From: Bacteroidia bacterium
GTDB lineage: Bacteria; Bacteroidota; Bacteroidia; AKYH767-A; OLB10
Assembly (NCBI GenBank): GCA_016788065.1
Contig: JAEUTI010000026.1
Coordinates: 66,290 to 130,289, forward strand
Length of the DNA stretch: 64,000 bases
Direction of reading: 5' to 3'
Shown piece after piece: positions 1 through 64,000 of the stretch. The notes below the pieces were generated by a model, which was given only the letters and a program-made list of their open reading frames with translations, did not search any database and was not told where the DNA came from. Made by a program: the position numbers and the translations under genes. Position 1 is the first letter of the stretch. Every line of letters begins with the position of its first letter.

Positions 1-2277
1 GCTCAAACTACAGGTTGGGTTTTTGGAACACTGGAAATGATTTTTCCAACTGGAATAAATTTAACAAAGACTTTCATGATTGGTGACAGTCTTCGCTATG
101 CTCCTGCAGTTTTAAATCCCGCAACAATTACGACGTCCGGTGCAGTAAATGCTAGAGTAACATCTGGTGATCATCCGTTAATATCGTCATCTACATTGAA
201 TTCAATCCGCAGTGTGAACAAATACTGGACATTCACCAATGCAGGAATGGTATTTAATAATTGTCGCATCACATTTAACTGGCAGGCAGCAGATATTGAT
301 CCCGGATCATCAACCGCTTTATTCAAAGTCTCCAGATATACATCGGTATGGGATACAATGGCAGTAACTGCACCTTTGGCAACTTCTATTCAGGCAACCG
401 GAATAACTGCCTTTGGTGCTTTTGCAGTAGGTGAACGTTGTCTGGCATCAGTAATAGGTACATGGACCGGAGGTGCAAGTACCGTGTGGGCAGATCCACT
501 TAACTGGCAATGTGGAATTTTACCAACAACAACAATTAATATTTTAGTGCCTACCGGATTACCCCGATATCCTCAACTCACTGTTGGTACCGGTTCTGTA
601 AGAAATGTTACCATTCAACCCGGAGCCTCTGTTACGGTGAGTGGAACAGGCATCCTTCAAATCAGCGGCACCATCACCAACACCGGAACATTCAATGTTA
701 CCAGTGGTGCCATTGAGCTAAATGGAACCACCACGCAAACAATTCCTGCGAATGTGTTTTCGGGAAATCAGATTATGAATCTTACAACCAACAATCCTGC
801 AGGAGTAAATCTTTCCGGAATTTTAAGTGTCAATGGAATTCTAAAAGCTAATGTCGGTAATTTTAATACCGGAACTTTCCTTACGCTGTTATCTACAGCC
901 ACACAAACTGCACTGATTGATGGGTCAGGTGCAGGGAATGTACTGGGTACTGTTAATATTCAACGGTATTTAACTTCCGGATATGGCTACAAATATGTTA
1001 GTTCACCGGTTGTAGCAGCAACTGTAAATGAGTTTTCAGATGATCTGAATCTGGCCGCTGCTTTCCCAACATTTTATCGATACATTGAGAATGTAAATTC
1101 ATCGGGATGGGATAGTTACACTGCAGCCGGAGGAGCGTTGGTACCATTCACAGGTTATGCAGCAAATTTTGGTAATTCAACAGCTCCTAAAACAATCGAT
1201 ATTGCAGGTGCTGTTGCTAATGGATTGAGGACTATCAATCTCCAAAATAATAATCAACCATTCACCAAAGGATTTAATTTGGTAGGGAATCCTTATCCTA
1301 GTCCCCTGAATTGGGATGCAGCAACCGGCTGGACAAAAACTAATATCGATAATGCGATTTATTATTTTGATGCCGGAGCACTGAACCAATATAGCGGAAC
1401 GTACAGCTCTTATATCAATGGTATTTCAAGTAATGGTGTAGCAGGAAATATCATTCCTGCCATGCAGGGATTTTTTGTGCATGTTACCAATGGTACTTTT
1501 CCTGTCAATGGAACACTTTCGGTGAATAATGCTGCACGTACAACAACATTGAATCCGTTCTACCACAGGGTTGCTTCAAACGAAGGCCGTTCGTTAATCC
1601 GGATGGAAGCGAAATATTCGGATGCAGGCAGTGTATGGGATGCCGTTACCATTTATTTTGATGATGGAGCAACTGCAGGTTTTAATATGGAGACTGATGC
1701 ATTGAAACTGATGAATACAGATGAGAATATTCCTAATATTTTTTCTCACGCTGCCGATAATGTTTTGTTATCGATTAATGCAATGCCCGGAACACCCGGT
1801 GAGGTTGCAGTGATTCCGGTAGGAGTAATCACCCAAAGAAACGGATGGCTGACTTTTAATGCATCTGAAATTCTGAATGTTGATGATAGTCTGAATGTTT
1901 ATTTTTATGATGCTGAGAAAAGAATGAATTATAATCTGCGCGATAAACCGGAATGTAAAATTTACCTCGACAAGGGAACATATAATTCAAGATTCAGCAT
2001 TCGTTTTTCAACGGAAGAATTACCTTTTGTCACCGACACCGATCAGTTTGGTGTATATGGCTATGGGAATATAACACATATTTATCATAAATTAAAGGAT
2101 GGTGAAACGGGTGAGCTGACTGTAACCAATATGCAGGGACAGCTATTGCATAAGGAATATCTGAAAGGTTCCGGATCAAAAGAAATAAGGCTGAATAACG
2201 GAGCAGGCATATATGTGGTAACGTTACGATCTTCTTCGGGAGTATTTTCGAAGAAATTATTTTTAAATGGCGAATGA
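1..2277 (+). CDS. T9SS-sorted secreted protein, 5' end outside the window
   Basis: The frame is open from base 1 through the ATG at 37, so the gene begins to the left of the window. The visible part is about 758 residues, rich in Thr, Asn and Gly, as in Bacteroidota extracellular beta-rich proteins. The last ~75 residues look like a T9SS type A sorting domain: a stretch on 'message' style wording (VTNMQGQLL), then GIYVVTLRS and a basic KKLF end. By family knowledge this domain directs export through the outer membrane and cell-surface attachment. Its stop overlaps the next start by 4 bases (ATGA), so it is probably co-transcribed with the DUF4402 and usher-like genes. The function of the body is not recognised. 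Confidence 0.8.
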   Translation, partial: AQTTGWVFGTLEMIFPTGINLTKTFMIGDSLRYAPAVLNPATITTSGAVNARVTSGDHPLISSSTLNSIRSVNKYWTFTNAGMVFNNCRITFNWQAADIDPGSSTALFKVSRYTSVWDTMAVTAPLATSIQATGITAFGAFAVGERCLASVIGTWTGGASTVWADPLNWQCGILPTTTINILVPTGLPRYPQLTVGTGSVRNVTIQPGASVTVSGTGILQISGTITNTGTFNVTSGAIELNGTTTQTIPANVFSGNQIMNLTTNNPAGVNLSGILSVNGILKANVGNFNTGTFLTLLSTATQTALIDGSGAGNVLGTVNIQRYLTSGYGYKYVSSPVVAATVNEFSDDLNLAAAFPTFYRYIENVNSSGWDSYTAAGGALVPFTGYAANFGNSTAPKTIDIAGAVANGLRTINLQNNNQPFTKGFNLVGNPYPSPLNWDAATGWTKTNIDNAIYYFDAGALNQYSGTYSSYINGISSNGVAGNIIPAMQGFFVHVTNGTFPVNGTLSVNNAARTTTLNPFYHRVASNEGRSLIRMEAKYSDAGSVWDAVTIYFDDGATAGFNMETDALKLMNTDENIPNIFSHAADNVLLSINAMPGTPGEVAVIPVGVITQRNGWLTFNASEILNVDDSLNVYFYDAEKRMNYNLRDKPECKIYLDKGTYNSRFSIRFSTEELPFVTDTDQFGVYGYGNITHIYHKLKDGETGELTVTNMQGQLLHKEYLKGSGSKEIRLNNGAGIYVVTLRSSSGVFSKKLFLNGE

Positions 2278-2804
2278 TGAAATTACAATGGAATATTGCA
2301 AAATCAGTTAAGCAGGTGCTATGCCTGTCGACTGTTGTAATATTCGGTTGTTTACCATTTTCACTCTCGGCACAGGAAGCACCTCCTAAACCAATTATCA
2401 TTTATGCTAATCCTGCGCAGGGACTCCATTTTGGAACTTTTACGCATGGCCCTTCAGGCGGAACCGTCATTATTTATCCCAATGGAACGCGTTCAGTTAC
2501 GGGATCTGTGGTACAGTTAAGTTCAGGTACACCATTCTCGCCAGCTATTTTTGAAGTAGAAGCAAATCTTGGTACCGTGGTAAGTATTCTCAACGGTCCT
2601 AATATTACCTTAACGGGAAGTAATGGTGGAAGTATGTTAATGCAGATAGGAGCTTCAAGTACCGGCTCGCCTTTTATCACCAATGTTGCTCCTCCCGGCC
2701 GCACACAGGTGCGCATTGGAGGTACTTTATTTGTTGGCAGTGCACTTGCTAATCCCGGAGGAAATTATAGTGGAACATTTATGGTGACTTTTATTCAGGA
2801 ATAG
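2274..2804 (+). CDS. DUF4402 domain secreted protein, possible fibre subunit
   Basis: A protein of 176 residues with a signal peptide (hydrophobic segment about 17-32, cut after LSAQ). The mature part has the DUF4402 pattern: LHFGTF near the start, the PNGTRSVTG turn, and the terminal VGGTL-like segment IGGTLFVG followed by GNYSGTFMVTF. The gene overlaps the preceding T9SS gene by four bases and lies 12 bases before the usher-like gene, so the three look like one operon. DUF4402 proteins are small beta-sandwich-like secreted proteins of unsettled function; in several phyla they sit near usher genes, which makes a role as a surface subunit plausible. That role is inferred. Confidence 0.8.
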   Translation: MMKLQWNIAKSVKQVLCLSTVVIFGCLPFSLSAQEAPPKPIIIYANPAQGLHFGTFTHGPSGGTVIIYPNGTRSVTGSVVQLSSGTPFSPAIFEVEANLGTVVSILNGPNITLTGSNGGSMLMQIGASSTGSPFITNVAPPGRTQVRIGGTLFVGSALANPGGNYSGTFMVTFIQE

Positions 2805-2816
2805 TCAGTTTACAAA

Positions 2817-5483
2817 ATGCGAATGATGTTTAAGGTAGTTACATTTCGGAATTATTACAGCTTGTCTGCAAAGATGCTGGCTCTGATTTGTACCCTGGTT
2901 TTTCAAATGACGTTTCCATCGAAAGCTTTAGCTGACATTAGTGATGATATAGATGAATTATCTGTAAATGTAAATGTGAAAGGTATCGGTAGCGCTGAAG
3001 TTCCTGCGTTATATTATGATGATGAACTTTACCTTTCTGTCATCGACGTTTTTCGCTTTCTCAAAATTAAAAGCACCTACAACGAAACGCTCGACTCCGT
3101 TGCCGGATATTTGTTGAATGAAGATGCAACTTACCTGATCAGTAAGCAACGAAATGTTATTGTTTATCAGGGTAAAGTGCAACCTCTCATGCAGCATGAC
3201 ATTATCAGATATGATGGCCGTTTATATCTCAGAAGAACCTACTTTGGAAGTGTATTCGGATTGCAATGTAATTTCAACTTTCGGAATTTGTCGGTTGTCC
3301 TAGATACCGATGTCGATTTGCCCGTCATCAAAGAGATGAGACAAGAGCTGATGCGTGCTAATGTTTCGAAACTCCAGGGCGAGACTGTTGCAGATACTAC
3401 TATTGAAAGGAATTTTCCAGCTGCAGGTTTAAGTATGGCAGATTGGTTAGTCATAAATTCACATGATTTGGAAGGTAATCATGATTTAAGGTTAGGACTC
3501 GGCTTAGGCGGTGTGCTTTTGGGTGGTGAAACAAATTTGAATCTAAATTATTATTCTGCCACCGGCCTGGAACCAAGACAACAATTTTATCAATGGCGCC
3601 ATGTGCGTAATGAGCGAAATTATTTGCGACAGGTTATTTTAGGAAAAGTACAGCCACAATTCGTTTCATCTGTTTATGCACCTGCAATCGGATTTCAACT
3701 GACCAATACAGCCACTACCTTCAAGCGTTCTTTCGGATCTTATACTATCAGCAACACTACCAATCCGGGATGGATTGTGGAACTTTATGTAAATAATGTA
3801 TTAGTCAATTATGTAAAGGCAGATGCTTCCGGCTTTTACACATTTCAGGTTCCGCTGGTGTATGGTAATTCTGTTGTTAAACTTCGTTTTTATGGCCCTT
3901 ACGGGGAAGAAAGGGCTGCAGAAGAATATATCAACATCCCATTCAATTTTATGCCTTCAGGAAAATTGGAATACAATGTAAGTGGCGGGATAATTGAAGA
4001 TGGATTTCACAGTTTTAATGTGAAGTCGGTTTATGGTGATTCCGTTGTAAATACCCGCATTGAAGGACAAAAAAACAGTTTGTTTTCACGTGCACGGATC
4101 GATTATGGTTTAAATCCTTATATTACAATTGGAGGCGGAGCGGAATACCTTTCTTCTGTTTCTACAGGCACGGCTATGCCATTTGTCAGCGCATCTATCA
4201 GATTGACGCCATTGTTGCTTTTAACAACTGATTATACCGATAAAGTACTTAGTAAAAGTGTTTTGTCATATAGTTTGCCATCCGGATGGCAATTCGAGGT
4301 GAATTATTTGAATTACGACAAGAATCAGGAAGCAATACGATTCGATTATCTCGAACAGCGTAAAGCAATGGTATCTTTTCCTGTGCGGACAAAATGGCTA
4401 ACTGCCTATTCACGGATTGCATTCAATCAGATTGTATTGGATAACACCGATTATATAACAACAGAATGGTTGTTGTCGGGTGCTTTACGAAAAGTGAATT
4501 ATAATATCAGCAGCTATGCTTTGTTGGTGAAAGATACAGATCCTTTTATTTACAGTAACTTTTCGTTCAGTTTTCATCCGGTAAAGAAGATCATAATTAC
4601 TCCTCAATTGCAGTATGAGTATACAAAAAGTAATATAGTATCTATGAGATGTCTTGTAGAAAAAACATTAAAGGGTTTTGGCGTAGTGAATGCATATTAT
4701 GAAGAAAATGTGCAGAGCAATATCAGGACAGTAGGTGTGGGTTTACGGATGGATCTTTCCTTTGCACAAGTGGGATTCCAGGCTATTCGTGGTAACCGGA
4801 CTACAAATTTTACTGAAACAGCAAACGGTGGTATTGTTTATAATTCCGGACTAAATCATTTCAATGTTTCAAACCGGAATAGCATGGGAAAGGGTGGCAT
4901 CACACTCATTCCATTTGTCGATTTGGATGGAAATGGAATCAAAGGAGATGATGAACCTAAAGCAGAAGGTTTAAAAGTGAGTATCAATGGTGGCAGAATG
5001 ATGTATGTTGAAAAAGATACTGCCATTCAGATTTTCGAACTGGAACCTTATACGGCTTACCATGTCAAGTTGCAACCTTCAAGCTTCGACAATATTGCAT
5101 GGACGGTGAAAAACAAAGTGATTAAGGTTATCGTTGATCCAAATAGTATGAAACCGGTTTTTGTGCCTGTTGATGTTTCAGCAGAGGTATCGGGCCAGGT
5201 AATGCTGGAGGAAAATGCAACTTCCCGTGGATTGGGTAAGATAACAGTCCGGATATATGATGAGCAAATGCAACTGGTAGGTAAAACGCTTTCTGAATCG
5301 GATGGGTATTTTCGTTTTTCAGGACTTAAACCCGGAAATTATCGTGTTCAGTTAGATCCGCTTCAGCTAACGAAGCTTGAATTGATCAGTACCCCTGATC
5401 TGTTACCTGTCACTATAAAAAAACTCACGGCCGGAGATTATATTGATGGACTTATTTTTAAAGTTCAGAAAATGGACCGTTAG
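2817..5483 (+). CDS. Outer-membrane usher-like protein
   Basis: A protein of 888 residues. A signal peptide lies around residues 17-40 (ending SKALA). The N-terminal ~180 residues contain a short repeated beta domain (LYYDDELYLSVIDVF, then IIRYDGRLYLRRTYF). Residues about 190-680 alternate like a beta-barrel. Within it, residues about 317-370 carry the signature I associate with the usher plug region: WIVELYVNN, then DASGFYTFQVPL, then VVKLRFYGPYGEE. After the barrel come an SdrD-B-like domain (VDLDGNGIKGDDEP, about 695) and a carboxypeptidase-regulatory-like domain (SDGYFRFSGLKPGNYRV, about 830). Ushers pore-translocate and assemble pilus subunits. The DUF4402 genes on both sides are candidate subunits. 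No PapD-like chaperone is seen here. The usher call is by motif only. Confidence 0.7.
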   Translation: MRMMFKVVTFRNYYSLSAKMLALICTLVFQMTFPSKALADISDDIDELSVNVNVKGIGSAEVPALYYDDELYLSVIDVFRFLKIKSTYNETLDSVAGYLLNEDATYLISKQRNVIVYQGKVQPLMQHDIIRYDGRLYLRRTYFGSVFGLQCNFNFRNLSVVLDTDVDLPVIKEMRQELMRANVSKLQGETVADTTIERNFPAAGLSMADWLVINSHDLEGNHDLRLGLGLGGVLLGGETNLNLNYYSATGLEPRQQFYQWRHVRNERNYLRQVILGKVQPQFVSSVYAPAIGFQLTNTATTFKRSFGSYTISNTTNPGWIVELYVNNVLVNYVKADASGFYTFQVPLVYGNSVVKLRFYGPYGEERAAEEYINIPFNFMPSGKLEYNVSGGIIEDGFHSFNVKSVYGDSVVNTRIEGQKNSLFSRARIDYGLNPYITIGGGAEYLSSVSTGTAMPFVSASIRLTPLLLLTTDYTDKVLSKSVLSYSLPSGWQFEVNYLNYDKNQEAIRFDYLEQRKAMVSFPVRTKWLTAYSRIAFNQIVLDNTDYITTEWLLSGALRKVNYNISSYALLVKDTDPFIYSNFSFSFHPVKKIIITPQLQYEYTKSNIVSMRCLVEKTLKGFGVVNAYYEENVQSNIRTVGVGLRMDLSFAQVGFQAIRGNRTTNFTETANGGIVYNSGLNHFNVSNRNSMGKGGITLIPFVDLDGNGIKGDDEPKAEGLKVSINGGRMMYVEKDTAIQIFELEPYTAYHVKLQPSSFDNIAWTVKNKVIKVIVDPNSMKPVFVPVDVSAEVSGQVMLEENATSRGLGKITVRIYDEQMQLVGKTLSESDGYFRFSGLKPGNYRVQLDPLQLTKLELISTPDLLPVTIKKLTAGDYIDGLIFKVQKMDR

Positions 5484-5485
5484 AA

Positions 5486-5670
5486 AAGACGTATTAACAT
5501 GCGTCTCTACAGCATGAATAAGTGTCTTACACAACAAGTAAAGACCCATGATAAAGCTGTAAAGACCCATGATAATGCTTCTTGTGCAAGCTACAAAGGC
5601 CCATGACAATACGTCTTAGCCTTGTTGCTATGTTGCATGTTAATGCATTAAAGACGCAAGATATTGCGTC
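5486..5670. repeat. Cluster of short direct and inverted repeats between convergent genes
   Basis: The 16-base direct repeat TAAAGACCCATGATAA occurs at 5539-5554 and 5560-5575, with a diverged copy at 5594-5609. A 10-base inverted pair (AAGACGTATT at 5486-5495, AATACGTCTT at 5608-5617) brackets them. A further palindrome, GACGCAAGATATTGCGTC, lies at 5653-5670. Such AGACG/CGTCT palindromes are often dispersed repeats in Bacteroidota intergenic DNA. Confidence 0.6.
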
Positions 5671-5677
5671 TAACAAA

Positions 5678-5708
5678 AAAAGCGCGCTGCAGTAAGCAGC
5701 GCGCTTTT
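5678..5708. terminator. Bidirectional rho-independent terminator
   Basis: Perfect 13-base stem AAAAGCGCGCTGC / GCAGCGCGCTTTT with a 5-base loop (AGTAA). A-run and T-run on both sides let it serve both the usher-like gene (plus strand) and the convergent DUF4402 gene (minus strand). Confidence 0.85.
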
Positions 5709-5724
5709 AAGTATGTGATGTAAA

Positions 5725-6234
5725 TTAGTTATAATTTACAGTTACATCAAATGGAGTACCTGATGTATAGACACCAGATGCTTGTGATGCACCTACGTTC
5801 AGAGTAGCACCAACTGTAACAGTTTGAGCACCTAATGCACTCAAAGTACCTGTAGCAGCCGGAGTGCTAGTGAATGCATTTACAGTCATGTTGTTTGCAC
5901 CACTTGAAATGGTAACAGACGCAGGCAATGTAATTGCATAAGTGTAGTTAGCTTCTCCTGCAACATCAAATGAAGCAGCTGCTACAGTTCCTGCAGTAGC
6001 TGGAAGAGATACACCACCAGTTGTTGAACGAACACCTGCTGGAGAAATTACAACCGTACCGGCAGTTCCTGATGCACCTACGTTACCGAAGTTGAGGTCA
6101 ACAGTTTTTGTGATACTGATTGGAGTTACGATGGTTGCTGAAGCTGAAGCTGAAGCTGTAGCCTGGGCATTAACCTGTGTGCTGAATCCGATAGCAACAA
6201 TCGCAAGGGCAAATACTTTTGTGATGTGTTTCAT
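5725..6234 (-). CDS. DUF4402 domain secreted protein
   Basis: A protein of 169 residues with a signal peptide (residues 1-23, ending VNAQ) followed by an Ala/Ser/Thr-rich stretch. It shares the DUF4402 layout with the protein at 2274-2804: LNFGNVG, then ISPAGVRSTTGG, then the end VGATLNVG, ASGVYTSGTPFDVTVNYN. It is compact, very low in charged residues and has its own terminator and promoter, as expected of an abundant secreted structural protein. It converges on the usher-like gene. It may be a second, separately controlled subunit of the same fibre; that is inference. Confidence 0.85.
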   Translation of the reverse strand: MKHITKVFALAIVAIGFSTQVNAQATASASASATIVTPISITKTVDLNFGNVGASGTAGTVVISPAGVRSTTGGVSLPATAGTVAAASFDVAGEANYTYAITLPASVTISSGANNMTVNAFTSTPAATGTLSALGAQTVTVGATLNVGASQASGVYTSGTPFDVTVNYN

Positions 6235-6357
6235 CTTTTTTAATTAGTTTTTGTTATTTGTTTGTTTGAATTATGTAGGCTTATATAGCGAGCAGCATAA
6301 AAAGGTTTCAGGTAACCTCAAAAAAGGCTAAAAGCAGATACAAATCCTTGAATATCA

Positions 6358-6386
6358 CAAACATAGACTTTTGTCGTAAAAAACAA
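6358..6386 (-). promoter_or_regulatory. Candidate Bacteroidota promoter for the DUF4402 gene
   Basis: Read on the minus strand: TTG (6386-6384), 18 bases, then TATGTTTG (6365-6358), a full match to the TAnnTTTG -7 element. It lies about 125 bases upstream of the DUF4402 start, giving a long leader. Confidence 0.4.
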
Positions 6387-6636
6387 TAATTGAGTCTGAC
6401 ATCCCATTTGTAGCAGTATTACTACTGTAAAATTTACTAACCCTTATCGCATATATGTTTTTAAAGGTTGCAACGGAAATAATAGTGGGGTAATGAATAT
6501 TAAATAGCGATCTCCGATGCCGCCAGCATCGGTATAACTGATTTTATTTAATTTTATACCTTTACAGCCGTAACTACATCTTTTCATCAGGAATGCCTGA
6601 TACTTTAATAAGTCTACTTTCAGTTATCATTTCAGC

Positions 6637-7095
6637 ATGATTAATATTTACACAGACGGTTCATCACTTGGCAACCCGGGACCGGGTGGTTATGGAATAA
6701 TAATGGTAAGTGGTCCGCATCGCAAAGAGTTATCTGCGGGTTTTCGCAAGACTACTAACAACCGGATGGAATTGTTAAGTGTGATCATTGCTTTAGAATC
6801 TTTAAAGAAGGAAGGCGAAACCGTTTTAATCACCAGCGACAGTAAATATGTAATTGATTCGGTTGAGAAAGGCTGGGTGTTTGGTTGGGTAAAGAAAAAT
6901 TTCAGTGGCAAGAAAAATGCTGATCTATGGAAGCGCTTTTTGCTGATCTATAATAAACATCAGGTTAAGTTCCGATGGGTGAAAGGACATAACAATCACC
7001 CTGAAAATGAGCGTTGTGATGAACTGGCAGTGGCTGCAGCGAACTCCAGTCACCTGGCTATTGATACCGGATTTGAATCGGGACTCTACAATTAA
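6637..7095 (+). CDS. rnhA: Ribonuclease HI
   Basis: A protein of 152 residues, the usual length for bacterial type 1 RNase H, which cuts the RNA strand of RNA-DNA hybrids in the cytoplasm (primer and R-loop removal). The four metal-binding carboxylates are in their expected motifs: D7 in YTDGS, E45 in NNRMEL, D68 in TSDSKYV and D128 in NERCDELA. H118 in the KGH motif is the assisting histidine. The basic handle region (GWVFGWVKK) is also present. It stands alone between divergent surface genes and a SIMPL-domain gene. Confidence 0.95.
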   Translation: MINIYTDGSSLGNPGPGGYGIIMVSGPHRKELSAGFRKTTNNRMELLSVIIALESLKKEGETVLITSDSKYVIDSVEKGWVFGWVKKNFSGKKNADLWKRFLLIYNKHQVKFRWVKGHNNHPENERCDELAVAAANSSHLAIDTGFESGLYN

Positions 7096-7187
7096 AAATT
7101 TTGGAACAGAATTTGATTCTGGTCCCACCTGATGTGGAAAATTAGCAATTTTGCATCTGAAACACTGAATCAACTAAATATAATAGC

Positions 7188-7910
7188 ATGAAAACCTTAT
7201 CAACCCTGATTATAGCAACTATACTGGTTGCTTTTTCAAACTTATCAAATGCCCAAATGACAACCCCACAACCTAAGATCAAAAAAATCGTGGTCAATGG
7301 CAGCGCCGAAACCGATGTCGACCCGGACGAAATTTATGTAAACTTTGTTTTAAGTGAATACTACAATTCCAAAAAAGAAAAAACCGGAATCGAAACAGTA
7401 CGAAAAGAATTTCTTACTGCCTGTGAAAAATCCGGTATAACCAAAGAACAAATCCGTGTAGATGGCATGGCAGGAAGCGGTTACCAGGATTGGTTTATTC
7501 GTAAAAAAAGAAAAGAAACTGACTTTGTTGCTACCATCACCTATATAATTAAATTTTCCGATACCAAATCAATCGATAAACTGGTTCCGGCTCTCAACGA
7601 TAATGCTGTTACAAATATGTATATCAGTAAAGTGAGTCACAGTAAAATGGAAACCTTCCGTAAAGAAATAAAAATTAAGTCGGTTCAGGCAGCCCGTGAA
7701 AAGGCAATTTATCTTGCAGAAAGTATCGGTGAAAAAGTAGGCTCTGCATTACTGATTGAAGAAGTCGATTTTGGTGGCCCTCAACCAATGATGTACAAAT
7801 CGAATATGATGATGGAAGCAGCCGATGCACCCTATGGTGGCGAGACCTCAATGCCATTTGAAAAAATTAAAATACGCTTCGAAACCAGAGTGGAGTTTGA
7901 GTTGAATTGA
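7188..7910 (+). CDS. SIMPL (DUF541) domain periplasmic protein
   Basis: A protein of 240 residues with a signal peptide (1-23, ending SNAQ). The mature protein has the SIMPL fold pattern: IVVNGSAETDVDPDEIYVNFVLS at the start, the central Lys/Glu-rich helix region and AAREKAIYLAESIGEKVGSALLIEE near residues 165-190, then a Met-rich linker (PMMYKSNMMMEA). Members are exported proteins of poorly defined function, linked in some bacteria to oxidative stress. It lies 92 bases after rnhA and ahead of the repeat-rich gene-free stretch; no partner gene is evident. Confidence 0.8.
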   Translation: MKTLSTLIIATILVAFSNLSNAQMTTPQPKIKKIVVNGSAETDVDPDEIYVNFVLSEYYNSKKEKTGIETVRKEFLTACEKSGITKEQIRVDGMAGSGYQDWFIRKKRKETDFVATITYIIKFSDTKSIDKLVPALNDNAVTNMYISKVSHSKMETFRKEIKIKSVQAAREKAIYLAESIGEKVGSALLIEEVDFGGPQPMMYKSNMMMEAADAPYGGETSMPFEKIKIRFETRVEFELN

Positions 7911-7950
7911 TTTGGTGATTTGGTAATTTGATGGTTTGATGATTATTGTT

Positions 7951-8260
7951 CCTCAGTAAGAAAAGTGTGACTACTTTTGAGTTAAAAGTTGTAAGTTGAA
8001 AGCGACGCCCTGAGCGTAGCCGATGGGTGGTAATTTGATAATTTGGTGATGGGTGTTCCTGAGTAAAAAGATGTGACTCCTTTTGAGTTAAAAGTTGTAA
8101 GTTGAAAGCGACGCCCTGAGCGTAGCCGAAGGGTTGAAAGTTGGGTCCTGAGTAAAAAGTTGTGACTGCACTAATTATGTGCTAATTTGCTGATGCGTTG
8201 CCCTGAGCGTAGTCGAAGGGTGCTGATTTTTGATTCCTGTGTAAAAAAATGTAACTGCAC
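7951..8260. repeat. Degenerate tandem array containing three REP-like palindromes
   Basis: Four diverged units begin with TCCTGAGTAAAAAG-TGTGACT-like sequence (near 7950, 8057, 8144 and 8236). The first two are near-identical over about 80 bases. Three units include the imperfect palindrome CCCTGAGCGTAG(T/C)CGA(A/T)GGG, at 8008-8027, 8114-8133 and 8201-8220. The latter resembles a dispersed repeat known from Bacteroidota genomes. No coding capacity is seen. Confidence 0.75.
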
Positions 8261-8412
8261 ATATTAATACTTAGTAATCAGTGAATTGTGATCAGTGAAT
8301 AGTAATAAACGTTTTACAGGTAAATTTCAAGTTTTCGTTTTTCACATGTGATTTATTTTGTTGCTGCTAAACTTCCCGGTTTCTCGTTCTCAAGATGATT
8401 TAATCGAATAGT

Positions 8413-8550
8413 GTTTAACAAGAATTGAAAATTGAATAAAAACATTTTGATTGAACACTAATTTCATTGCTGCGCAGAATTCAATCTAGCATCTATCATT
8501 TATCATCATAACGAATTTTCTTTCTGACCAGAAACACATTAATCCTTAAT
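8413..8550. repeat. Diverged long direct repeat, copy 1
   Basis: About 138 bases starting TTTAACAAGAATTGAA and including CTGCGCAGAATTCAATCTA and TTTATCATCATA. It matches 8833-8975 with scattered substitutions. It is AT-rich and non-coding in all frames. Confidence 0.65.
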
Positions 8551-8832
8551 CCGCTTCTCTCCCTCTCCAGCCCGAAATATTCCACGGAGGAAGTGACAGA
8601 ATCGGAATGAGAAGCAGAATGAGTACGGAACAGATTGGGGTTTAGAACAAGAGCAAGAATGCAGAGATGAGCAAAAGGAGCAGTATAAGCTTCATCCTAC
8701 TAAGAAATAAAAAATTCTTAATTCTTAATTTTTAATCTTTAATCCTACAAGGAGGGCCGGGGTGAGGAGTTGCCAGAACCAGTGACTGCTAAAATTGTTG
8801 GTATCTCGTGCTCCAACATATTTTTGATGAAT

Positions 8833-8975
8833 ATTGATTAACAAGAATTGAATATTTAATACTGACATTTTGAATCGAACACTAAATTGATTTCTGCGCA
8901 GAATTCAATCTATCACCTATAATTTATCATCATATCGAATTTTCCTTCTGAGAAGAAACTAAAAATCCTTAATCC
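8833..8975. repeat. Diverged long direct repeat, copy 2
   Basis: Second copy of the repeat at 8413-8550. Shared blocks include TTAACAAGAATTGAA, ACATTTTGA, GAACACTAA, CTGCGCAGAATTCAATCTA and TTATCATCATA. It runs into the heptad tract at 8964-8996. The sequence between the two copies (8551-8832) shows no gene. Confidence 0.65.
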
Positions 8976-8996
8976 TTAATCCTTAATCCTTAATCC
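8964..8996. repeat. Heptanucleotide tandem repeat
   Basis: AATCCTT is repeated four full times (8964-8991) with a partial fifth copy to 8996. It lies 20 bases beyond the stop of the truncated pseudouridine-synthase-like gene. A tract of this kind can slip in replication. Confidence 0.85.
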
Positions 8997-9016
8997 ATCC
9001 GTCTTCTGCACACTTT

Positions 9017-9793
9017 TTATGCAGAATCTCCATATCCCATATATCTCAAAATAGGCTCACACTTTTCTTTGCAAATGGGATAAAATTCGCCATGCTGCCA
9101 TTGATCCGATTTCGGTGATTGTCCCCACCAGAATTCGGCCAGCGCTAGTGGCTTGTATTTGTTAAGAAAAGCATGCTGCAATAATTTCGGACCCGCACAT
9201 TCACCCGCGCCACTGGGAGGATTTTTATATCCTGCTTCACGGAAAATTGCTATCAGCGATTTCGTTTTCCCCCACTTATTTATTACGATGTAGTTTTTGA
9301 ATATTTCCAGCTGCAGCTGATTTGAATGTGTACTCCTGCTGTTTTTTAAGGCTTCTATTTGCTGATGATTATCAATCAATGAAAGTTGAGTCAGTTTGTC
9401 AATTTCATTTTTGATGCGGGTTAGTTCCTGCATACCGGCATTGACTATTCCTGCTTCTTGCAAACCATCAAAGATTGGAGGAACAAATCGGTCGAAGGTA
9501 TTCATTCCGGCAAGCTTTCCTGAAAAAGCTGCCAGATATCCAATTTCATTTTTTGAGGTCATAACTACCAGTACTCCGAACATTTTGCCAATGACTTTCC
9601 CATTCCCATCCGGTAACAAACCGAAATTATGCTGCCATTCAGTTTGTGTTTGCAAGTAATTTTGCAATTCCGCCACAGCAATCTCACACAATGGATTTGG
9701 TGTTCCTGTGAATTCGAATTCTTCAGGAATTAAGAATGACTCCGGTGCTAATTCAAAACGGGTGAAGTAGCAATCTTCAATATCAGCAATCAA
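9017..9793 (-). CDS. Truncated long-form RluA-type pseudouridine synthase, N-terminal part only
   Basis: A protein of 258 residues. It matches the accessory N-terminal half that I recognise from long (~550 residue) RluA-family proteins: IGYLAAFSGKLAG, FVPPIFDGL, a central helical region, then PPSGAGECAGPKLLQHAFL and ALAEFWWGQSP, ending CEPILRYM. In full-length relatives the catalytic pseudouridine synthase domain follows. Here translation stops seven residues later, and no catalytic motif is found in the repeat-rich 1.1 kb downstream. The product probably cannot modify RNA by itself; the gene may be a remnant. It starts 12 bases after the DinB-like gene, so it is still in an operon arrangement. 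Confidence 0.65.
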   Translation of the reverse strand: MIADIEDCYFTRFELAPESFLIPEEFEFTGTPNPLCEIAVAELQNYLQTQTEWQHNFGLLPDGNGKVIGKMFGVLVVMTSKNEIGYLAAFSGKLAGMNTFDRFVPPIFDGLQEAGIVNAGMQELTRIKNEIDKLTQLSLIDNHQQIEALKNSRSTHSNQLQLEIFKNYIVINKWGKTKSLIAIFREAGYKNPPSGAGECAGPKLLQHAFLNKYKPLALAEFWWGQSPKSDQWQHGEFYPICKEKCEPILRYMGYGDSA

Positions 9794-9805
9794 AATCCGA
9801 TTGCT

Positions 9806-10372
9806 TTATTTCGAATCATGATCAGTATCTGTAAAGTGGCGCCTTTCTTTGGGCTTCGAAAATTTATCGTCGTTGAATTTTGTTGAATTGCCTTTTGGAA
9901 TCGACAAGGATGTCCATTCGTCATCAGCAAACATTTTCCCAATGAAAACTATCTGACCAACATGGTAGGGATAGTGAGCCAGTTGCCGGTTCAATGCTTC
10001 CATGACAGTGTGCCCCTGATTTCGGATGTAAATTATTTTTTCCAGATCTTCGGTTTGCAGACTATCGATAGCAGCGAAAAAACATCGCCAGCCTTGTTCC
10101 CATTTATTCAGCATCTGCGCTCGGTTGGTTTCAACCGATTCAAATTCCTGATCGCGATTACGCCATTCTTTTTCGCCATCAGTAGTCATGAAATCGGTCC
10201 ACCGCGACAACATATTTCCTGCCAGATGATTTATAATCATGGCAATGCTGTTGCTGTTTTCATTATACTGAAGGAATAGTTGATCGTCACTAACCTGAGC
10301 AAAGGTTTTCTCGCCAAGTGACTTATAGTATTCAAATTGCTTTCGAATACTGGTAAGGTAATTTTCAGACAT
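9806..10372 (-). CDS. DinB-like (DUF1572) putative metal-dependent protein
   Basis: A protein of 188 residues with the four-helix DinB/YfiT layout. The likely metal ligands are His49 (IINHLAGN) and the two histidines of AHYPYHVGQIVFIGK near residues 132-136. The opening SIRKQFEYYKSLGEKTFAQ is typical of the DUF1572 branch. Members include thiol-transferase-like enzymes, but most are uncharacterised, so no reaction is assigned. It lies 30 bases downstream of the coiled-coil gene and 12 bases upstream of the truncated RluA-like gene. Confidence 0.8.
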   Translation of the reverse strand: MSENYLTSIRKQFEYYKSLGEKTFAQVSDDQLFLQYNENSNSIAMIINHLAGNMLSRWTDFMTTDGEKEWRNRDQEFESVETNRAQMLNKWEQGWRCFFAAIDSLQTEDLEKIIYIRNQGHTVMEALNRQLAHYPYHVGQIVFIGKMFADDEWTSLSIPKGNSTKFNDDKFSKPKERRHFTDTDHDSK

Positions 10373-10402
10373 ATTTTCTACTATGATGACCTGCTTTAGA
10401 AA

Positions 10403-10996
10403 TTAAGTGAGTGACTTTCGTAACTTTTCATAGGCTTCTTTCAGATCCTTACCATATTCTGCAAGTTGCTCTGATGATTCATCTTTCAGATTTTCAATCA
10501 ACTGATCAAACTCTTTTTTGAATTTGGATTTTTTCTCTTCAATATTATCTTTCAAATCTATTTTTCCCAATTCATATCTGATTTGAAGTATTTCCATCTT
10601 TAACCGGAATTTCTCCAGTTCATTCTGAATTTTCATTCTTGCATCAGCCATTAACTCGCTCCTGTTTTCTTTGAGTTCATTCTCAAGTTGTGTAATGGAA
10701 TGCAAAATTTTTTCTTTTTGACCCTCATACGCATCCAGTGCTTCTGCTTTTCCAAGTGCCAATTGCAGTTGTAGTGTCTCTATCCCTTTGATTATAGTTT
10801 CGGTGGCAGCCATTTTTTCCTTATCAAAGGCCGCATTAAATTCTGAAACTGACTCGCGAAGCTCTTTTTTCATGTCTTCAAATAAATCAGCTCCGTCCAT
10901 TTTACCCAATGCAATTTTTAATCTTAATTCATCAATTTCGGACTGTGCCTTCTGGATAAATCTGCCCAGTTTATCCTTGTAAGATGTTGTTCCCAT
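10403..10996 (-). CDS. Coiled-coil protein with three internal repeats
   Basis: A protein of 197 residues from the ATG at 10996. An earlier in-frame ATG at 11089 would add a Phe/Ser-rich leader that does not fit the rest. The sequence is almost wholly helical and charged. Three copies of a 22-residue unit occur at about 24-45, 75-96 and 137-158, each with an LGK triplet followed by an acidic-basic helix (IALGKMDGADLFE, LALGKAEALDAYE, YELGKIDLKDNIE). There is no signal peptide or membrane segment, so it is probably cytoplasmic. No named family is recognised. Confidence 0.65.
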   Translation of the reverse strand: MGTTSYKDKLGRFIQKAQSEIDELRLKIALGKMDGADLFEDMKKELRESVSEFNAAFDKEKMAATETIIKGIETLQLQLALGKAEALDAYEGQKEKILHSITQLENELKENRSELMADARMKIQNELEKFRLKMEILQIRYELGKIDLKDNIEEKKSKFKKEFDQLIENLKDESSEQLAEYGKDLKEAYEKLRKSLT

Positions 10997-11268
10997 GGTT
11001 TTTGATGTTTTAGAACTTAAAAGTACTAAGAAGAATCTGATATGCCAATGATTAAAATTCGAACTGCTTATCACATTTTCAGGGAGCAATTAACTAACAG
11101 GTTGTTAGCCTGTTCAAAACAAAATGGAGCTGTAAATGTGTCCTGCAAGGGCATCCGGAACTCCCTCAATTATCCCTGTCTTGTTTCATACGGTAGGTTG
11201 GCAGCATTAAATTTCGATAAACACCTGATAATTAGCTCAATAACATTGACTTCAGGTTGGGTTTCCAC

Positions 11269-11299
11269 TTGTCCTCTTCCCTAATTTTCCGTATCTTCG
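11269..11299 (+). promoter_or_regulatory. Candidate promoter of ileS
   Basis: TTG at 11269-11271, 20 bases, then TATCTTCG at 11292-11299 (one mismatch to TAnnTTTG, followed by the common CACC). It is 17 bases before the ileS ATG, so the leader would be very short and there is no room for a T-box. Confidence 0.55.
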
Positions 11300-11316
11300 C
11301 ACCTTCTTTTTAGAAA

Positions 11317-14300
11317 ATGAGTTACAAAGAATATAAAAAGCTGGATCTCCCTGAAGTCGGAAACCGTATATTGGATTTCTGGACCAAAGAATCTGTGTTC
11401 GAAAAGAGTGTTGAAAGTCGCGAAGGCCGTCCAACATTTACCTTTTATGAAGGTCCTCCATCTGCAAACGGATTACCTGGTATTCACCATGTGATGGCTC
11501 GTACCATCAAGGATATTTTTTGCCGTTACAAAACACTGAAAGGATTTCAAGTGAAGCGTAAAGGTGGCTGGGATACACATGGTTTGCCAATTGAATTGAG
11601 TGTTGAAAAAACACTGGGCATCACCAAGGAAGATATTGGAACAAAAATTTCAATTGAAGATTACAATAAAGCCTGCCGACGTGAAGTAATGAAGTACAAA
11701 GAAGTCTGGGATGACCTTACCCGTAAAATGGGATATTGGGTCGATCTGGATCATCCTTACATTACTTTTGAAAATAATTATATTGAATCTGTCTGGAGTT
11801 TATTAAGCAAGCTTTATGAAAAGAATTTGCTCTATAAAGGTTATACCATTCAGCCATATTCACCTGCTGCCGGAACCGGTTTAAGTTCACACGAATTGAA
11901 TCAGCCCGGTACTTACCGCATGGTGAAAGATACTTCTGCAGTTGCGCAGTTCCGTGTGAAAAGAGAACCTAATGCGGATTTTCTTTTTTCGAAAACTGCA
12001 ATGGATGTGTACATTTTGGCATGGACCACTACACCTTGGACTTTACCATCCAATTGCGCATTAGCTGTAGGAAAGAAAATTGAGTACGTGCTTGTTGAAA
12101 CATACAACCCATATACATTCCTTCCGGTAGCTGTTGTGCTTGCAAAAGATTTGTTGCCAAAATATTTCAGCGATAAGCAAAATGAAATTGCTTTTAATGA
12201 ATATGAAGCGGGTGGCAAATTAATTCCCTGGCGTATTGTTGCCAATTTCAGTGGCACCGATATGCTTGGATTAAACTATGAGCAGCTGATGCCTTATGTG
12301 CAGCCTGAAGGGAAAGCATTTACTGTAATCCCCGGCGATTTCGTTACCACCGATGATGGTACCGGAATTGTGCATACAGCATCGGTATTCGGTGCCGACG
12401 ATTTCAGGGTTTGTAATGAAAATGGAATCAGTTCCATTTTGGTGAAAGATGAAGCTGGCAATACAACACCATTGGTAGATAAACGTGGACGCTTCGTGAA
12501 AGAAGTTACCGATTATGCCAATGAATTTGTTAAGGAAGATTATTTATCTGCTGAAGAAAAAGAAGCAGAAAAAATTAAACAGGGACGCGATAAATATTTA
12601 TCGGTTGATGAAAGGATTGCTATTCAACTTAAGAAAGAAAATAAGGCTTTCAAAGTTGAACGCTATGAACACTCGTATCCGCATTGCTGGAGAACCGATA
12701 AGCCGGTTTTATATTATCCGCTCGATTCCTGGTTTATAAAAACTACTGCTTGTAAAGAGCGTTTGATCAGTCTGAATAAAACAATTAACTGGAAACCGGA
12801 GTCGACCGGAACAGGTCGTTTTGGTAACTGGTTGGAGAATCTGGTTGACTGGAATCTGAGTCGCTCTCGTTTTTGGGGTATTCCTTTACCGGTATGGACC
12901 AGCGAAGATCGTACCGAACAAATTTGTGTAGGTTCTGTTGAAGAGCTGAAAAAACATCTCGCCACAGCGGAAAAAGCAGGAATAAAAAATACCTTTAAAA
13001 CTGAGGGTGAGCAATTCGATTTGCACCGTCCTTATGTTGATGATATAGTTCTGGTAAGTGCAACCGGTAAGAAAATGTTCCGGGAGTCGGATCTGATTGA
13101 TGTTTGGTTCGATTCAGGTGCTATGCCTTATGCGCAATGGCATTTCCCATTCGAGAATAAAGAAGAATTTGAAAAATCATTTCCAGCAGATTTTATTGCG
13201 GAGGGAGTTGATCAGACCCGAGGTTGGTTCTTTACATTGCATGCCATTGCAGTAATGCTGTTCGATTCAGTTGCATTTAAAAATGTAGTTTCAAACGGTT
13301 TGGTACTTGATAAGAATGGAAATAAAATGTCGAAGCGACTTGGTAATGCAGTCGATCCATTTGAAACCATCAACAAATTTGGCCCCGATGCAACCCGTTG
13401 GTATCTGATATCCAATGCACAGCCCTGGGATAACCTGAAATTTAACAGCGATGGAATAACAGAAGTGCAGCGTAAATTTTTTGGTACGTTGTACAATACC
13501 TATTCCTTCTTTACGCTATATGCAAATATTGATGGCTTCACTTATAAAGAAGCCGAGATTCCTGTCAGTGAACGTCCGGAAATTGATCAGTGGATATTGT
13601 CAGAATTAAATTCGCTCATTGGTTTTGTTGATGAGTGCTATGCCGATTATGAACCTACGAAAGCTACCCGCGCAATCCAGGAGTTTGTGGATGAGCATTT
13701 GAGTAACTGGTATGTTCGCTTATGCCGTCGTCGTTTCTGGAAAGGTGAATTCTCACAAGATAAAATTGCTGCTTATCAAACATTGTATCGTTGTCTGGAA
13801 GTAATTTCCCAGTTAATGGCACCCGTTGCTCCATTCTTTGCAGAGCAGTTGTTTAATGATTTGAATAGTGTGACGAATCGTCATAAAGTTTCATCAGTTC
13901 ACTTGTCGGATTTCCCGGTGATGGATAGTTCTTTGATCGATAAGAATCTGGAAGAACGGATGGAGCTGGCTCAAAAAGTTTCTTCAATGGTGCTTGCATT
14001 ACGGAAGAAAGTCAATATCAGAGTTCGTCAGCCATTATGTAAAATCATGATTCCTGTGCTGGAAGCAGGTATGAAAGAGAAGTTGCTTGCAGTGAAGGAG
14101 TTGATTCTCGCTGAAGTGAATGTTAAGGAAATGGATTTTATTGTGGATACAACCGGAATCCTGGTGAAGAAGGTGAAGCCTAATTTTAAAGTGTTGGGTA
14201 AGAAAGCCGGACCATTGATGAAAGTACTTTCCGATGAAATTTTGGCAATGTCACAAACTGATATAGCGAAATTTGAAACAGAAGGTAAGTTCTCGTTGTC

Positions 14301-14706
14301 GCCTCAGGGTCAACACTTTGAGATAGTTTCAGAGGATGTGGAAGTCATTTCCGAAGACATTCCCGGATGGCAAGTCAACAGTGAAGGTAAACTAACTGTA
14401 GCTTTAGACGTTACCTTAACTGAATCATTAAAAGAAGAGGGAATTGCCCGCGAACTCGTGAACCGGATTCAGAATATCCGCAAAGACAAAGGGTTCGAAG
14501 TAACAGATAAGATCACAGTTAAAATAAAGGATAACGGACTGATCACGAATTCCGTTAAAAATAATTTCAACTATATTTGCAATGAAGTGCTGGCCGATTC
14601 TTTCAGTCTGGTTAATGACCTCGACGATAATGATGGCATTTTAATTGATGTGGATGACCAAATTCAAGTATTAACAAGTATAAATAAGATTACTCATGGC
14701 AGCTGA
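11317..14706 (+). CDS. ileS: Isoleucyl-tRNA synthetase
   Basis: A protein of 1129 residues, a class I synthetase that charges tRNA-Ile in the cytoplasm. The HIGH-type signature is at residues 55-58 (PPSANGLPGIHH). The KMSKR loop is exact at 670-674. Between them lies the large editing (CP1) domain, and after residue ~750 the anticodon-binding helices (EHLSNWYVRLCRRRFW). The length and PGIHH form fit the long, eukaryote-like type found in Bacteroidota; by family knowledge this type is often less sensitive to mupirocin. No C-terminal zinc cluster is seen. The end overlaps the TraR-like gene by 11 bases, implying coupled translation. Confidence 0.97.
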   Translation: MSYKEYKKLDLPEVGNRILDFWTKESVFEKSVESREGRPTFTFYEGPPSANGLPGIHHVMARTIKDIFCRYKTLKGFQVKRKGGWDTHGLPIELSVEKTLGITKEDIGTKISIEDYNKACRREVMKYKEVWDDLTRKMGYWVDLDHPYITFENNYIESVWSLLSKLYEKNLLYKGYTIQPYSPAAGTGLSSHELNQPGTYRMVKDTSAVAQFRVKREPNADFLFSKTAMDVYILAWTTTPWTLPSNCALAVGKKIEYVLVETYNPYTFLPVAVVLAKDLLPKYFSDKQNEIAFNEYEAGGKLIPWRIVANFSGTDMLGLNYEQLMPYVQPEGKAFTVIPGDFVTTDDGTGIVHTASVFGADDFRVCNENGISSILVKDEAGNTTPLVDKRGRFVKEVTDYANEFVKEDYLSAEEKEAEKIKQGRDKYLSVDERIAIQLKKENKAFKVERYEHSYPHCWRTDKPVLYYPLDSWFIKTTACKERLISLNKTINWKPESTGTGRFGNWLENLVDWNLSRSRFWGIPLPVWTSEDRTEQICVGSVEELKKHLATAEKAGIKNTFKTEGEQFDLHRPYVDDIVLVSATGKKMFRESDLIDVWFDSGAMPYAQWHFPFENKEEFEKSFPADFIAEGVDQTRGWFFTLHAIAVMLFDSVAFKNVVSNGLVLDKNGNKMSKRLGNAVDPFETINKFGPDATRWYLISNAQPWDNLKFNSDGITEVQRKFFGTLYNTYSFFTLYANIDGFTYKEAEIPVSERPEIDQWILSELNSLIGFVDECYADYEPTKATRAIQEFVDEHLSNWYVRLCRRRFWKGEFSQDKIAAYQTLYRCLEVISQLMAPVAPFFAEQLFNDLNSVTNRHKVSSVHLSDFPVMDSSLIDKNLEERMELAQKVSSMVLALRKKVNIRVRQPLCKIMIPVLEAGMKEKLLAVKELILAEVNVKEMDFIVDTTGILVKKVKPNFKVLGKKAGPLMKVLSDEILAMSQTDIAKFETEGKFSLSPQGQHFEIVSEDVEVISEDIPGWQVNSEGKLTVALDVTLTESLKEEGIARELVNRIQNIRKDKGFEVTDKITVKIKDNGLITNSVKNNFNYICNEVLADSFSLVNDLDDNDGILIDVDDQIQVLTSINKITHGS

Positions 14707-15082
14707 AAAAACAAGATACAGCGATAAGGAGCTCATTGAATTCAAAGAACTCATTATTAAAAAACTCGAAGATGCCCGTAAAGAATTAGTCAATTTACAG
14801 GCTGCCCTTAACAGTGCAAACGAACATGGTACCGACGATACCGCGAATACTTTTAAAGTGCTCGAAGATGGATCCGATACTCTTGCAAAAGAGGAAGCCG
14901 GACAACTTGCTGCCAGACAAAAGAAGTTTATTGAACAACTCGAAAATGCTTTAATCCGCATCGAGAACAAAACTTATGGCGTTTGCAGAGTTACCGGTAA
15001 ACTGATTCCAAAAGAAAGACTTCGTGCAGTACCTCATACTACACAAAGTATTGAAGCAAAATTGCAGCAATACAAAGATTAA
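14696..15082 (+). CDS. TraR/DksA-family protein with reduced zinc finger
   Basis: A protein of 128 residues: a long coiled coil (about 5-95) then the DksA/TraR C-terminal motif YGVCRVTGKLIPKERLRAVPHTT (seen in part as YGVCRVTGK, then PKERL). Only one of the usual four zinc-binding cysteines remains. From what I know this reduced form is common in Bacteroidota, so it is probably a genuine lineage-specific branch. DksA-like proteins enter the RNA polymerase secondary channel; whether this one does is inferred. The acidic coiled-coil tip contains DDTANTFKVLEDGSDT. The start lies inside ileS. Confidence 0.8.
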   Translation: MAAEKTRYSDKELIEFKELIIKKLEDARKELVNLQAALNSANEHGTDDTANTFKVLEDGSDTLAKEEAGQLAARQKKFIEQLENALIRIENKTYGVCRVTGKLIPKERLRAVPHTTQSIEAKLQQYKD

Positions 15083-15108
15083 TCTTTCCCCCGTCTGATT
15101 AAAAATTT

Positions 15109-15154
15109 AATGTATCCCTGTCTGATTTGAAAGTCATTCAGGGATACATTTTGT
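15109..15154 (+). terminator. Rho-independent terminator after the TraR-like gene
   Basis: A 12-base stem AATGTATCCCTG (15109-15120) / CAGGGATACATT (15139-15150) with an 18-base loop, followed by TTTGT. It lies just before lspA, so lspA may have its own promoter or be reached by read-through. Confidence 0.6.
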
Positions 15155-15181
15155 AAAACCTGATACAACCATCCAACTCCG

Positions 15182-15841
15182 TTGAAACGTCCGCTGTTGA
15201 TTATTTTTCTCGTTTTGCTGATTGATCAGACTCTGAAGTTCTGGATCAAAACCAACATGTACCTGGGTCAGGAATTTCATTTGGCAGGCGATTGGTTTAT
15301 TATTCATTTCACTGAAAATAATGGAATGGCTTTCGGAATGGAATTTGCCGGTGAATATGGAAAGCTTGCCTTATCGCTCTTCCGGATTTTTGCAATTGGT
15401 GGAATCGGCTGGTACCTGAATCATCTCGTTAAAAATAAGGCGCATGTTGTTTTGATTTCAAGCATTGCGTTCATCTTTGCCGGAGCCCTTGGGAATATTA
15501 TCGACAGTACCTTCTACGGTGTTATTTTTTCTTCCAGTGAATTTCAGTTAGCTTCTCTTTTTCCTGCTGAAGGAGGCTATTCATCCTTGCTGCATGGGAA
15601 AGTGGTGGATATGTTTTATTTCCCCATTCTAAAAGGAAACTTCCCCGATTGGGTGCCATTCTGGGGTGGCGATTATTTTATTTTTTTCAGACCGGTATTT
15701 AATATTGCTGATGCATCTATTTCAGTTGGGGTAATTCTGATTTTACTTTTTCAGGGTGTGATTTTCAAAGATACGGATACCAAAAAAGAAGGGACATCCG
15801 ACTCAGTTGGTACTACAACCGAAGGTTCGGAGGTTAAATAA
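15182..15841 (+). CDS. lspA: Lipoprotein signal peptidase (signal peptidase II)
   Basis: A protein of 219 residues with four membrane segments; it removes signal peptides from prolipoproteins in the inner membrane. Conserved motifs: D15 in LIDQTLKFW, ENNGMAFG (45-52), GALGNIID (D108), D143 in KVVDMFYF and D177 in FNIADASIS. The last two are the expected catalytic aspartates. The start is taken as TTG at 15182: an in-frame stop lies about 25 bases upstream, and the next ATG would remove the first helix and D15. Two short insertions around 110-140 and 150-168 make it longer than the ~165-residue Escherichia coli enzyme, as is common in this phylum. Confidence 0.93.
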   Translation: MKRPLLIIFLVLLIDQTLKFWIKTNMYLGQEFHLAGDWFIIHFTENNGMAFGMEFAGEYGKLALSLFRIFAIGGIGWYLNHLVKNKAHVVLISSIAFIFAGALGNIIDSTFYGVIFSSSEFQLASLFPAEGGYSSLLHGKVVDMFYFPILKGNFPDWVPFWGGDYFIFFRPVFNIADASISVGVILILLFQGVIFKDTDTKKEGTSDSVGTTTEGSEVK

Positions 15842-15851
15842 AAAAAATATT

Positions 15852-17240
15852 TTATTCTTGAGATGGGAAAGGCAGTGCTTTGCCTTTTGTAAAGTTTCCC
15901 TGAAATCTTAAATCGTTGTAATACTCTTGTTCAGGAAGGTAAAATAGTTGGTAGCCTTGTTGTTGATAATTGTTGATGGTAGCTTCATCAATATAATAGA
16001 CAACTTCCGCATTGGGATTTGGTGAAGCAATTCTGAAGTAATTCACTTCATTTTGCCACCAGCCGGCAATTAAAACAGTAGGCTTTTTAATTTCAGAAAG
16101 TTCCGATGCAATTTGTTTTGCATAAGCGATTTTATTATTTCTTTTGGAATCATCCGCCGTAACCGGTCCCTGAAGTAAATCGAAAGTGACATTAGTGTTG
16201 CCAATTTGAAAGGGCACAGATGCAAAAGTAGGTGTGCTTCCACGCAGTTTATCGTCGAGTTGAATGCCGGCAAAAAAGCAGGAGAGTATCATAAACATGG
16301 TTATCCATTTCAGTTGGGTTTCTTTACACAGCACAACGAATATCAAAATAATATATGGAACCATCGGAATTACAAAAGCCGATTTTTGCGGGATTTTGAT
16401 AAATGAATACGTATACAGCAAAATAGTAATTGCTGCTGCACCAAGCAGGTATTTGTGAGTGAGATTTGTAGAAGTTGTTTGCTGAAGTTTCCGCAATGAA
16501 AACCAAACACCGGTTACCAGTGCTACCATTCCGGGTATACCCCAGGCACCAATTGTTGCCTTGTAAATATTTTTGAGAAACGGCGGGTAAGGAAAATATT
16601 CGTAGTAGGTGAAAAAACTTTTGCCGTAAACCATCCAGGCAGGAATGTAGCAGGCGATTGCTGTAATACCTATTGAAATTGCAAAACGAATCAGCATCGG
16701 AAAACGTAATTCCTGACCCCAAATGATTAAGGCAAATGGAATGGCCATTGCTCCTGCAGTGATTCGAAATCCGCAAGCCAAACCAAGTAGCACCCCTGCC
16801 ACTACATATTTTTTATGGGTAATGGCATACAGACTAAAAAGTGTAAGCGACAATGCCCATGTGTAATCCATGACATTGGTGTTGTTGATGTAGATAACCG
16901 GAACAGCAGCCAGAAGTGCCCCTGCATACAAGTAATTTTGTACTAATAGTTTCTTAAGTGCCAAAATAAAAGCCGCAATACCTGCTGTCGAGAATAAAAC
17001 CGTTAAAAGATTTAACAACCATGCAGGCCATTGCCAGATTAAAGACAGCAACAATTCCTGAACAGGATGTCCGGGCAAACGGGATACTTCATAAACACCG
17101 GTTGCACCTATATTACGTGCAGTGAGAATTAATCCCCATGCATCTTCTTCTGAACCATAACCTGAAAAAATAAATGGTATCCTGGAAAGGAAAATAATCG
17201 CCAGCAAAAGTGGCAGCGAATATTTACTTTGTGGATGCAT
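15852..17240 (-). CDS. Multi-pass membrane protein, GT-C glycosyltransferase-like
   Basis: A protein of 462 residues with roughly ten hydrophobic segments from residue 8 to about 330, then a soluble C-terminal part. The first loop holds an acidic cluster (GYGSEEDAWG, about 27-36) followed by VYEVSRLPGHPVQELLLSL. That arrangement resembles GT-C enzymes such as the GT39/ArnT group, which use lipid-linked sugars at the outer face of the inner membrane; the acidic residues would be catalytic. No substrate can be named. It overlaps the S41 protease gene by 17 bases, so the two are probably translated from one message. Confidence 0.6.
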   Translation of the reverse strand: MHPQSKYSLPLLLAIIFLSRIPFIFSGYGSEEDAWGLILTARNIGATGVYEVSRLPGHPVQELLLSLIWQWPAWLLNLLTVLFSTAGIAAFILALKKLLVQNYLYAGALLAAVPVIYINNTNVMDYTWALSLTLFSLYAITHKKYVVAGVLLGLACGFRITAGAMAIPFALIIWGQELRFPMLIRFAISIGITAIACYIPAWMVYGKSFFTYYEYFPYPPFLKNIYKATIGAWGIPGMVALVTGVWFSLRKLQQTTSTNLTHKYLLGAAAITILLYTYSFIKIPQKSAFVIPMVPYIILIFVVLCKETQLKWITMFMILSCFFAGIQLDDKLRGSTPTFASVPFQIGNTNVTFDLLQGPVTADDSKRNNKIAYAKQIASELSEIKKPTVLIAGWWQNEVNYFRIASPNPNAEVVYYIDEATINNYQQQGYQLFYLPEQEYYNDLRFQGNFTKGKALPFPSQE

Positions 17241-18870
17241 TCACCTTTTGATTGGATGAAATTTCCTCAACTGCCTTCAAATACGTTTTGTCGACCTTTA
17301 ACAGGATGGGATAGAAGCCGCCATTCTTAAATGTTTGTCGCGCAATAAATGCTTTCAGTTGATTTTTCAAATAAGGAGCAGCTTCTGCAATTTCAGCTGC
17401 TGAGTGCTTTATATTTCCTGCAGAAGCTTTTTTTACAAAGTCATTCCAAATGTTTTCATTCAGAATAAATCTGCTATCAAAGTCTTTGTAATCTTTATAG
17501 GCTTTCAAATCGTTTCGGTGAATATCGACATAATCGTATGCAAACTGACTGATGGCGCCATTGTTAATTGCTTCTATCAAAAAGAGATTGTTACGGCCGC
17601 TGGTATCAATTGGTACAAAAACATCGGGCATAATGCCACCACCACCGTAGACAATTTTACCTCCGGGTGTTGTGAATTTTAAAGAGTCAGGGAATTGAAT
17701 GGAGTCCGCAGAGAGTAACTCATTATGATCGAACCGTGCATTCAGTTCATTGTTGTACTGATCATAGCCATCTTTGTATGGCTTTTGGATACTTCTGCCT
17801 GTTGGAGTGTAATATCTTGCAATTGTCAAACGCAAGGCTGAACCATCGGGCAGAATGGTTTGCTCCTGAACAAGTCCTTTACCAAACGATCTTCTTCCAA
17901 CAATTGTGGCGCGATCCCAGTCCTGTAAAGCTCCGGCTAGAATTTCAGAAGCAGATGCCGAACCTTCATCAACAAGAATCACCACTTTTGAATTTTCAAA
18001 TTCACCTGTTGAAGTTGCATCGTAATTGGTACGAGGCCTTGATTTACCTTGTGTATAAACTATGGTTTGTTTTTCCGGTAAAAATTCATCTGCCAGTTTG
18101 GTAGCCGCATCTAAATAACCTCCAGGATTTCCGCGCAAATCGATAATCATTTGTTTCATGCCTTTTGCTTTCATCTCAATAGAAGCCTGCATGAATTCGT
18201 CATAGGTGGTTGCAGCAAAACGACTGATCTTAAAATAACCGGTACTGTCGTTGATCATGAATGAAGCATCCAGTGAATAAATAGGAATTTTGCCTCTGGT
18301 AATAGTAAATGGAATTAATTTTGGCACGCCTCTTCTGTAAATTTTAATTTTCACTTTAGTGCCGCCTTGTCCGCGTAATTTTTGCATCACATCGGCATTG
18401 GTAATATTCACACCTGCAACCAGTGTATCTTCAACCATTACTATTCTGTCACCTGCACGTATGCCAACACTTTCCGAAGGTCCACCTGAAATAGCAGAGA
18501 CAACCATGATAGTATCTTCCTGCAAATGAAATTCAATTCCTATTCCTTCAAAATTCCCTTCCAGTGGTTCGTTGGCCTGACGTAAATCTTCTGCAGGAAT
18601 ATAAGCTGAATGCGGATCTAAAGTCTGCAACATTTTTTCAATGGATGCATCTACCAGCTTCTCGCGATCAATAGTATCCACATACTCTTGCTGAATATAG
18701 GTAAGTACATCACTGAACTTGTTAAAGTGCGATGAGCCGGCAGAAAAAATCGATCGCTCCTGAATAAAAGGAACATTTAATTTTGTACCAATAAAAATTC
18801 CACCACCTAATACCAATGCAAAAAGTATTGGCATCATCAAATTCATTCCCTGTTTCGAATCTTGTTCCAT
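17224..18870 (-). CDS. S41 family C-terminal processing peptidase
   Basis: A protein of 548 residues. An N-terminal membrane segment (about 9-28) anchors it, facing the periplasm. An upstream helical domain carries LQTLDPHSAYIP (82-92), followed by a PDZ domain (about 95-190; GIGIEFHLQEDTIMV). The protease core contains GNPGGYLD (247-254), the nucleophile motif DEGSASASEIL (301-311) and the general-base lysine K331 in SFGKGLVQ. Such enzymes (CtpA/Prc type) trim or degrade exported proteins from their C-termini. The gene follows the dCMP deaminase gene by 20 bases. Confidence 0.93.
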   Translation of the reverse strand: MEQDSKQGMNLMMPILFALVLGGGIFIGTKLNVPFIQERSIFSAGSSHFNKFSDVLTYIQQEYVDTIDREKLVDASIEKMLQTLDPHSAYIPAEDLRQANEPLEGNFEGIGIEFHLQEDTIMVVSAISGGPSESVGIRAGDRIVMVEDTLVAGVNITNADVMQKLRGQGGTKVKIKIYRRGVPKLIPFTITRGKIPIYSLDASFMINDSTGYFKISRFAATTYDEFMQASIEMKAKGMKQMIIDLRGNPGGYLDAATKLADEFLPEKQTIVYTQGKSRPRTNYDATSTGEFENSKVVILVDEGSASASEILAGALQDWDRATIVGRRSFGKGLVQEQTILPDGSALRLTIARYYTPTGRSIQKPYKDGYDQYNNELNARFDHNELLSADSIQFPDSLKFTTPGGKIVYGGGGIMPDVFVPIDTSGRNNLFLIEAINNGAISQFAYDYVDIHRNDLKAYKDYKDFDSRFILNENIWNDFVKKASAGNIKHSAAEIAEAAPYLKNQLKAFIARQTFKNGGFYPILLKVDKTYLKAVEEISSNQKVNASTK

Positions 18871-18890
18871 TAATAGTTTGTTCTGGAAAA

Positions 18891-19358
18891 TTATTTATTT
18901 GCAGGTGTCTGATATTGTACTACTTCCACCTTAAACTGACGAAGGAAATCGACGCCTTCATCACTCTCTATGCCTTTGTATTCGGCATACGATTTTAAAT
19001 AGATTACTTTTTTTATTCCTGTAGTAAAGATAACACGTGCACATGCCAGACAAGGGGAAAGCGTTACGTACAATGTTGCTCCTTCGATTTGTGAATTGTT
19101 TTTTGCCGCATAAAGAATGGCATTCTCTTCAGCATGAATTGCCAGTGAACAACCACCTTTGCGGTCTCTGGCACATCCACGCTCAGGCCATTCTTCATCA
19201 CAATTGTGTGTTCCTGCGGGTGGTCCGTTGTATCCCAAAGAAATGATTCGGGTATCTCTGGTAAGAACTGCGCCAACTTTAATTTTAACACAATGCGATT
19301 TTTGAGCCAGATTTTGAGCCAGCTCCATATAAATATCGTCAAATCCCGGTCGGTTCAT
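18891..19358 (-). CDS. dCMP deaminase (ComEB-like)
   Basis: A protein of 155 residues from the ATG at 19358; an ATG at 19391 would add eleven poorly fitting residues. It has the zinc-dependent cytidine deaminase core: H75 and the proton-shuttling E77 in HAEENAIL, and C103 and C106 in SPCLACA. The GYNGPPAGTHNCDE segment and the inserted second Cys/His-rich loop (RGCARDRKGGC) are typical of dCMP deaminase. It converts dCMP to dUMP for thymidylate synthesis. It heads the three-gene minus-strand run with the S41 protease and GT-C-like genes. Confidence 0.9.
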   Translation of the reverse strand: MNRPGFDDIYMELAQNLAQKSHCVKIKVGAVLTRDTRIISLGYNGPPAGTHNCDEEWPERGCARDRKGGCSLAIHAEENAILYAAKNNSQIEGATLYVTLSPCLACARVIFTTGIKKVIYLKSYAEYKGIESDEGVDFLRQFKVEVVQYQTPANK

Positions 19359-19614
19359 ATTTTTATTTAAGCCTTCAAAGATAAGAAGCAATTGGCATTC
19401 GATTCCCCTTAAAACGATTTATCTGACAAGGATGTTTTTTGAGGGTGTTAATTAAAAACTTGGGACTTTGGCGTAAAAGGGAATTGGCCAATGCTTTAGA
19501 AAATTTTATAAGTTATTAATAATCAAACATATAAGATTGTTATATATAACGAACGGCACTTACTATGCCATAGCTAAAAGGCAGCTTGCAGAAGTCCTTG
19601 GCAATCCGTTTCAT

Positions 19615-19645
19615 TTGCGTAGTTAAAACCCATGACTTACCTTAG
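19615..19645 (+). promoter_or_regulatory. Candidate promoter of the T9SS cargo gene
   Basis: TTG at 19615-19617, 20 bases, then TACCTTAG at 19638-19645 (six of the seven needed TAnnTTTG positions match or nearly so). An in-frame ATG at 19632 lies upstream of this -7 box, which favours the later start at 19662. Confidence 0.4.
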
Positions 19646-19661
19646 TGAAAATTTAAACGTC

Positions 19662-21407
19662 ATGATGAGAAAATTACTGTTTGGTTGCCTGTTGTCAATC
19701 CTTTGTTTGGCAGTGAAGCCTGTTTCCGGACAATGTATCATTGATACAACAGTATCAGGAGCCGGAGTTTATCCCGATACATTACCGGATGCAACTGCGA
19801 ATACACCATATTCCGTGGATGTAACTTTCGTGATGTTGACAGATACACTTGGACTGACAATTTACAGTTATCAGATTCAAAGTGTGGTGGGTTTACCTGT
19901 GGGGTTAACCTGGCAGTGCAATAATTCCGGCAATGGTTGTGTGTATGATCCTTCGGTATCAGTTTTCGGATGTGTGTTGATCAGCGGAACGCCATTGGTA
20001 GCCGGAACTTATACCATGACTGTAACGGTTGTTGCCGATGTACAATTGGTGGGTAATCAGGTGATACCTTTCGACGTGCCTTTAACAGTTTTACCCGGAT
20101 CAGTTTCGAACCCCGGATTCTCCATGTTGAACTCAACAGGTTGCGCACCTTTGACAGTGGATTTTACCAATAACAATCCTGGACAAGCTGCCTATTTGTG
20201 GGATTTTGGAAATGGATTGCAAAGCACACTTGAAAATCCACCTTCTCAAACTTATACAACTCCCGGAACTTATGTAGTAACACAAACGGTTACACCGAAT
20301 GTTACACCATCCTGGTTTCTTACCAATATTGAAGTAACATCGGTGCCCGATAATTACGGTGGCTTTATTGATGATCCGGATCTTTATTTTTTGCTGTATG
20401 ATCCATCGGGAACTCAGGTTTATGACTCGCGACCTGCAATCGATAATACTTTCCCACCTGTTAGCTGGGGAACACCAAATATTCCTTTATCGAATGGCAA
20501 TTATGTCGTTCATGTATGGGATGAAGATGGCGGCTTGTTTGGTGCTGATGATGATTTAGGTGAAATCAGCTTTGCAGGTAATGGCACTTCAGGTACTGCA
20601 ACAGGTACAGTAAGTGGTGCTTCCGGTTCATTGAATGTGAATTATACGATTTTCTCCACACCTGTTGTTCCATTGGAAGCAACAGATACCATTTATGTGT
20701 ATGAGTCACCTTCTGTTCCTGTGATTACTGCTTCAGGACCATTAACAATTTGCGAAGGCGATTCACTTACTCTTGCTGTTAACGATACAGTAAATATTAT
20801 TCAATGGTATCAGGACGGATTGATACTTGCTGGTGAAAATGGAATCACTTATACTCCTCTGGTGAGTGGTGATTATACTGCAACGGTTACTACAGCTCAG
20901 GGATGTGGTGCCACATCTGTGGTTACTCAGGTTGTTATAAATCCACTTCCTGTTAAACCAACTTTTTTTGTCACCGGAAATACTTTTACAACTGCTGTTA
21001 CGGGAGTTAATTTGCAATGGTATTACAATGGAAGTCCGATTCCGGGAGCAAATGGCAGCACTTTAACAGCAACATTAAACGGAACTTATCAATTGTGTGG
21101 TACTGATGCAAACGGTTGCGAAAATTGTTCCGATACACTTGCATTTGTGAATGTAGGATTAGCTGAAAATGCTGCATCCGGGTTTCAATTATATCCGAAT
21201 CCTTCGCATGGCCGATTTTCCATACTATTCAGTAAAATTGAGGAAAGAACACTTGTGATCTCAGATATCACCGGACGAATAATCGACAAGGTAATGATTG
21301 GAACATCACTTCGTTACAGCTATGCAAACCGACTCGAAAGCGGTGTGTATATAGTTTCTGTGATCTCTTTGAATCAGAGCTCTCAGGTGAGGTTAGTAGT
21401 GGAATAA
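19662..21407 (+). CDS. T9SS-sorted secreted protein with PKD-type domain
   Basis: A protein of 581 residues from the ATG at 19662 (MMRKLL), directly followed by a good signal peptide ending PVSGQ. Next comes a putative-Ig-like region, a PKD-type domain (TGCAPLTVDFTNNN, YLWDFGNG, PGTYVVTQTV; about residues 155-210), a C2-like acidic segment (IDDPDLYFLLYDPSGTQVYDS) and Ig-like repeats. The type A sorting domain is at the end (FQLYPNPSHGRFSI, then SGVYIVSV). It is predicted to be surface-anchored or released. No enzyme motif is seen; a binding or adhesive role is possible. Confidence 0.85.
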   Translation: MMRKLLFGCLLSILCLAVKPVSGQCIIDTTVSGAGVYPDTLPDATANTPYSVDVTFVMLTDTLGLTIYSYQIQSVVGLPVGLTWQCNNSGNGCVYDPSVSVFGCVLISGTPLVAGTYTMTVTVVADVQLVGNQVIPFDVPLTVLPGSVSNPGFSMLNSTGCAPLTVDFTNNNPGQAAYLWDFGNGLQSTLENPPSQTYTTPGTYVVTQTVTPNVTPSWFLTNIEVTSVPDNYGGFIDDPDLYFLLYDPSGTQVYDSRPAIDNTFPPVSWGTPNIPLSNGNYVVHVWDEDGGLFGADDDLGEISFAGNGTSGTATGTVSGASGSLNVNYTIFSTPVVPLEATDTIYVYESPSVPVITASGPLTICEGDSLTLAVNDTVNIIQWYQDGLILAGENGITYTPLVSGDYTATVTTAQGCGATSVVTQVVINPLPVKPTFFVTGNTFTTAVTGVNLQWYYNGSPIPGANGSTLTATLNGTYQLCGTDANGCENCSDTLAFVNVGLAENAASGFQLYPNPSHGRFSILFSKIEERTLVISDITGRIIDKVMIGTSLRYSYANRLESGVYIVSVISLNQSSQVRLVVE

Positions 21408-21430
21408 GTGAGTTCAAAAAAATTTTAAAT

Positions 21431-21470
21431 GCCAATTCAGAAATTGAGATCTGAATTGGCTTTATTGTTT
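21431..21470 (+). terminator. Rho-independent terminator
   Basis: An 11-base perfect stem GCCAATTCAGA (21431-21441) / TCTGAATTGGC (21450-21460) with an 8-base loop, followed by TTTATTGTTT. It ends the T9SS cargo gene. The remaining 266 bases up to the next gene are AT-rich with nothing recognisable. Confidence 0.85.
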
Positions 21471-21736
21471 ATTTTTTGTGTGAATTGAAGCTTCAGAACT
21501 GGACCTTTTAATAGTGCCTGAATTAAATCGCTTTGCTATAATAATTGAGGCATGAAAGTTGTTTCTCATTCCGGTGGTAAGTTTATAAAGACGTCATCTA
21601 TAAACTCTTTAAAGTACACTTTCAATTGTCAATTCTAACTATTCAATATGGTTTTCTTTTTGTTTACTATTTTTCGATAAATGGAAGCATTACAAAAATA
21701 ATTGGAGAAATAAAAGTAGATCTTCATATTGATCCA

Positions 21737-24466
21737 TTATCTTACAACAGGCATTTTGATGAAACCAATCATTTTCTCATCGCCAAATAATTTTACAAAA
21801 TAAATTCCTTGAGGCAAATCCTTTTTACTGATGCTGATTCGTTCGGTGTCAATTTCTTTCAAAGCAATTGTCTTGCCCATTCCATCTGCTAACAAAAAAT
21901 AACATTTATCCTTTAAACTATTTCTTGAAAGTTTGATTACTAAAGATTCTAAATCATTAGTTTCAATAATAAAATTTGACATATCATAAGAAAAATTTCC
22001 AATACCAGTATTCAGCAATTGATAGCATCCGCTTGTGGCAGTACAACCATTCGCCGAAACTTGTACTGCATAACTGCCTGGTGCAGGAGCTATAAACAAA
22101 GGATTTATTGCTCCTGGTATTGGTATATTTCCTGTCGTACAATCAACCCATTGGTAAGTTGCCCCTGCGGCATTGGAAATAAGCGTATCTCCATATTGCA
22201 CTACACCAGTATCTGGGATTTGGCTAACGCTTGCAATAGTATTAGTAACAATGTTCGTTACGATTGGGCTGTTAGTATCAAAAATAATGTAGCCCTTATT
22301 ATCAATTGTAGCCCCATCTGCAAGCCCTGCTACAGGATTTATGCCATAAACAACATATCCCCTATTGGCTGTCACAGGTGAATTAACATATGGCAAATTA
22401 ATATTATTAAAGATGAAGCGTACGACATTTCCACTATCAATAACTGTAAACATATCATGGCTGCTTGCTAAAATTTTCAACGTTGTCAAATCCAAATCCA
22501 AATCAAGTGAATCTATTATTTCAATATTCAGAGCATTTGCATTGCCGGTATTTTCAAATCTAAGAGTGTAATTTAACTGTTGATTAGGTTCAACATAACC
22601 AAAATCACAATCTCCTTTAGGATAAACGAACTTGTCATTCGGGTCGAAGGAATTAACTATTGAAAAACTGTAATTTTTAATATTATCTGTAATATTGCCA
22701 TCTCCCAATAATGGCTCAGCAATAGCTTTAAAATTCAATGTAGTTCCGACAATAGAATTTATCGGAGATAATAAGGTTATAACAGGCTTAAATGAAGAGT
22801 CAGAAGTGACCACTATGTTATTCCATATAATTGTATCCCCAATTATTGTATCAGCCGGTGGTGTCACCATAAATAAGTTTAATGAAGAGTCAATTACAAA
22901 CTTTAAATCAGCATCAATGGAATCACAACCTTGATTTTTATATTCGAGATTAACATTGGTAAAATTAGAGGGTCTAAATGAGCCCGCTACCACATAAACC
23001 CCAAGGTCAAAACCAGAAACAGGAGGTGTTGGTATAAATAAAGAAGCAGTTTTATTGCATCCTAAAGTGTCAGTTACTGTAGCTGTATAAATACCTGGTG
23101 TTGTAACATTTAAAGTTGCTGTTGTAGTGGTCGGTGATGTGTTCCAGGTATATTGAAAAGGTGGGTGACCATAAAATGGTGTCGCAGTGGCACTTCCAAT
23201 GCTATCAGCACAAGTGAAATTTGAAATGGAATTAAAAAACAATTTAAAGTTAAAACAATTGTCCATTGCAGTATCGCCATGAACTCTAATTATCTTGCTC
23301 GTGGATACTCCATTATAAGTGTCAAAATCACCAACAACAATTATTTTGCCATCAGGTTGTACAACCATATCACGAATATGTGAATTGGTCGCTGTTCCAG
23401 AATCAAAAGTAAAATCGTAACTTCCATTGGCATTTAAGCGAAAAAGTTTGGCAGTGGGTACTCCATTGAATATAGTTGTAAAATATCCTCCAGCAATCAA
23501 AACTTTGCCATTTGATTGTAATTCTATATTCCATATTTTATCATTAGCACCTGTTCCTATATCAAAACTATTGTCAATTGTACCATTCGGATTAATTCTG
23601 ACAATTTTGTTTTTGGAAACTCCATTAAATTCTGTGAAATCACCAGCAATAATGATTTTTCCATCTGGTTGCACAATACATTTTCTTATCCAATTATTGG
23701 CACCAGTTCCAACCTGAAAACTTGAATCTCTGCTGCCGTCAATATTCAATCTTACAATATAATTAACAGAATCACCATTGAAAGCTGTAAATGTTCCCCC
23801 TATAATTATTTTTCCGTCTGATTGCACTGCAGAGGTAAAAACATAATTGTTAGTACCTGTTCCTGTGTTAAATGTTGTATCTAAACTACCATCATAATTT
23901 ATTCTAGTCAAATTATTTTTAACTGTCACGCCAAATTTTTGAAAATTTCCTGCAAGAAATATTTTACCATTCTGTAAAAACTGCGTTGTAAAAACGTTCA
24001 TTGTAGAACTTGGGGTATTTGCGCCTGCGCCAATAACAAAACTGGTATCAACAGCGCCGTTTGCTTGAAGCCTGGATATCCCATGTTGGTATACTCCGGG
24101 GGAGATTAGCACTCCTCCAGAACTACCAAGCATAATTTTCCCATCTGGTAACAAATTAATACTGTAAACCCATCCATTTACCCCCATACCTACACCTCCA
24201 GTTGATGCATGTAAGATATTATTAAACAATGTATCGACTTCACCATCAGCTTCTAATCTCACAAAATTATTAGTAACAATCCCATTAACATAGTCAAACT
24301 GACCTCCAACCAATATTTTACCATCTGGTTGTACCTCACAAGAAAATGCATAGGGGGCAAAATTTCCTGTAACAGCTGCAAATGAGGTATCCAATGCACC
24401 TGGCGTTTGAGCATTTAGATGAATGCCTTGAATAAATATTAGAAGCAACAATTTAAATTTATTCAT
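21737..24466 (-). CDS. Delta-60 repeat T9SS-sorted protein
   Basis: A protein of 909 residues from the ATG at 24466, which opens a proper signal peptide (MNKFKLLLLIFIQG to LNAQ); an ATG at 24511 gives no better fit. Seven delta-60 repeats with the core QPDGKIIIGGDF fill residues 20-390 and probably form a beta-propeller-like array. A SprB-like segment (YTWNTSPTTTTATLNVTTPGIYTATVTDTLGC) follows, then a conserved domain starting FDPNDKFVYPKGDC with LNYTLRFENTGN and IIFDTNSPI (DUF7619-like). The protein ends with a T9SS type A domain (KKDLPQGIYFVKLF). The gene is visibly more AT-rich than its neighbours. Confidence 0.85.
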   Translation of the reverse strand: MNKFKLLLLIFIQGIHLNAQTPGALDTSFAAVTGNFAPYAFSCEVQPDGKILVGGQFDYVNGIVTNNFVRLEADGEVDTLFNNILHASTGGVGMGVNGWVYSINLLPDGKIMLGSSGGVLISPGVYQHGISRLQANGAVDTSFVIGAGANTPSSTMNVFTTQFLQNGKIFLAGNFQKFGVTVKNNLTRINYDGSLDTTFNTGTGTNNYVFTSAVQSDGKIIIGGTFTAFNGDSVNYIVRLNIDGSRDSSFQVGTGANNWIRKCIVQPDGKIIIAGDFTEFNGVSKNKIVRINPNGTIDNSFDIGTGANDKIWNIELQSNGKVLIAGGYFTTIFNGVPTAKLFRLNANGSYDFTFDSGTATNSHIRDMVVQPDGKIIVVGDFDTYNGVSTSKIIRVHGDTAMDNCFNFKLFFNSISNFTCADSIGSATATPFYGHPPFQYTWNTSPTTTTATLNVTTPGIYTATVTDTLGCNKTASLFIPTPPVSGFDLGVYVVAGSFRPSNFTNVNLEYKNQGCDSIDADLKFVIDSSLNLFMVTPPADTIIGDTIIWNNIVVTSDSSFKPVITLLSPINSIVGTTLNFKAIAEPLLGDGNITDNIKNYSFSIVNSFDPNDKFVYPKGDCDFGYVEPNQQLNYTLRFENTGNANALNIEIIDSLDLDLDLTTLKILASSHDMFTVIDSGNVVRFIFNNINLPYVNSPVTANRGYVVYGINPVAGLADGATIDNKGYIIFDTNSPIVTNIVTNTIASVSQIPDTGVVQYGDTLISNAAGATYQWVDCTTGNIPIPGAINPLFIAPAPGSYAVQVSANGCTATSGCYQLLNTGIGNFSYDMSNFIIETNDLESLVIKLSRNSLKDKCYFLLADGMGKTIALKEIDTERISISKKDLPQGIYFVKLFGDEKMIGFIKMPVVR

Positions 24467-24487
24467 TGATGCGAATTGTATATTATA

Positions 24488-24495
24488 CAAATATA
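24488..24495 (-). promoter_or_regulatory. Candidate -7 element of the delta-60 gene
   Basis: TATATTTG on the minus strand, a full TAnnTTTG match, 22 bases upstream of the chosen start. No clear TTG sits at the usual distance, so this is weak. Confidence 0.3.
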
Positions 24496-24784
24496 ATAAA
24501 CAACCAAACATTTGACATAATTTTTACAACTTCCTTCTGCGATACAATCATGATAAACGGCTAATAATCTAGTAATGAATATGTTATCACAGAAGCACCA
24601 GAAATTGTTGAAGTAATTTCATCCAAAGGATCCTCGCAGGTCAAATTGGTTGTGGAATAGTTTTTGAGTATAGTGTTGTTGCGTTTTAACCTGGTCTGAC
24701 GGCCACAGGGCTTAAATAGTATATAATTTGCTTTTTGAAATACAATAAGCGATCATCACTTTATTAATCTCAAACCAGTTAACC

Positions 24785-25345
24785 ATGAAACTATACATCA
24801 AATTCATGGTAAGTCTGCGCTGTAAAATGGTGGTTAAGGATATTTTGGAACAAGTCGGAATACCTTATTTGTCTGTTGAATTGGGAGAAGTTAATACTTG
24901 CGAGGAACTGACTGCTGAACAATTGAAATTACTAAAGGAGAGATTAAAGTGTGCAGACTTGGAATTAATGGATGACAAGAAGGCACAATTGATAGAAAAA
25001 ATTAAAGGAGTCATTATCGAGATGATCCATTATGAAGAAGAACTTCCCAAAGTAAAATTTTCGGTTTATTTATCTGAGAAACTGAATCACAACTATACAT
25101 ACTTGGCAAATTTGTTTTCAGAAACAGAAGGTACTACCATTGAGCATTTTATGATTTTGCACAAGATTGAAAAGGTGAAGGAGTTGATTATGTATAGCGA
25201 CCTTAATTTATCGGAAATCGCCTGGAAGTTGCATTACAGTAGTGTAGCCCATTTGTCACATCAATTTAAAAAAGTAACCGGACTAACTCCCAGCTTTTTC
25301 AAGAAGCTTAAAAACCAGAAGCGGAAGTCGATTAATGATGTGTGA
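24785..25345 (+). CDS. AraC-type regulator with HMA-like N-terminal domain
   Basis: A protein of 186 residues. The C-terminal ~100 residues are an AraC HTH domain: LSEKLNHNYTYLANLFSETEGTTIEHFMI (first helix-turn-helix), then LNLSEIAWKLHYSSVAHLSHQFKKVTGLTPSFFK. The first ~70 residues (MKLYIKFMVSLRCKMVVKDILEQVG) resemble the small heavy-metal-associated ferredoxin-like fold. In the form I know, the loop is MVC--RC; here the first cysteine is Ser10 and only C13 remains. The effector is unknown. The gene stands alone with its own terminator. It might sense a metal or have lost that ability. Confidence 0.8.
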   Translation: MKLYIKFMVSLRCKMVVKDILEQVGIPYLSVELGEVNTCEELTAEQLKLLKERLKCADLELMDDKKAQLIEKIKGVIIEMIHYEEELPKVKFSVYLSEKLNHNYTYLANLFSETEGTTIEHFMILHKIEKVKELIMYSDLNLSEIAWKLHYSSVAHLSHQFKKVTGLTPSFFKKLKNQKRKSINDV

Positions 25346-25501
25346 ATTTTGCAATTTATTTATTTAGTTGTGCAAACTTTTCGCTTTGAGGTGAGATACC
25401 TTTGTGTCATCATCTGATTTAGAAAACTATACTTGAATTCGTATCGGAAATGTTATGAATTAGTTTGGTCCCCTCCAAACTGACTTTTCTGCCCAATCAA
25501 T

Positions 25502-25538
25502 AAGCCTGACTCAGTGTGGAGTCAGGCTTTTGGTTTTC
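25502..25538 (+). terminator. Rho-independent terminator
   Basis: An 11-base perfect stem AAGCCTGACTC (25502-25512) / GAGTCAGGCTT (25519-25529) with a 6-base loop and a T-rich tail (TTGGTTTT). It lies 157 bases after the AraC-type gene and before the SDR gene. Confidence 0.7.
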
Positions 25539-25598
25539 TAAAGCTTACTAGTTTTCATAAGTAATTTTATAGTATTAATAATAGTTTAATCTGAAATC

Positions 25599-26369
25599 AT
25601 GAAGAGTATATCCAATTTAAATGGTAAAAATGTATTTATAACTGGCGGGTTGTCAGGGATCGGTAAAAAGTGTGCCTTATATGCTGCTCGTGATGGGGCA
25701 AATGTGATCGTTGCTGATTTGGATTCGCCCGCTAAAGACGCTACAATGGCTGAAATCAAAAAATGGAATGCAAAAGCCATTTTTATCCATTGCGATGTTT
25801 CTAATTTTAATGAAGTTGAATCCGCTATAGCTGAAACCGTGAACGTATTCGGTTCGTTTGATGTTGCACTAAATAATGCGGGCATTGGTGGAGAATCTTC
25901 CCGGATAGGAGATATGACTGAAAAGGCATGGCAAGATGTGATTGCAGTAAATCTGAATGGCGTTTTTAATTGCATGAAACATGAATTATATCAGATGTCG
26001 AAGCAAAAAAGTGGTGTTATTATTAACATGTCTTCCATTTTAGGGAAAGTTGGATTTGCTAATGCGGGACACTATGTAGCTGCTAAACATGGTGTTATAG
26101 GTTTAACACAAACCGCAGCAATGGAATATGCTCTTGAAGGAATACGAATCAATGCAATTTGTCCGGGCTTTGTGAGTACCCCGTTATTGGAAAGCGGTGG
26201 AATTAGTCAGAATGCAGAAGTGAAAACTATGATTGAAAACCTGCATCCAATGAAAAGATTCGGTGATGATGATGAAATCGCAAATGTATTTTTATTTCTG
26301 GCAACAGAGGGAAGTTCCTTTATGACCGGAACTGCTGTCGAAGTGGATGGCGGATATCTGGCACAGTAG
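25599..26369 (+). CDS. Short-chain dehydrogenase/reductase
   Basis: A protein of 256 residues, a classical SDR. The NAD(P)-binding motif TGGLSGIG is at 15-22, NNAG at 92-95, and the catalytic set is S146, Y159 and K163 (YVAAK). ADLD (39-42), with an acidic residue after the second strand, suggests NAD(H) preference. The C-terminal FMTGTAVEVDGGYLAQ is standard. The substrate cannot be read from sequence; relatives are called 3-oxoacyl-ACP reductase or glucose 1-dehydrogenase. It precedes the GH130 cluster by about 220 bases, in the same direction, and could be functionally linked. Confidence 0.9.
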   Translation: MKSISNLNGKNVFITGGLSGIGKKCALYAARDGANVIVADLDSPAKDATMAEIKKWNAKAIFIHCDVSNFNEVESAIAETVNVFGSFDVALNNAGIGGESSRIGDMTEKAWQDVIAVNLNGVFNCMKHELYQMSKQKSGVIINMSSILGKVGFANAGHYVAAKHGVIGLTQTAAMEYALEGIRINAICPGFVSTPLLESGGISQNAEVKTMIENLHPMKRFGDDDEIANVFLFLATEGSSFMTGTAVEVDGGYLAQ

Positions 26370-26590
26370 TAGCAAGGTAGTTATGTATTAAGAGCGGGAA
26401 TTGTTCAGTTTAAGGCAATAACGTCGACTTAAACAGAAAATAACAGTGAGTTCACAGGTAACTAACTGCCGGATTGGGCAAAAATTTAACCACAAAAGGC
26501 TGGATTCCTCAATTCGGGAAATTTTTACCTAAATGAAAATATTGTAGTGACTTTTTAGGGTAATAAAGTTTAATGGGTGGAGCGAACAGA

Positions 26591-27640
26591 ATGATTGAAG
26601 TTGTAAAGCATGGCGTATTATTAGGGAAATCAGGACTTGGATTTGAACATGATGGCGTTTTAAATCCCGGGGTTATTCGTGTGGATGACAATGTACACAT
26701 GTTTTACAGGGCTGTAGGTAAAGGAAATTACTCAAGTCTGGGATATTGCATTTTTAAAGGTCCCCATGAACTAACTTACCGATCCGACATCCCTGTGATG
26801 TTTCCGCAATTTGCTTACGAAAATCATGGCGTTGAAGATCCGAGAATTACGAAAATAGGAGATGTGTACTACCTAACTTATACAGCATATGATGGTTTGA
26901 ATGCACTTGGAGCATATGCCACATCTACAGATCTGATAAAATTTGTTAAGCAGGGCTTCTTAGTTCCTATGATTGCTTTCGATGAGTTTGCGCATCTGGC
27001 TGGTGCAGGACATCCGCTGAACGAAAAATATTTCCGTTTTAATAATCCCGGCCTGGTTGCAGATACATTAAAATCTCAGTTGTATGTATGGGATAAGAAT
27101 GTTATATTTTTTCCTCGACTCATTAATAATCAGTTTATTTTCCTGCATCGTATCAAACCCGACATACAAATTGTAAAAGTTGATTCCCTGGAAGAATTAA
27201 ATCATGAATTCTGGCAGAATTATTTTCTGAAGTTTCACGAGCATATAGTGCTTACTCCCGAAAACCCACATGAAGTCAGTTACATCGGTGGTGGCTGTCC
27301 CCCAATTGAAACCAAAGCAGGTTGGTTGTTAATATACCATGGCGTTTATGATACTCCCAAAGGATATGTTTATAATGCTTGTGCATCATTGCTCGATTTA
27401 AATAATCCTCAAATTGAGATATCCCGATTGCCTTATCCTCTATTCCAACCTGAATTAGATTGGGAACTTTCGGGTGAGGTTAATAATGTTTGCTTTCCAA
27501 CCGGGGCCGTTGTGTTCGATGAGAGACTATATATTTATTATGGAGCGGCTGACGAAAGAATTGCGACAGTATCAATGGTGTTAGATGATCTTATTGCAGA
27601 GTTGCTTCTGTATCAGAATCCCATATTTGATGCTTCTTAA
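26591..27640 (+). CDS. GH130-like beta-mannoside phosphorylase or hydrolase
   Basis: A protein of 349 residues from the ATG at 26591, preceded by GGAG eight bases away; an ATG at 26573 adds six residues. It has the five-bladed propeller pattern of GH130: HDGVLNPGVIRVDDNVHMFYRAVG, then GVEDPRI (with the conserved Asp, the proposed acid), a GGGCPPIET segment, LIYHGV and the terminal LYIYYGAADERIA. There is no signal peptide, so the enzyme is cytoplasmic. Members mostly cleave beta-mannosidic bonds with phosphate. It is followed by a glycosyltransferase and a cupin within 25 bases each, suggesting one pathway. Confidence 0.85.
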   Translation: MIEVVKHGVLLGKSGLGFEHDGVLNPGVIRVDDNVHMFYRAVGKGNYSSLGYCIFKGPHELTYRSDIPVMFPQFAYENHGVEDPRITKIGDVYYLTYTAYDGLNALGAYATSTDLIKFVKQGFLVPMIAFDEFAHLAGAGHPLNEKYFRFNNPGLVADTLKSQLYVWDKNVIFFPRLINNQFIFLHRIKPDIQIVKVDSLEELNHEFWQNYFLKFHEHIVLTPENPHEVSYIGGGCPPIETKAGWLLIYHGVYDTPKGYVYNACASLLDLNNPQIEISRLPYPLFQPELDWELSGEVNNVCFPTGAVVFDERLYIYYGAADERIATVSMVLDDLIAELLLYQNPIFDAS

Positions 27641-27663
27641 GAACTTAATTAATCAGTAAACCA

Positions 27664-30039
27664 ATGAATCCTAAAAGAAAATACATCAAAAGAATTGTGA
27701 AAGCCGAAAATCCGGAAGTATTAGTAATATCTTCATTCCCACCCCGTGAGTGTGGAATAGCTACGTATACTGCTGATTTGGTGAAGTCTTTATCGAATAA
27801 GTTTGATACAACATTCGAATTTAAAATTTGTCCGCTTGAATCGGAAGCTGAAGTGCATAACTATGATTTTGATACTGAATTTGTTTTAAATGTTGATGAG
27901 AGTGATTCATTTACGAATCTTGAAAATTCAATAAACAACAACTCAAAGATCGGTTTGGTAGTTATACAGCATGAATTTGGCTTTTTCGAAAATTGCCATG
28001 AAAAGCTGGTTGCTTTTATAAAAGGAATACAGGTTCCTGTAGCCGTTGTTTTTCATACTGTTTTGCCTGCACCCGATGAAAGCAAACGGAATCAGGTCAT
28101 GGAAATAGCCAATGAAGTTCAGGCTATTTTGGTAATGACTAAGACATCCAAGAAGATTTTGATAGCTGATTATAGCATTCCGGAATCGCTGGTTACTGTT
28201 ATTGCACATGGAACGCATTTAATACCACATATCGATAAAGAAGTACTAAAGAAAAAATATGAAATGAATGGCCGAAAGGTTATTTCAACATTCGGATTGC
28301 TAAGTTCCGGGAAAAGTATTGAAACTACTTTGTACAGTTTGCCTGAAATAATTGCCATACATCCGGAAGTTCTTTTTCTGATAATTGGAAAAATTCATCC
28401 CGGCATTCAAAGGAGAGAAGGAGAAAAATACCGTTCGTATCTGGAAAATATTGTGGATGAATTGGGACTTCATGAAAATGTAAGGTTTGTAAACAGATAT
28501 TTGCCACTCGATTTACTATTGGAATATTTGCAGTTGTCTGATATTTATTTGTTCACTTCAAAAGATCGGAATCAGGCTGTCAGTGGAACATTTGTTTATG
28601 CACTTAGTTGCGGCTGTCCAATTGTTTCTACTCCAATTCCTCATGCTGTTGAGGTGTTGAAGAATAATTGCGGAATTTTATTCGATTTTGAGGATAGCAC
28701 GCAGCTGGCTGCAGCTGTAAATAAATTGCTGTCAGATAACGAGCTCAGGGAAGAAATGAGGATTGCCGCATTGCATAACGTCTCCTCCTCAGTGTGGGAA
28801 AATGCTGCAATTGCGCATGCCAATTTGTTTCTTAATCTTATTAACAGTGATGCAGGTTTAAGCTTTAAAGTTCCGGAATTAAAGATGGATCATATTAAAA
28901 AGATGACCACAGATTTCGGCATCATTCAGTTTGCCAGAGTTAATACTCCCGACATAAATTCAGGATATACCTTAGATGATAATGCACGCGCTTTGGTAAC
29001 TTATTGCATGCACTATGAGCAGTTGCACGACTTTCCGGATCTGCGCCAGATTAGTATTTATCTCAATTTTATTGAATTCTGTCAACAAGAGAATGGCACT
29101 TTTTTAAATTATGTCGATTTTAACAAAAAGTTTACCGGTCAGAATCAAACCACAAATATTGCCGATGCAACCGGAAGGGCATTTTGGGCATTGGGATACT
29201 TAATTTCACTTAAACCCATATTACCATCTCATTTAATCAGGCAGGCATTAAGAATATTCGATGCAGCTATTGAACGCGTTGCTTCTATTTGTTCAACCCG
29301 TTCAATGGCATTTATGATTAAAGGGTTGTATTACGCCGAAACCGCAAGACCAACAGTGAAAGGGCAGGAGCTCATTACTCTTTTTGCCGATCGGCTGGTT
29401 CAGATGTACAGACATGAAAGCGATGAAAGCTGGAATTGGTACGAATCTTATATGACTTATGCCAACAGTATTTTGCCGGAAGCACTTTTATGTGCCTGGC
29501 AGGCAACCGGGAATTCAACTTACAAGGAAGTAGCTAAAGAATCTTTTGACTTTTTATTGACAAAAATTTTCAATGGTAATGAAATTAAAGTGGTTTCGAA
29601 TAAGTCGTGGCTAAACAGAAGTACACAGGACACTCAGCCGGCAACGGGTGGTGAACAGCCTATAGATGTAGCATATACCATAATGGCACTGGATAGGTTT
29701 TACAAGACTTTTGGCAATAAAGATTATTTGCGGAAACAACATATTGCATTCAGCTGGTTTCATGGGAATAATTTTCTGCAGCAAATCATTTATAACCCCT
29801 GTACGGGAGGCTGTTATGACGGAATGGAGGAGTTTCATGTGAATCTGAATCAAGGTGCAGAGTCGACAACCAGTTACCTGATGGCACATTTAACCACTAT
29901 TAAAATAGAACAACATGAAAGGGCTTTCTCAGCCGGTGAAATGGAAATGGATTCTTCATTTAAGAATAAGTTTCAGTTTCAAAGTAAAAGTATGAGTCGC
30001 TTTGTATTGACTTCGAAGTCACTCATAAATAATAAGTAA
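27664..30039 (+). CDS. GT4-type glycosyltransferase fused to a C-terminal helical domain
   Basis: A protein of 791 residues. Residues about 18-395 form a GT-B glycosyltransferase: the opening PRECGIATYTADLVKSL, an HGTH segment, then the donor-binding region SKDRNQAVSGTFVYALSCGCPIVST. After a short linker, residues about 410-760 are an unrelated all-helical domain starting DFGIIQFARVNTPDINSGY and TLDDNARALVTY. I have seen that TDDNARAL-type domain as a separate or fused partner of GH130 and GT4 genes in other bacteria, and it looks like an (alpha/alpha)6 barrel. The fusion points to a synthetic or recycling role for a mannose-type glycan, which is inference. The downstream gene is 19 bases away. 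Confidence 0.8.
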   Translation: MNPKRKYIKRIVKAENPEVLVISSFPPRECGIATYTADLVKSLSNKFDTTFEFKICPLESEAEVHNYDFDTEFVLNVDESDSFTNLENSINNNSKIGLVVIQHEFGFFENCHEKLVAFIKGIQVPVAVVFHTVLPAPDESKRNQVMEIANEVQAILVMTKTSKKILIADYSIPESLVTVIAHGTHLIPHIDKEVLKKKYEMNGRKVISTFGLLSSGKSIETTLYSLPEIIAIHPEVLFLIIGKIHPGIQRREGEKYRSYLENIVDELGLHENVRFVNRYLPLDLLLEYLQLSDIYLFTSKDRNQAVSGTFVYALSCGCPIVSTPIPHAVEVLKNNCGILFDFEDSTQLAAAVNKLLSDNELREEMRIAALHNVSSSVWENAAIAHANLFLNLINSDAGLSFKVPELKMDHIKKMTTDFGIIQFARVNTPDINSGYTLDDNARALVTYCMHYEQLHDFPDLRQISIYLNFIEFCQQENGTFLNYVDFNKKFTGQNQTTNIADATGRAFWALGYLISLKPILPSHLIRQALRIFDAAIERVASICSTRSMAFMIKGLYYAETARPTVKGQELITLFADRLVQMYRHESDESWNWYESYMTYANSILPEALLCAWQATGNSTYKEVAKESFDFLLTKIFNGNEIKVVSNKSWLNRSTQDTQPATGGEQPIDVAYTIMALDRFYKTFGNKDYLRKQHIAFSWFHGNNFLQQIIYNPCTGGCYDGMEEFHVNLNQGAESTTSYLMAHLTTIKIEQHERAFSAGEMEMDSSFKNKFQFQSKSMSRFVLTSKSLINNK

Positions 30040-30058
30040 CAGTATTCAAAACAACCTA

Positions 30059-30397
30059 ATGGATTCAGGTGAAATTAAAAAAGGAATTTCAAACATAACT
30101 GTTGAAATTGTAGAATACCTGCAGAATTCTGTAGTTATTAAAACCATATTAAGAAAATCAACAGGCAATATCAGTGTTATGTCGTTTGATAATGGCGAAG
30201 GATTAACTGAGCGAACCACGCCCTTTGATACATTTGTTCAGGTGATTGATGGTGAAGCAACCATTGTAATTGCCGGGAAAATGAATTTATTGAAGACGGG
30301 TAGCTCTATTGTTATTCCCGCCCATGCGTCAAGTTTGATTGAGCCCAATGGCCGGTTTAAAATGATTTTGACTGTTATTAAGAGCGGATATGAGTAA
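30059..30397 (+). CDS. Small cupin-domain protein without metal-binding His motif
   Basis: A protein of 112 residues with the single cupin barrel pattern: GLTERTTPFDTFVQVIDGEATIVIAG, then LKTGSSIVIPAHASSLIEP. The position that normally holds HxH reads TPFDTF, so a metal-dependent enzyme is unlikely; sugar binding or regulation is more probable. It ends the cluster with the GH130-like and glycosyltransferase genes. Confidence 0.8.
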   Translation: MDSGEIKKGISNITVEIVEYLQNSVVIKTILRKSTGNISVMSFDNGEGLTERTTPFDTFVQVIDGEATIVIAGKMNLLKTGSSIVIPAHASSLIEPNGRFKMILTVIKSGYE

Positions 30398-30433
30398 GGA
30401 TTTCGGAAAGTCAAAGGCAAATCAAGGGAAATT

Positions 30434-31210
30434 TCATCCTTCCCAATTCCTGTTTAAATAATATAATTCATCTTTGTATTTGATCACTAAGCAGGAGTCG
30501 TAGTGGGTTTGGTAGCTGTATATATCATCTATTCCTTCAATAAAAATGGAATCTATTAAGCTGAACAATTCTGAAATATACCCCTGAGACTGCTCTTCTC
30601 CGAATTCTTTTTCATAGAGTGCACTGGAAATGTGGTTGATAAGTAGGGTGTTGTAATTTGATCTATCAAGTTTAGTAAGTTCTGCTTCAGATTCAATTTC
30701 AGCTACTGAGTTATGGCTATTTGCTTTGTAAAAGTCCAACCTTTCGAAGTAATGGCCTCCTATAAATTTTGGAGATATATACCTATTGACAAACATTAAG
30801 TATCCTTCAATAAGGTTTAGTTTATAATTTTCATTTAAAGCTGTGTTTTTAAATGTCTCAGTTAATTTATAGTTGTTATTTATAAAAAATGGAATCAATT
30901 TACTTTTGAACCAAACTGTTTCTGAATCTAGTTCAAGGTAATTATATTGTACGTTAGTACATTCAAATAATGTGCTATCAATAAAAAATGTCCGCCCCCA
31001 GTTAAGTTCATCTCTTGGTATAAAATTGGTTTTATCATCATCTACTATGACTACTGAGGATTCCAACAAATTGCAAACTCTAAGATCATCATTGAAAACT
31101 CCATACATCATGGTGTTATCAATTCTCGAACCAAAGTATATTACACTGCATGATTCACTTGTAAATCCGTTTATTTGTGCGTAATCTGTATTTGTAATCC
31201 GTACTTTCAT
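30434..31210 (-). CDS. Hypothetical protein
   Basis: A protein of 258 residues, acidic and rich in Asn, Tyr and aromatic residues. It has no signal peptide, membrane segment or motif I recognise. The C-terminal LVIKYKDELYYLNRNW looks like the closing strands of a beta domain. The coding region is AT-rich and may have been acquired. It is separated by 160 bases from the TPR/AAA pair that reads in the same direction; a link is possible but not shown. Confidence 0.6.
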   Translation of the reverse strand: MKVRITNTDYAQINGFTSESCSVIYFGSRIDNTMMYGVFNDDLRVCNLLESSVVIVDDDKTNFIPRDELNWGRTFFIDSTLFECTNVQYNYLELDSETVWFKSKLIPFFINNNYKLTETFKNTALNENYKLNLIEGYLMFVNRYISPKFIGGHYFERLDFYKANSHNSVAEIESEAELTKLDRSNYNTLLINHISSALYEKEFGEEQSQGYISELFSLIDSIFIEGIDDIYSYQTHYDSCLVIKYKDELYYLNRNWEG

Positions 31211-31370
31211 TGGTTGAGATGATTATTTATAGCATGATTTCAATAAGGTTATGAATTATTTGATTGTTATTTTCTATGAACTGCGATTTTATGGTGTATC
31301 AATTATTGTAATTACATTTATGCTTTATTGGAATATTTCAATCTAAAAAAATCAATCGCTTATAATATCG

Positions 31371-32627
31371 TTAAGGGTTGTCCTCTTTTATAGCCATATA
31401 GTTCGCTACCCACTGATAAGCTTTAAATCCAACAACAAAAACTAGGGCCATCATATTCAGCGACTCACCTGTTTTAAAAGAAATTCCGATAGCTATAAGT
31501 CCTACAAGTGCCAATGCAATTGTGAATATTACGAGCTTCATTTTATTTTTAGCGGATGATAGCATGGTTCCTAAAGGGAGCATCATCGCAAAACCAAATA
31601 CGGTAAATAATAGCATTTTTTCTTCTGAAAATACAAAGTATAAAAGAGCCCCGGTGATAGCAACCCCCAAACTCACAGCTACTAAGTTTGAACTCAATTT
31701 TTCATTTTTATCAAGAAGTAATTGTCCATATTTATTGAACCGGAGAAACAAATTGCTTACAGGGCCAATAACCCAGGTTGAAAAAGCAAATAGCGCAAGA
31801 ATTACAATTAAAGGAAATAAGTAGGGTTGAAAGGATTCATTATTCCTAGCAATGGAAATTAATATTTTGCTACCAATGTAAAAACCTACGAGTACACCCC
31901 ATTGATATTTCTCACTCAGGTTACTCATAAAAAATGAATATTTCAAAAACAACCTGTAAACCGGATTTGAGGCTTTTATAGCTTCCACCATTCCAGATTG
32001 AGCATAGCTCATATTGGGGTCATTGGAAAGTGCTTCTTTAAAGTGTTCCAGGGCTTTTTTGTGGTTACCCTGCTCTAGCAAGCCCCACCCATAATTAGCA
32101 TGTGTGAAAGCATTGTTTGGGTCTTCACGGAGTGCGCCTTCAATGGTTTCGAAAGATTCTTGGCTTCTGTTAAGTTTGTTCAGTGCGGAACTTCTGATAT
32201 TTAAAGCTAAGAGATTTTCAGGATCTATTTCCAGAGCCTGATCAGCGGTTTGAAGCGCTTCTTCAAATAATTTTCTTGCCATTTTAATATTTGCCAGCAC
32301 AGCAAAGTAATCGGCATCATAAGGATCAAGTTCAATTGCTTGATTAATATTCTTCTCTGCATCATCAAAATTATCTAATTGAATACCAATGCGGGCTTTT
32401 AAATAAAATAAGTAGGGTGCATCGGGTGATATTCCTATTGCATTATCAATTATACTGGTTGCATTTTCAAATTTTTCTTGTTGAAAGTATACCTCTGCAA
32501 GCAGGGTGAGATAATGAATGTTGTTTGAATCCTCTGTCAATAAATCAGAAAGGATTTTTTCAGCTTCTGTAAATTTATTTTGCTGAATTAAAATTTCAAC
32601 TTTGGAAAGTCTGATATCTTCTGTCAT
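31371..32627 (-). CDS. TPR protein with C-terminal membrane domain
   Basis: A protein of 418 residues. Residues 1-225 are about six tetratricopeptide repeats (for example AEVYFQQEKFENATSIIDNAIGISPDAP and KALEHFKEALSNDPNMSYA). From about 240 on there are five or six hydrophobic segments (WGVLVGFYIGSKILIS, LFPLIVILALFAF, then several more), with charged loops. It would hold a cytoplasmic TPR scaffold at the inner membrane. The start is one base after the stop of the TPR-AAA gene, so the two are surely co-expressed. No family name is recognised. Confidence 0.75.
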   Translation of the reverse strand: MTEDIRLSKVEILIQQNKFTEAEKILSDLLTEDSNNIHYLTLLAEVYFQQEKFENATSIIDNAIGISPDAPYLFYLKARIGIQLDNFDDAEKNINQAIELDPYDADYFAVLANIKMARKLFEEALQTADQALEIDPENLLALNIRSSALNKLNRSQESFETIEGALREDPNNAFTHANYGWGLLEQGNHKKALEHFKEALSNDPNMSYAQSGMVEAIKASNPVYRLFLKYSFFMSNLSEKYQWGVLVGFYIGSKILISIARNNESFQPYLFPLIVILALFAFSTWVIGPVSNLFLRFNKYGQLLLDKNEKLSSNLVAVSLGVAITGALLYFVFSEEKMLLFTVFGFAMMLPLGTMLSSAKNKMKLVIFTIALALVGLIAIGISFKTGESLNMMALVFVVGFKAYQWVANYMAIKEDNP

Positions 32628-32628
32628 C

Positions 32629-33936
32629 TTACTTTTTTATTTTCATATAGGTTAAAATATCGTCATATAAACCGGAATCGTTTGCAAACATGGCAAAATT
32701 CTTGGCAGTTGAAAACCATTCTTGTGTGCTGGGTTTATGTTTCTTCAAAGCATTGAGTAAATCAATAGTTTCAATTGGTTTAGGAATGCCATCGCTAAAT
32801 GAAGACTCAAGTTTTTGCTCTATGGCAATGTCGATAATTGCATCAATATCTGCTCCTGAATAGTTCTCTGCTTTTTTCGCAATTGTTTGCAGGTCAATAG
32901 TTCCTGTTGGCTTGTTGCTGAGCTTAAGCCTTAAAATCGATTCTCTTGAAGTAACATCAGGAGGTGGAACAAATACGATTCTGTCAAATCTGCCGGGGCG
33001 TCGGAATGCCGGGTCAAGATTCCAGGGCGTATTTGTCGCTCCTATGATTAAAATTCCTTCGTTTGTGCTGTCAATTCCGTCGAGTTCCTGCAGGAATTGA
33101 TTTATTAAATGTCTGCCGCTGGATTGCTTCATATCGCTCCTGCTAGCGCCCAGTGCATCAATTTCATCTATGAATAATACACAAGGAGTATTTTGTCTTG
33201 CCAATTCAAATATTTCATGCAGATTTTTTTCACTGTTTCCAATCCACATATCCAGAATGTCATTCAAGGTAATGCTTAAGAATTTTGCATTTACTTGTCC
33301 TGCTGTTGCTTTAGCAATGAACGTTTTACCGCATCCCGGGGGACCATACAATAAAATGCCTCCTCCAGTTTTTTTGCCATATGCTTTATAAAGTTCTGGG
33401 TGAAGCAGTGGTTTGATTATTTTAAGATCAATTTCTTTCTTCACACTGTCCATGCCGCCAACATCATTGAAGTTAATATTCGGTTTTTGTAAAAAACGGT
33501 TGTCTATTTCTTCTTCCTCTTCTCGGACTTCAATACTACCTTTTTGCCTTAATTGGCTATCAAGTTCATCATCCACATACTTTGGATCAATTTCAAGAGC
33601 TTTTCTATAGGCCTCTATAGCTTTCGTTATGGAATGCTCTTTCAAAAGACACTTTGCATATAGAGCATAAACATTTATCTCATTGGTACCTTGATCTATT
33701 ACTTCTTCCAAAATAACATTACAGGCAGAATAACTTCCCTTCTTGTAAAATACTGTTGCAAGTCCAATTTTTGGCCTTGTTTCATTCGATAATTTAAGAA
33801 TTGTGGTATACTCTTTATCCGCTTCCTCAAGTCTGTTTAATGTAAGTAAATTGTCTGCCAGAAGAAGTCTCAATGGAATGTTGTCAGGCGATTGTTTTAA
33901 TGCCTCCCGCAGACTTTCTATGGTATTATCGTTCAT
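32629..33936 (-). CDS. AAA+ ATPase of the CDC48/FtsH type with N-terminal TPRs
   Basis: A protein of 435 residues. Residues 1-120 are three TPR units and 135-147 an acidic linker. From 155 there is a classical AAA module: VGGMDSVKKEI, Walker A GPPGCGKT (198-205), Walker B VLFIDEID (253-260), the pore-loop region DMWIGNSE (229-236) and the second region of homology GATNTPWNLDPAFRRPGRFD (299-318) with arginine fingers. A helical lid follows (SGADIDAIIDIA). It lacks protease motifs. It would unfold or remodel a protein recruited by TPRs, perhaps its membrane partner encoded one base downstream. Confidence 0.9.
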   Translation of the reverse strand: MNDNTIESLREALKQSPDNIPLRLLLADNLLTLNRLEEADKEYTTILKLSNETRPKIGLATVFYKKGSYSACNVILEEVIDQGTNEINVYALYAKCLLKEHSITKAIEAYRKALEIDPKYVDDELDSQLRQKGSIEVREEEEEIDNRFLQKPNINFNDVGGMDSVKKEIDLKIIKPLLHPELYKAYGKKTGGGILLYGPPGCGKTFIAKATAGQVNAKFLSITLNDILDMWIGNSEKNLHEIFELARQNTPCVLFIDEIDALGASRSDMKQSSGRHLINQFLQELDGIDSTNEGILIIGATNTPWNLDPAFRRPGRFDRIVFVPPPDVTSRESILRLKLSNKPTGTIDLQTIAKKAENYSGADIDAIIDIAIEQKLESSFSDGIPKPIETIDLLNALKKHKPSTQEWFSTAKNFAMFANDSGLYDDILTYMKIKK

Positions 33937-34382
33937 TTTTTAATTTTAAAGTATTCGGTTTATTAATTAGCTATGAATTATTTCTGCTTCAAAAAATTAT
34001 TTTAGGCCATCACTGGATTTAATGTAATATATTTTAGAATCCTTCATCCTTAAAATTCAGCTTATATGTTAAGTCTTTTAAAGAAAATAGGCTTATTCCT
34101 GTCTGAAAGTTTTAAAAGAGTGCTAAATATCAAAGTTGTTTTCCGGAATTTAACCTGAAAAGTACGATAAATTTTGATTGCTGCAAAATAGAACTCATGA
34201 ATATGATCAAAGATCATCATTCCTTCGAACTATAGTAAATGACTTGCAATCAATTAAATATGTGTGAAAGCTGGTCGCATCCACCATAAATTTGGTAAGA
34301 AATGTTACCCTTAAAGTTTAAAATGCGTTTTGACTAAAAAACTATTGCTATACTTAGAATATCATAATTCAATGCTCACCTA
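33937..34382. other. Gene-free AT-rich region
   Basis: About 446 bases between the TPR-AAA gene and the CPBP protease gene. No convincing coding frame is seen. The only clear structure is the perfect palindrome ATGATCAAAGATCAT (34203-34217), which might be an operator. It presumably contains the promoter of the AAA operon, but no full TAnnTTTG box is evident. Confidence 0.5.
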
Positions 34383-35138
34383 TTAAATTTGAAATAATTG
34401 CTCTCCAGTCAACATGGCAACATGGGCGAATATATGCCCTATAAATGCTGCTTCCAATCCCTTTTTCCAATATAGCCATCCAAAAAATATTCCTGCGACT
34501 GAATTACCAATAAGGATATAGGACAACAGGGAAACTGAAGGATTGCTTACTGCACTAAATGCAACGGGAAAATGGCCGAGTGCGAAAAGAACAGCTGCCA
34601 ATATAATTCCGATCCAGTAGGTAATTCCATTAAGCTTTTTGGTAATTTTATACATTATCCAAACAATTAGTGTCATAAACCCATAGCGCATTAATATTTC
34701 TTCTGTTAAGCCGCCATAAGTAAATCTGGCGAGTATTGTTATTTTAATTTTATCACCCACCTCAATAAATTCCTGTGGCAATGAAGATCTAAAAATCAGT
34801 CCTACGATAGATATCAATATTCCTGCAACTAATCCGCAAATAATTCCATATTTTGCTTGTTCCGGGAATGATACCTGACTTTTTTCTGACTTAAGTATGG
34901 CAGTGATTGCAGGAACTGTGAGGTTCACTTTATCGTGCAAAACGGTTCCAATTATCACTGCAATTAACAGCAGAAAAGTTGGATTAACCAACACTAAAAA
35001 CCGGAGTGTTTCCGGTGATATTTTTTCTAAAGCTTCCTTGGGCAAATTGTCAAGCGGTATGGTGACCGTAAGCATTGATAAAATGCCTAACATTCCTAAA
35101 GCAAATAATGTCAGTCCCAGTTTTATTTTGAATGTCAT
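34383..35138 (-). CDS. CPBP family intramembrane metalloprotease
   Basis: A protein of 251 residues from the ATG at 35138; an ATG at 35201 adds 21 residues that do not resemble a membrane start. It has about seven hydrophobic segments and the CAAX/Abi motifs: GGLTEEILMRYGFMT (the EExxxR type), GHFPVAF, and the late GHIFAHV histidines. These place a glutamate-histidine active site in the membrane. Members process prenylated or other membrane proteins; the substrate is not known. It has no obvious operon partner. Confidence 0.85.
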   Translation of the reverse strand: MTFKIKLGLTLFALGMLGILSMLTVTIPLDNLPKEALEKISPETLRFLVLVNPTFLLLIAVIIGTVLHDKVNLTVPAITAILKSEKSQVSFPEQAKYGIICGLVAGILISIVGLIFRSSLPQEFIEVGDKIKITILARFTYGGLTEEILMRYGFMTLIVWIMYKITKKLNGITYWIGIILAAVLFALGHFPVAFSAVSNPSVSLLSYILIGNSVAGIFFGWLYWKKGLEAAFIGHIFAHVAMLTGEQLFQI

Positions 35139-35453
35139 GTTTGAAGGTGTTGGGTGGTTTATATTTTTAACTTTTAAATCCGGTAAGCATAATAATAACA
35201 TGTTTCATTTTCGTCATTAAAATTCTCTGAAATAGTGAAATGCAGATCATAAGATTTTATAATGAACGGTGGTTTTGATTTGATGATAGCTTCCATCAAT
35301 AAATTTAGCAATATTGACCCGACTATACTGCAAGACAGGTTTGGAATCGAAAGGTATATATTTCCCATTTACCTTCCAAATGGATAGGGAGAATGGCCTT
35401 CACATCCTAAAATCAATGCTCTGGACAAAATAGGCAGTTATCCGTGTAATAAT

Positions 35454-35975
35454 CTACCACCGTGACATATCAATTACCATTTGTCTCTTAAATTTTGATT
35501 TGAAACTTATCAACGAATTTAAGTCTCTTTTATCCACTGATCGAAATTTGTAATTAAGTTTTCTGTTATTAGTTTCTAAATGTATCTCGTTTATCCCATC
35601 AACTCGAACTATCTCAAAAAGAGTCCCAGGCAGCCAGTAATGGTCTCCTTCATAACCCGAATATCTAATATTTAATTTCGTTTCTTCTGAAGATCTAATA
35701 ATAGTATTGGAAATGGATATTTGGAAGAAATCTTCATAAAAATCTAAATACCCGATTTTTTTGTAATTTGATTTTAAATGCACAAATACGAAAAGTGCAA
35801 TTATGAATACCGCACTGAATGATCTCACTAATATCTGATATTTTGAAGGTACTATTTCAGCCAAAACTACAGGAGCAATTGTCATTATAAATAGAAATAT
35901 CCTTATTAAAGTAACAACCAATGATATTTCAACGATTTCGAAGCTGTTAATAATTTTCGGATCTCTATATCGCAT
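35454..35975 (-). CDS. Hypothetical membrane protein with PH-like C-terminal domain
   Basis: A protein of 173 residues. Two hydrophobic segments (about 16-40 and 47-66) are followed by a beta-rich domain of ~100 residues (IGYLDFYEDFFQISISNTIIRSS, then IHLETNNRKLNYKF) that resembles the PH-like domain of small bacterial membrane proteins. No motif assigns a function. It lies in the same AT-rich stretch as the CPBP protease. Confidence 0.6.
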   Translation of the reverse strand: MRYRDPKIINSFEIVEISLVVTLIRIFLFIMTIAPVVLAEIVPSKYQILVRSFSAVFIIALFVFVHLKSNYKKIGYLDFYEDFFQISISNTIIRSSEETKLNIRYSGYEGDHYWLPGTLFEIVRVDGINEIHLETNNRKLNYKFRSVDKRDLNSLISFKSKFKRQMVIDMSRW

Positions 35976-36101
35976 TTTTAAATTACAATATTTTTAACAT
36001 CATGCATTTATTCGAATACACTCCCAAAGTAAACCCTTGTTTTTATAAAATAGTTATTGAAAATGCTGGCGTAAAATAGCAGTGAGAAGAGTAATATCTT
36101 A

Positions 36102-36578
36102 CTACTTCACCCTCTCATACTCAAACCCCATTTTCCTCTCTTCGCCATTTATTTTGCCGCTGATGGAGGCCGAGAGTTTATCTTTCTGATCGGTTTTGTA
36201 AGTGATTTTGGTTGGGAAGTCGTGGGTGGGGTTTTCAAAAACGAATTCACTGGCTTCTGATGAAATTAGTTTGAATGGAATGGGTGCGCCACCATTTTGA
36301 TTACTCACGGTTGGTATGTAATAGATGCCATCTGTCCGTTTTAAAAGTTGTACTGTTTCTGAAAGGGTTGTGTCAGCTCCTTCAATGCTGTAGCTTTTTC
36401 CGCTGTACAATGTGTCGTTGGTGATTTCCCAGACTTCCAGCATGGTGCTCTCCGGGGTTTGCATCAGCCATTTTCCCTCTAAGGTGCTAAGTTGTTTAAA
36501 GGTATCGGGTTGCTGTTTGCAGGATGTGATTGCAGATGCCAGCAGACATATTCCAAGTATTTTGTTCAGATGCTTCAT
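36102..36578 (-). CDS. Small lipoprotein, DUF6265-like
   Basis: A protein of 158 residues with a lipoprotein signal: hydrophobic 7-18 then a lipobox before C20 (ITSC). The mature part has the DUF6265 features LEGKWLMQTPESTMLEVWEI near the start and FENPTHDFPTKITY near residue 120. The fold is probably a lipocalin-like barrel in the periplasm. The function of the family is unknown. Confidence 0.75.
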   Translation of the reverse strand: MKHLNKILGICLLASAITSCKQQPDTFKQLSTLEGKWLMQTPESTMLEVWEITNDTLYSGKSYSIEGADTTLSETVQLLKRTDGIYYIPTVSNQNGGAPIPFKLISSEASEFVFENPTHDFPTKITYKTDQKDKLSASISGKINGEERKMGFEYERVK

Positions 36579-36625
36579 GGTGTTTTGTTTTGGTATCCCG
36601 AAAGTAAGAAATTAAAAGCATAAAA

Positions 36626-36652
36626 AAAGTCCCGGCTATGAACCGGGACTTT
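36626..36652 (-). terminator. Rho-independent terminator of the T9SS gene
   Basis: A perfect 10-base stem AAAGTCCCGG / CCGGGACTTT with a 7-base loop. It lies 17 bases past the stop of the minus-strand gene at 36670; the A-run on the plus strand gives the T-tail on the minus strand. Confidence 0.85.
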
Positions 36653-36669
36653 CCTGTAAATATTTTTTG

Positions 36670-38100
36670 TTATTTGGTTAGTACAACTTTTCCTTCAACT
36701 TTCCAGTCGCTGGAAGAAACACGAACCATATAAATTCCTGCTGCAACTGATGTCCAGTCAGGGCGGATTTCAAATTCACCTGATGGCATAGTTAAATCAG
36801 TGCTGCTGATTACACGTCCATACAAATCGATGATAGCAACATTCACCTCATTGGCAGGTGTAGCAGTTTCAAGAGCTAACCATGGGTTGTTACCAGGATT
36901 GCCATAGATGTCCATATAAGTTTCTGAATTCAGATCGGTAAGTCCAACGTTAGTAATACACAATACATTTGAAGTAACATTACATCCACCAACAGTAGAA
37001 AGAATCATATAATAACAGCCATTGGTATTTGGAGTGAAAGTTGGAGCAAATGCACCTGGAATAAATGTAGTTGATCCATCAGGATACCAGTTGTAGAAAT
37101 AAGTAGGATCAGTAACACTGGAGCTGAATTGTCCGGATACTGATGATGAAATAGAAACTGCAGGCAATGAAGTAACAATATTCACACGAACAGTATCAGT
37201 GATAGTTGCAGCACATGGACCGTTTCCTGTTAAAGTAAGGAAAATAATTCCGCTTTCACCTGGCCCCGGAGTATACGTTGTTGTTAAAGAAGTAGGATTT
37301 GAAAATGTCCCAGTTCCACCATTCCATTGTGGATTTCCAACCATGTTCACAGCATTACCTGTAAGGTTTGCAATGTTGGAAGCACCTGGGCAGATTCCTG
37401 CATCAGGACCGGCAGTCAGACTCAAACCGGTAGATAATGCCTGGCATCCATAATTCAAATATGTAGCAGCACCTCCGGAAGTAAATTCTACAAATGCTCC
37501 ATCATTTTCAAAGGTGAATCCACCAATTGCGCCATATTGATTTACAAGAAGTGTACGATCGTAAGTAACTGAATCGAGACAAGCACCGGTAAATTCAATA
37601 GTTAAAGTACGTAAGCCTGGTAACACGTTAGAGTTTGCAAAGTGTCCTGATGTATTACCGGCACACTGAAACAAAACGATTACATCATCATTCAGATTTG
37701 CGAATGTGTTTGCAATGGTATTAATGTTTACACTAGTCAACAGCAATACTTTTGCATTGGCAGGTAAAACGCCACCAACCGGTTCAACTAAAGAACCACA
37801 ACCAACAATATTCTGATTTACTGCTGCTACTAATGCTGCAGTGTTGGCATCCTGACAAAGACCCTGGAAAGCATTGTTTGGCCAATCGACAATCATATTA
37901 GCAGTATTCAATGCATTTGGTCCAACATCAAAGCGTACCATTTCGTTTTCACCTTCAGGTGTGCCACAGGCATCAACCAGAATGCTTCTTATTTCAATAC
38001 AACCACCTTGTGCATTAACCTGAAGTGCAGGTAACACGCAAATTGCGGCGAAGGCAAACAATATTTGCATCTTCTTAATCATCGGTAAAGAATTGTTCAT
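36670..38100 (-). CDS. T9SS-sorted secreted protein
   Basis: A protein of 476 residues; a later start at 38082 is also possible. The signal peptide ends around LQVNAQ. The first ~190 residues (GGCIEIRSILVDACGTPEGENEMVRF) form a domain that I know from many Bacteroidota surface proteins but cannot name. An Ig/PKD-like region follows (AGPDAGICPG, TYTPGPGESG), then a type A sorting domain (VNVAIIDLYGRVISS, AAGIYMVRVSS, KVVLTK). It is predicted to be exported to the cell surface. It has a strong promoter match and its own terminator, consistent with high expression. Confidence 0.85.
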   Translation of the reverse strand: MNNSLPMIKKMQILFAFAAICVLPALQVNAQGGCIEIRSILVDACGTPEGENEMVRFDVGPNALNTANMIVDWPNNAFQGLCQDANTAALVAAVNQNIVGCGSLVEPVGGVLPANAKVLLLTSVNINTIANTFANLNDDVIVLFQCAGNTSGHFANSNVLPGLRTLTIEFTGACLDSVTYDRTLLVNQYGAIGGFTFENDGAFVEFTSGGAATYLNYGCQALSTGLSLTAGPDAGICPGASNIANLTGNAVNMVGNPQWNGGTGTFSNPTSLTTTYTPGPGESGIIFLTLTGNGPCAATITDTVRVNIVTSLPAVSISSSVSGQFSSSVTDPTYFYNWYPDGSTTFIPGAFAPTFTPNTNGCYYMILSTVGGCNVTSNVLCITNVGLTDLNSETYMDIYGNPGNNPWLALETATPANEVNVAIIDLYGRVISSTDLTMPSGEFEIRPDWTSVAAGIYMVRVSSSDWKVEGKVVLTK

Positions 38101-38205
38101 GAGAGTAATATTTTAATTTACAAATTAAGGGATTGTGCAGCTGTCCCGGGTGCCCGTTAATGTTTCTTAACTATTCTTTAACAAGACTCCCGGTAAATGG
38201 GGCAG

Positions 38206-38236
38206 CAAAGGTACAACTTTTTGGTGTAGCTTCCAA
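38206..38236 (-). promoter_or_regulatory. Candidate Bacteroidota promoter of the T9SS gene
   Basis: On the minus strand: TTG (38236-38234), 20 bases, then TACCTTTG (38213-38206), a full match in sequence and spacing to the TTG-N19/20-TAnnTTTG consensus. It is about 105 bases upstream of the start at 38100. Confidence 0.6.
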
Positions 38237-38372
38237 GTGGGGTAAGTGGTTGTATATTAGTTTGTTGGCATCTTTAAATTGGGTGCGCAGGTGGGGTTGC
38301 TGCTTGGAAGATATTTCTGGAAGTCATGAAAATTATTGGTAAAATAGAATTCATAGTCTCAAAGTCATTAAT

Positions 38373-38651
38373 GGTCATTGGCGGCAGAGCCGCGTCATTG
38401 GGTCATTGGCGGCACAGCCGCTGTCATTAGGTCATTGGTCATAAGTCATAGGGGTATCTTATGTCAGAAATGTAATTTGTATCCTGCATGAAAATTATTT
38501 CTGAATATCATTTAACAAGAATGTAAAATTAAATTTGGTGGCTGCGTAAAAAACTTCATTTTTTAAGCGAAGTCCCATTTATCATCTATCATTTTTAATT
38601 TATAATTCCCCTTGTCATTTAGCGGCAAAGCCGCAGTCATTGGGTCATTGG
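38373..38651. repeat. Hairpin repeats with GCGGC/GCCGC stems
   Basis: GTCATTGGCGGCAGAGCCGC (in 38373-38400) is followed in tandem by a copy with a CAC loop (38401-38428), and a third copy with an AAA loop at 38613-38651. The 5-base stems stay intact while the loop varies. The 38101-38776 interval between the T9SS and DUF454 genes holds no other gene; the part near 38510-38610 faintly resembles the long repeats at 8413 and 8833. Confidence 0.7.
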
Positions 38652-38776
38652 TAGGCAATGAAAAATTTTCCTGCTCCTCGCGCAAGCGAAATTCTCTGCG
38701 TCTCCCAAACTCTGCGTTTAAAAAAAATAATATGGAGTTTTAATTTGACAGAAATAGATTTCAGGCAATGTGCAAA

Positions 38777-39166
38777 TCAACTTTCAACTTTCGTCTTCTG
38801 TTTCCAGATGATCACCACAACAAGCATTGCAGTAATACAAATCGCCCATTTCACCCAATAAATCTTCACCATAAAAAAAGCACTGATAAACATACTAACC
38901 AGCATGGTGATGATGGCAATGATTTTGGTTCGCATGGTCATGCCTTTACCTCTTTTAAAATCGATAATTTGCTGACCCACATATTTATTGCTGATGAGTA
39001 GTCTGAGAAATTTGCGGGAGCCCTTAGCAAAGCAGTAGGTGGCCATCAGGAAAAATACCAATCCCGGCATCATTGGCGTGATATATCCAATAATGCCAAT
39101 CGCTACAAAGATGAAACCCAGCACCATCCAGAATGTTCTGGTGAGTGTGGTGGTAAAAGGGTGCAT
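38777..39166 (-). CDS. DUF454 (YbaN-like) inner-membrane protein
   Basis: A protein of 129 residues. It opens with the family signature RTFWMVLGFIFVAIGIIGYITPMMPGLVFFLMATYCFAKGS, continues with FKRGKGM, and has two more hydrophobic helices at the end (about 82-98 and 103-122). DUF454 proteins are small inner-membrane proteins of unknown role. It has no clear partner: the neighbours are the repeat region and the secreted transglutaminase group, with a 97-base gap to the latter. Confidence 0.85.
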   Translation of the reverse strand: MHPFTTTLTRTFWMVLGFIFVAIGIIGYITPMMPGLVFFLMATYCFAKGSRKFLRLLISNKYVGQQIIDFKRGKGMTMRTKIIAIITMLVSMFISAFFMVKIYWVKWAICITAMLVVVIIWKQKTKVES

Positions 39167-39263
39167 GCTGAACCGGATTTTTGCAAAACTAAGCAGTTTA
39201 ACCGAACCTTACCTCATAATAGTGTAAGAAGCAGGTAAAACTCTGACTTAAAGCACGAAAAAT

Positions 39264-40325
39264 TCAGGGTTTCAGACGTTTAAGTTCCTGATTTATAAAA
39301 GCAATGTTATTTTTTGCTGCGCTGCGGTTTTGTTCAATCACGCGCATATCACGACTTTCACGTAGTTTCACTATGGAGTAATATGAAATGGCCGCTTCGT
39401 AAAGCGCTTTCGCCTTTTGAAGGTTTTCAATGCTTTCTTTCGTATCAGTGACATTGGACTTGCTACCTGGTTTAGCAGGTTTTTTGGAATAGACAATCAC
39501 AATATCAGATGCCTTTTTATGTGCTTCATTTCCTTTCGCTACCAGTGCAAAATTAAATTCCTCATCGGTAAGCGGATCATCGGGATTCAGTTGCTTACCC
39601 CGTTCAGCGCCCGCCCATCTGATTCCATGCTCATCCATTTGCATGAGCTGACTGCGAATTTCAGTGTAGTCGTTGCCACTTTCATGGACATTAAAATTCT
39701 CCTGCCAGTTTTTCTTTTTCCAAATTTTAACCGGTACCGGATTTGAAACCAACTGCCAAACAGGATCGAGTGGATAATGATCTTCAAGCATCACGTCAGG
39801 TTTTGTGAGAAAGTAGCGTTCTGAAAATTCTTTCACATAGCGATTCGAAGTATTTACACCTCCCGCACCCCATGTTACATCAATGAGTTGCCAGCTATTG
39901 TCGAGAAAGATTGCATTCCACGTATGACCGGCAGGATTAAACTGATCGGTTGTTTTGGTATAACCATTCACCAGCAGACAGGGAATTCCTGATTTGGTGC
40001 ACAGCTCCTGAAATAAGCGCGAGTAGCCGTGGCAGACTGCTTTCGATGATTTCAAAACAGTTGCCGGTTCCTGCTTCACCGGATTCAACTGCGGGTTTTT
40101 CGATTCCGGAACATCATAGCTGATATGATGCGCGATCCAAACATAAAAAGCACGCACCTGTTCTGCTTTGGAAGAAGCAATTTCGACTATTGCTGCATGC
40201 AATTTATCGGTGTCACCACCCGATTTAACTGCAATAACCTTCTTATCGGTTTCCGACAGTTCGTATGCCGGACAGTATGCCGGTATCAGCAATAAAATAA
40301 ACCAGAAGGAGCGTATAATTCTCAT
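39264..40325 (-). CDS. Secreted transglutaminase-fold protein, intact triad
   Basis: A protein of 353 residues from the ATG at 40325. The frame extends to an ATG at 40403, but that falls in the terminator of the upstream gene, and only the later start gives a signal peptide (ending AYCPAYE). The transglutaminase core shows C98 (SKAVCHGYS), H134 (GHTWNAI) and D149 (IDVTWG). The C-terminal ~80 residues are helical and Lys/Glu-rich. Bacterial members act as peptidases or cross-linking enzymes in the periplasm; which one is not clear. It is the third of three neighbouring transglutaminase-fold genes. Confidence 0.85.
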   Translation of the reverse strand: MRIIRSFWFILLLIPAYCPAYELSETDKKVIAVKSGGDTDKLHAAIVEIASSKAEQVRAFYVWIAHHISYDVPESKNPQLNPVKQEPATVLKSSKAVCHGYSRLFQELCTKSGIPCLLVNGYTKTTDQFNPAGHTWNAIFLDNSWQLIDVTWGAGGVNTSNRYVKEFSERYFLTKPDVMLEDHYPLDPVWQLVSNPVPVKIWKKKNWQENFNVHESGNDYTEIRSQLMQMDEHGIRWAGAERGKQLNPDDPLTDEEFNFALVAKGNEAHKKASDIVIVYSKKPAKPGSKSNVTDTKESIENLQKAKALYEAAISYYSIVKLRESRDMRVIEQNRSAAKNNIAFINQELKRLKP

Positions 40326-40362
40326 GTGCTGATAACGTAAACAACTCAAGTAACGTATTGTT

Positions 40363-40400
40363 AAACGAAAAAAAGTCCCCTCAAGGACTTTTTTTCGTTT
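40363..40400 (-). terminator. Rho-independent terminator of the DUF3857 gene
   Basis: A perfect 16-base stem (seven A:T pairs, then GTCC/GGAC) with the loop CCTCAA. It lies 14 bases past the stop of the minus-strand gene at 40414. This separates it from the downstream transglutaminase gene and argues against a start at 40403. Confidence 0.9.
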
Positions 40401-40413
40401 CATTTTAGAGAAA

Positions 40414-42666
40414 TCATGCTTTTTTCAGGACTACCTTTACCTGAGTAAATTTATAGGCTTCATCCAGAAACTTAACCATTTCAGGCCAGTTTTCTTTCTT
40501 CTCATAAATAGTTTTGTAGGCTTTGCTTGCAGTAATGATCAACTGATTGCCTTCCACCTTTGCTGTACTTTTAAAGAAGCCGGTTGCATTATCAACATCT
40601 TTGTTCAGCTTATCAATTCCTTCCACTTTATAGCCTTCAGGAATGGTAACAGCAATTTCGTAATTGAAGGAACGGGTATTACTCATATAAATGTCGTAGT
40701 GACGTTTCAATTCATCTTCCTTCACTTCCAGCTGTTCACCAATTATTTTACCAGCATCGAGGATGTAAGTAGGACCTGCTTTTTTGATTAAATTTTTAAC
40801 AGTAAACTTCTCAGTAAACTTAATTTCAGGTTTTGCTTTTTCTCTGCCATCACTAACCAGATCGAAGGAGTCATAGGTGCCAATTTCAAAACCATTGTCT
40901 TCGAGTTCTGCCTTCTGACTGTCTTTACGATTTTTAACTGCTTCTTCACGTGCGCTTTTCACTCCGGCATCAATTATGGCCATTTTATCTTTTTTGCCTT
41001 TGTAAATGTATTTGGGTTTAAGCTTGTACTCAGTCATTTCTGTATCAAGGAAATCGTTCACAATGATGGTAGAATTGTAATAGGGATCTTTATTTAATCC
41101 TTTAACTGTTACATTTCTGTTGAAAGCTGCAAGTTCCATGCTTTCATCAAAAGTGACCGTAAGTTTTTCCATTGTAGCATTTTGCTCGTGGGAACTCACA
41201 GCTATTTTTTTAATTTCATATTTTTTTCCTGATTTACTTATCGGATTAAACAGGTAAGCATCAACACCCTGCATGCGGGCATCGATTTCACCGGGTAGTG
41301 AACCTGAAGATGGTGCAAAAAGGAAAAATGGTTTCGCTCCTTCAACATGTAAGCCCCACATAAACTCATTTGCAAGTATAGCATCTTCCAAATTACCGAT
41401 GTGACGGGGAACGGCAAAGGCAACCCGAAATTCAATCTTCCTGTTTTTGAGAACTCTTGCTATGATTTTAGTAAAAATTTCGTCATTTATTGTTTCATTG
41501 CTGGGGCCATATAAATCTGGATCTGATAGCGCTGCTTTTACAGATTCATAAGGTTGATCGAGATATCCGGGATACATGGAAACCACTGCTGGCACCGAAA
41601 TTAAACCACGGAGATAGGAGTAGGCAGCATAAGCAATTTTTACCGGATCAGTTTCTTTGCCTAATTTATCCGTAACATAACTACCAAGTTCATAACTAAA
41701 ACCTTGCGCTAAACTAGATGGTGCATCTTCATATATGTTTGTTATTTGTTCAACTGCTTCATCAGGTGTAATTGAAGTTTTAGGCTTACCTCTTTCGCCA
41801 ACGACATAATTGGTTTTAGAACCTTCCGAACGAAGGAAGAAAACCTGATATTTAACAGTTGGTGTGGAACGGTATGGATATACCCAGCGCTCATCGTGTT
41901 GCTTATCCTGATTCTCAAGAACCATTGTGTAAATAGAATAATTCCCTTCTTTTTGATTCTCGGGAGTTAATGTAGGTGCACCATTCAAACTTTTAATATT
42001 GATATAAAATTGTTTCTCAACATTAAATTCAATTTTTTGTTTGAGGGTCGGATAAGTATTTGCCAGGGAAACAATTACATCATTAAATGCAAATTGGGTT
42101 ACCTGAGGAATAAAATAGCTTTCAGAAACACGGTAGAAATAATCGATGATATCACCGGGTTGTAAATCGGGGATAGCAATTTTTTTGTATTTGTAACTAA
42201 AAGAATAATAGGATCTGTAGATGGTGGGGATACGCGTATTATCGGAAACTTCAACAGCTTCTTTAAGATTGATTTCTGTTTTACGTCCGTCAGGCTTCTC
42301 AATCAGGATTCCAATATCTTTGGTATTTTTAAAGTAGAATTCTGAAAATGCTTCAACGGCAGATTTATCCTGCAGTTTAATGCGCTTTCTGATTGTTTCC
42401 GTTGTAGATAAACTTTTATTGGAGCCAATCCCAATATCCGCTCCTTCTTTGTCGAATACCTGAGTCAGTTTCTGACAAATAATTACCGCCGATTCTTTTT
42501 TCAGATTTTCCGGAACTGCTGTAACTGCAAAATCTTTATCGGAAGAACCAAAAACCTCATCTCTGATTTTCTTAGCTTCAGCATCGGCTTTTTGTTCGGA
42601 ACGACTTTGTGCAATTGCTGAATAGGATATCAGTAAAGCTACAAAGAGGAATGCACACTTTTTCAT
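40414..42666 (-). CDS. Secreted DUF3857 protein with degenerate transglutaminase fold
   Basis: A protein of 750 residues with a signal peptide (ending YSAIAQ). DUF3857 fills about 90-300 (SAVEAFSEFYFKNTKDIGILIEKPDGR, DLQPGDIIDYFYRV). The middle (about 345-480) follows the transglutaminase fold by length and spacing, but the Cys of the GDCK motif is replaced (ETINDEIFTKII), and the His and Asp positions read EFMWGLH and FLFAPSS. So it is probably a non-enzymatic relative. The C-terminal part matches its neighbour at 42692. The gap between the two is 25 bases, so they form an operon. Confidence 0.8.
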   Translation of the reverse strand: MKKCAFLFVALLISYSAIAQSRSEQKADAEAKKIRDEVFGSSDKDFAVTAVPENLKKESAVIICQKLTQVFDKEGADIGIGSNKSLSTTETIRKRIKLQDKSAVEAFSEFYFKNTKDIGILIEKPDGRKTEINLKEAVEVSDNTRIPTIYRSYYSFSYKYKKIAIPDLQPGDIIDYFYRVSESYFIPQVTQFAFNDVIVSLANTYPTLKQKIEFNVEKQFYINIKSLNGAPTLTPENQKEGNYSIYTMVLENQDKQHDERWVYPYRSTPTVKYQVFFLRSEGSKTNYVVGERGKPKTSITPDEAVEQITNIYEDAPSSLAQGFSYELGSYVTDKLGKETDPVKIAYAAYSYLRGLISVPAVVSMYPGYLDQPYESVKAALSDPDLYGPSNETINDEIFTKIIARVLKNRKIEFRVAFAVPRHIGNLEDAILANEFMWGLHVEGAKPFFLFAPSSGSLPGEIDARMQGVDAYLFNPISKSGKKYEIKKIAVSSHEQNATMEKLTVTFDESMELAAFNRNVTVKGLNKDPYYNSTIIVNDFLDTEMTEYKLKPKYIYKGKKDKMAIIDAGVKSAREEAVKNRKDSQKAELEDNGFEIGTYDSFDLVSDGREKAKPEIKFTEKFTVKNLIKKAGPTYILDAGKIIGEQLEVKEDELKRHYDIYMSNTRSFNYEIAVTIPEGYKVEGIDKLNKDVDNATGFFKSTAKVEGNQLIITASKAYKTIYEKKENWPEMVKFLDEAYKFTQVKVVLKKA

Positions 42667-42691
42667 AGTATTTATTTTGGTAAGTTTAGTT

Positions 42692-44635
42692 TTAAATTTT
42701 GGTAAGGATTAACTGATCTCCATAAGCTTTACGGACCTTTTTGATAGCTTCATTCCATTCGGTAAAATCAGCTTTTGGTATGATGGCTTTGTCGATGGAA
42801 AGTATTTTGGAGTAAACCACTTTATTTCCTTCAACTTTATACTGAAGCTTAAAGCTGTAGTTAGGAGTAACTTTTTCTACTGCTTCAGGAAGGTGCGTTA
42901 CTTTAAATCCGGCAGGAATAGTAAGTTCGATTTTTTTAACACTGTAATAGTTGTGATCGTATTCGTAATCCTTTGTACGGGTGCTGTCGAAAGTGAAGTT
43001 TTTAAATTCCTGATCGAAATCAATGGTAATGTATTTTTCTTTTTCCAGATCGGTTAACTGGTTTTCGATGGCAATATCATAATCAAATGAAATGGTTCCA
43101 CGACGATCTTCAAAATCGGTGGTTTTAATGTTACTGACAGAAATATTTTTATTGTCGCGATTGATAAGTTTCTTAATGGCATCTTCTTTTACGTCGGAAC
43201 GTATCATGCTGTAAGCATGCAGAATATAAGTCTTTCCTTCACCATCATAACTCTCGCGTGCTTTGCCAACTAGTTTATCATTTTTAATTTCGAATTTGAT
43301 AGTTGTTTCACGCTTGTTTCTTTCTTTTGGAAATTCAGGTGTTGTGGCAAGCTGAAAATTATCACCATCTTCAATCATAACCGGACGATTTTGTATGCGA
43401 TGTGCAACATCACCGAAAGAGATGAACTTTTCAGTAGGATCCAGGAAGTATTTTTTACCATCCATCATCAAAGTACAAATCATGTGGTTGTCGATTGCCA
43501 CAGATGGAATTGTGTAATCATACGCAATACTACGGGTGCCCAGCCATGTCAGACGAGCATCAAAACCTGCTATCACCAGCATTTCTTTAAGCAGATTCGC
43601 CATTCCTTTACAATCACCGAATTTCTTGGAGTAAACACGTTGACAGGCATCAGGCTTGAAGCCGGCAATACCGTTTTCGAATGCTATGTAGCGAATATTA
43701 TCCTGCACCCAGTAGAAAATGGATTCAATTTTTTCTTCGTTAGTCTTTTTATCTTTTATCAGGCCTTCTGTGGTTGCACGAATTTTCGACGGATCATTAT
43801 CAATTGCTTTGGTAAGCGAACGATACCAGGCATACAAATTAGCTGTGGTTGGAAATAAATCATGTTTCTTCCCGGCTTTATCGGTATAGCTTTTCAAGTG
43901 TACGAAAATGTGTGGTAAAAAATAGGAAGCTCCGGGTGCATTCGATTCCTGTTTGTTGGCTTTTAATTTAGATGCATTGAAAGTTACAATGGTATTTCCT
44001 TCTTTACTTTTGGTTTCAGTTCTTTTGATGTCGTACCCTTCACCATTCTTTAATATTAAATCAATATCAAGCCACTTAGGAATTTCATAAGATACAGTAA
44101 CCTGTTCAGCAGGATAGTATTCATGAAAATAATAAGAAGTGAAATATTTAATTTCATTGTACTTCTTCTCGAATTCAAATGCCGTGTAACAACCGGGACC
44201 ATCCATTGGAAATGCCACCTGAAAAATTTTAGCATCGGAATGGAAAATTCCGTTTTCTTCATAAGAAGCAGATTTAGTAGCGCCAAAAGTTTTTAACTCC
44301 CGGTCTTTGCGAGCGAAAAACTTTACTCCTGAAACACTCGATGTACTGTCAAATCCAACGGAGTTACTGTAATTCACATATCCTGCGCTTTTAATTTGCA
44401 GAATCTCATCCTTTTCTTTCTGTCGAACAGAAACATATTCGCCACTTTTATTTTTCTCCAACGCAAATGTGAATGAGGTGGTTTTTTTTAGCGAAGCAAC
44501 ATCATCGGTAGGATATTTTTTTAGCAAGTCTTTTGCTAGTTGAACATCTTCCGGAGTTGCTTTTGGTCGGACTTGAGAATTAGCAATAAATGGCAATAGT
44601 GCTATAAAGCACCAGATCATAGATTTGTAAGTCAT
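42692..44635 (-). CDS. Secreted DUF3857/transglutaminase protein, intact triad
   Basis: A protein of 647 residues with a signal peptide (ending FIANSQ). DUF3857 lies at about 60-240. The transglutaminase core has C342 (FGDCKGMANLL), H384 (IDNHMICTL) and D399 (FLDPT), the full catalytic set. A C-terminal beta-rich DUF3858-like region follows (SYDGEGKTYILHAY; AGFKVTHLPEAV). It is expected in the periplasm. It pairs with the degenerate relative downstream, suggesting an active-inactive heteromer or paralogues with split roles. Confidence 0.85.
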   Translation of the reverse strand: MTYKSMIWCFIALLPFIANSQVRPKATPEDVQLAKDLLKKYPTDDVASLKKTTSFTFALEKNKSGEYVSVRQKEKDEILQIKSAGYVNYSNSVGFDSTSSVSGVKFFARKDRELKTFGATKSASYEENGIFHSDAKIFQVAFPMDGPGCYTAFEFEKKYNEIKYFTSYYFHEYYPAEQVTVSYEIPKWLDIDLILKNGEGYDIKRTETKSKEGNTIVTFNASKLKANKQESNAPGASYFLPHIFVHLKSYTDKAGKKHDLFPTTANLYAWYRSLTKAIDNDPSKIRATTEGLIKDKKTNEEKIESIFYWVQDNIRYIAFENGIAGFKPDACQRVYSKKFGDCKGMANLLKEMLVIAGFDARLTWLGTRSIAYDYTIPSVAIDNHMICTLMMDGKKYFLDPTEKFISFGDVAHRIQNRPVMIEDGDNFQLATTPEFPKERNKRETTIKFEIKNDKLVGKARESYDGEGKTYILHAYSMIRSDVKEDAIKKLINRDNKNISVSNIKTTDFEDRRGTISFDYDIAIENQLTDLEKEKYITIDFDQEFKNFTFDSTRTKDYEYDHNYYSVKKIELTIPAGFKVTHLPEAVEKVTPNYSFKLQYKVEGNKVVYSKILSIDKAIIPKADFTEWNEAIKKVRKAYGDQLILTKI

Positions 44636-44767
44636 TGATTATCAGATTTAAATCAAAATTTTGTGTGTCGTGTCAAAAAAAGTATGGCAAATCAATTACA
44701 AGAATAAGTGATTTCTTTTAAAATTCCAACCCGCTATGTAAAAAAGAGGGGAGGACTATTTCTACAA

Positions 44768-45838
44768 TTACCGGTCGCCGCCCAGTTTCGAGAACTTAAG
44801 CGGGTTGGCTCCTGCTTCATCGAAGGCTATTCTATTCCGGAAAATATCGCATGCAGCATAAATCGCTGAGCGGAATGAATCTTCCGAAGCAATACCTTTT
44901 CCGGCAATATCGTAACCGGTGCCATGGTCGGGAGAGGTACGCACAACCGGGAGTCCGGCCGTATAATTTACACCGGCATCAAATGAAATCGATTTGAATG
45001 GAACCAGACCCTGATCATGATACATGGCCAGAACACCATCAAAACTTTTGAATTTGGTCATTCCAAAAAAACCATCCGCAGGAAAAGGACCATACACTAA
45101 AATACCTGAATCAAAGGCAGCTTTTATAGCTGGAGTAATAATTTCTGTTTCTTCAGTTCCGATTAATCCATTGTCGCCTGAATGTGGATTCAATCCCAGG
45201 ACCGCAATCCGTGGTTTGCGAATACCAAAGTCACGCTTGATTGAATTATTCATGACTTTAATACGCGAAAGAATTTTTTCTTTGGTCAACTCCTGTGCAA
45301 CCTGCTTGACCGGAACATGTCCCGTTACCGTAGCAACACGCAAGCGATCACTCACCAGCATCATCAGATGATCGGGAGTGTTAAATTGTTGTGCCAGATA
45401 TTCAGTATGTCCCGGAAAACGGAATCCATCTTGTTGCATGGTTTTTTTATCGATAGGTGCCGTCACCAGCACATCAATATTTCCATCCGTCAGATCCTTT
45501 ACTGCAGCCTGCAACGAAGTGAACGCATATTTACCACCGGTACTGTTAGCAATTCCTGGTTCAATTTTTATTTCTTCATCCCAGCAATTAATCAGATTGG
45601 TGCGTTTGTGATTTAATTCCAGAATGTTTTTTATGGAAGTAAAATTGAATTCCATATTATTCATCGTCTTCCTGTAAAATGAAATCACTTTCGATGAACC
45701 ATAAATTACAGGTGTGCAAACCTGATGCATCCGGCTATCAGAAAAAGTTTTGATGATAACTTCCGGACCAATACCATTTACATCACCAATGGTAATTCCT
45801 ACCCGTACTTTTATATCTGATTCTACAAGATTACTCAT
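44768..45838 (-). CDS. pdxA: 4-hydroxythreonine-4-phosphate dehydrogenase
   Basis: A protein of 356 residues, slightly longer than the usual ~330. It oxidises 4-phosphohydroxy-threonine in the DXP-dependent route to pyridoxal phosphate. Motifs: GDVNGIGPEVI at the start, the PIDKKTMQ segment, the metal ligands in GHTEYLAQ and GHVPVKQ, GLNPHSGDNG, and AMYHDQGLVPFK and FDAGVNYTAGLP near the end. It lies 44 bases after the leucyl aminopeptidase gene in the same direction. Confidence 0.95.
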   Translation of the reverse strand: MSNLVESDIKVRVGITIGDVNGIGPEVIIKTFSDSRMHQVCTPVIYGSSKVISFYRKTMNNMEFNFTSIKNILELNHKRTNLINCWDEEIKIEPGIANSTGGKYAFTSLQAAVKDLTDGNIDVLVTAPIDKKTMQQDGFRFPGHTEYLAQQFNTPDHLMMLVSDRLRVATVTGHVPVKQVAQELTKEKILSRIKVMNNSIKRDFGIRKPRIAVLGLNPHSGDNGLIGTEETEIITPAIKAAFDSGILVYGPFPADGFFGMTKFKSFDGVLAMYHDQGLVPFKSISFDAGVNYTAGLPVVRTSPDHGTGYDIAGKGIASEDSFRSAIYAACDIFRNRIAFDEAGANPLKFSKLGGDR

Positions 45839-45881
45839 ATCTGATTGAGAAAATTAATTCACTGTAAACGGATTTACCGCA

Positions 45882-47321
45882 TTATTTTGCTGATGCCTTT
45901 TTCTTAAGGAAATCGCATAAAAATCTTACACCTACACCGGTGCCGTTTTTGCCACGATAGCTGTCGTTTGATTTCCCAAAGGAAGGTCCGGCAATATCAA
46001 AATGCATATATGGATAGTCGGTGAACTTCGATAAGAAACGTCCCGCTGTGATAGCGCCACCTATTGCGCCACCAATATTTTTCATATCGGCAATATCGGA
46101 ACGAAGCAATTCATCATACTCTTCCCAATAAGGGAATTCTACGAGGCGTTCATATACGTTGTTAGCACTTTCATTGAGCGAATTCTTAACTTTTTCATCG
46201 CAGTCGCCCATGCAAACAATACCATAATGTCCGATAGCATTCGCAGCCGCACCGGTAAGAGTAGAGAATTCCATCACCAGTTCAGGCTTATATTGTTTTG
46301 CATAATGCAAGGCATCTGCTAAAATCATTCTGCCTTCAGCATCGGTATTCAAAACTTCAATGGTCATGCCGCTGTACATGGTAATAACATCACCGGGAGT
46401 ATAGGCATTTCCATCGGGACGGTTATCGGTTGCAGGTACCAATGCAATTACATGCACCGGCAATTTTTGTTTGGCAACAGCATACATGGTTGCACCAACT
46501 GCTGCAGCACCTGCCATATCCGATTTCATGTAATCCATTGATTGCGGAGTAGGCTTCAGACTTAATCCACCGGTATCATACACTACACCTTTTCCTACCA
46601 GTACAATTGGTTTTTTATTAACTGCATTTTTAGGCTTGTACTCCATGATGGTGAATGTAGGAGGATCAATACTTCCAAGATTCACAGCGAGTAAGCCGCC
46701 CATTTTCAGATTTTTTATTTTCGCTTTATCGAAGATAGTTACTTTAAAGCCGGCATCTTTTCCCATTGTAGAAAATGCTTTGGCAAGTCCCGTTGCATTT
46801 AATGATGCCACCGGTTCATTCACCAGATCGCGTGCTTTGCAAACAGCTTCACAAACGGTTGCAAGATCTTTGATAGCTTCAGCATCTGTATCTTTTGAAA
46901 GAACATTTACTTTAGCTAATGAATTGGTATCGGGAGACGATTTGTATTTCAGAAACTGATAGTTTCCTAATAAAAGTCCTTCCGCATAAGCGAGCGTATT
47001 TTCTTTGCTGTTGTCGGAAAGAATGGTTATTTCTTTGATGCCATTTTTGTTGGCAGCACTACACAAAGAATCACCGGCGCGGCGAATTTTCTCCAGCGTT
47101 TTGTACTTTTTGTCTTTGTCTGTGTCAATTAGTTGTAAAAATACAATCCTGCCATACTGATTGATGGTGATGAGTTTATTTTTTTTCTTAATTTCAGCAT
47201 TAATAAATTCGAGTTCCTGTTTCGAGAATAGAGAACTTTCGTATTTAGCATTATCGATTACTAAAATGGCTAAATGATCGGCTTTGCCGGATGTGGTTAC
47301 CTTACGGATTGCAGTGTTCAT
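45882..47321 (-). CDS. Leucyl aminopeptidase, M17 family
   Basis: A protein of 479 residues. The C-terminal catalytic half has the two-metal signature: VGKGVVYDTGGLSLKPT, MKSDMAGAAAV and NTDAEGRMILADAL. The N-terminal half is the usual poorly conserved macro-like domain. The enzyme removes N-terminal residues in the cytoplasm and is normally a hexamer. It is divergent from mqnC and leads a two-gene unit with pdxA. Confidence 0.95.
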   Translation of the reverse strand: MNTAIRKVTTSGKADHLAILVIDNAKYESSLFSKQELEFINAEIKKKNKLITINQYGRIVFLQLIDTDKDKKYKTLEKIRRAGDSLCSAANKNGIKEITILSDNSKENTLAYAEGLLLGNYQFLKYKSSPDTNSLAKVNVLSKDTDAEAIKDLATVCEAVCKARDLVNEPVASLNATGLAKAFSTMGKDAGFKVTIFDKAKIKNLKMGGLLAVNLGSIDPPTFTIMEYKPKNAVNKKPIVLVGKGVVYDTGGLSLKPTPQSMDYMKSDMAGAAAVGATMYAVAKQKLPVHVIALVPATDNRPDGNAYTPGDVITMYSGMTIEVLNTDAEGRMILADALHYAKQYKPELVMEFSTLTGAAANAIGHYGIVCMGDCDEKVKNSLNESANNVYERLVEFPYWEEYDELLRSDIADMKNIGGAIGGAITAGRFLSKFTDYPYMHFDIAGPSFGKSNDSYRGKNGTGVGVRFLCDFLKKKASAK

Positions 47322-47466
47322 TAAATAGTTATAATTTTGAGCGGTTGAAATTAGTTAAACGGGCTATAATATCAAAACCGGTGTTTTGCCATAAACTGCG
47401 AATTGAAACAATTACTAGTTGCAAATGTTTAGAATTGACAGGTTTAGCTAAAAAATACCTGAAATC

Positions 47467-48591
47467 ATGAATACTACCGATTTATTGAATCGCGCTTTAG
47501 AAGGAGCTTTTTTATCTGCGGAAGAGGGTAAATTTCTATTCGACCATGCCGGAACTGCCGAATTAATGCATGTTGGAAATGCTATGAGATGGCAAAGGAA
47601 GCCCGAAAAGGTTGTCACATGGATCATCGACAGGAATGTGAACACTACCAATGTGTGTATTGCAAACTGTAAATTCTGTAATTTTTACCGAATCCCTGGT
47701 CATGAAGAAGCATACATTACCACCATGGAGCAGTACAAAACCAAGATTGAAGAAACCTTCCGTTTTGGTGGCGATCAGTTGCTGTTGCAGGGTGGTCACC
47801 ATCCCGAATTAGGCCTTGAATTCTATACCAAAACTTTTCGGGAACTAAAGGCAATGTACCCAACCCTGAAGCTGCATGCCCTGGGCCCCCCTGAAATTGC
47901 ACATATTGCAAAGCTTGAAGGAATGACGCATACCGCTGTTTTGCAGGCACTAAGGGAGGCCGGACTCGATTCGCTGCCTGGTGCCGGGGCCGAAATTCTG
48001 AATGATCGCGTGCGTAGGATGATCTCGAAAGGGAAATGCTCAGGCCGTGAATGGCTCGATGTAATGCGTGCCGCCCATCAGCTCAATATCACTACTTCAG
48101 CAACTATGATGTTCGGACATATTGAGACTATTGAAGAGCGTTTTGAGCACCTGGTTTGGCTGCGGGAGGCGCAATCCGAAAAACCTACTCATGCCAAAGG
48201 GTTTATAGCTTTCATCCCCTGGCCTTTTCAGGATGAAGGAACTATGCTGAAAAGAGTTAAAGGGATCAGGAACAACGTCTCCGGCGATGAATATATTCGC
48301 ATGATTGCCCTCAGCAGAATTATGCTTCCGAACATAGAAAATATTCAGGCTTCGTGGCTTACGGTAGGAAAACCGGTGGCCCAGGTGTGCCTACATGCCG
48401 GTGCCAACGATTTTGGCTCGATTATGATTGAAGAAAATGTAGTCTCCGCTGCTGGAGCACCTCATCGGTTTACCAGTCAGGGAATTCAGGATGCCATCCG
48501 TGAAGCCGGATTTGAACCCCGTTTAAGAACGCAACAGTATGAATATCGGGAGCTTCCTGCTTCTGTGGAACAACAATTGATAGAATATTAA
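47467..48591 (+). CDS. mqnC: Cyclic dehypoxanthinyl futalosine synthase
   Basis: A protein of 374 residues, a radical SAM enzyme of the futalosine menaquinone pathway, which cyclises dehypoxanthine futalosine. The 4Fe-4S ligands are C64, C68 and C71 (CIANCKFC). Further family features: IIDRNVNTTNVC, LLLQGGHHPELGL, LDSLPGAGAEIL, ATMMFGHIET and FIAFIPWPFQDEGT. The relative MqnE differs at the last two of these. No other mqn gene is in this window. It lies alone between the divergent peptidase gene and the T9SS type B gene. Confidence 0.93.
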   Translation: MNTTDLLNRALEGAFLSAEEGKFLFDHAGTAELMHVGNAMRWQRKPEKVVTWIIDRNVNTTNVCIANCKFCNFYRIPGHEEAYITTMEQYKTKIEETFRFGGDQLLLQGGHHPELGLEFYTKTFRELKAMYPTLKLHALGPPEIAHIAKLEGMTHTAVLQALREAGLDSLPGAGAEILNDRVRRMISKGKCSGREWLDVMRAAHQLNITTSATMMFGHIETIEERFEHLVWLREAQSEKPTHAKGFIAFIPWPFQDEGTMLKRVKGIRNNVSGDEYIRMIALSRIMLPNIENIQASWLTVGKPVAQVCLHAGANDFGSIMIEENVVSAAGAPHRFTSQGIQDAIREAGFEPRLRTQQYEYRELPASVEQQLIEY

Positions 48592-48644
48592 GGAATATAC
48601 TATTTCCCGTTTAGAAGAGTTATCTTTACAGTAATCAATCACCT

Positions 48645-51269
48645 ATGATGAGAAGTTTTTACATTCTGCTGGCTTTTTGCCTCATTTCTCTGGTTCCCGC
48701 CTATGCCACGCATAACCGCGCAGGTGAAATTACCTATGAGCAACTCACGCAATTCTATTATAAGGCTACAATTACCACTTATACCAAAACATCCTCACCC
48801 GCCGATCGTCCCGAACTCGATATTTTCTGGGGCGATGGGACATCTTCTACTTTACCCCGTGCATCCTTCCAGGATAATTTCGGTGGTGCCGGAAGTGATA
48901 TTCGTAAAAATACTTATGTCGGTTTTCATACCTATCCCGGGCCTTCTGTTTATACGATGTATTTCGAAGATCCCAACCGAAATGGTGGTGTGGTAAATAT
49001 TCCGAACTCGATTAACGTGCCGTTTTACGTGGAGTCACAGTTGATTATTTCGGCTGCACTAGGGTTTAATAATTCTCCTGTATTGCTGCAACCACCAATC
49101 GATGATGGTACCATAGGCGTACCTTTTATTCATAATGCCAATGCTTATGATCCCGATGGGGATAGTTTATCGTATCACCTCATTTTTTGTAAAGGTGCTG
49201 AAGGACTTCCTATTCCCGGTTATGCTTATCCTGCTGCAAGTAACAGTTTTGATCTAGATGCAATTACCGGTGATCTGGTTTGGGATTCTCCGGTAGGCTG
49301 TGGTGAATTTAATGTAGCATTTCTGATTCGCGAATGGCGACGTGGAGTGAACATAGGGTATGTGGAACGCGATATGCAAATTAATATTCTTTGCAATAAT
49401 CCGAACAGTAATGTACCACCGGTATTCTCCGGTGTTGCCGACACCTGCGTGCTTGCCGGCACCTTCATTTCCATGCCGGTAACAGCAACCGATCCCGATC
49501 CTACCAATGTAGTTACACTAACTGCAACCGGTCCGGTATTCGATCTTACAATTTCACCTGCGCAGTTCAATCAACCTTTCTCAGGAACAGGAACAGTGAC
49601 AGGAACGTTTGAGTGGCAAACAGAATGTGCGCATGTGCGTCGCCAACCTTATCAGGTGGTGTTTAAAGCAGAAGATAATGACCCGTTTGTGAATCTGGTA
49701 AACCTGAAAACTTATCGTGTTACCGTTGTGGCTCCCGCTCCTGAAAACCTAACGGCCGCGCCTACAGGAAATGCGATTCAGCTCAATTGGGATCAAAGCC
49801 TTTGCCAGGAAGCAGTAGGTTACCGCATTTATCGCCGTCAGGGATTTTATGGATTTATTCCGGGACCATGTGAAACCGGAGTTCCTGCCTATACCGGATA
49901 TTCACTGGTAGCATCTACAACCGGATTAACAGCAACCTCTTACCTCGATAATAATGGTGGTCCTGGATTAGCACCAGGGACGGATTACTGCTATATGGTA
50001 ATTGCCTATTTCGATGATGGTGCCGAAAGCTATGCTTCCGCAGAAGTTTGTCAGACTTTGAAAAAAGATCTTCCTGTAATTACCAATGTGAGTGTTGTTG
50101 CTACCAGTCCTGTTACCGGAAGTATCAATGTTATATGGAGTCGTCCATCTGACCTTGATAGTATTGTTCAATATCCGCCGCCACATGAATATCGCATTTT
50201 GAGAGCTTCGGGAATTAATGGAACTTCTTATTCTGTTGTGGGCACTACTTTTAATTTGAACGACACATCCTTTATTGATAATGGCATTAATACAGAATCT
50301 GTTTCTTACACTTATAAAATAGAATTGTTTTCAACTGTGAGCGGAGTGTTGCAATCTGTTGGCACCTCATTACCTGCCAGCTCTACTTTCCTTTCTATTG
50401 CACCAACCGATAATAAACTGAATTTATCATGGCAACTCAGTGTGCCTTGGATCAATAGTTATTATGAAATATATCGTTTCAATGGTGTTTCTTTCGATTC
50501 TATTGGTGTTAGTTCTACAACTAATTATACCGATATGGGACTTGAGAACGGAACGAATTACTGTTATTACATTCGGGGCGTTGGTTCGTATGCAGCACCC
50601 GGTTTTGCAGATCCATTGATTAATCTTTCTCAAATCGCATGTGCCACACCGTTAGATGATATTCCTCCATGTGCAATTTCGATTGACACGAGCGCATATA
50701 GTTGTATTGAAAATACTATCACACTTAGTTGGTCAATTCCGGATGTCACCTGTGCCGATGATGTGAAGTCATACAACATCTATTTTGCTCCCGCTGCTGA
50801 TGCATCGTTCACTTTAATTGCAACGATTGCAGATCCTGCAGTTGGTTCATTCGATTACACCGATACCGAATCTATCGCAGGTTGTTATTATGTTACAGCG
50901 GTCGACAGCACAGGTAATGAAGGTGCTCCGGGTGGTCAGATATGTGTCGATTTTTGTCCTGCTTATGAACTGCCTAATGTGTTTACTCCTGATGGCAACG
51001 GCTTAAATGATTTGTTCCATCCTTTCCCTTACCGGGATGTGGAATCAGTAACGATTCAAATTTTTAGTCGCTGGGGATTGCAGGTTTTCTCTTCCGAAGA
51101 TCCCGATATAGAATGGAATGGCAAGACCGACAATACAGGCGAAGATCTTCCTGATGGCGTTTACTATTACATTTGTAAAGTGAATGAAAAATCGATTGCC
51201 GGAATAAAATCCCGTACACTCAAAGGAGTAATTCAGTTGATCAGAAATACCGGAAGTCTCCCGAAATAA
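48645..51269 (+). CDS. Large secreted protein with T9SS type B (gliding-associated) C-terminal domain
   Basis: A protein of 874 residues with a signal peptide (ending PAYA). The N-terminal ~240 residues (THNRAGEITYEQL, TITTYTKTSSPADRPEL, IFWGDGTSS) form a domain repeatedly seen in front of gliding-motility C-termini. FnIII-like repeats follow at about 360-760. The last ~85 residues are the type B sorting domain: NVFTPDGNGLNDLFHPF, then IFSRWGLQVF, WNGKTDNTGEDLPDGVYYY. By family knowledge this domain sends adhesin-like proteins through T9SS. It is followed, 39 bases on, by the riboflavin synthase gene. Confidence 0.9.
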   Translation: MMRSFYILLAFCLISLVPAYATHNRAGEITYEQLTQFYYKATITTYTKTSSPADRPELDIFWGDGTSSTLPRASFQDNFGGAGSDIRKNTYVGFHTYPGPSVYTMYFEDPNRNGGVVNIPNSINVPFYVESQLIISAALGFNNSPVLLQPPIDDGTIGVPFIHNANAYDPDGDSLSYHLIFCKGAEGLPIPGYAYPAASNSFDLDAITGDLVWDSPVGCGEFNVAFLIREWRRGVNIGYVERDMQINILCNNPNSNVPPVFSGVADTCVLAGTFISMPVTATDPDPTNVVTLTATGPVFDLTISPAQFNQPFSGTGTVTGTFEWQTECAHVRRQPYQVVFKAEDNDPFVNLVNLKTYRVTVVAPAPENLTAAPTGNAIQLNWDQSLCQEAVGYRIYRRQGFYGFIPGPCETGVPAYTGYSLVASTTGLTATSYLDNNGGPGLAPGTDYCYMVIAYFDDGAESYASAEVCQTLKKDLPVITNVSVVATSPVTGSINVIWSRPSDLDSIVQYPPPHEYRILRASGINGTSYSVVGTTFNLNDTSFIDNGINTESVSYTYKIELFSTVSGVLQSVGTSLPASSTFLSIAPTDNKLNLSWQLSVPWINSYYEIYRFNGVSFDSIGVSSTTNYTDMGLENGTNYCYYIRGVGSYAAPGFADPLINLSQIACATPLDDIPPCAISIDTSAYSCIENTITLSWSIPDVTCADDVKSYNIYFAPAADASFTLIATIADPAVGSFDYTDTESIAGCYYVTAVDSTGNEGAPGGQICVDFCPAYELPNVFTPDGNGLNDLFHPFPYRDVESVTIQIFSRWGLQVFSSEDPDIEWNGKTDNTGEDLPDGVYYYICKVNEKSIAGIKSRTLKGVIQLIRNTGSLPK

Positions 51270-51308
51270 ATTTATAGTTTAAGGTTTTAAAATTAGCAGA
51301 CTGACTTT

Positions 51309-51902
51309 ATGTTCACCGGTATAATTGAAGGAATGGGTAAAGTGATTGCACTCGACCCGGAACAAGATAATTTACACATCACCATCAGCTGTGATTTTAC
51401 TTCCGAATTAAAAATCGATCAAAGCGTTGCACACAACGGAGTGTGCTTAACAGTTGTTGGTATAGATGGAAATACTTTTCGGGTGACGGCAATTGCGGAG
51501 ACATTGCGAAAAACGAATCTGGGTTTGTTGCAGGCAGGAGACCTGGTAAATCTGGAACGCAGCATGCAAATGAATGGTCGCGTTGATGGTCATCTGGTGC
51601 AGGGTCATGTTGATGAAACCGCTGTCTGCACGGCAATTGAAAATCAAAATGGAAGCTGGTTGTTCCGTTTTCAGTATGATCCTTCTGAAACAGCCATCAC
51701 CGTAGCCAAAGGATCTATTTGTGTGAATGGTGTGAGCTTAACGGTGGTTGATTCGCATGAAGATGCATTTTCCGTAGCTATCATTCCTTACACTTTTGAG
51801 CACACGAATTTCAACCGCTTTAAGGTTGGATCCGTAGTAAATTTAGAATTCGATATTATCGGGAAATATGTTGCCCGCTTCATGTCACTTCAAAAAGGCT
51901 GA
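51309..51902 (+). CDS. ribE: Riboflavin synthase, alpha subunit
   Basis: A protein of 197 residues made of two lumazine-binding repeats. The first starts MFTGIIEGMGKV and has HNGVCLTVVG; the second starts GHLVQGHVDETA and has CVNGVSLTVVD. It converts two 6,7-dimethyl-8-ribityllumazine molecules to riboflavin. The length is normal. Its stop meets the stop of the convergent receiver gene with no spacer. No FMN riboswitch is visible in the 39 bases upstream. The gene symbol ribC is used in some organisms. Confidence 0.95.
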   Translation: MFTGIIEGMGKVIALDPEQDNLHITISCDFTSELKIDQSVAHNGVCLTVVGIDGNTFRVTAIAETLRKTNLGLLQAGDLVNLERSMQMNGRVDGHLVQGHVDETAVCTAIENQNGSWLFRFQYDPSETAITVAKGSICVNGVSLTVVDSHEDAFSVAIIPYTFEHTNFNRFKVGSVVNLEFDIIGKYVARFMSLQKG

Positions 51903-52424
51903 TTAACTCCAGCCCGGCATATCCGAAATTTTTCCGGTAAGCTGCAGCCACATCACCAGCATAATTAATGCCGCAACTCCAACTGCAAGCCATAGCGACA
52001 TGTTCTTATATCGCGTAGCATTGCCTTGTAATTTCTTGTATCGGTAAATATTAAAAACTGCTTTTTCAGCTCTGTAAAATGCACTCTCGCCTTTAACGAT
52101 ATAATCGAAAGCACCATATTTCATGGTGTCAACAGCAACCTGAATTTTATCCTGTCCCGATAACATCACCACATCCGATTCCGGAGAAGCTTTTTTGATT
52201 TCCTGCAACACCTGCAAGCCATCCATAGCATCTTTATTTACCGAATCGAGATAAAAATCGAGGAAAACGATTCCCGGGAACTGATCGAGATGTTTCAGAC
52301 ACTCTTCACCGGAAGAAAAAGAGGTAACATCATAGTTTGTCATTTTGACCAGGTGATCGCGAAGCATTTCAGCCAAAACCGGATCATCATCAACTATGAA
52401 TATTTTTTTGCTTAACTCTGCCAT
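51903..52424 (-). CDS. Receiver-domain response regulator with C-terminal membrane anchor
   Basis: A protein of 173 residues. Residues 5-125 are a receiver domain: acidic pocket D12-D14, phospho-acceptor D56 (VFLDFYLD), MLSG near 92-95 and a lysine in YIVKGES near 115. In place of a DNA-binding domain there is a short helix, then one hydrophobic segment (about 142-163, LWLAVGVAALIMLVMWLQL) and a short tail. This is unusual, and suggests signalling at the membrane. It is third in the kinase-Hpt-receiver operon, 52 bases after the Hpt gene. Confidence 0.85.
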   Translation of the reverse strand: MAELSKKIFIVDDDPVLAEMLRDHLVKMTNYDVTSFSSGEECLKHLDQFPGIVFLDFYLDSVNKDAMDGLQVLQEIKKASPESDVVMLSGQDKIQVAVDTMKYGAFDYIVKGESAFYRAEKAVFNIYRYKKLQGNATRYKNMSLWLAVGVAALIMLVMWLQLTGKISDMPGWS

Positions 52425-52476
52425 GGTAAGGAGGGGTTTATTATAGGTTGCAATATTAGTTGAATAGTTTGATTTT

Positions 52477-52824
52477 TCAAAGTCTGGTCAGCTCGTCCTT
52501 CAGTTCATCGCAAGCCTGCAAGGTAATCGATTCCAGATCAGGGATCAAGGTACCCAATTGGTCAAGATTCGTCTGATCACCAGCATTCCGCTCAATGGTG
52601 GTTGCCAGCTCTTCAGCTTTTGCTACTCCCATATACTTGAGCTGCGATTTTAAAGTGTGCGCAGCCGTTTTCAACGACTTCCAATCCTGATTCGAATGAT
52701 ATAACTTAATATCTTCCAGGCACTTAGGAGTTGAATTAAGGAACATCGTTACGTATTTGGTAATCTTGGCCGTGTCACTGCCGGTAAATGATTTTAAAAA
52801 GGTGAGGTCTGAAAACGATGCCAT
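52477..52824 (-). CDS. Histidine phosphotransfer (Hpt) protein
   Basis: A protein of 115 residues, one Hpt domain. The phosphorylated histidine is H56 in the motif TAAHTLKSQLKYMG. It has the four-helix bundle length and no other domain. Hpt proteins pass phosphate between receiver domains, so here it should feed or drain the neighbouring receiver. It is 38 bases after the kinase gene. Confidence 0.9.
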   Translation of the reverse strand: MASFSDLTFLKSFTGSDTAKITKYVTMFLNSTPKCLEDIKLYHSNQDWKSLKTAAHTLKSQLKYMGVAKAEELATTIERNAGDQTNLDQLGTLIPDLESITLQACDELKDELTRL

Positions 52825-52862
52825 TAATGTTATTTATTTAGTTGATTATTAATATTTTATAT

Positions 52863-55043
52863 TTAGGAAAGGGGGAGTTCAATTACAAATTCGGTAAATA
52901 CTCCCGGTTCACTGGTAACGGTGAGATTGCCATCATGCCCCTTAACAATGATATCATAGCTTAGTGAAAGTCCTAACCCTGTTCCCTCGCCTGCAGGTTT
53001 AGTGGTAAAGAAGGGATCAAATATTTGCTTTACTATTTCCGGAGGAATACCGGTTCCATTGTCTCTGATTTTTACAATTGCCCGATTATTTTCGCGACGG
53101 GTACTTACACCAACCGTTGCCTGGAATGAACTTCCCTCTTTTTGTGCACGCTGACCAACAGCATAAAAGGCATTATTGAAGAGGTTGATGAGCACTCTGC
53201 TGATGTCTTGTGTTACTATCATTACCGGCGGAAGTTGCTGATCGAAGTTCCGGATAATTTCTGCGGTGAAAGAATTGTCACGGGAACGGTTTCCATGGTA
53301 AGAAAGGTCAATCAGCTCGTCAATCATTTTATTCAAATCGGCAGGTTGCTTTTCTTCCTGTCCATTGCGTGAATGAATCAGCATTCCTTTTACAATCTTA
53401 TCGGCACGCTTTCCATGGGTATTAATTTTCTCCAGATTGGTTTTTAAGTCTGCTAAAATTTCCTGTTGATTAGCACCCGGATCTTTTAGTTCATCGATGA
53501 GTTCAATCGATAATTCCGAAAAATTATTTACAAAGTTTAAAGGATTCTGAATTTCATGCGCAATGCCGGCAGTAAGTTGTCCCAGCGATGCCATTTTCTG
53601 TGCATGCACCAGTTGCTCCTGTGTAGCTACCAGTTTGTGATGTGTCTCTGATAATTCTTTGTAAGCAGTATTTAATTGTCCGTGTGATTTTTTTTGCGCA
53701 CGATAACGGGCATACAATAAAATAGCAATTACCAGAACTGAAATAATTCCAATGATAAGTGTCTTCCGGAAGTTTTCCTGTCTGCTTACTTCCAGTTCTT
53801 TTTGTGAAAGTGCTAAATCCTGCAGTGCTTTTTCTTTAGTCAACTGGCGAATACGTTCTTCACGTTCCATATTGGACTGATCCGAAATTCTTTTCGCAGT
53901 ATTCAGTTCTTCAATTATTTTTTCTTTTTCAAGACGATCAATTTCCGCTTCTACCAGATCACGGTTTTTAACCAGTTCCTGTGTGCTGAGCTGTTGGTAG
54001 CTGATGGTTTTTTCTTTACGCATCATCTCTTCAATAGACTCTTTCTCCATCAAATCGCGTCGCATCATCTGACTGCTCAGTGTGCGAGAACGCTCAACCT
54101 GATCAATGCTGTCGCGTAATTGTAAATAAGCAATATTCCAATCGTTGGAAGCCTCATGATTTCCATTGACGGAATTGATGGTTACCTGTTTCAAAATGGT
54201 TTCTTTCAAAAGTTTTGCAACTGAAAGCTGATTGGAGTAGGTGAGGCTCTTACGGTAGTTTCTGATGGCTTCATCATAACTACCTTCTTTATGAGCAAGT
54301 ATTCCAAGATCCCGGTAAACTAACGCAGTACCGTTTTTATCTTTTACTTTTTCAAAGTAGGTCAGGGAAGCCCGTAAATATTTCTCAGCTACTTTGGTAT
54401 CCTGTTTGCGTAAGGCCAGTTCTGCCAGTTGCACTCCGATACGAGCTTGTGCTTTTTTATCTCCGGCATCTGAAAAACCATTGTATGCTTTCAAATAATG
54501 GGAGTTGGCATTTTCAAAATCTTTCTGAACCAGAAAAGTTTGTGCTATCAATGCCTGTGCTGCCGGAATAGGTCTGGTAAGACGGTTACTTTCCAACTGA
54601 TTGAGTGCTTCCTCAAAATATTGCATGGCCTCAATGTATTCAAGCTTGCGGTAATGCACGAATCCAAGTTGAAGTTTGATAATAGCGGCACCCAAAGGAT
54701 CTTCCATTTCATTGCGTGCACCAAGTGCTGTCTTGAAATAAGAAATGGACTTATCGATATTATCGTTTTCCAGCTCTATCCAGGCCATATTGATGGCAGT
54801 GAGGGAAGCAACCCGGTAGTTGTTATTCTTTAAAGCTGCCTGTAATCGCTTTTCATTGATGGTTTTATTATGCGCCAATGGCCCTCCCCGGCGTACCTGG
54901 GGCAAATAAAACATCCCTTCCTGATCAGAAGCGTTTTCGTAGAGACTGAAAAGGTCAACTTTAAGAGAATCAACCTCCTGAGCACCAGCGATTGGTGAAA
55001 TAAAACAGCATAAAATTATCGCCAGCAGGATTCTTTGTAACAT
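52863..55043 (-). CDS. TPR-containing membrane sensor histidine kinase
   Basis: A protein of 726 residues with a signal peptide (ending IAGAQ). The periplasmic part (about 80-300) has TPR repeats (YRDLGILAHKEGSYDEAIRNYRKSLTYS). A long coiled coil (about 315-425) precedes one membrane segment (428-446). In the cytoplasm a coiled linker leads to the HisKA H-box (H496 in GIAHEIQNPLNF), then the N-box (LFNNAFYAV), G1 (DNGTGIP) and G2 (GEGTGLGLSLSY). There is no receiver or DNA-binding domain. The kinase is the first gene of the phosphorelay operon; the signal is unknown. Confidence 0.92.
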   Translation of the reverse strand: MLQRILLAIILCCFISPIAGAQEVDSLKVDLFSLYENASDQEGMFYLPQVRRGGPLAHNKTINEKRLQAALKNNNYRVASLTAINMAWIELENDNIDKSISYFKTALGARNEMEDPLGAAIIKLQLGFVHYRKLEYIEAMQYFEEALNQLESNRLTRPIPAAQALIAQTFLVQKDFENANSHYLKAYNGFSDAGDKKAQARIGVQLAELALRKQDTKVAEKYLRASLTYFEKVKDKNGTALVYRDLGILAHKEGSYDEAIRNYRKSLTYSNQLSVAKLLKETILKQVTINSVNGNHEASNDWNIAYLQLRDSIDQVERSRTLSSQMMRRDLMEKESIEEMMRKEKTISYQQLSTQELVKNRDLVEAEIDRLEKEKIIEELNTAKRISDQSNMEREERIRQLTKEKALQDLALSQKELEVSRQENFRKTLIIGIISVLVIAILLYARYRAQKKSHGQLNTAYKELSETHHKLVATQEQLVHAQKMASLGQLTAGIAHEIQNPLNFVNNFSELSIELIDELKDPGANQQEILADLKTNLEKINTHGKRADKIVKGMLIHSRNGQEEKQPADLNKMIDELIDLSYHGNRSRDNSFTAEIIRNFDQQLPPVMIVTQDISRVLINLFNNAFYAVGQRAQKEGSSFQATVGVSTRRENNRAIVKIRDNGTGIPPEIVKQIFDPFFTTKPAGEGTGLGLSLSYDIIVKGHDGNLTVTSEPGVFTEFVIELPLS

Positions 55044-55080
55044 AAGGGCTTAAATTCCGGTGTTATTGCCGAAAGCAGGG

Positions 55081-55088
55081 CAAATATA
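55081..55088 (-). promoter_or_regulatory. Candidate -7 element of the kinase operon
   Basis: TATATTTG on the minus strand, a full TAnnTTTG match, 38 bases upstream of the kinase start. The -33 region reads ATG rather than TTG at the proper distance, so this is tentative. Confidence 0.35.
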
Positions 55089-55112
55089 AAAAAGAGATAG
55101 GTACATTTTACG

Positions 55113-55790
55113 TTATTTTACCATACGGCCATCATCCATAACGATATTCCTGTCGGTGGTACGGGCAAAATCCTCATCATGGGTAACAATTAAGAGCGAT
55201 TGCTTTTTTTCGGCAACCAGCTCCTTAAAGATATCGAATACGATCTTGCTGTTTTTACTGTCGAGGTTTCCGGTTGGTTCATCTCCCATGATCAGGACAG
55301 GATCGTTGATTAAGGCCCGTGCAATTGCAACCCTCTGCTTTTGCCCCCCCGATAGCCTGTTCGCTCCCTTCTTCGCCTGATCACCAATATCAAGCCGCCG
55401 TAACAACGACATGGCCCGCTCTTCAATTGCAGCCGGCTCAAACTTTCCAAGCTTCAATGCCGGTAACATCACATTTTGCAAAACTGTAAATTCAGGAAGT
55501 AAATAATGAAACTGAAATACAAAGCCGATTTTTTCATTCCGCACTTTCGCCAATCCATTGTGTGGCAATTTGGTCATCGATTCACCATCAATATAAAGTT
55601 CCCCTTCATAGTCGGTATCCATAGTCGACAAAATGTAAAGCAGCGTCGATTTACCACATCCCGATTTTCCGGTAATAGAAACAAATTCTCCTTTGCGAAT
55701 AGTAAAATTTATATCATTCAACACCTGAAACGTAACCGGATCATGAAAGTATTTATTGATACTACGTGTTTCAAGAATGATATCACTCAT
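55113..55790 (-). CDS. ABC transporter ATPase, LolD/MacB type
   Basis: A protein of 225 residues, one ATPase domain. Walker [10 protein letters not shown] (41-49), the Q-loop [12 protein letters not shown], the signature [15 protein letters not shown], Walker [13 protein letters not shown] and H-loop VTHDEDFA are all intact. It belongs to the LolD/MacB/FtsE branch, which powers FtsX-type permeases that pull or release substrates at the outer face. It starts one base after the permease stop and ends the three-gene operon. Confidence 0.92.
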
Positions 55791-55791
55791 A

Positions 55792-57048
55792 TTATTTACC
55801 TCTGATAATTACAACCGGATCAATTCGTGCAGCTTTTTTAGCCGGGAAGTAACCTGCGATATAAGTTGTTGCCATTGCAAATAAAGCACCAATGATATAG
55901 TAGGTGAAGTCGTAGTTGATAGGATAGGTACTTATGGCCGGAAGTGCAGCAGTTTTGAATGGTATTTGATCGATGAGCATAGTGAGCAGCATGCCGGTAA
56001 GTAATCCAGCAACGCCACCAATAAAACCAATGATCATTGAAAGATTAATAAAAATGTTTTTTACATCAGAAGATGAAAATCCAGTTGCTTTCAGAATAGC
56101 GATGGCATCCATTTTTTCATAAATCATCATGTTCAGAATATTATAAATACCAAATCCTGCAACTATCAGCAAGGTAATGCTCACAGCATACGTGATGATA
56201 TTCCTCACCTTGGTCCCTGACTCGAACTGCGCATTTGCCGTTTGCACATCTTCCGCATCGGTGCGATAACGCAAAGCGTATTCTTTAGCAACGGCAGGAG
56301 CATCATCAATATTTGTGAGTTTTACCTGAATGTCGGTGTAATAACTTTTGGGTTTGCCCAGAAGTTTTTGTGTGGTCTCCAGCGATGCATAACTCTGTAC
56401 ATCATCAACAGTAGCCAGACCAAGTTGAAAAATACCAACCACTTTCAGTGAAAGCTGATCACCCTTTGCAGATGTAACATGAATTACATCGCCAACCTGC
56501 GACATCATTTTATCGGCCACACCTTTACCAAGAATAACTGAATTCGAAATGCGGTTCAGATCATAAGCATCGCCTTTGATAATATAATCGGCAAATGAAA
56601 AGTATTTCATTTCCTGGGAAACATCAATACCATTTACCAATCCGTTTAAATCAATTACACCAATATTGTAAAAAACCTGTGAAGCAACTTTTGGGGCTAC
56701 AGCAACTACTCTGGAATCGTTTTTTAGCGAATGAATAATTGCTGTGCTGTTGTAAATTTCTGTGCGGCTGTCGGATGGCTTTATAGAACGCACAATATTC
56801 ACTGCGTTTTTGAATTCTGTACTTCGGTTTACCGGCTGATCGGCATTCGGATTAATGGCATTGTATAATCGGATATGAGGCGTACGGTTCAGAATTAAAC
56901 TGTCAAGCATTTTGTTTAATCCCGTCATGAAACTCACCAGCGTAATAAACATCGCAATACCAAAAGTAACTCCGGCAGCTGCAATCACCGATTGCTTTAG
57001 CCGGGCCATCAAAAGTGTTTTCGATATGCTGAGATTTAATGTATTCAT
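55792..57048 (-). CDS. ABC transporter permease, MacB/FtsX type
   Basis: A protein of 418 residues from the ATG at 57048; that start overlaps the adaptor gene stop by one base (TGATG), pointing to coupled translation. A further ATG at 57108 would begin within the adaptor gene. Four membrane segments: about 22-45, then three at the C-terminal end (SITLLIVAGFGIYNILNMMIY, IIGFIGGVAGLLTGMLL, IIGALFAMATTYIAGYFPAKKAARIDPVVIIR). Between them lies a large periplasmic MacB-like domain of about 230 residues. It forms the transmembrane part of the exporter with the adjacent ATPase. Confidence 0.9.
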   Translation of the reverse strand: MNTLNLSISKTLLMARLKQSVIAAAGVTFGIAMFITLVSFMTGLNKMLDSLILNRTPHIRLYNAINPNADQPVNRSTEFKNAVNIVRSIKPSDSRTEIYNSTAIIHSLKNDSRVVAVAPKVASQVFYNIGVIDLNGLVNGIDVSQEMKYFSFADYIIKGDAYDLNRISNSVILGKGVADKMMSQVGDVIHVTSAKGDQLSLKVVGIFQLGLATVDDVQSYASLETTQKLLGKPKSYYTDIQVKLTNIDDAPAVAKEYALRYRTDAEDVQTANAQFESGTKVRNIITYAVSITLLIVAGFGIYNILNMMIYEKMDAIAILKATGFSSSDVKNIFINLSMIIGFIGGVAGLLTGMLLTMLIDQIPFKTAALPAISTYPINYDFTYYIIGALFAMATTYIAGYFPAKKAARIDPVVIIRGK

Positions 57049-58139
57049 CACCTTACAGGAGGATAAACATCTTGTGTGGCATTCAGTCCGCCGGTGATTT
57101 CCACCCATTCGGCATTTGAAATTCCAATGGTAACTGCAGTGGTTTCTTTTGGAGCAGTTAATACTTTTCCATCTCCAATAAGGTAGCTGGCAGGAATGAC
57201 CAATGCATCTTTTTTACGTGCTACCAGTATATTCGCTTCTACAGTCAGATTCGGGAACAATGTTGCCGGCTGTGAAGTAAATGTTGCATACACCGTAAAT
57301 GTTCTGGTGCGGGTATTCATAATAGGTGCAACCAATGTTATGACTGCTTCAAAAACCTGTCCCCTATAGGAGTCGAGTGAAAGGAATACTTTTTGTCCCG
57401 CCTTTACTTTTACAATATCGTATTCATCAACCTGAAGTTCGATTGTGTAGTTCCCCGCCTGCCCAATAACTGCCAACGGATTTCCTGTTGTCACCAGCTC
57501 ACCTTTTTCTTTGTTAATGGAAAATACGATTCCGTCAAATAAGCTTTTGATGGTATAATCTTCCTGTTGTTTTTTCAGAATCTGATAACTGTTCTGTGAT
57601 TGCTCATACCCTTTTTGAAGATCCTTTTTTAATTGCTGATATTGATTCAGGACACTCTGGTAATCGGTGGCCGCAGCACGATAGGCAAGCTCTCTTTTTT
57701 CCAAATCTATTTTAGAACCTACCTGTTGACTCCACAGTGATTGTTGTCTGACAAACAGTAGCGAATCGTTTTTTAATTTTTCTGCTGCCAGTTTTAATCT
57801 GCCTTCTGTGTCGCGAAGTAAATTGGAATTGGATGTTGTTTTATCAGCCGATTGTTCCATCGCCAACCGTGCATTTTCTGCCGATAATGATGAGACTTTG
57901 TTATCGATAATAAATAACGCATGACCCTCTGCTACAGTGTCACCTTCATTAATCAGAATTTCTTTAAGGATACCTCCGGTAGTTGCAAATACTTCATACT
58001 GATTCCCGGCTTTTACTATTCCCGAAGCATATACCGACTCGGTTATTTCCCGTTGCTGAGGTTTAATTTTTTCCGAATCTCCCGAGCATCCGATGTTAAT
58101 GGTGAGTGCTAAGAAAAGAATGTATTTTGTTATTTTCAT
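57048..58139 (-). CDS. HlyD/RND-family periplasmic adaptor lipoprotein
   Basis: A protein of 363 residues from the ATG at 58139. The signal peptide ends with a lipobox before the Cys in INIGCSG, so it should be a lipoprotein; an ATG at 58193 would spoil this. The biotinyl-lipoyl-like half motifs (TTGGILKEILINEGDTVAEG and DYTIKSLFDGIVF) flank a long coiled coil (about 75-185), and a beta-barrel domain follows (VDEYDIVKVKAGQKVFLSLDSY). This is the first gene of the adaptor-permease-ATPase operon, which is arranged like MacAB; the outer-membrane partner is not in the operon. Confidence 0.9.
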   Translation of the reverse strand: MKITKYILFLALTINIGCSGDSEKIKPQQREITESVYASGIVKAGNQYEVFATTGGILKEILINEGDTVAEGHALFIIDNKVSSLSAENARLAMEQSADKTTSNSNLLRDTEGRLKLAAEKLKNDSLLFVRQQSLWSQQVGSKIDLEKRELAYRAAATDYQSVLNQYQQLKKDLQKGYEQSQNSYQILKKQQEDYTIKSLFDGIVFSINKEKGELVTTGNPLAVIGQAGNYTIELQVDEYDIVKVKAGQKVFLSLDSYRGQVFEAVITLVAPIMNTRTRTFTVYATFTSQPATLFPNLTVEANILVARKKDALVIPASYLIGDGKVLTAPKETTAVTIGISNAEWVEITGGLNATQDVYPPVR

Positions 58140-58289
58140 AATGCTGTCTTGTACCTGAAAAACGAATTTAGGTGCAAAGGAACAAGAAAACAAATGATTA
58201 AGGGTGATTTTTATCAGTTTGGAAGATTTAACAGGTCATGGAAGCACCCCAAACTATCCTAAAACACAAGAAAAAGAAATTCTAAGTGA

Positions 58290-59021
58290 TTAGGCCGATT
58301 TCACAATCTTCACCACACCAATCCAGTTAAGGACTTTAATCACTGGGTAAACAGGATCAAATTCCCACCATTTGGCACCGAAATTACTTCTGGCAGCAAA
58401 GTGATGATGGTTGTTCTGGAATAATTCTCCCAGTAACAGGAAATCGATGAAAAGGGTGTTTTTCGACTGATCACCATCGTTGAAGTTGGTGTATCCGTAC
58501 TTGTGGCCTGCCCAGTTGACAATGGCTCCCTGTATGGGACCAATGAAAAAGTGAATTGGGAGGAATAACCACATCCACCATTGAGTGGCAAAGAAGAAGT
58601 AAAATGCTATGTATGCTGCTCCAAATAAATACCGGGAAATATTGCTTTCTGCCATGCGCTCCATAGCAGGCCAAACCGGATAATTTTTGTCGAAACGTGC
58701 TTCCGGTTCAATTTTGTGATTCACCAAAGCATTGTAATAGTCTTTTGTTTTCCAGATCATCTGAAAGGCATCTCTGAAATAATGTGGAGAATGCGGATCC
58801 ATCTCGGTGTCGCTGTATGCATGGTGCATACGGTGCATAACAGCATAGGCGCGAGGATTCAAATAGGAAGAACCCTGGGTAAACCAGGTAAACAGGAAGA
58901 AGAATTTTTCCCAGAAAGGAGTCATTGTGAACATCTTATGTGCTCCATAACGGTGCAAAAAGAAGGTCTGGGAAAACAGGGAAAGGTACCAGTGAATGAT
59001 CAGGAACAGTATAACAGGCAT
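58290..59021 (-). CDS. Membrane acyl-CoA (delta-9-type) fatty-acid desaturase
   Basis: A protein of 243 residues with membrane segments at about 3-20, 35-50 and 135-165. It has the three histidine boxes that hold the di-iron centre: HRYGAH (23-28), HRMHH (63-67) and NNHHH (203-207), plus GHKYGYTNF (172-180). It would introduce a double bond into fatty acyl chains at the inner membrane using O2. The regional sign of respiration fits an aerobic host. It is alone on its strand, with a short gap to the amidohydrolase gene upstream. Confidence 0.9.
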   Translation of the reverse strand: MPVILFLIIHWYLSLFSQTFFLHRYGAHKMFTMTPFWEKFFFLFTWFTQGSSYLNPRAYAVMHRMHHAYSDTEMDPHSPHYFRDAFQMIWKTKDYYNALVNHKIEPEARFDKNYPVWPAMERMAESNISRYLFGAAYIAFYFFFATQWWMWLFLPIHFFIGPIQGAIVNWAGHKYGYTNFNDGDQSKNTLFIDFLLLGELFQNNHHHFAARSNFGAKWWEFDPVYPVIKVLNWIGVVKIVKSA

Positions 59022-59095
59022 TGATTCGCTTCGAATTAGGCCGCAAAGGTGCGAAAAAAATCGATTCTAAGGTCCCGGCACCTTCAACTCATAAG

Positions 59096-60388
59096 TTAAG
59101 GGCGATCAAAGCCGTATTTATCCATGAATTTGTTATATAATTGATTTTGAACATTATCCAAATCAATTTCACGTCCATTTAAGATAGCTTTTTCAATGGA
59201 ATTGCTTTTCATGTCAAATATATCGCCACTTGAAATCAGCATGGAAGCATCTTTACCCTGTTGTAGTGTTCCAGTTGATTTGTCGATATCCAGGATTTCC
59301 GCCGCTGAAAGTGTGGTGGCAGTTAAAATTTCTTCTTTCGTTAATCCATACCCTGCTCCGGTTCCTGCTTGAAATGGGAGGTTTCTGACCTGCCAGAATC
59401 CTCCTGCAGCAATAGCGAATTTTACTCCACCCTGTTTTAACAAAAATGGAAGTTTATAAGGCATATCAACATCTTCATCATCCCGCGAAGGTAAGTTGTG
59501 TGTTCCCATCAGCACGACAGGCACATCATTTGCTTTTAATAGTTCAGTTGCCATCCACGCATCTGTTCCACCAACCAATACCATTTTTATTCCGTTCTCT
59601 TTACAAAATGCCACTGCAGCAATTATTTCTTTAATGAAATTGCAGTGCACAAATAATTTTTTTGTTCCGTTAAATAATCCGCGCATCGATTCCAGATGAA
59701 GATTTTTTTCAGGTTGACCGGATTGTGATGCATATACTTTTGCATCTGCAAATAAGTGATGAATACGTTGAATAGATTCACCGGTATGTTGAACTTGCTT
59801 TTCTTCCGGTTCAGCCCACCACGCTTTGTAGATTCGCATCGATGGCCAGTTCAAATGAATGGCACCATCGGATTTGTAAACGGCATCTTCATAGTTCCAA
59901 CCATCCAATGAAACAACTGATGATTGTCCTGATATAAGTCCGCCCTGTGGCACTACCTGTGCATATAAAATACCATTGCTTCTTACTGTAGGAGTAACTT
60001 TAGAATCGGTATTGTAAGCGATCACTGAACGCACTGACGGATTTAAATTTCCGGTTTCATTGTAATCATTTGTTGCACGAACAGCCTCAATTTCATTCAA
60101 TCCGAGAGATGTATTCAATGCAATTAATCCGGGATAAACATGCTTGCCTGAAATATCTATCACTGTATCGTAAGCACTACGATCTATTCTTATTAATGTG
60201 GCATTGGCAATGAGTTTAAATTTACCATTCTCAATTCCAATGGCACTGTTCGCAATTGTTTCTCCGTTTCCAATGTGAGCCGTTGCACCCATGTACAAAA
60301 TTCGCTTGTTGTTTTGCTGCGATGGTTTTTGTGCAGAAGCAATCAATGGTAGTGAAAGGGTAAGTATGGCAATTATATATTTTTTCAT
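59096..60388 (-). CDS. Secreted amidohydrolase-family protein lacking metal ligands
   Basis: A protein of 430 residues from the ATG at 60388, which opens a signal peptide ending LIASAQ; an earlier ATG at 60445 lies in the upstream gene. The fold is that of the amidohydrolase superfamily (ISGKHVYPGLIALNTSLGL; then KGKDASMLIS-type closing strands). The metal-binding HxH is replaced by LNTSL, and the usual terminal Asp reads IAAGGF. It therefore looks non-catalytic or uses another mechanism. It is 40 bases after the large amidohydrolase gene and probably works with it. Confidence 0.8.
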   Translation of the reverse strand: MKKYIIAILTLSLPLIASAQKPSQQNNKRILYMGATAHIGNGETIANSAIGIENGKFKLIANATLIRIDRSAYDTVIDISGKHVYPGLIALNTSLGLNEIEAVRATNDYNETGNLNPSVRSVIAYNTDSKVTPTVRSNGILYAQVVPQGGLISGQSSVVSLDGWNYEDAVYKSDGAIHLNWPSMRIYKAWWAEPEEKQVQHTGESIQRIHHLFADAKVYASQSGQPEKNLHLESMRGLFNGTKKLFVHCNFIKEIIAAVAFCKENGIKMVLVGGTDAWMATELLKANDVPVVLMGTHNLPSRDDEDVDMPYKLPFLLKQGGVKFAIAAGGFWQVRNLPFQAGTGAGYGLTKEEILTATTLSAAEILDIDKSTGTLQQGKDASMLISSGDIFDMKSNSIEKAILNGREIDLDNVQNQLYNKFMDKYGFDRP

Positions 60389-60428
60389 GATAGTCGTTTT
60401 GTGATTTTTAATTTCAGATGTTCTGTTT

Positions 60429-63400
60429 TTAGTGTGCTTCATCATCCATGCAATGATGGAGTTTGTTGATTCGGAAAGCAGGTTGTTTTACTTCACCACC
60501 ACCTTTAGCAACTTCATCAGTCATCTTTTTGATTATTCTGGCTCGTTCTGCAGCAATTTCCTTCTGTAATTCTGCATCGCGTTCCACACTGTAATAGCAA
60601 ATACCATCAATATATGTTGCCAGCACTTTTGCATAAACAGATAACGGATGATCATTCCACAAAACAACATCGGCATCTTTACCTACCTTAATACTGCCAA
60701 CTTTATCATCAATATGTAAAAGTTTCGCTGGATTTAAAGTCACAAATTTAAGTGCTTCCTCTTCACTGACATTGCCATACTTAACCGCTTTGGCAGCTTC
60801 CTGATTTAACCTGCGTGCCATTTCAGCATCGTCTGAATTGTATGCTACTGTAACACCTGATTTATGAAGTATAGCTCCATTATGTGGAATCGCTTCAATC
60901 ACTTCGTACTTATATCCCCACCAGTCGGAAAAACTGGAAGCACCAACACCATGTGCTTTCATTTTATCAGCTACTTTGTAACCCTCTAAGATGTGTGTGA
61001 AAGTATTTATCTTAAAACCTAAGGAGTCGGCAACCCGCATGAGCATAGTAATTTCTCCCTGCTGATAGGAGTGACAAGTGATATTTCGTTTCTTATTCAT
61101 TATTTCTACCAAAGTTTCCAGTCGCAGGTCTCTCCTTGGCGGGATGTTTCCCGATTTCGGCTGATAGGATTTTAGCGATGCCTCATATTCTTTAGCCCTG
61201 GTAAATGCATCAATATAAACCTGCTCAACACCCATTCTCGTTTGTGGATATCTGATTCGGAAATCATCACCCCAATTCGATTGTTTCACATTTTCGCCCA
61301 AAGCAAATTTGATGAAGCCCGGAGCACCTTTCATTTTTAAATTTTCCGGCGATTGTCCCCAACGTAATTTTATGATTGCCGACTGGCCACCAATAGGATT
61401 GCACGAGCCATGCAGTAACTGAGCCATAGTAACACCTCCCGATAATTGACGATAAATGTTGATGTCATCGCAGTCGAGTAAATCTCCAATTCGTACTTCC
61501 GAAGTAACCGCATGAGAACATTCATTCACGTTGTTGCTGACTGCAATATGGGAGTGTTCATCAATAATTCCCGCTGTTAAATGTTTACCGGTACCATCAA
61601 CAATTTTTGCATTTGTTGCAGCTAAATTTTTTCCTACCTGCTGAATTTTACCTTCCGAAATCAAAACATCCCCATTTGTAATGATGCCTTCTTTTTCATT
61701 GGTCCAGATGGTGACGTTTTTGAAAAGTACAGTTTCAGCTACAGGAAATTGTTTGAAACCATAAGCTTTGTTCGGATAGGTAAGTTGCCCCCATTCAGGC
61801 GTTTCAATTTTTGCGGTATCTACTGGAATGGTGGTGGTATCAACTCCTGTTCGGGTAGCATCCCAGGCGATTGTGGCCGATTCGTTATTGAGTCCGGTTC
61901 CTTTGAATCCGTTTGCTGTTGCGTAGCCACTCAGCGACCATACTCCCTTGTTGGCAGCTGTACGAAGTTCAAATCGCAATTGCAGAATATTTTCAGAATA
62001 GGAAACGGAAACTTTGGTGGAGTTGGTATCTTCTTTTAAAGTCCCTTTCAGTTCATAGGGTTGTCCGCCGGTAATAGTTAAAATGCTTCCTGCAAGTTTG
62101 CCTGCATTAATTTTGTAGATGCCACGTATATCGGCGACCTGCGTATTTTTAATGATATAAGGTTTTCCTGCAACCCAGTTTTCGGTGATGATAACACTGT
62201 TCTTGAAAATGTCACCATTTGTGATGATGAAATTCGCAGCATATCCTTTTTTCAATGCAGCAGTTGTTGTAGCAACTCCAAAATACGATGCAGGAGTGTA
62301 AGTACATGCTTTCAAAGCAATTTCTTTAGGTAATCCGTATAAAACTGCTTTTCTTAGCTGTGGTAAAAACTCACTAACCTCTTTCAATCCGTATGAAGTA
62401 AATGCAAATTCAATTCCTTCTTTGTAAAGTAAATAAGGATTTGCCGGTGCCATTTCCCAATGTTTTAGTTCTTCCAACGAGACATTTATGGCATCATAAG
62501 GATCGGATACATTTACGGAAGCAGGAAATTTTAAGGGTAAGATGAATTTATTTCCTGTCGCTTTTAAATCGGCAGCACGCTGATATTCATCACCTGAACC
62601 TTTGATGATATAATTTACTTTAAACTCACTTCCTGTTTTCGATGCTCGCAATGCCTGTAATTTATCATTGGTTTCAAATAGCTGCGGCAATGATTTATTA
62701 TGATTCCATGCTTCCAACGAAAAATTCGTCTCAGCTTTATTGCCACCTGCCTGATACCATTCTGCATCTAAAAATGACTGACGAAGCAATGCAATGGCTC
62801 CCATTTCAGAAGTAGGATAATCCTGTTGTGAACTTCCTTTGTCGAATGAATAACATGCAGCTGCGCGCTCTGTAATTACCTGCTCATGCACAGGTCCTTC
62901 GCCAAGCATCACCATAGTTGCTGTACCGCGTGCAATACCATCACGACGTAATGAAAGTACCGCTCCGAAGCCTGCTTTCCTAAATTCTTTGGCTTTTTCA
63001 GCATTGATATCGAACACGGAGTGAGCTTCAAATTCGGGCTTTAAAGCTTCATTCCAGCTATAAGCACCTCTTGTTTTGCTGGTTATTTGTGGTCCCTTAT
63101 TGTTTTCACCTTTGGAGCCAGCCTCAGGCATTCCGTACTCAGTATAAGGATCGATAAATGAAGGATAAATATGCTGGCCTGCAAGATTACGTACAACTGC
63201 ATTTTTTGGAACTTCGATTGCAGCACCTGCATATTCAACCTTTCCGTTTTTAATAATCAGCATCGCATTCTCAACAACAGTCTGGTAGTCGCTATGCAAG
63301 GTAGCATTGGTGAAGACAAATACAGAACTTCTTTTGTCTGGTATTCCATTCACCGGAAACGTCGTCTGGCTGACTGAGATTATGGGAATAAGGGAAACGA

Positions 63401-63431
63401 ATATCCCCAGAATGATGGCATTAATTTTCAT
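60429..63431 (-). CDS. Secreted protein with two amidohydrolase units, the second intact
   Basis: A protein of 1000 residues from the ATG at 63431, with a signal peptide ending ISVSQ; a longer form from 63536 lacks one. The first unit (about 30-450) has the fold but lacks HxH (SFIDPYTEYG). A linker beta domain (about 440-560) follows. The second unit (about 570-980) has the ligand set of the imidazolonepropionase/prolidase-like branch: IIDEHSHIA (HxH), CHSYQQGE, FTHILEGY and YNSDDAEMARRL. It should be a periplasmic hydrolase, perhaps of peptides or amides. Substrate unknown. The degenerate gene at 59096 follows. Confidence 0.85.
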   Translation of the reverse strand: MKINAIILGIFVSLIPIISVSQTTFPVNGIPDKRSSVFVFTNATLHSDYQTVVENAMLIIKNGKVEYAGAAIEVPKNAVVRNLAGQHIYPSFIDPYTEYGMPEAGSKGENNKGPQITSKTRGAYSWNEALKPEFEAHSVFDINAEKAKEFRKAGFGAVLSLRRDGIARGTATMVMLGEGPVHEQVITERAAACYSFDKGSSQQDYPTSEMGAIALLRQSFLDAEWYQAGGNKAETNFSLEAWNHNKSLPQLFETNDKLQALRASKTGSEFKVNYIIKGSGDEYQRAADLKATGNKFILPLKFPASVNVSDPYDAINVSLEELKHWEMAPANPYLLYKEGIEFAFTSYGLKEVSEFLPQLRKAVLYGLPKEIALKACTYTPASYFGVATTTAALKKGYAANFIITNGDIFKNSVIITENWVAGKPYIIKNTQVADIRGIYKINAGKLAGSILTITGGQPYELKGTLKEDTNSTKVSVSYSENILQLRFELRTAANKGVWSLSGYATANGFKGTGLNNESATIAWDATRTGVDTTTIPVDTAKIETPEWGQLTYPNKAYGFKQFPVAETVLFKNVTIWTNEKEGIITNGDVLISEGKIQQVGKNLAATNAKIVDGTGKHLTAGIIDEHSHIAVSNNVNECSHAVTSEVRIGDLLDCDDINIYRQLSGGVTMAQLLHGSCNPIGGQSAIIKLRWGQSPENLKMKGAPGFIKFALGENVKQSNWGDDFRIRYPQTRMGVEQVYIDAFTRAKEYEASLKSYQPKSGNIPPRRDLRLETLVEIMNKKRNITCHSYQQGEITMLMRVADSLGFKINTFTHILEGYKVADKMKAHGVGASSFSDWWGYKYEVIEAIPHNGAILHKSGVTVAYNSDDAEMARRLNQEAAKAVKYGNVSEEEALKFVTLNPAKLLHIDDKVGSIKVGKDADVVLWNDHPLSVYAKVLATYIDGICYYSVERDAELQKEIAAERARIIKKMTDEVAKGGGEVKQPAFRINKLHHCMDDEAH

Positions 63432-63823
63432 AGAAATCGTTGGTTGAACTGCAATAATATTGAATTTCAGCGTAAAACCCACCAAACCAACATAATTATG
63501 TGACGATTTCGGGTTTAAAAGACGGTTTTGCTGCATAGATTTTAACTGTTATCTTGTGCTTGCCTATGCCAACAGCTTATTTAATGCCCAGCCGCTTGCC
63601 AATCGTGATCTTATTTTAACCGGAATAAGTGTATTTTGACAAGCCTAATGAACCAATGGAACATTGTTATTTTTATTTTAGGAATGCTTTTAATGGACTT
63701 CAATGTGCTATTAGGTTTTTCTATGGATAGGGAATTTTAAATGAACAATGAAAAGTTTAGAATTGTGAATTTATAATGTAAAACGTAAAACTTAGAATGT
63801 AAATTTAGTATAGCTAAATAAGT

Positions 63824-64000
63824 ATGAATAAAAAATTCTCGAAAAGTCTACCCGGACTATTGTTGTTATTTGTCGCATTGCTTATTTATTGGTTCACGGC
63901 AACCGATAAGCAACGGGTTACTAAAGATAGTCCTTCGGAAAGAAACTCGGTCAATACCGAAAAACACCGCCATGAACCACTTGTTTACACCAAACATGCA
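63824..64000 (+). CDS. Partial gene, probable DUF4258 protein
   Basis: The start is at 63824; the frame is open to the right edge (59 residues). It has an N-terminal membrane anchor or signal (about 10-24, LPGLLLLFVALLIYW), a basic polar linker, then LVYTKHA at the end. The last residues match the opening of DUF4258 (the TKHA motif), so I expect the domain to continue beyond the window. Similar Bacteroidota proteins have the same anchor-linker-DUF4258 layout. The 287 bases before it contain only AT-rich DNA and a doubtful 30-codon frame (63648-63740). Confidence 0.55.
   Translation, partial: MNKKFSKSLPGLLLLFVALLIYWFTATDKQRVTKDSPSERNSVNTEKHRHEPLVYTKHA

Follow-up and report, generated by a model that had tools for sequence, protein, structure and literature searches.

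Chaperone-usher machines build hair-like surface fibres in bacteria such as Escherichia coli, and their classical pilins carry a glycine at position -14 and an aromatic residue at position -2 from the C terminus. The fimbriae of Bacteroidota, on the other hand, are usually treated as type V pili, which depend on lipoprotein export and protease-triggered strand exchange and use neither an usher nor a chaperone. The archaic family of chaperone-usher systems has been listed in Proteobacteria, Cyanobacteria, and Deinococcus-Thermus, not in Bacteroidota (PMC4654587). Literature searches for DUF4402, for ushers in Bacteroidota, and for FliG combined with usher returned nothing on the system described here, with subscription papers and preprints mostly outside their scope. 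We analyzed a stretch of 64,000 nucleotides of Bacteroidota DNA (the window; contig C15:66290-130289) and consider it highly probable, from sequence comparison, that the locus at its left end encodes a divergent Bacteroidota chaperone-usher fibre system.

The open reading frames observed at this end of the window were those that an earlier note on the same DNA had described. On the forward strand, the end of a gene for a T9SS-sorted protein (positions 1 to 2277, the last 758 codons) overlaps by 4 bases a gene for a DUF4402 protein of 176 residues (DUF4402 #1, a putative pilin; 2274 to 2804), which is followed after 12 bp by the gene for an 888-residue protein (2817 to 5483). A second gene for a DUF4402 protein, of 169 residues (DUF4402 #2, the putative major pilin; 5725 to 6234, reverse strand), converges on these as a separate unit. 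The T9SS-sorted protein is longer than the window shows, with 1327 residues and a start near window position -1706. A gene for a PapD-like chaperone of 297 residues was found outside the window on the forward strand (approximately window positions -2624 to -1731; C15:63665-64558; L001:9666-10559), and because its reading frame ends 24 bp ahead of the gene for the 1327-residue protein, the operon order is chaperone, T9SS cargo, DUF4402 #1, usher, and DUF4402 #2 converges on it from beyond a terminator-like palindrome. The criterion of the chaperone-usher pathway that its genes lie in one operon is met, with the exception that one pilin gene in the window stands apart in convergent orientation. 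The same set is syntenic in KLAP29, a metagenome-assembled genome of the same genus, whose contig stops inside the usher gene.

The palindrome, a G+C-rich inverted repeat of 13 pairs with a T-run (5678 to 5708; L001 17968-17998), was recognized by consensus match only and is likely a terminator common to both convergent units. A possible Bacteroidota-type promoter for DUF4402 #2, TTG-N18-TATGTTTG (6358 to 6386, reverse strand), is merely suggestive and is proposed by position only; a scan for such promoters found three in the region against 2.25 expected, which is the chance level. Short imperfect repeats (AAAGACCCATGATAA-like and GACGCAAGATATTGCGTC) lie between the usher and the convergent pilin genes (5535 to 5680). 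Left of the window, L001:2094-3824 encodes a protein of the Porphyromonas-type peptidyl-arginine deiminase family with a T9SS sorting domain.

The comparison of the 888-residue protein with the Usher family (PF00577; curated cut-off, 27.1) that the earlier note had proposed gave no match, either for the protein or for its own genome, and none of 345 genomes across the phylum passed the cut-off (four weak matches). By threshold, the protein is not a member of PF00577. As a single sequence it also did not match a profile of E. coli ushers; only its family profile did. Relatives were gathered from class and phylum genomes and compared profile against profile. The initial family profile aligned with eight E. 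coli K-12 ushers at 97.3% probability (E 1.9e-11; 584 columns), and with 47 relatives included the match rose to 99.3% (E 1.4e-20; 675 columns; FimD residues 72 to 822). The alignment covers both the plug region and a C-terminal "Y..N.V.LD...L" stretch. Controls (FhuA, LptD, BamA, FepA, Bacteroidota TonB-type barrels, and reversed and shuffled columns) did not exceed 4.3%, with the one exception of a TonB-type barrel alignment, which was matched locally at 18% through the C-terminal domain alone. In the absence of a convincing control match, these alignments bear out the usher identity proposed in the earlier note, and it is well supported that the 888-residue protein represents a true, very divergent usher, although its fold has not been shown.

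The plug-like signature that the earlier note had pointed out (WIVELYVNN...DASGFYTF...LRFYGPYGEE) aligns with the central part of the E. coli ushers, the location of their plug. An AlphaFold model of the usher (two near-identical rows in the alignment) reached a pLDDT of 29, too poor for a fold search, and because the model was unusable, the barrel and plug are inferred. The proposal that extra SdrD-B and carboxypeptidase-regulatory-like domains are fused to the usher was not sustained. The only Pfam matches, SdrD_B and CarboxypepD_reg, both fall on residues 791 to 846 and so represent one domain rather than two, and this region aligns with the C-terminal domains of the E. coli ushers. The window protein matches FimD in length (888 versus 878 residues). 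The CarboxypepD-like stretch is therefore best taken to be a C-terminal domain belonging to the usher itself, and the extra fused domains were rejected. The window usher has no SPOR or TPR tail domains. In many relatives, SPOR (peptidoglycan-binding) domains or TPR-like repeats were seen after the usher C-terminal domains (L050, L052, L078, L079, and L081; L053 to L057 and L080).

The earlier note had suggested that a chaperone gene might lie left of the window, and the PapD-like gene found there, 1.7 kb from the window edge and ahead of the cargo gene, answers to this suggestion. Its product has a signal peptide and shows PapD-like features in the pattern "...ITPRRVVFEGSKKIQELNLANIGKD...FFPRSVILAPNESQLMKVQL...GEYRSHIYF". 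The chaperone family profile matched 10 E. coli chaperones at 95.4% (E 1.7e-8) and, once 45 relatives were included, at 96.9% (E 1.6e-10). Three residues (Pro109, Asn65, and a basic one at position 123) were invariant in 44 of 44 relatives and in all 10 E. coli chaperones. The proline is the sole invariant residue of the chaperone superfamily, and an arginine is typical of archaic and alternative chaperones (PMC4654587). In the window chaperone, an arginine (EYR) occupies the column of the YYR of EcpB; in other branches, its position is shifted. The window chaperone had no Pfam match over the cut-off, with PapD_N (PF00345) unmatched, and no NCBIfam match, and by threshold it is not a PapD_N member; the chaperone of one relative did reach PapD_N (E 7.3e-5). 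Profile searches of the PDB that started from the initial alignments of usher, chaperone, and pilin returned no usher or pilus subunit, and FimC was the sole match of the chaperone profile (E 0.46). Near divergent ushers at three loci (L140, L151, and L153), chaperone-like sequence apparently lies inside very large proteins (2246, 1002, and 1169 residues, respectively).

Both DUF4402 proteins of the window were assigned by Pfam above the cut-off (1.4e-19 and 3e-32), and the whole genome encodes no others. Signal peptides were seen on both, as on the chaperone; those of the DUF4402 proteins lack a lipobox cysteine. At the C terminus, DUF4402 #1 has a glycine at -14 without a tyrosine at -2, and DUF4402 #2 has a tyrosine at -2 with the glycine at -16. 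The combination of tyrosine or phenylalanine at -2 and glycine at -14 was present in 61 of 109 DUF4402 relatives versus 3 of 211 background reading frames of similar size. A profile comparison of the DUF4402 families with E. coli pilins gave 29% at first and 88.9% once the 109 relatives were included, mostly through the C-terminal 33 columns. No match of the pilin profile lay more than 6 kb from an usher or chaperone; since the profile was iterated solely on usher loci, its distant members are less certain. By score, DUF4402 #2 groups with the DUF4402 gene found ahead of the chaperone in three relatives, and DUF4402 #1 with the usher-adjacent gene in two of these three, so a conserved two-pilin set is likely. 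We regard it as likely from these comparisons that the DUF4402 proteins are the putative pilins of the system. Their fold is unresolved and inferred; an AlphaFold model (three rows) reached a pLDDT of only 40, too poor for a fold search. No two-domain tip adhesin was recognized, and both window pilins lack cysteine in their mature part; among 109 relatives, 13 have at least two cysteines. L141 and L156 have, in addition to the DUF4402-like genes ahead of the chaperone, one more behind the usher. In a close relative, L052:6855-12407, next to the pilin gene, encodes a divergent repeat protein of more than 1851 residues, cut by the contig end, which is a possible adhesin.

The 1327-residue protein satisfies both criteria for a T9SS cargo, namely a type A sorting domain (TIGR04183; 27.4 bits against a curated cut-off of 23) and a T9SS in the genome, which encodes the translocon protein SprA. 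T9SS-type proteins come first in the operon at L053 and L057 (over the cut-off) and, weakly, at L055. Large proteins whose C-terminal ends look similar by eye are encoded ahead of the pilins at L123, L124, L129, L135, and L137. The link between a T9SS cargo and the usher operon recurs; its meaning is unknown.

The pairing of usher and DUF4402 genes was observed repeatedly in Bacteroidota, as the earlier note had asked of related genomes; the lack of such pairing, which the note had named as a refutation, is clearly not the case. Independent searches of 395 class genomes, with thresholds of E below 1e-40 for ushers and more than 50 bits for DUF4402, picked out the identical four genomes and no others, each with two DUF4402 genes beside the usher; the odds of this coincidence are about one in a billion if the two occur independently and kinship is ignored. 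Across the phylum, the usher profile matched 74 of 335 genomes at 1e-10 (about a fifth), distributed over 30 of 153 genera, and 48 of 335 at E ≤ 1e-100. Forty-nine usher loci were read, with a chaperone gene in 47 and DUF4402-related genes in 38; the typical order was one to four pilins, then chaperone, then usher. The tree, which like the comparisons included no archaic ushers from Proteobacteria, grouped the window usher with L050, L133, and L052 in a clade that had full support.

If the locus works as a chaperone-usher system, the DUF4402 pilins and the chaperone would be exported by Sec, and the PapD-like chaperone would cap each incomplete Ig-like pilin in the periplasm through strand donation. 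The usher, a predicted outer-membrane barrel with an internal plug, would receive the chaperone-pilin complexes; there, the N-terminal extension of the next pilin would replace the chaperone strand, and the fibre would grow onto the cell surface. What the sequences show directly is the genes, their order, their family relations, and their recurrence. The fold, the donor-strand exchange, and the fibre itself are all inferred, as are the roles of the two pilins and the cargo: DUF4402 #2 is probably the major subunit, DUF4402 #1, adjoining the usher, probably the tip or initiating subunit, and the cargo, which would come from the operon transcript but leave the cell through the T9SS, probably a surface adhesin that acts together with the fibre.

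It remains conceivable, if rather unlikely, that an usher homologue has been repurposed to export or anchor a short DUF4402 coat resembling spore coat protein U, or to serve the T9SS cargo, without an extended fibre. The presence of only two pilin genes and no recognizable two-domain tip adhesin would fit such a role, as would the cargo gene within the operon and the SPOR or TPR domains on the ushers of relatives. However, all three parts of a fibre machine have been kept together in 38 of 49 loci, and as many as four pilin genes occur at one locus, together with the pilin C-terminal signature. A further possibility is that the 888-residue protein has no relation to ushers and belongs to the TonB-dependent or other porin-like barrels, with a CarboxypepD_reg domain, and that the DUF4402 proteins are ordinary surface proteins. 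CarboxypepD_reg is frequent in Bacteroidota barrels, Pfam found nothing on this protein except SdrD_B and CarboxypepD_reg, and the 18% match was to a TonB-type barrel alignment. That match, however, is limited to the C-terminal domain, the other barrel controls reached 0.1 to 4.3% against 97 to 99% for ushers, and the CarboxypepD-like domain is C-terminal rather than N-terminal. A TonB-type identity was rejected, and we hold this explanation to be very improbable.

Type V (Mfa1/FimA) pili, the known fimbriae of the phylum, were also considered, given that the phylum is identical and the genes would likewise concern a surface fibre. Pfam scans of the window proteins found no fimbrillin family, though, the DUF4402 signal peptides are without a lipobox cysteine, and the locus has both an usher and a PapD-like chaperone; on these grounds type V pili were rejected, and we give them almost no credence. 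Judged by the relatedness of its parts and by its gene order, the locus counts as a divergent Bacteroidota chaperone-usher system, which is the preferred explanation.

Compared with the chaperone-usher systems of Proteobacteria (FimC-FimD, EcpB-EcpC, and the archaic CsuC-CsuD), the Bacteroidota system shares the PapD-like chaperone, the operon arrangement, and usher homology in the plug region and C-terminal domain; its putative pilins are likewise small, and many of their relatives have the C-terminal Gly-14/Tyr-2 signature. It differs in that profile identity is only about 12 to 15%, its parts fall below the Pfam and NCBIfam thresholds, its putative pilins are of the DUF4402 type, a T9SS cargo lies in the operon, and SPOR/TPR tails and flagellar-motor-like genes occur in some relatives. 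The archaic (sigma) family resembles the window system in the chaperone arginine at the EcpB "YYR" position, but the window pilins lack the invariant archaic cysteines, and by this measure the system is not archaic. Collectively, an usher family that is invisible to Pfam and NCBIfam and yet strong in 48 of 335 genomes would carry the chaperone-usher pathway into another phylum, supply a likely role for DUF4402, and provide a divergent outgroup for tracing how ushers arose.

In many loci of relatives, a fusion protein of approximately 620 to 700 residues resembling FliF and FliG is encoded directly behind the usher; it adjoins the usher in about 15 of 335 phylum genomes and in four class-sample genomes. 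Pfam identified FliG domains in the fusion of L080 (FliG_M, 7.6e-13; FliG_C, 6e-6), and the fusion profile matched E. coli FliG at 96.6% and solved FliG structures at E 3e-15. A stretch resembling the FliF ring motif was matched weakly (58%). Genes for a TPR protein and for MotA_ExbB and MotB_plug/OmpA proteins come after the fusion. Both MotA and MotB were typed by Pfam in L080 (phylum) and L057 (class), and MotA in L053 (class); at other loci, the motor genes were assigned from gene size and position. These relatives resemble the flagellar rotor-stator in the FliG profile and the MotA and MotB/OmpA domains, but their FliF-like part is only weakly matched and fused to FliG in one protein of about 650 residues, and the genes belong to an usher operon instead of a flagellar one. 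We can only tentatively suggest that in part of the usher family a flagellar-type motor (FliF/FliG-like, MotA, MotB, and TPR lipoprotein) drives, rotates, or pulls the usher fibre or powers its assembly, as a motorised pilus. If the motor genes do act on the fibre, an usher system would be coupled to an ion-driven motor, for which we know of no precedent. The window genome had no FliF/FliG-like match, and its system would then be a motor-free branch of the same usher family. The fusion, followed where the contig continues by TPR (lipo)protein, MotA-like, and MotB/OmpA-like genes, was seen at L053, L055, L056, L057, L080, L122 to L124, L127, L131, L132, L142, and L159.
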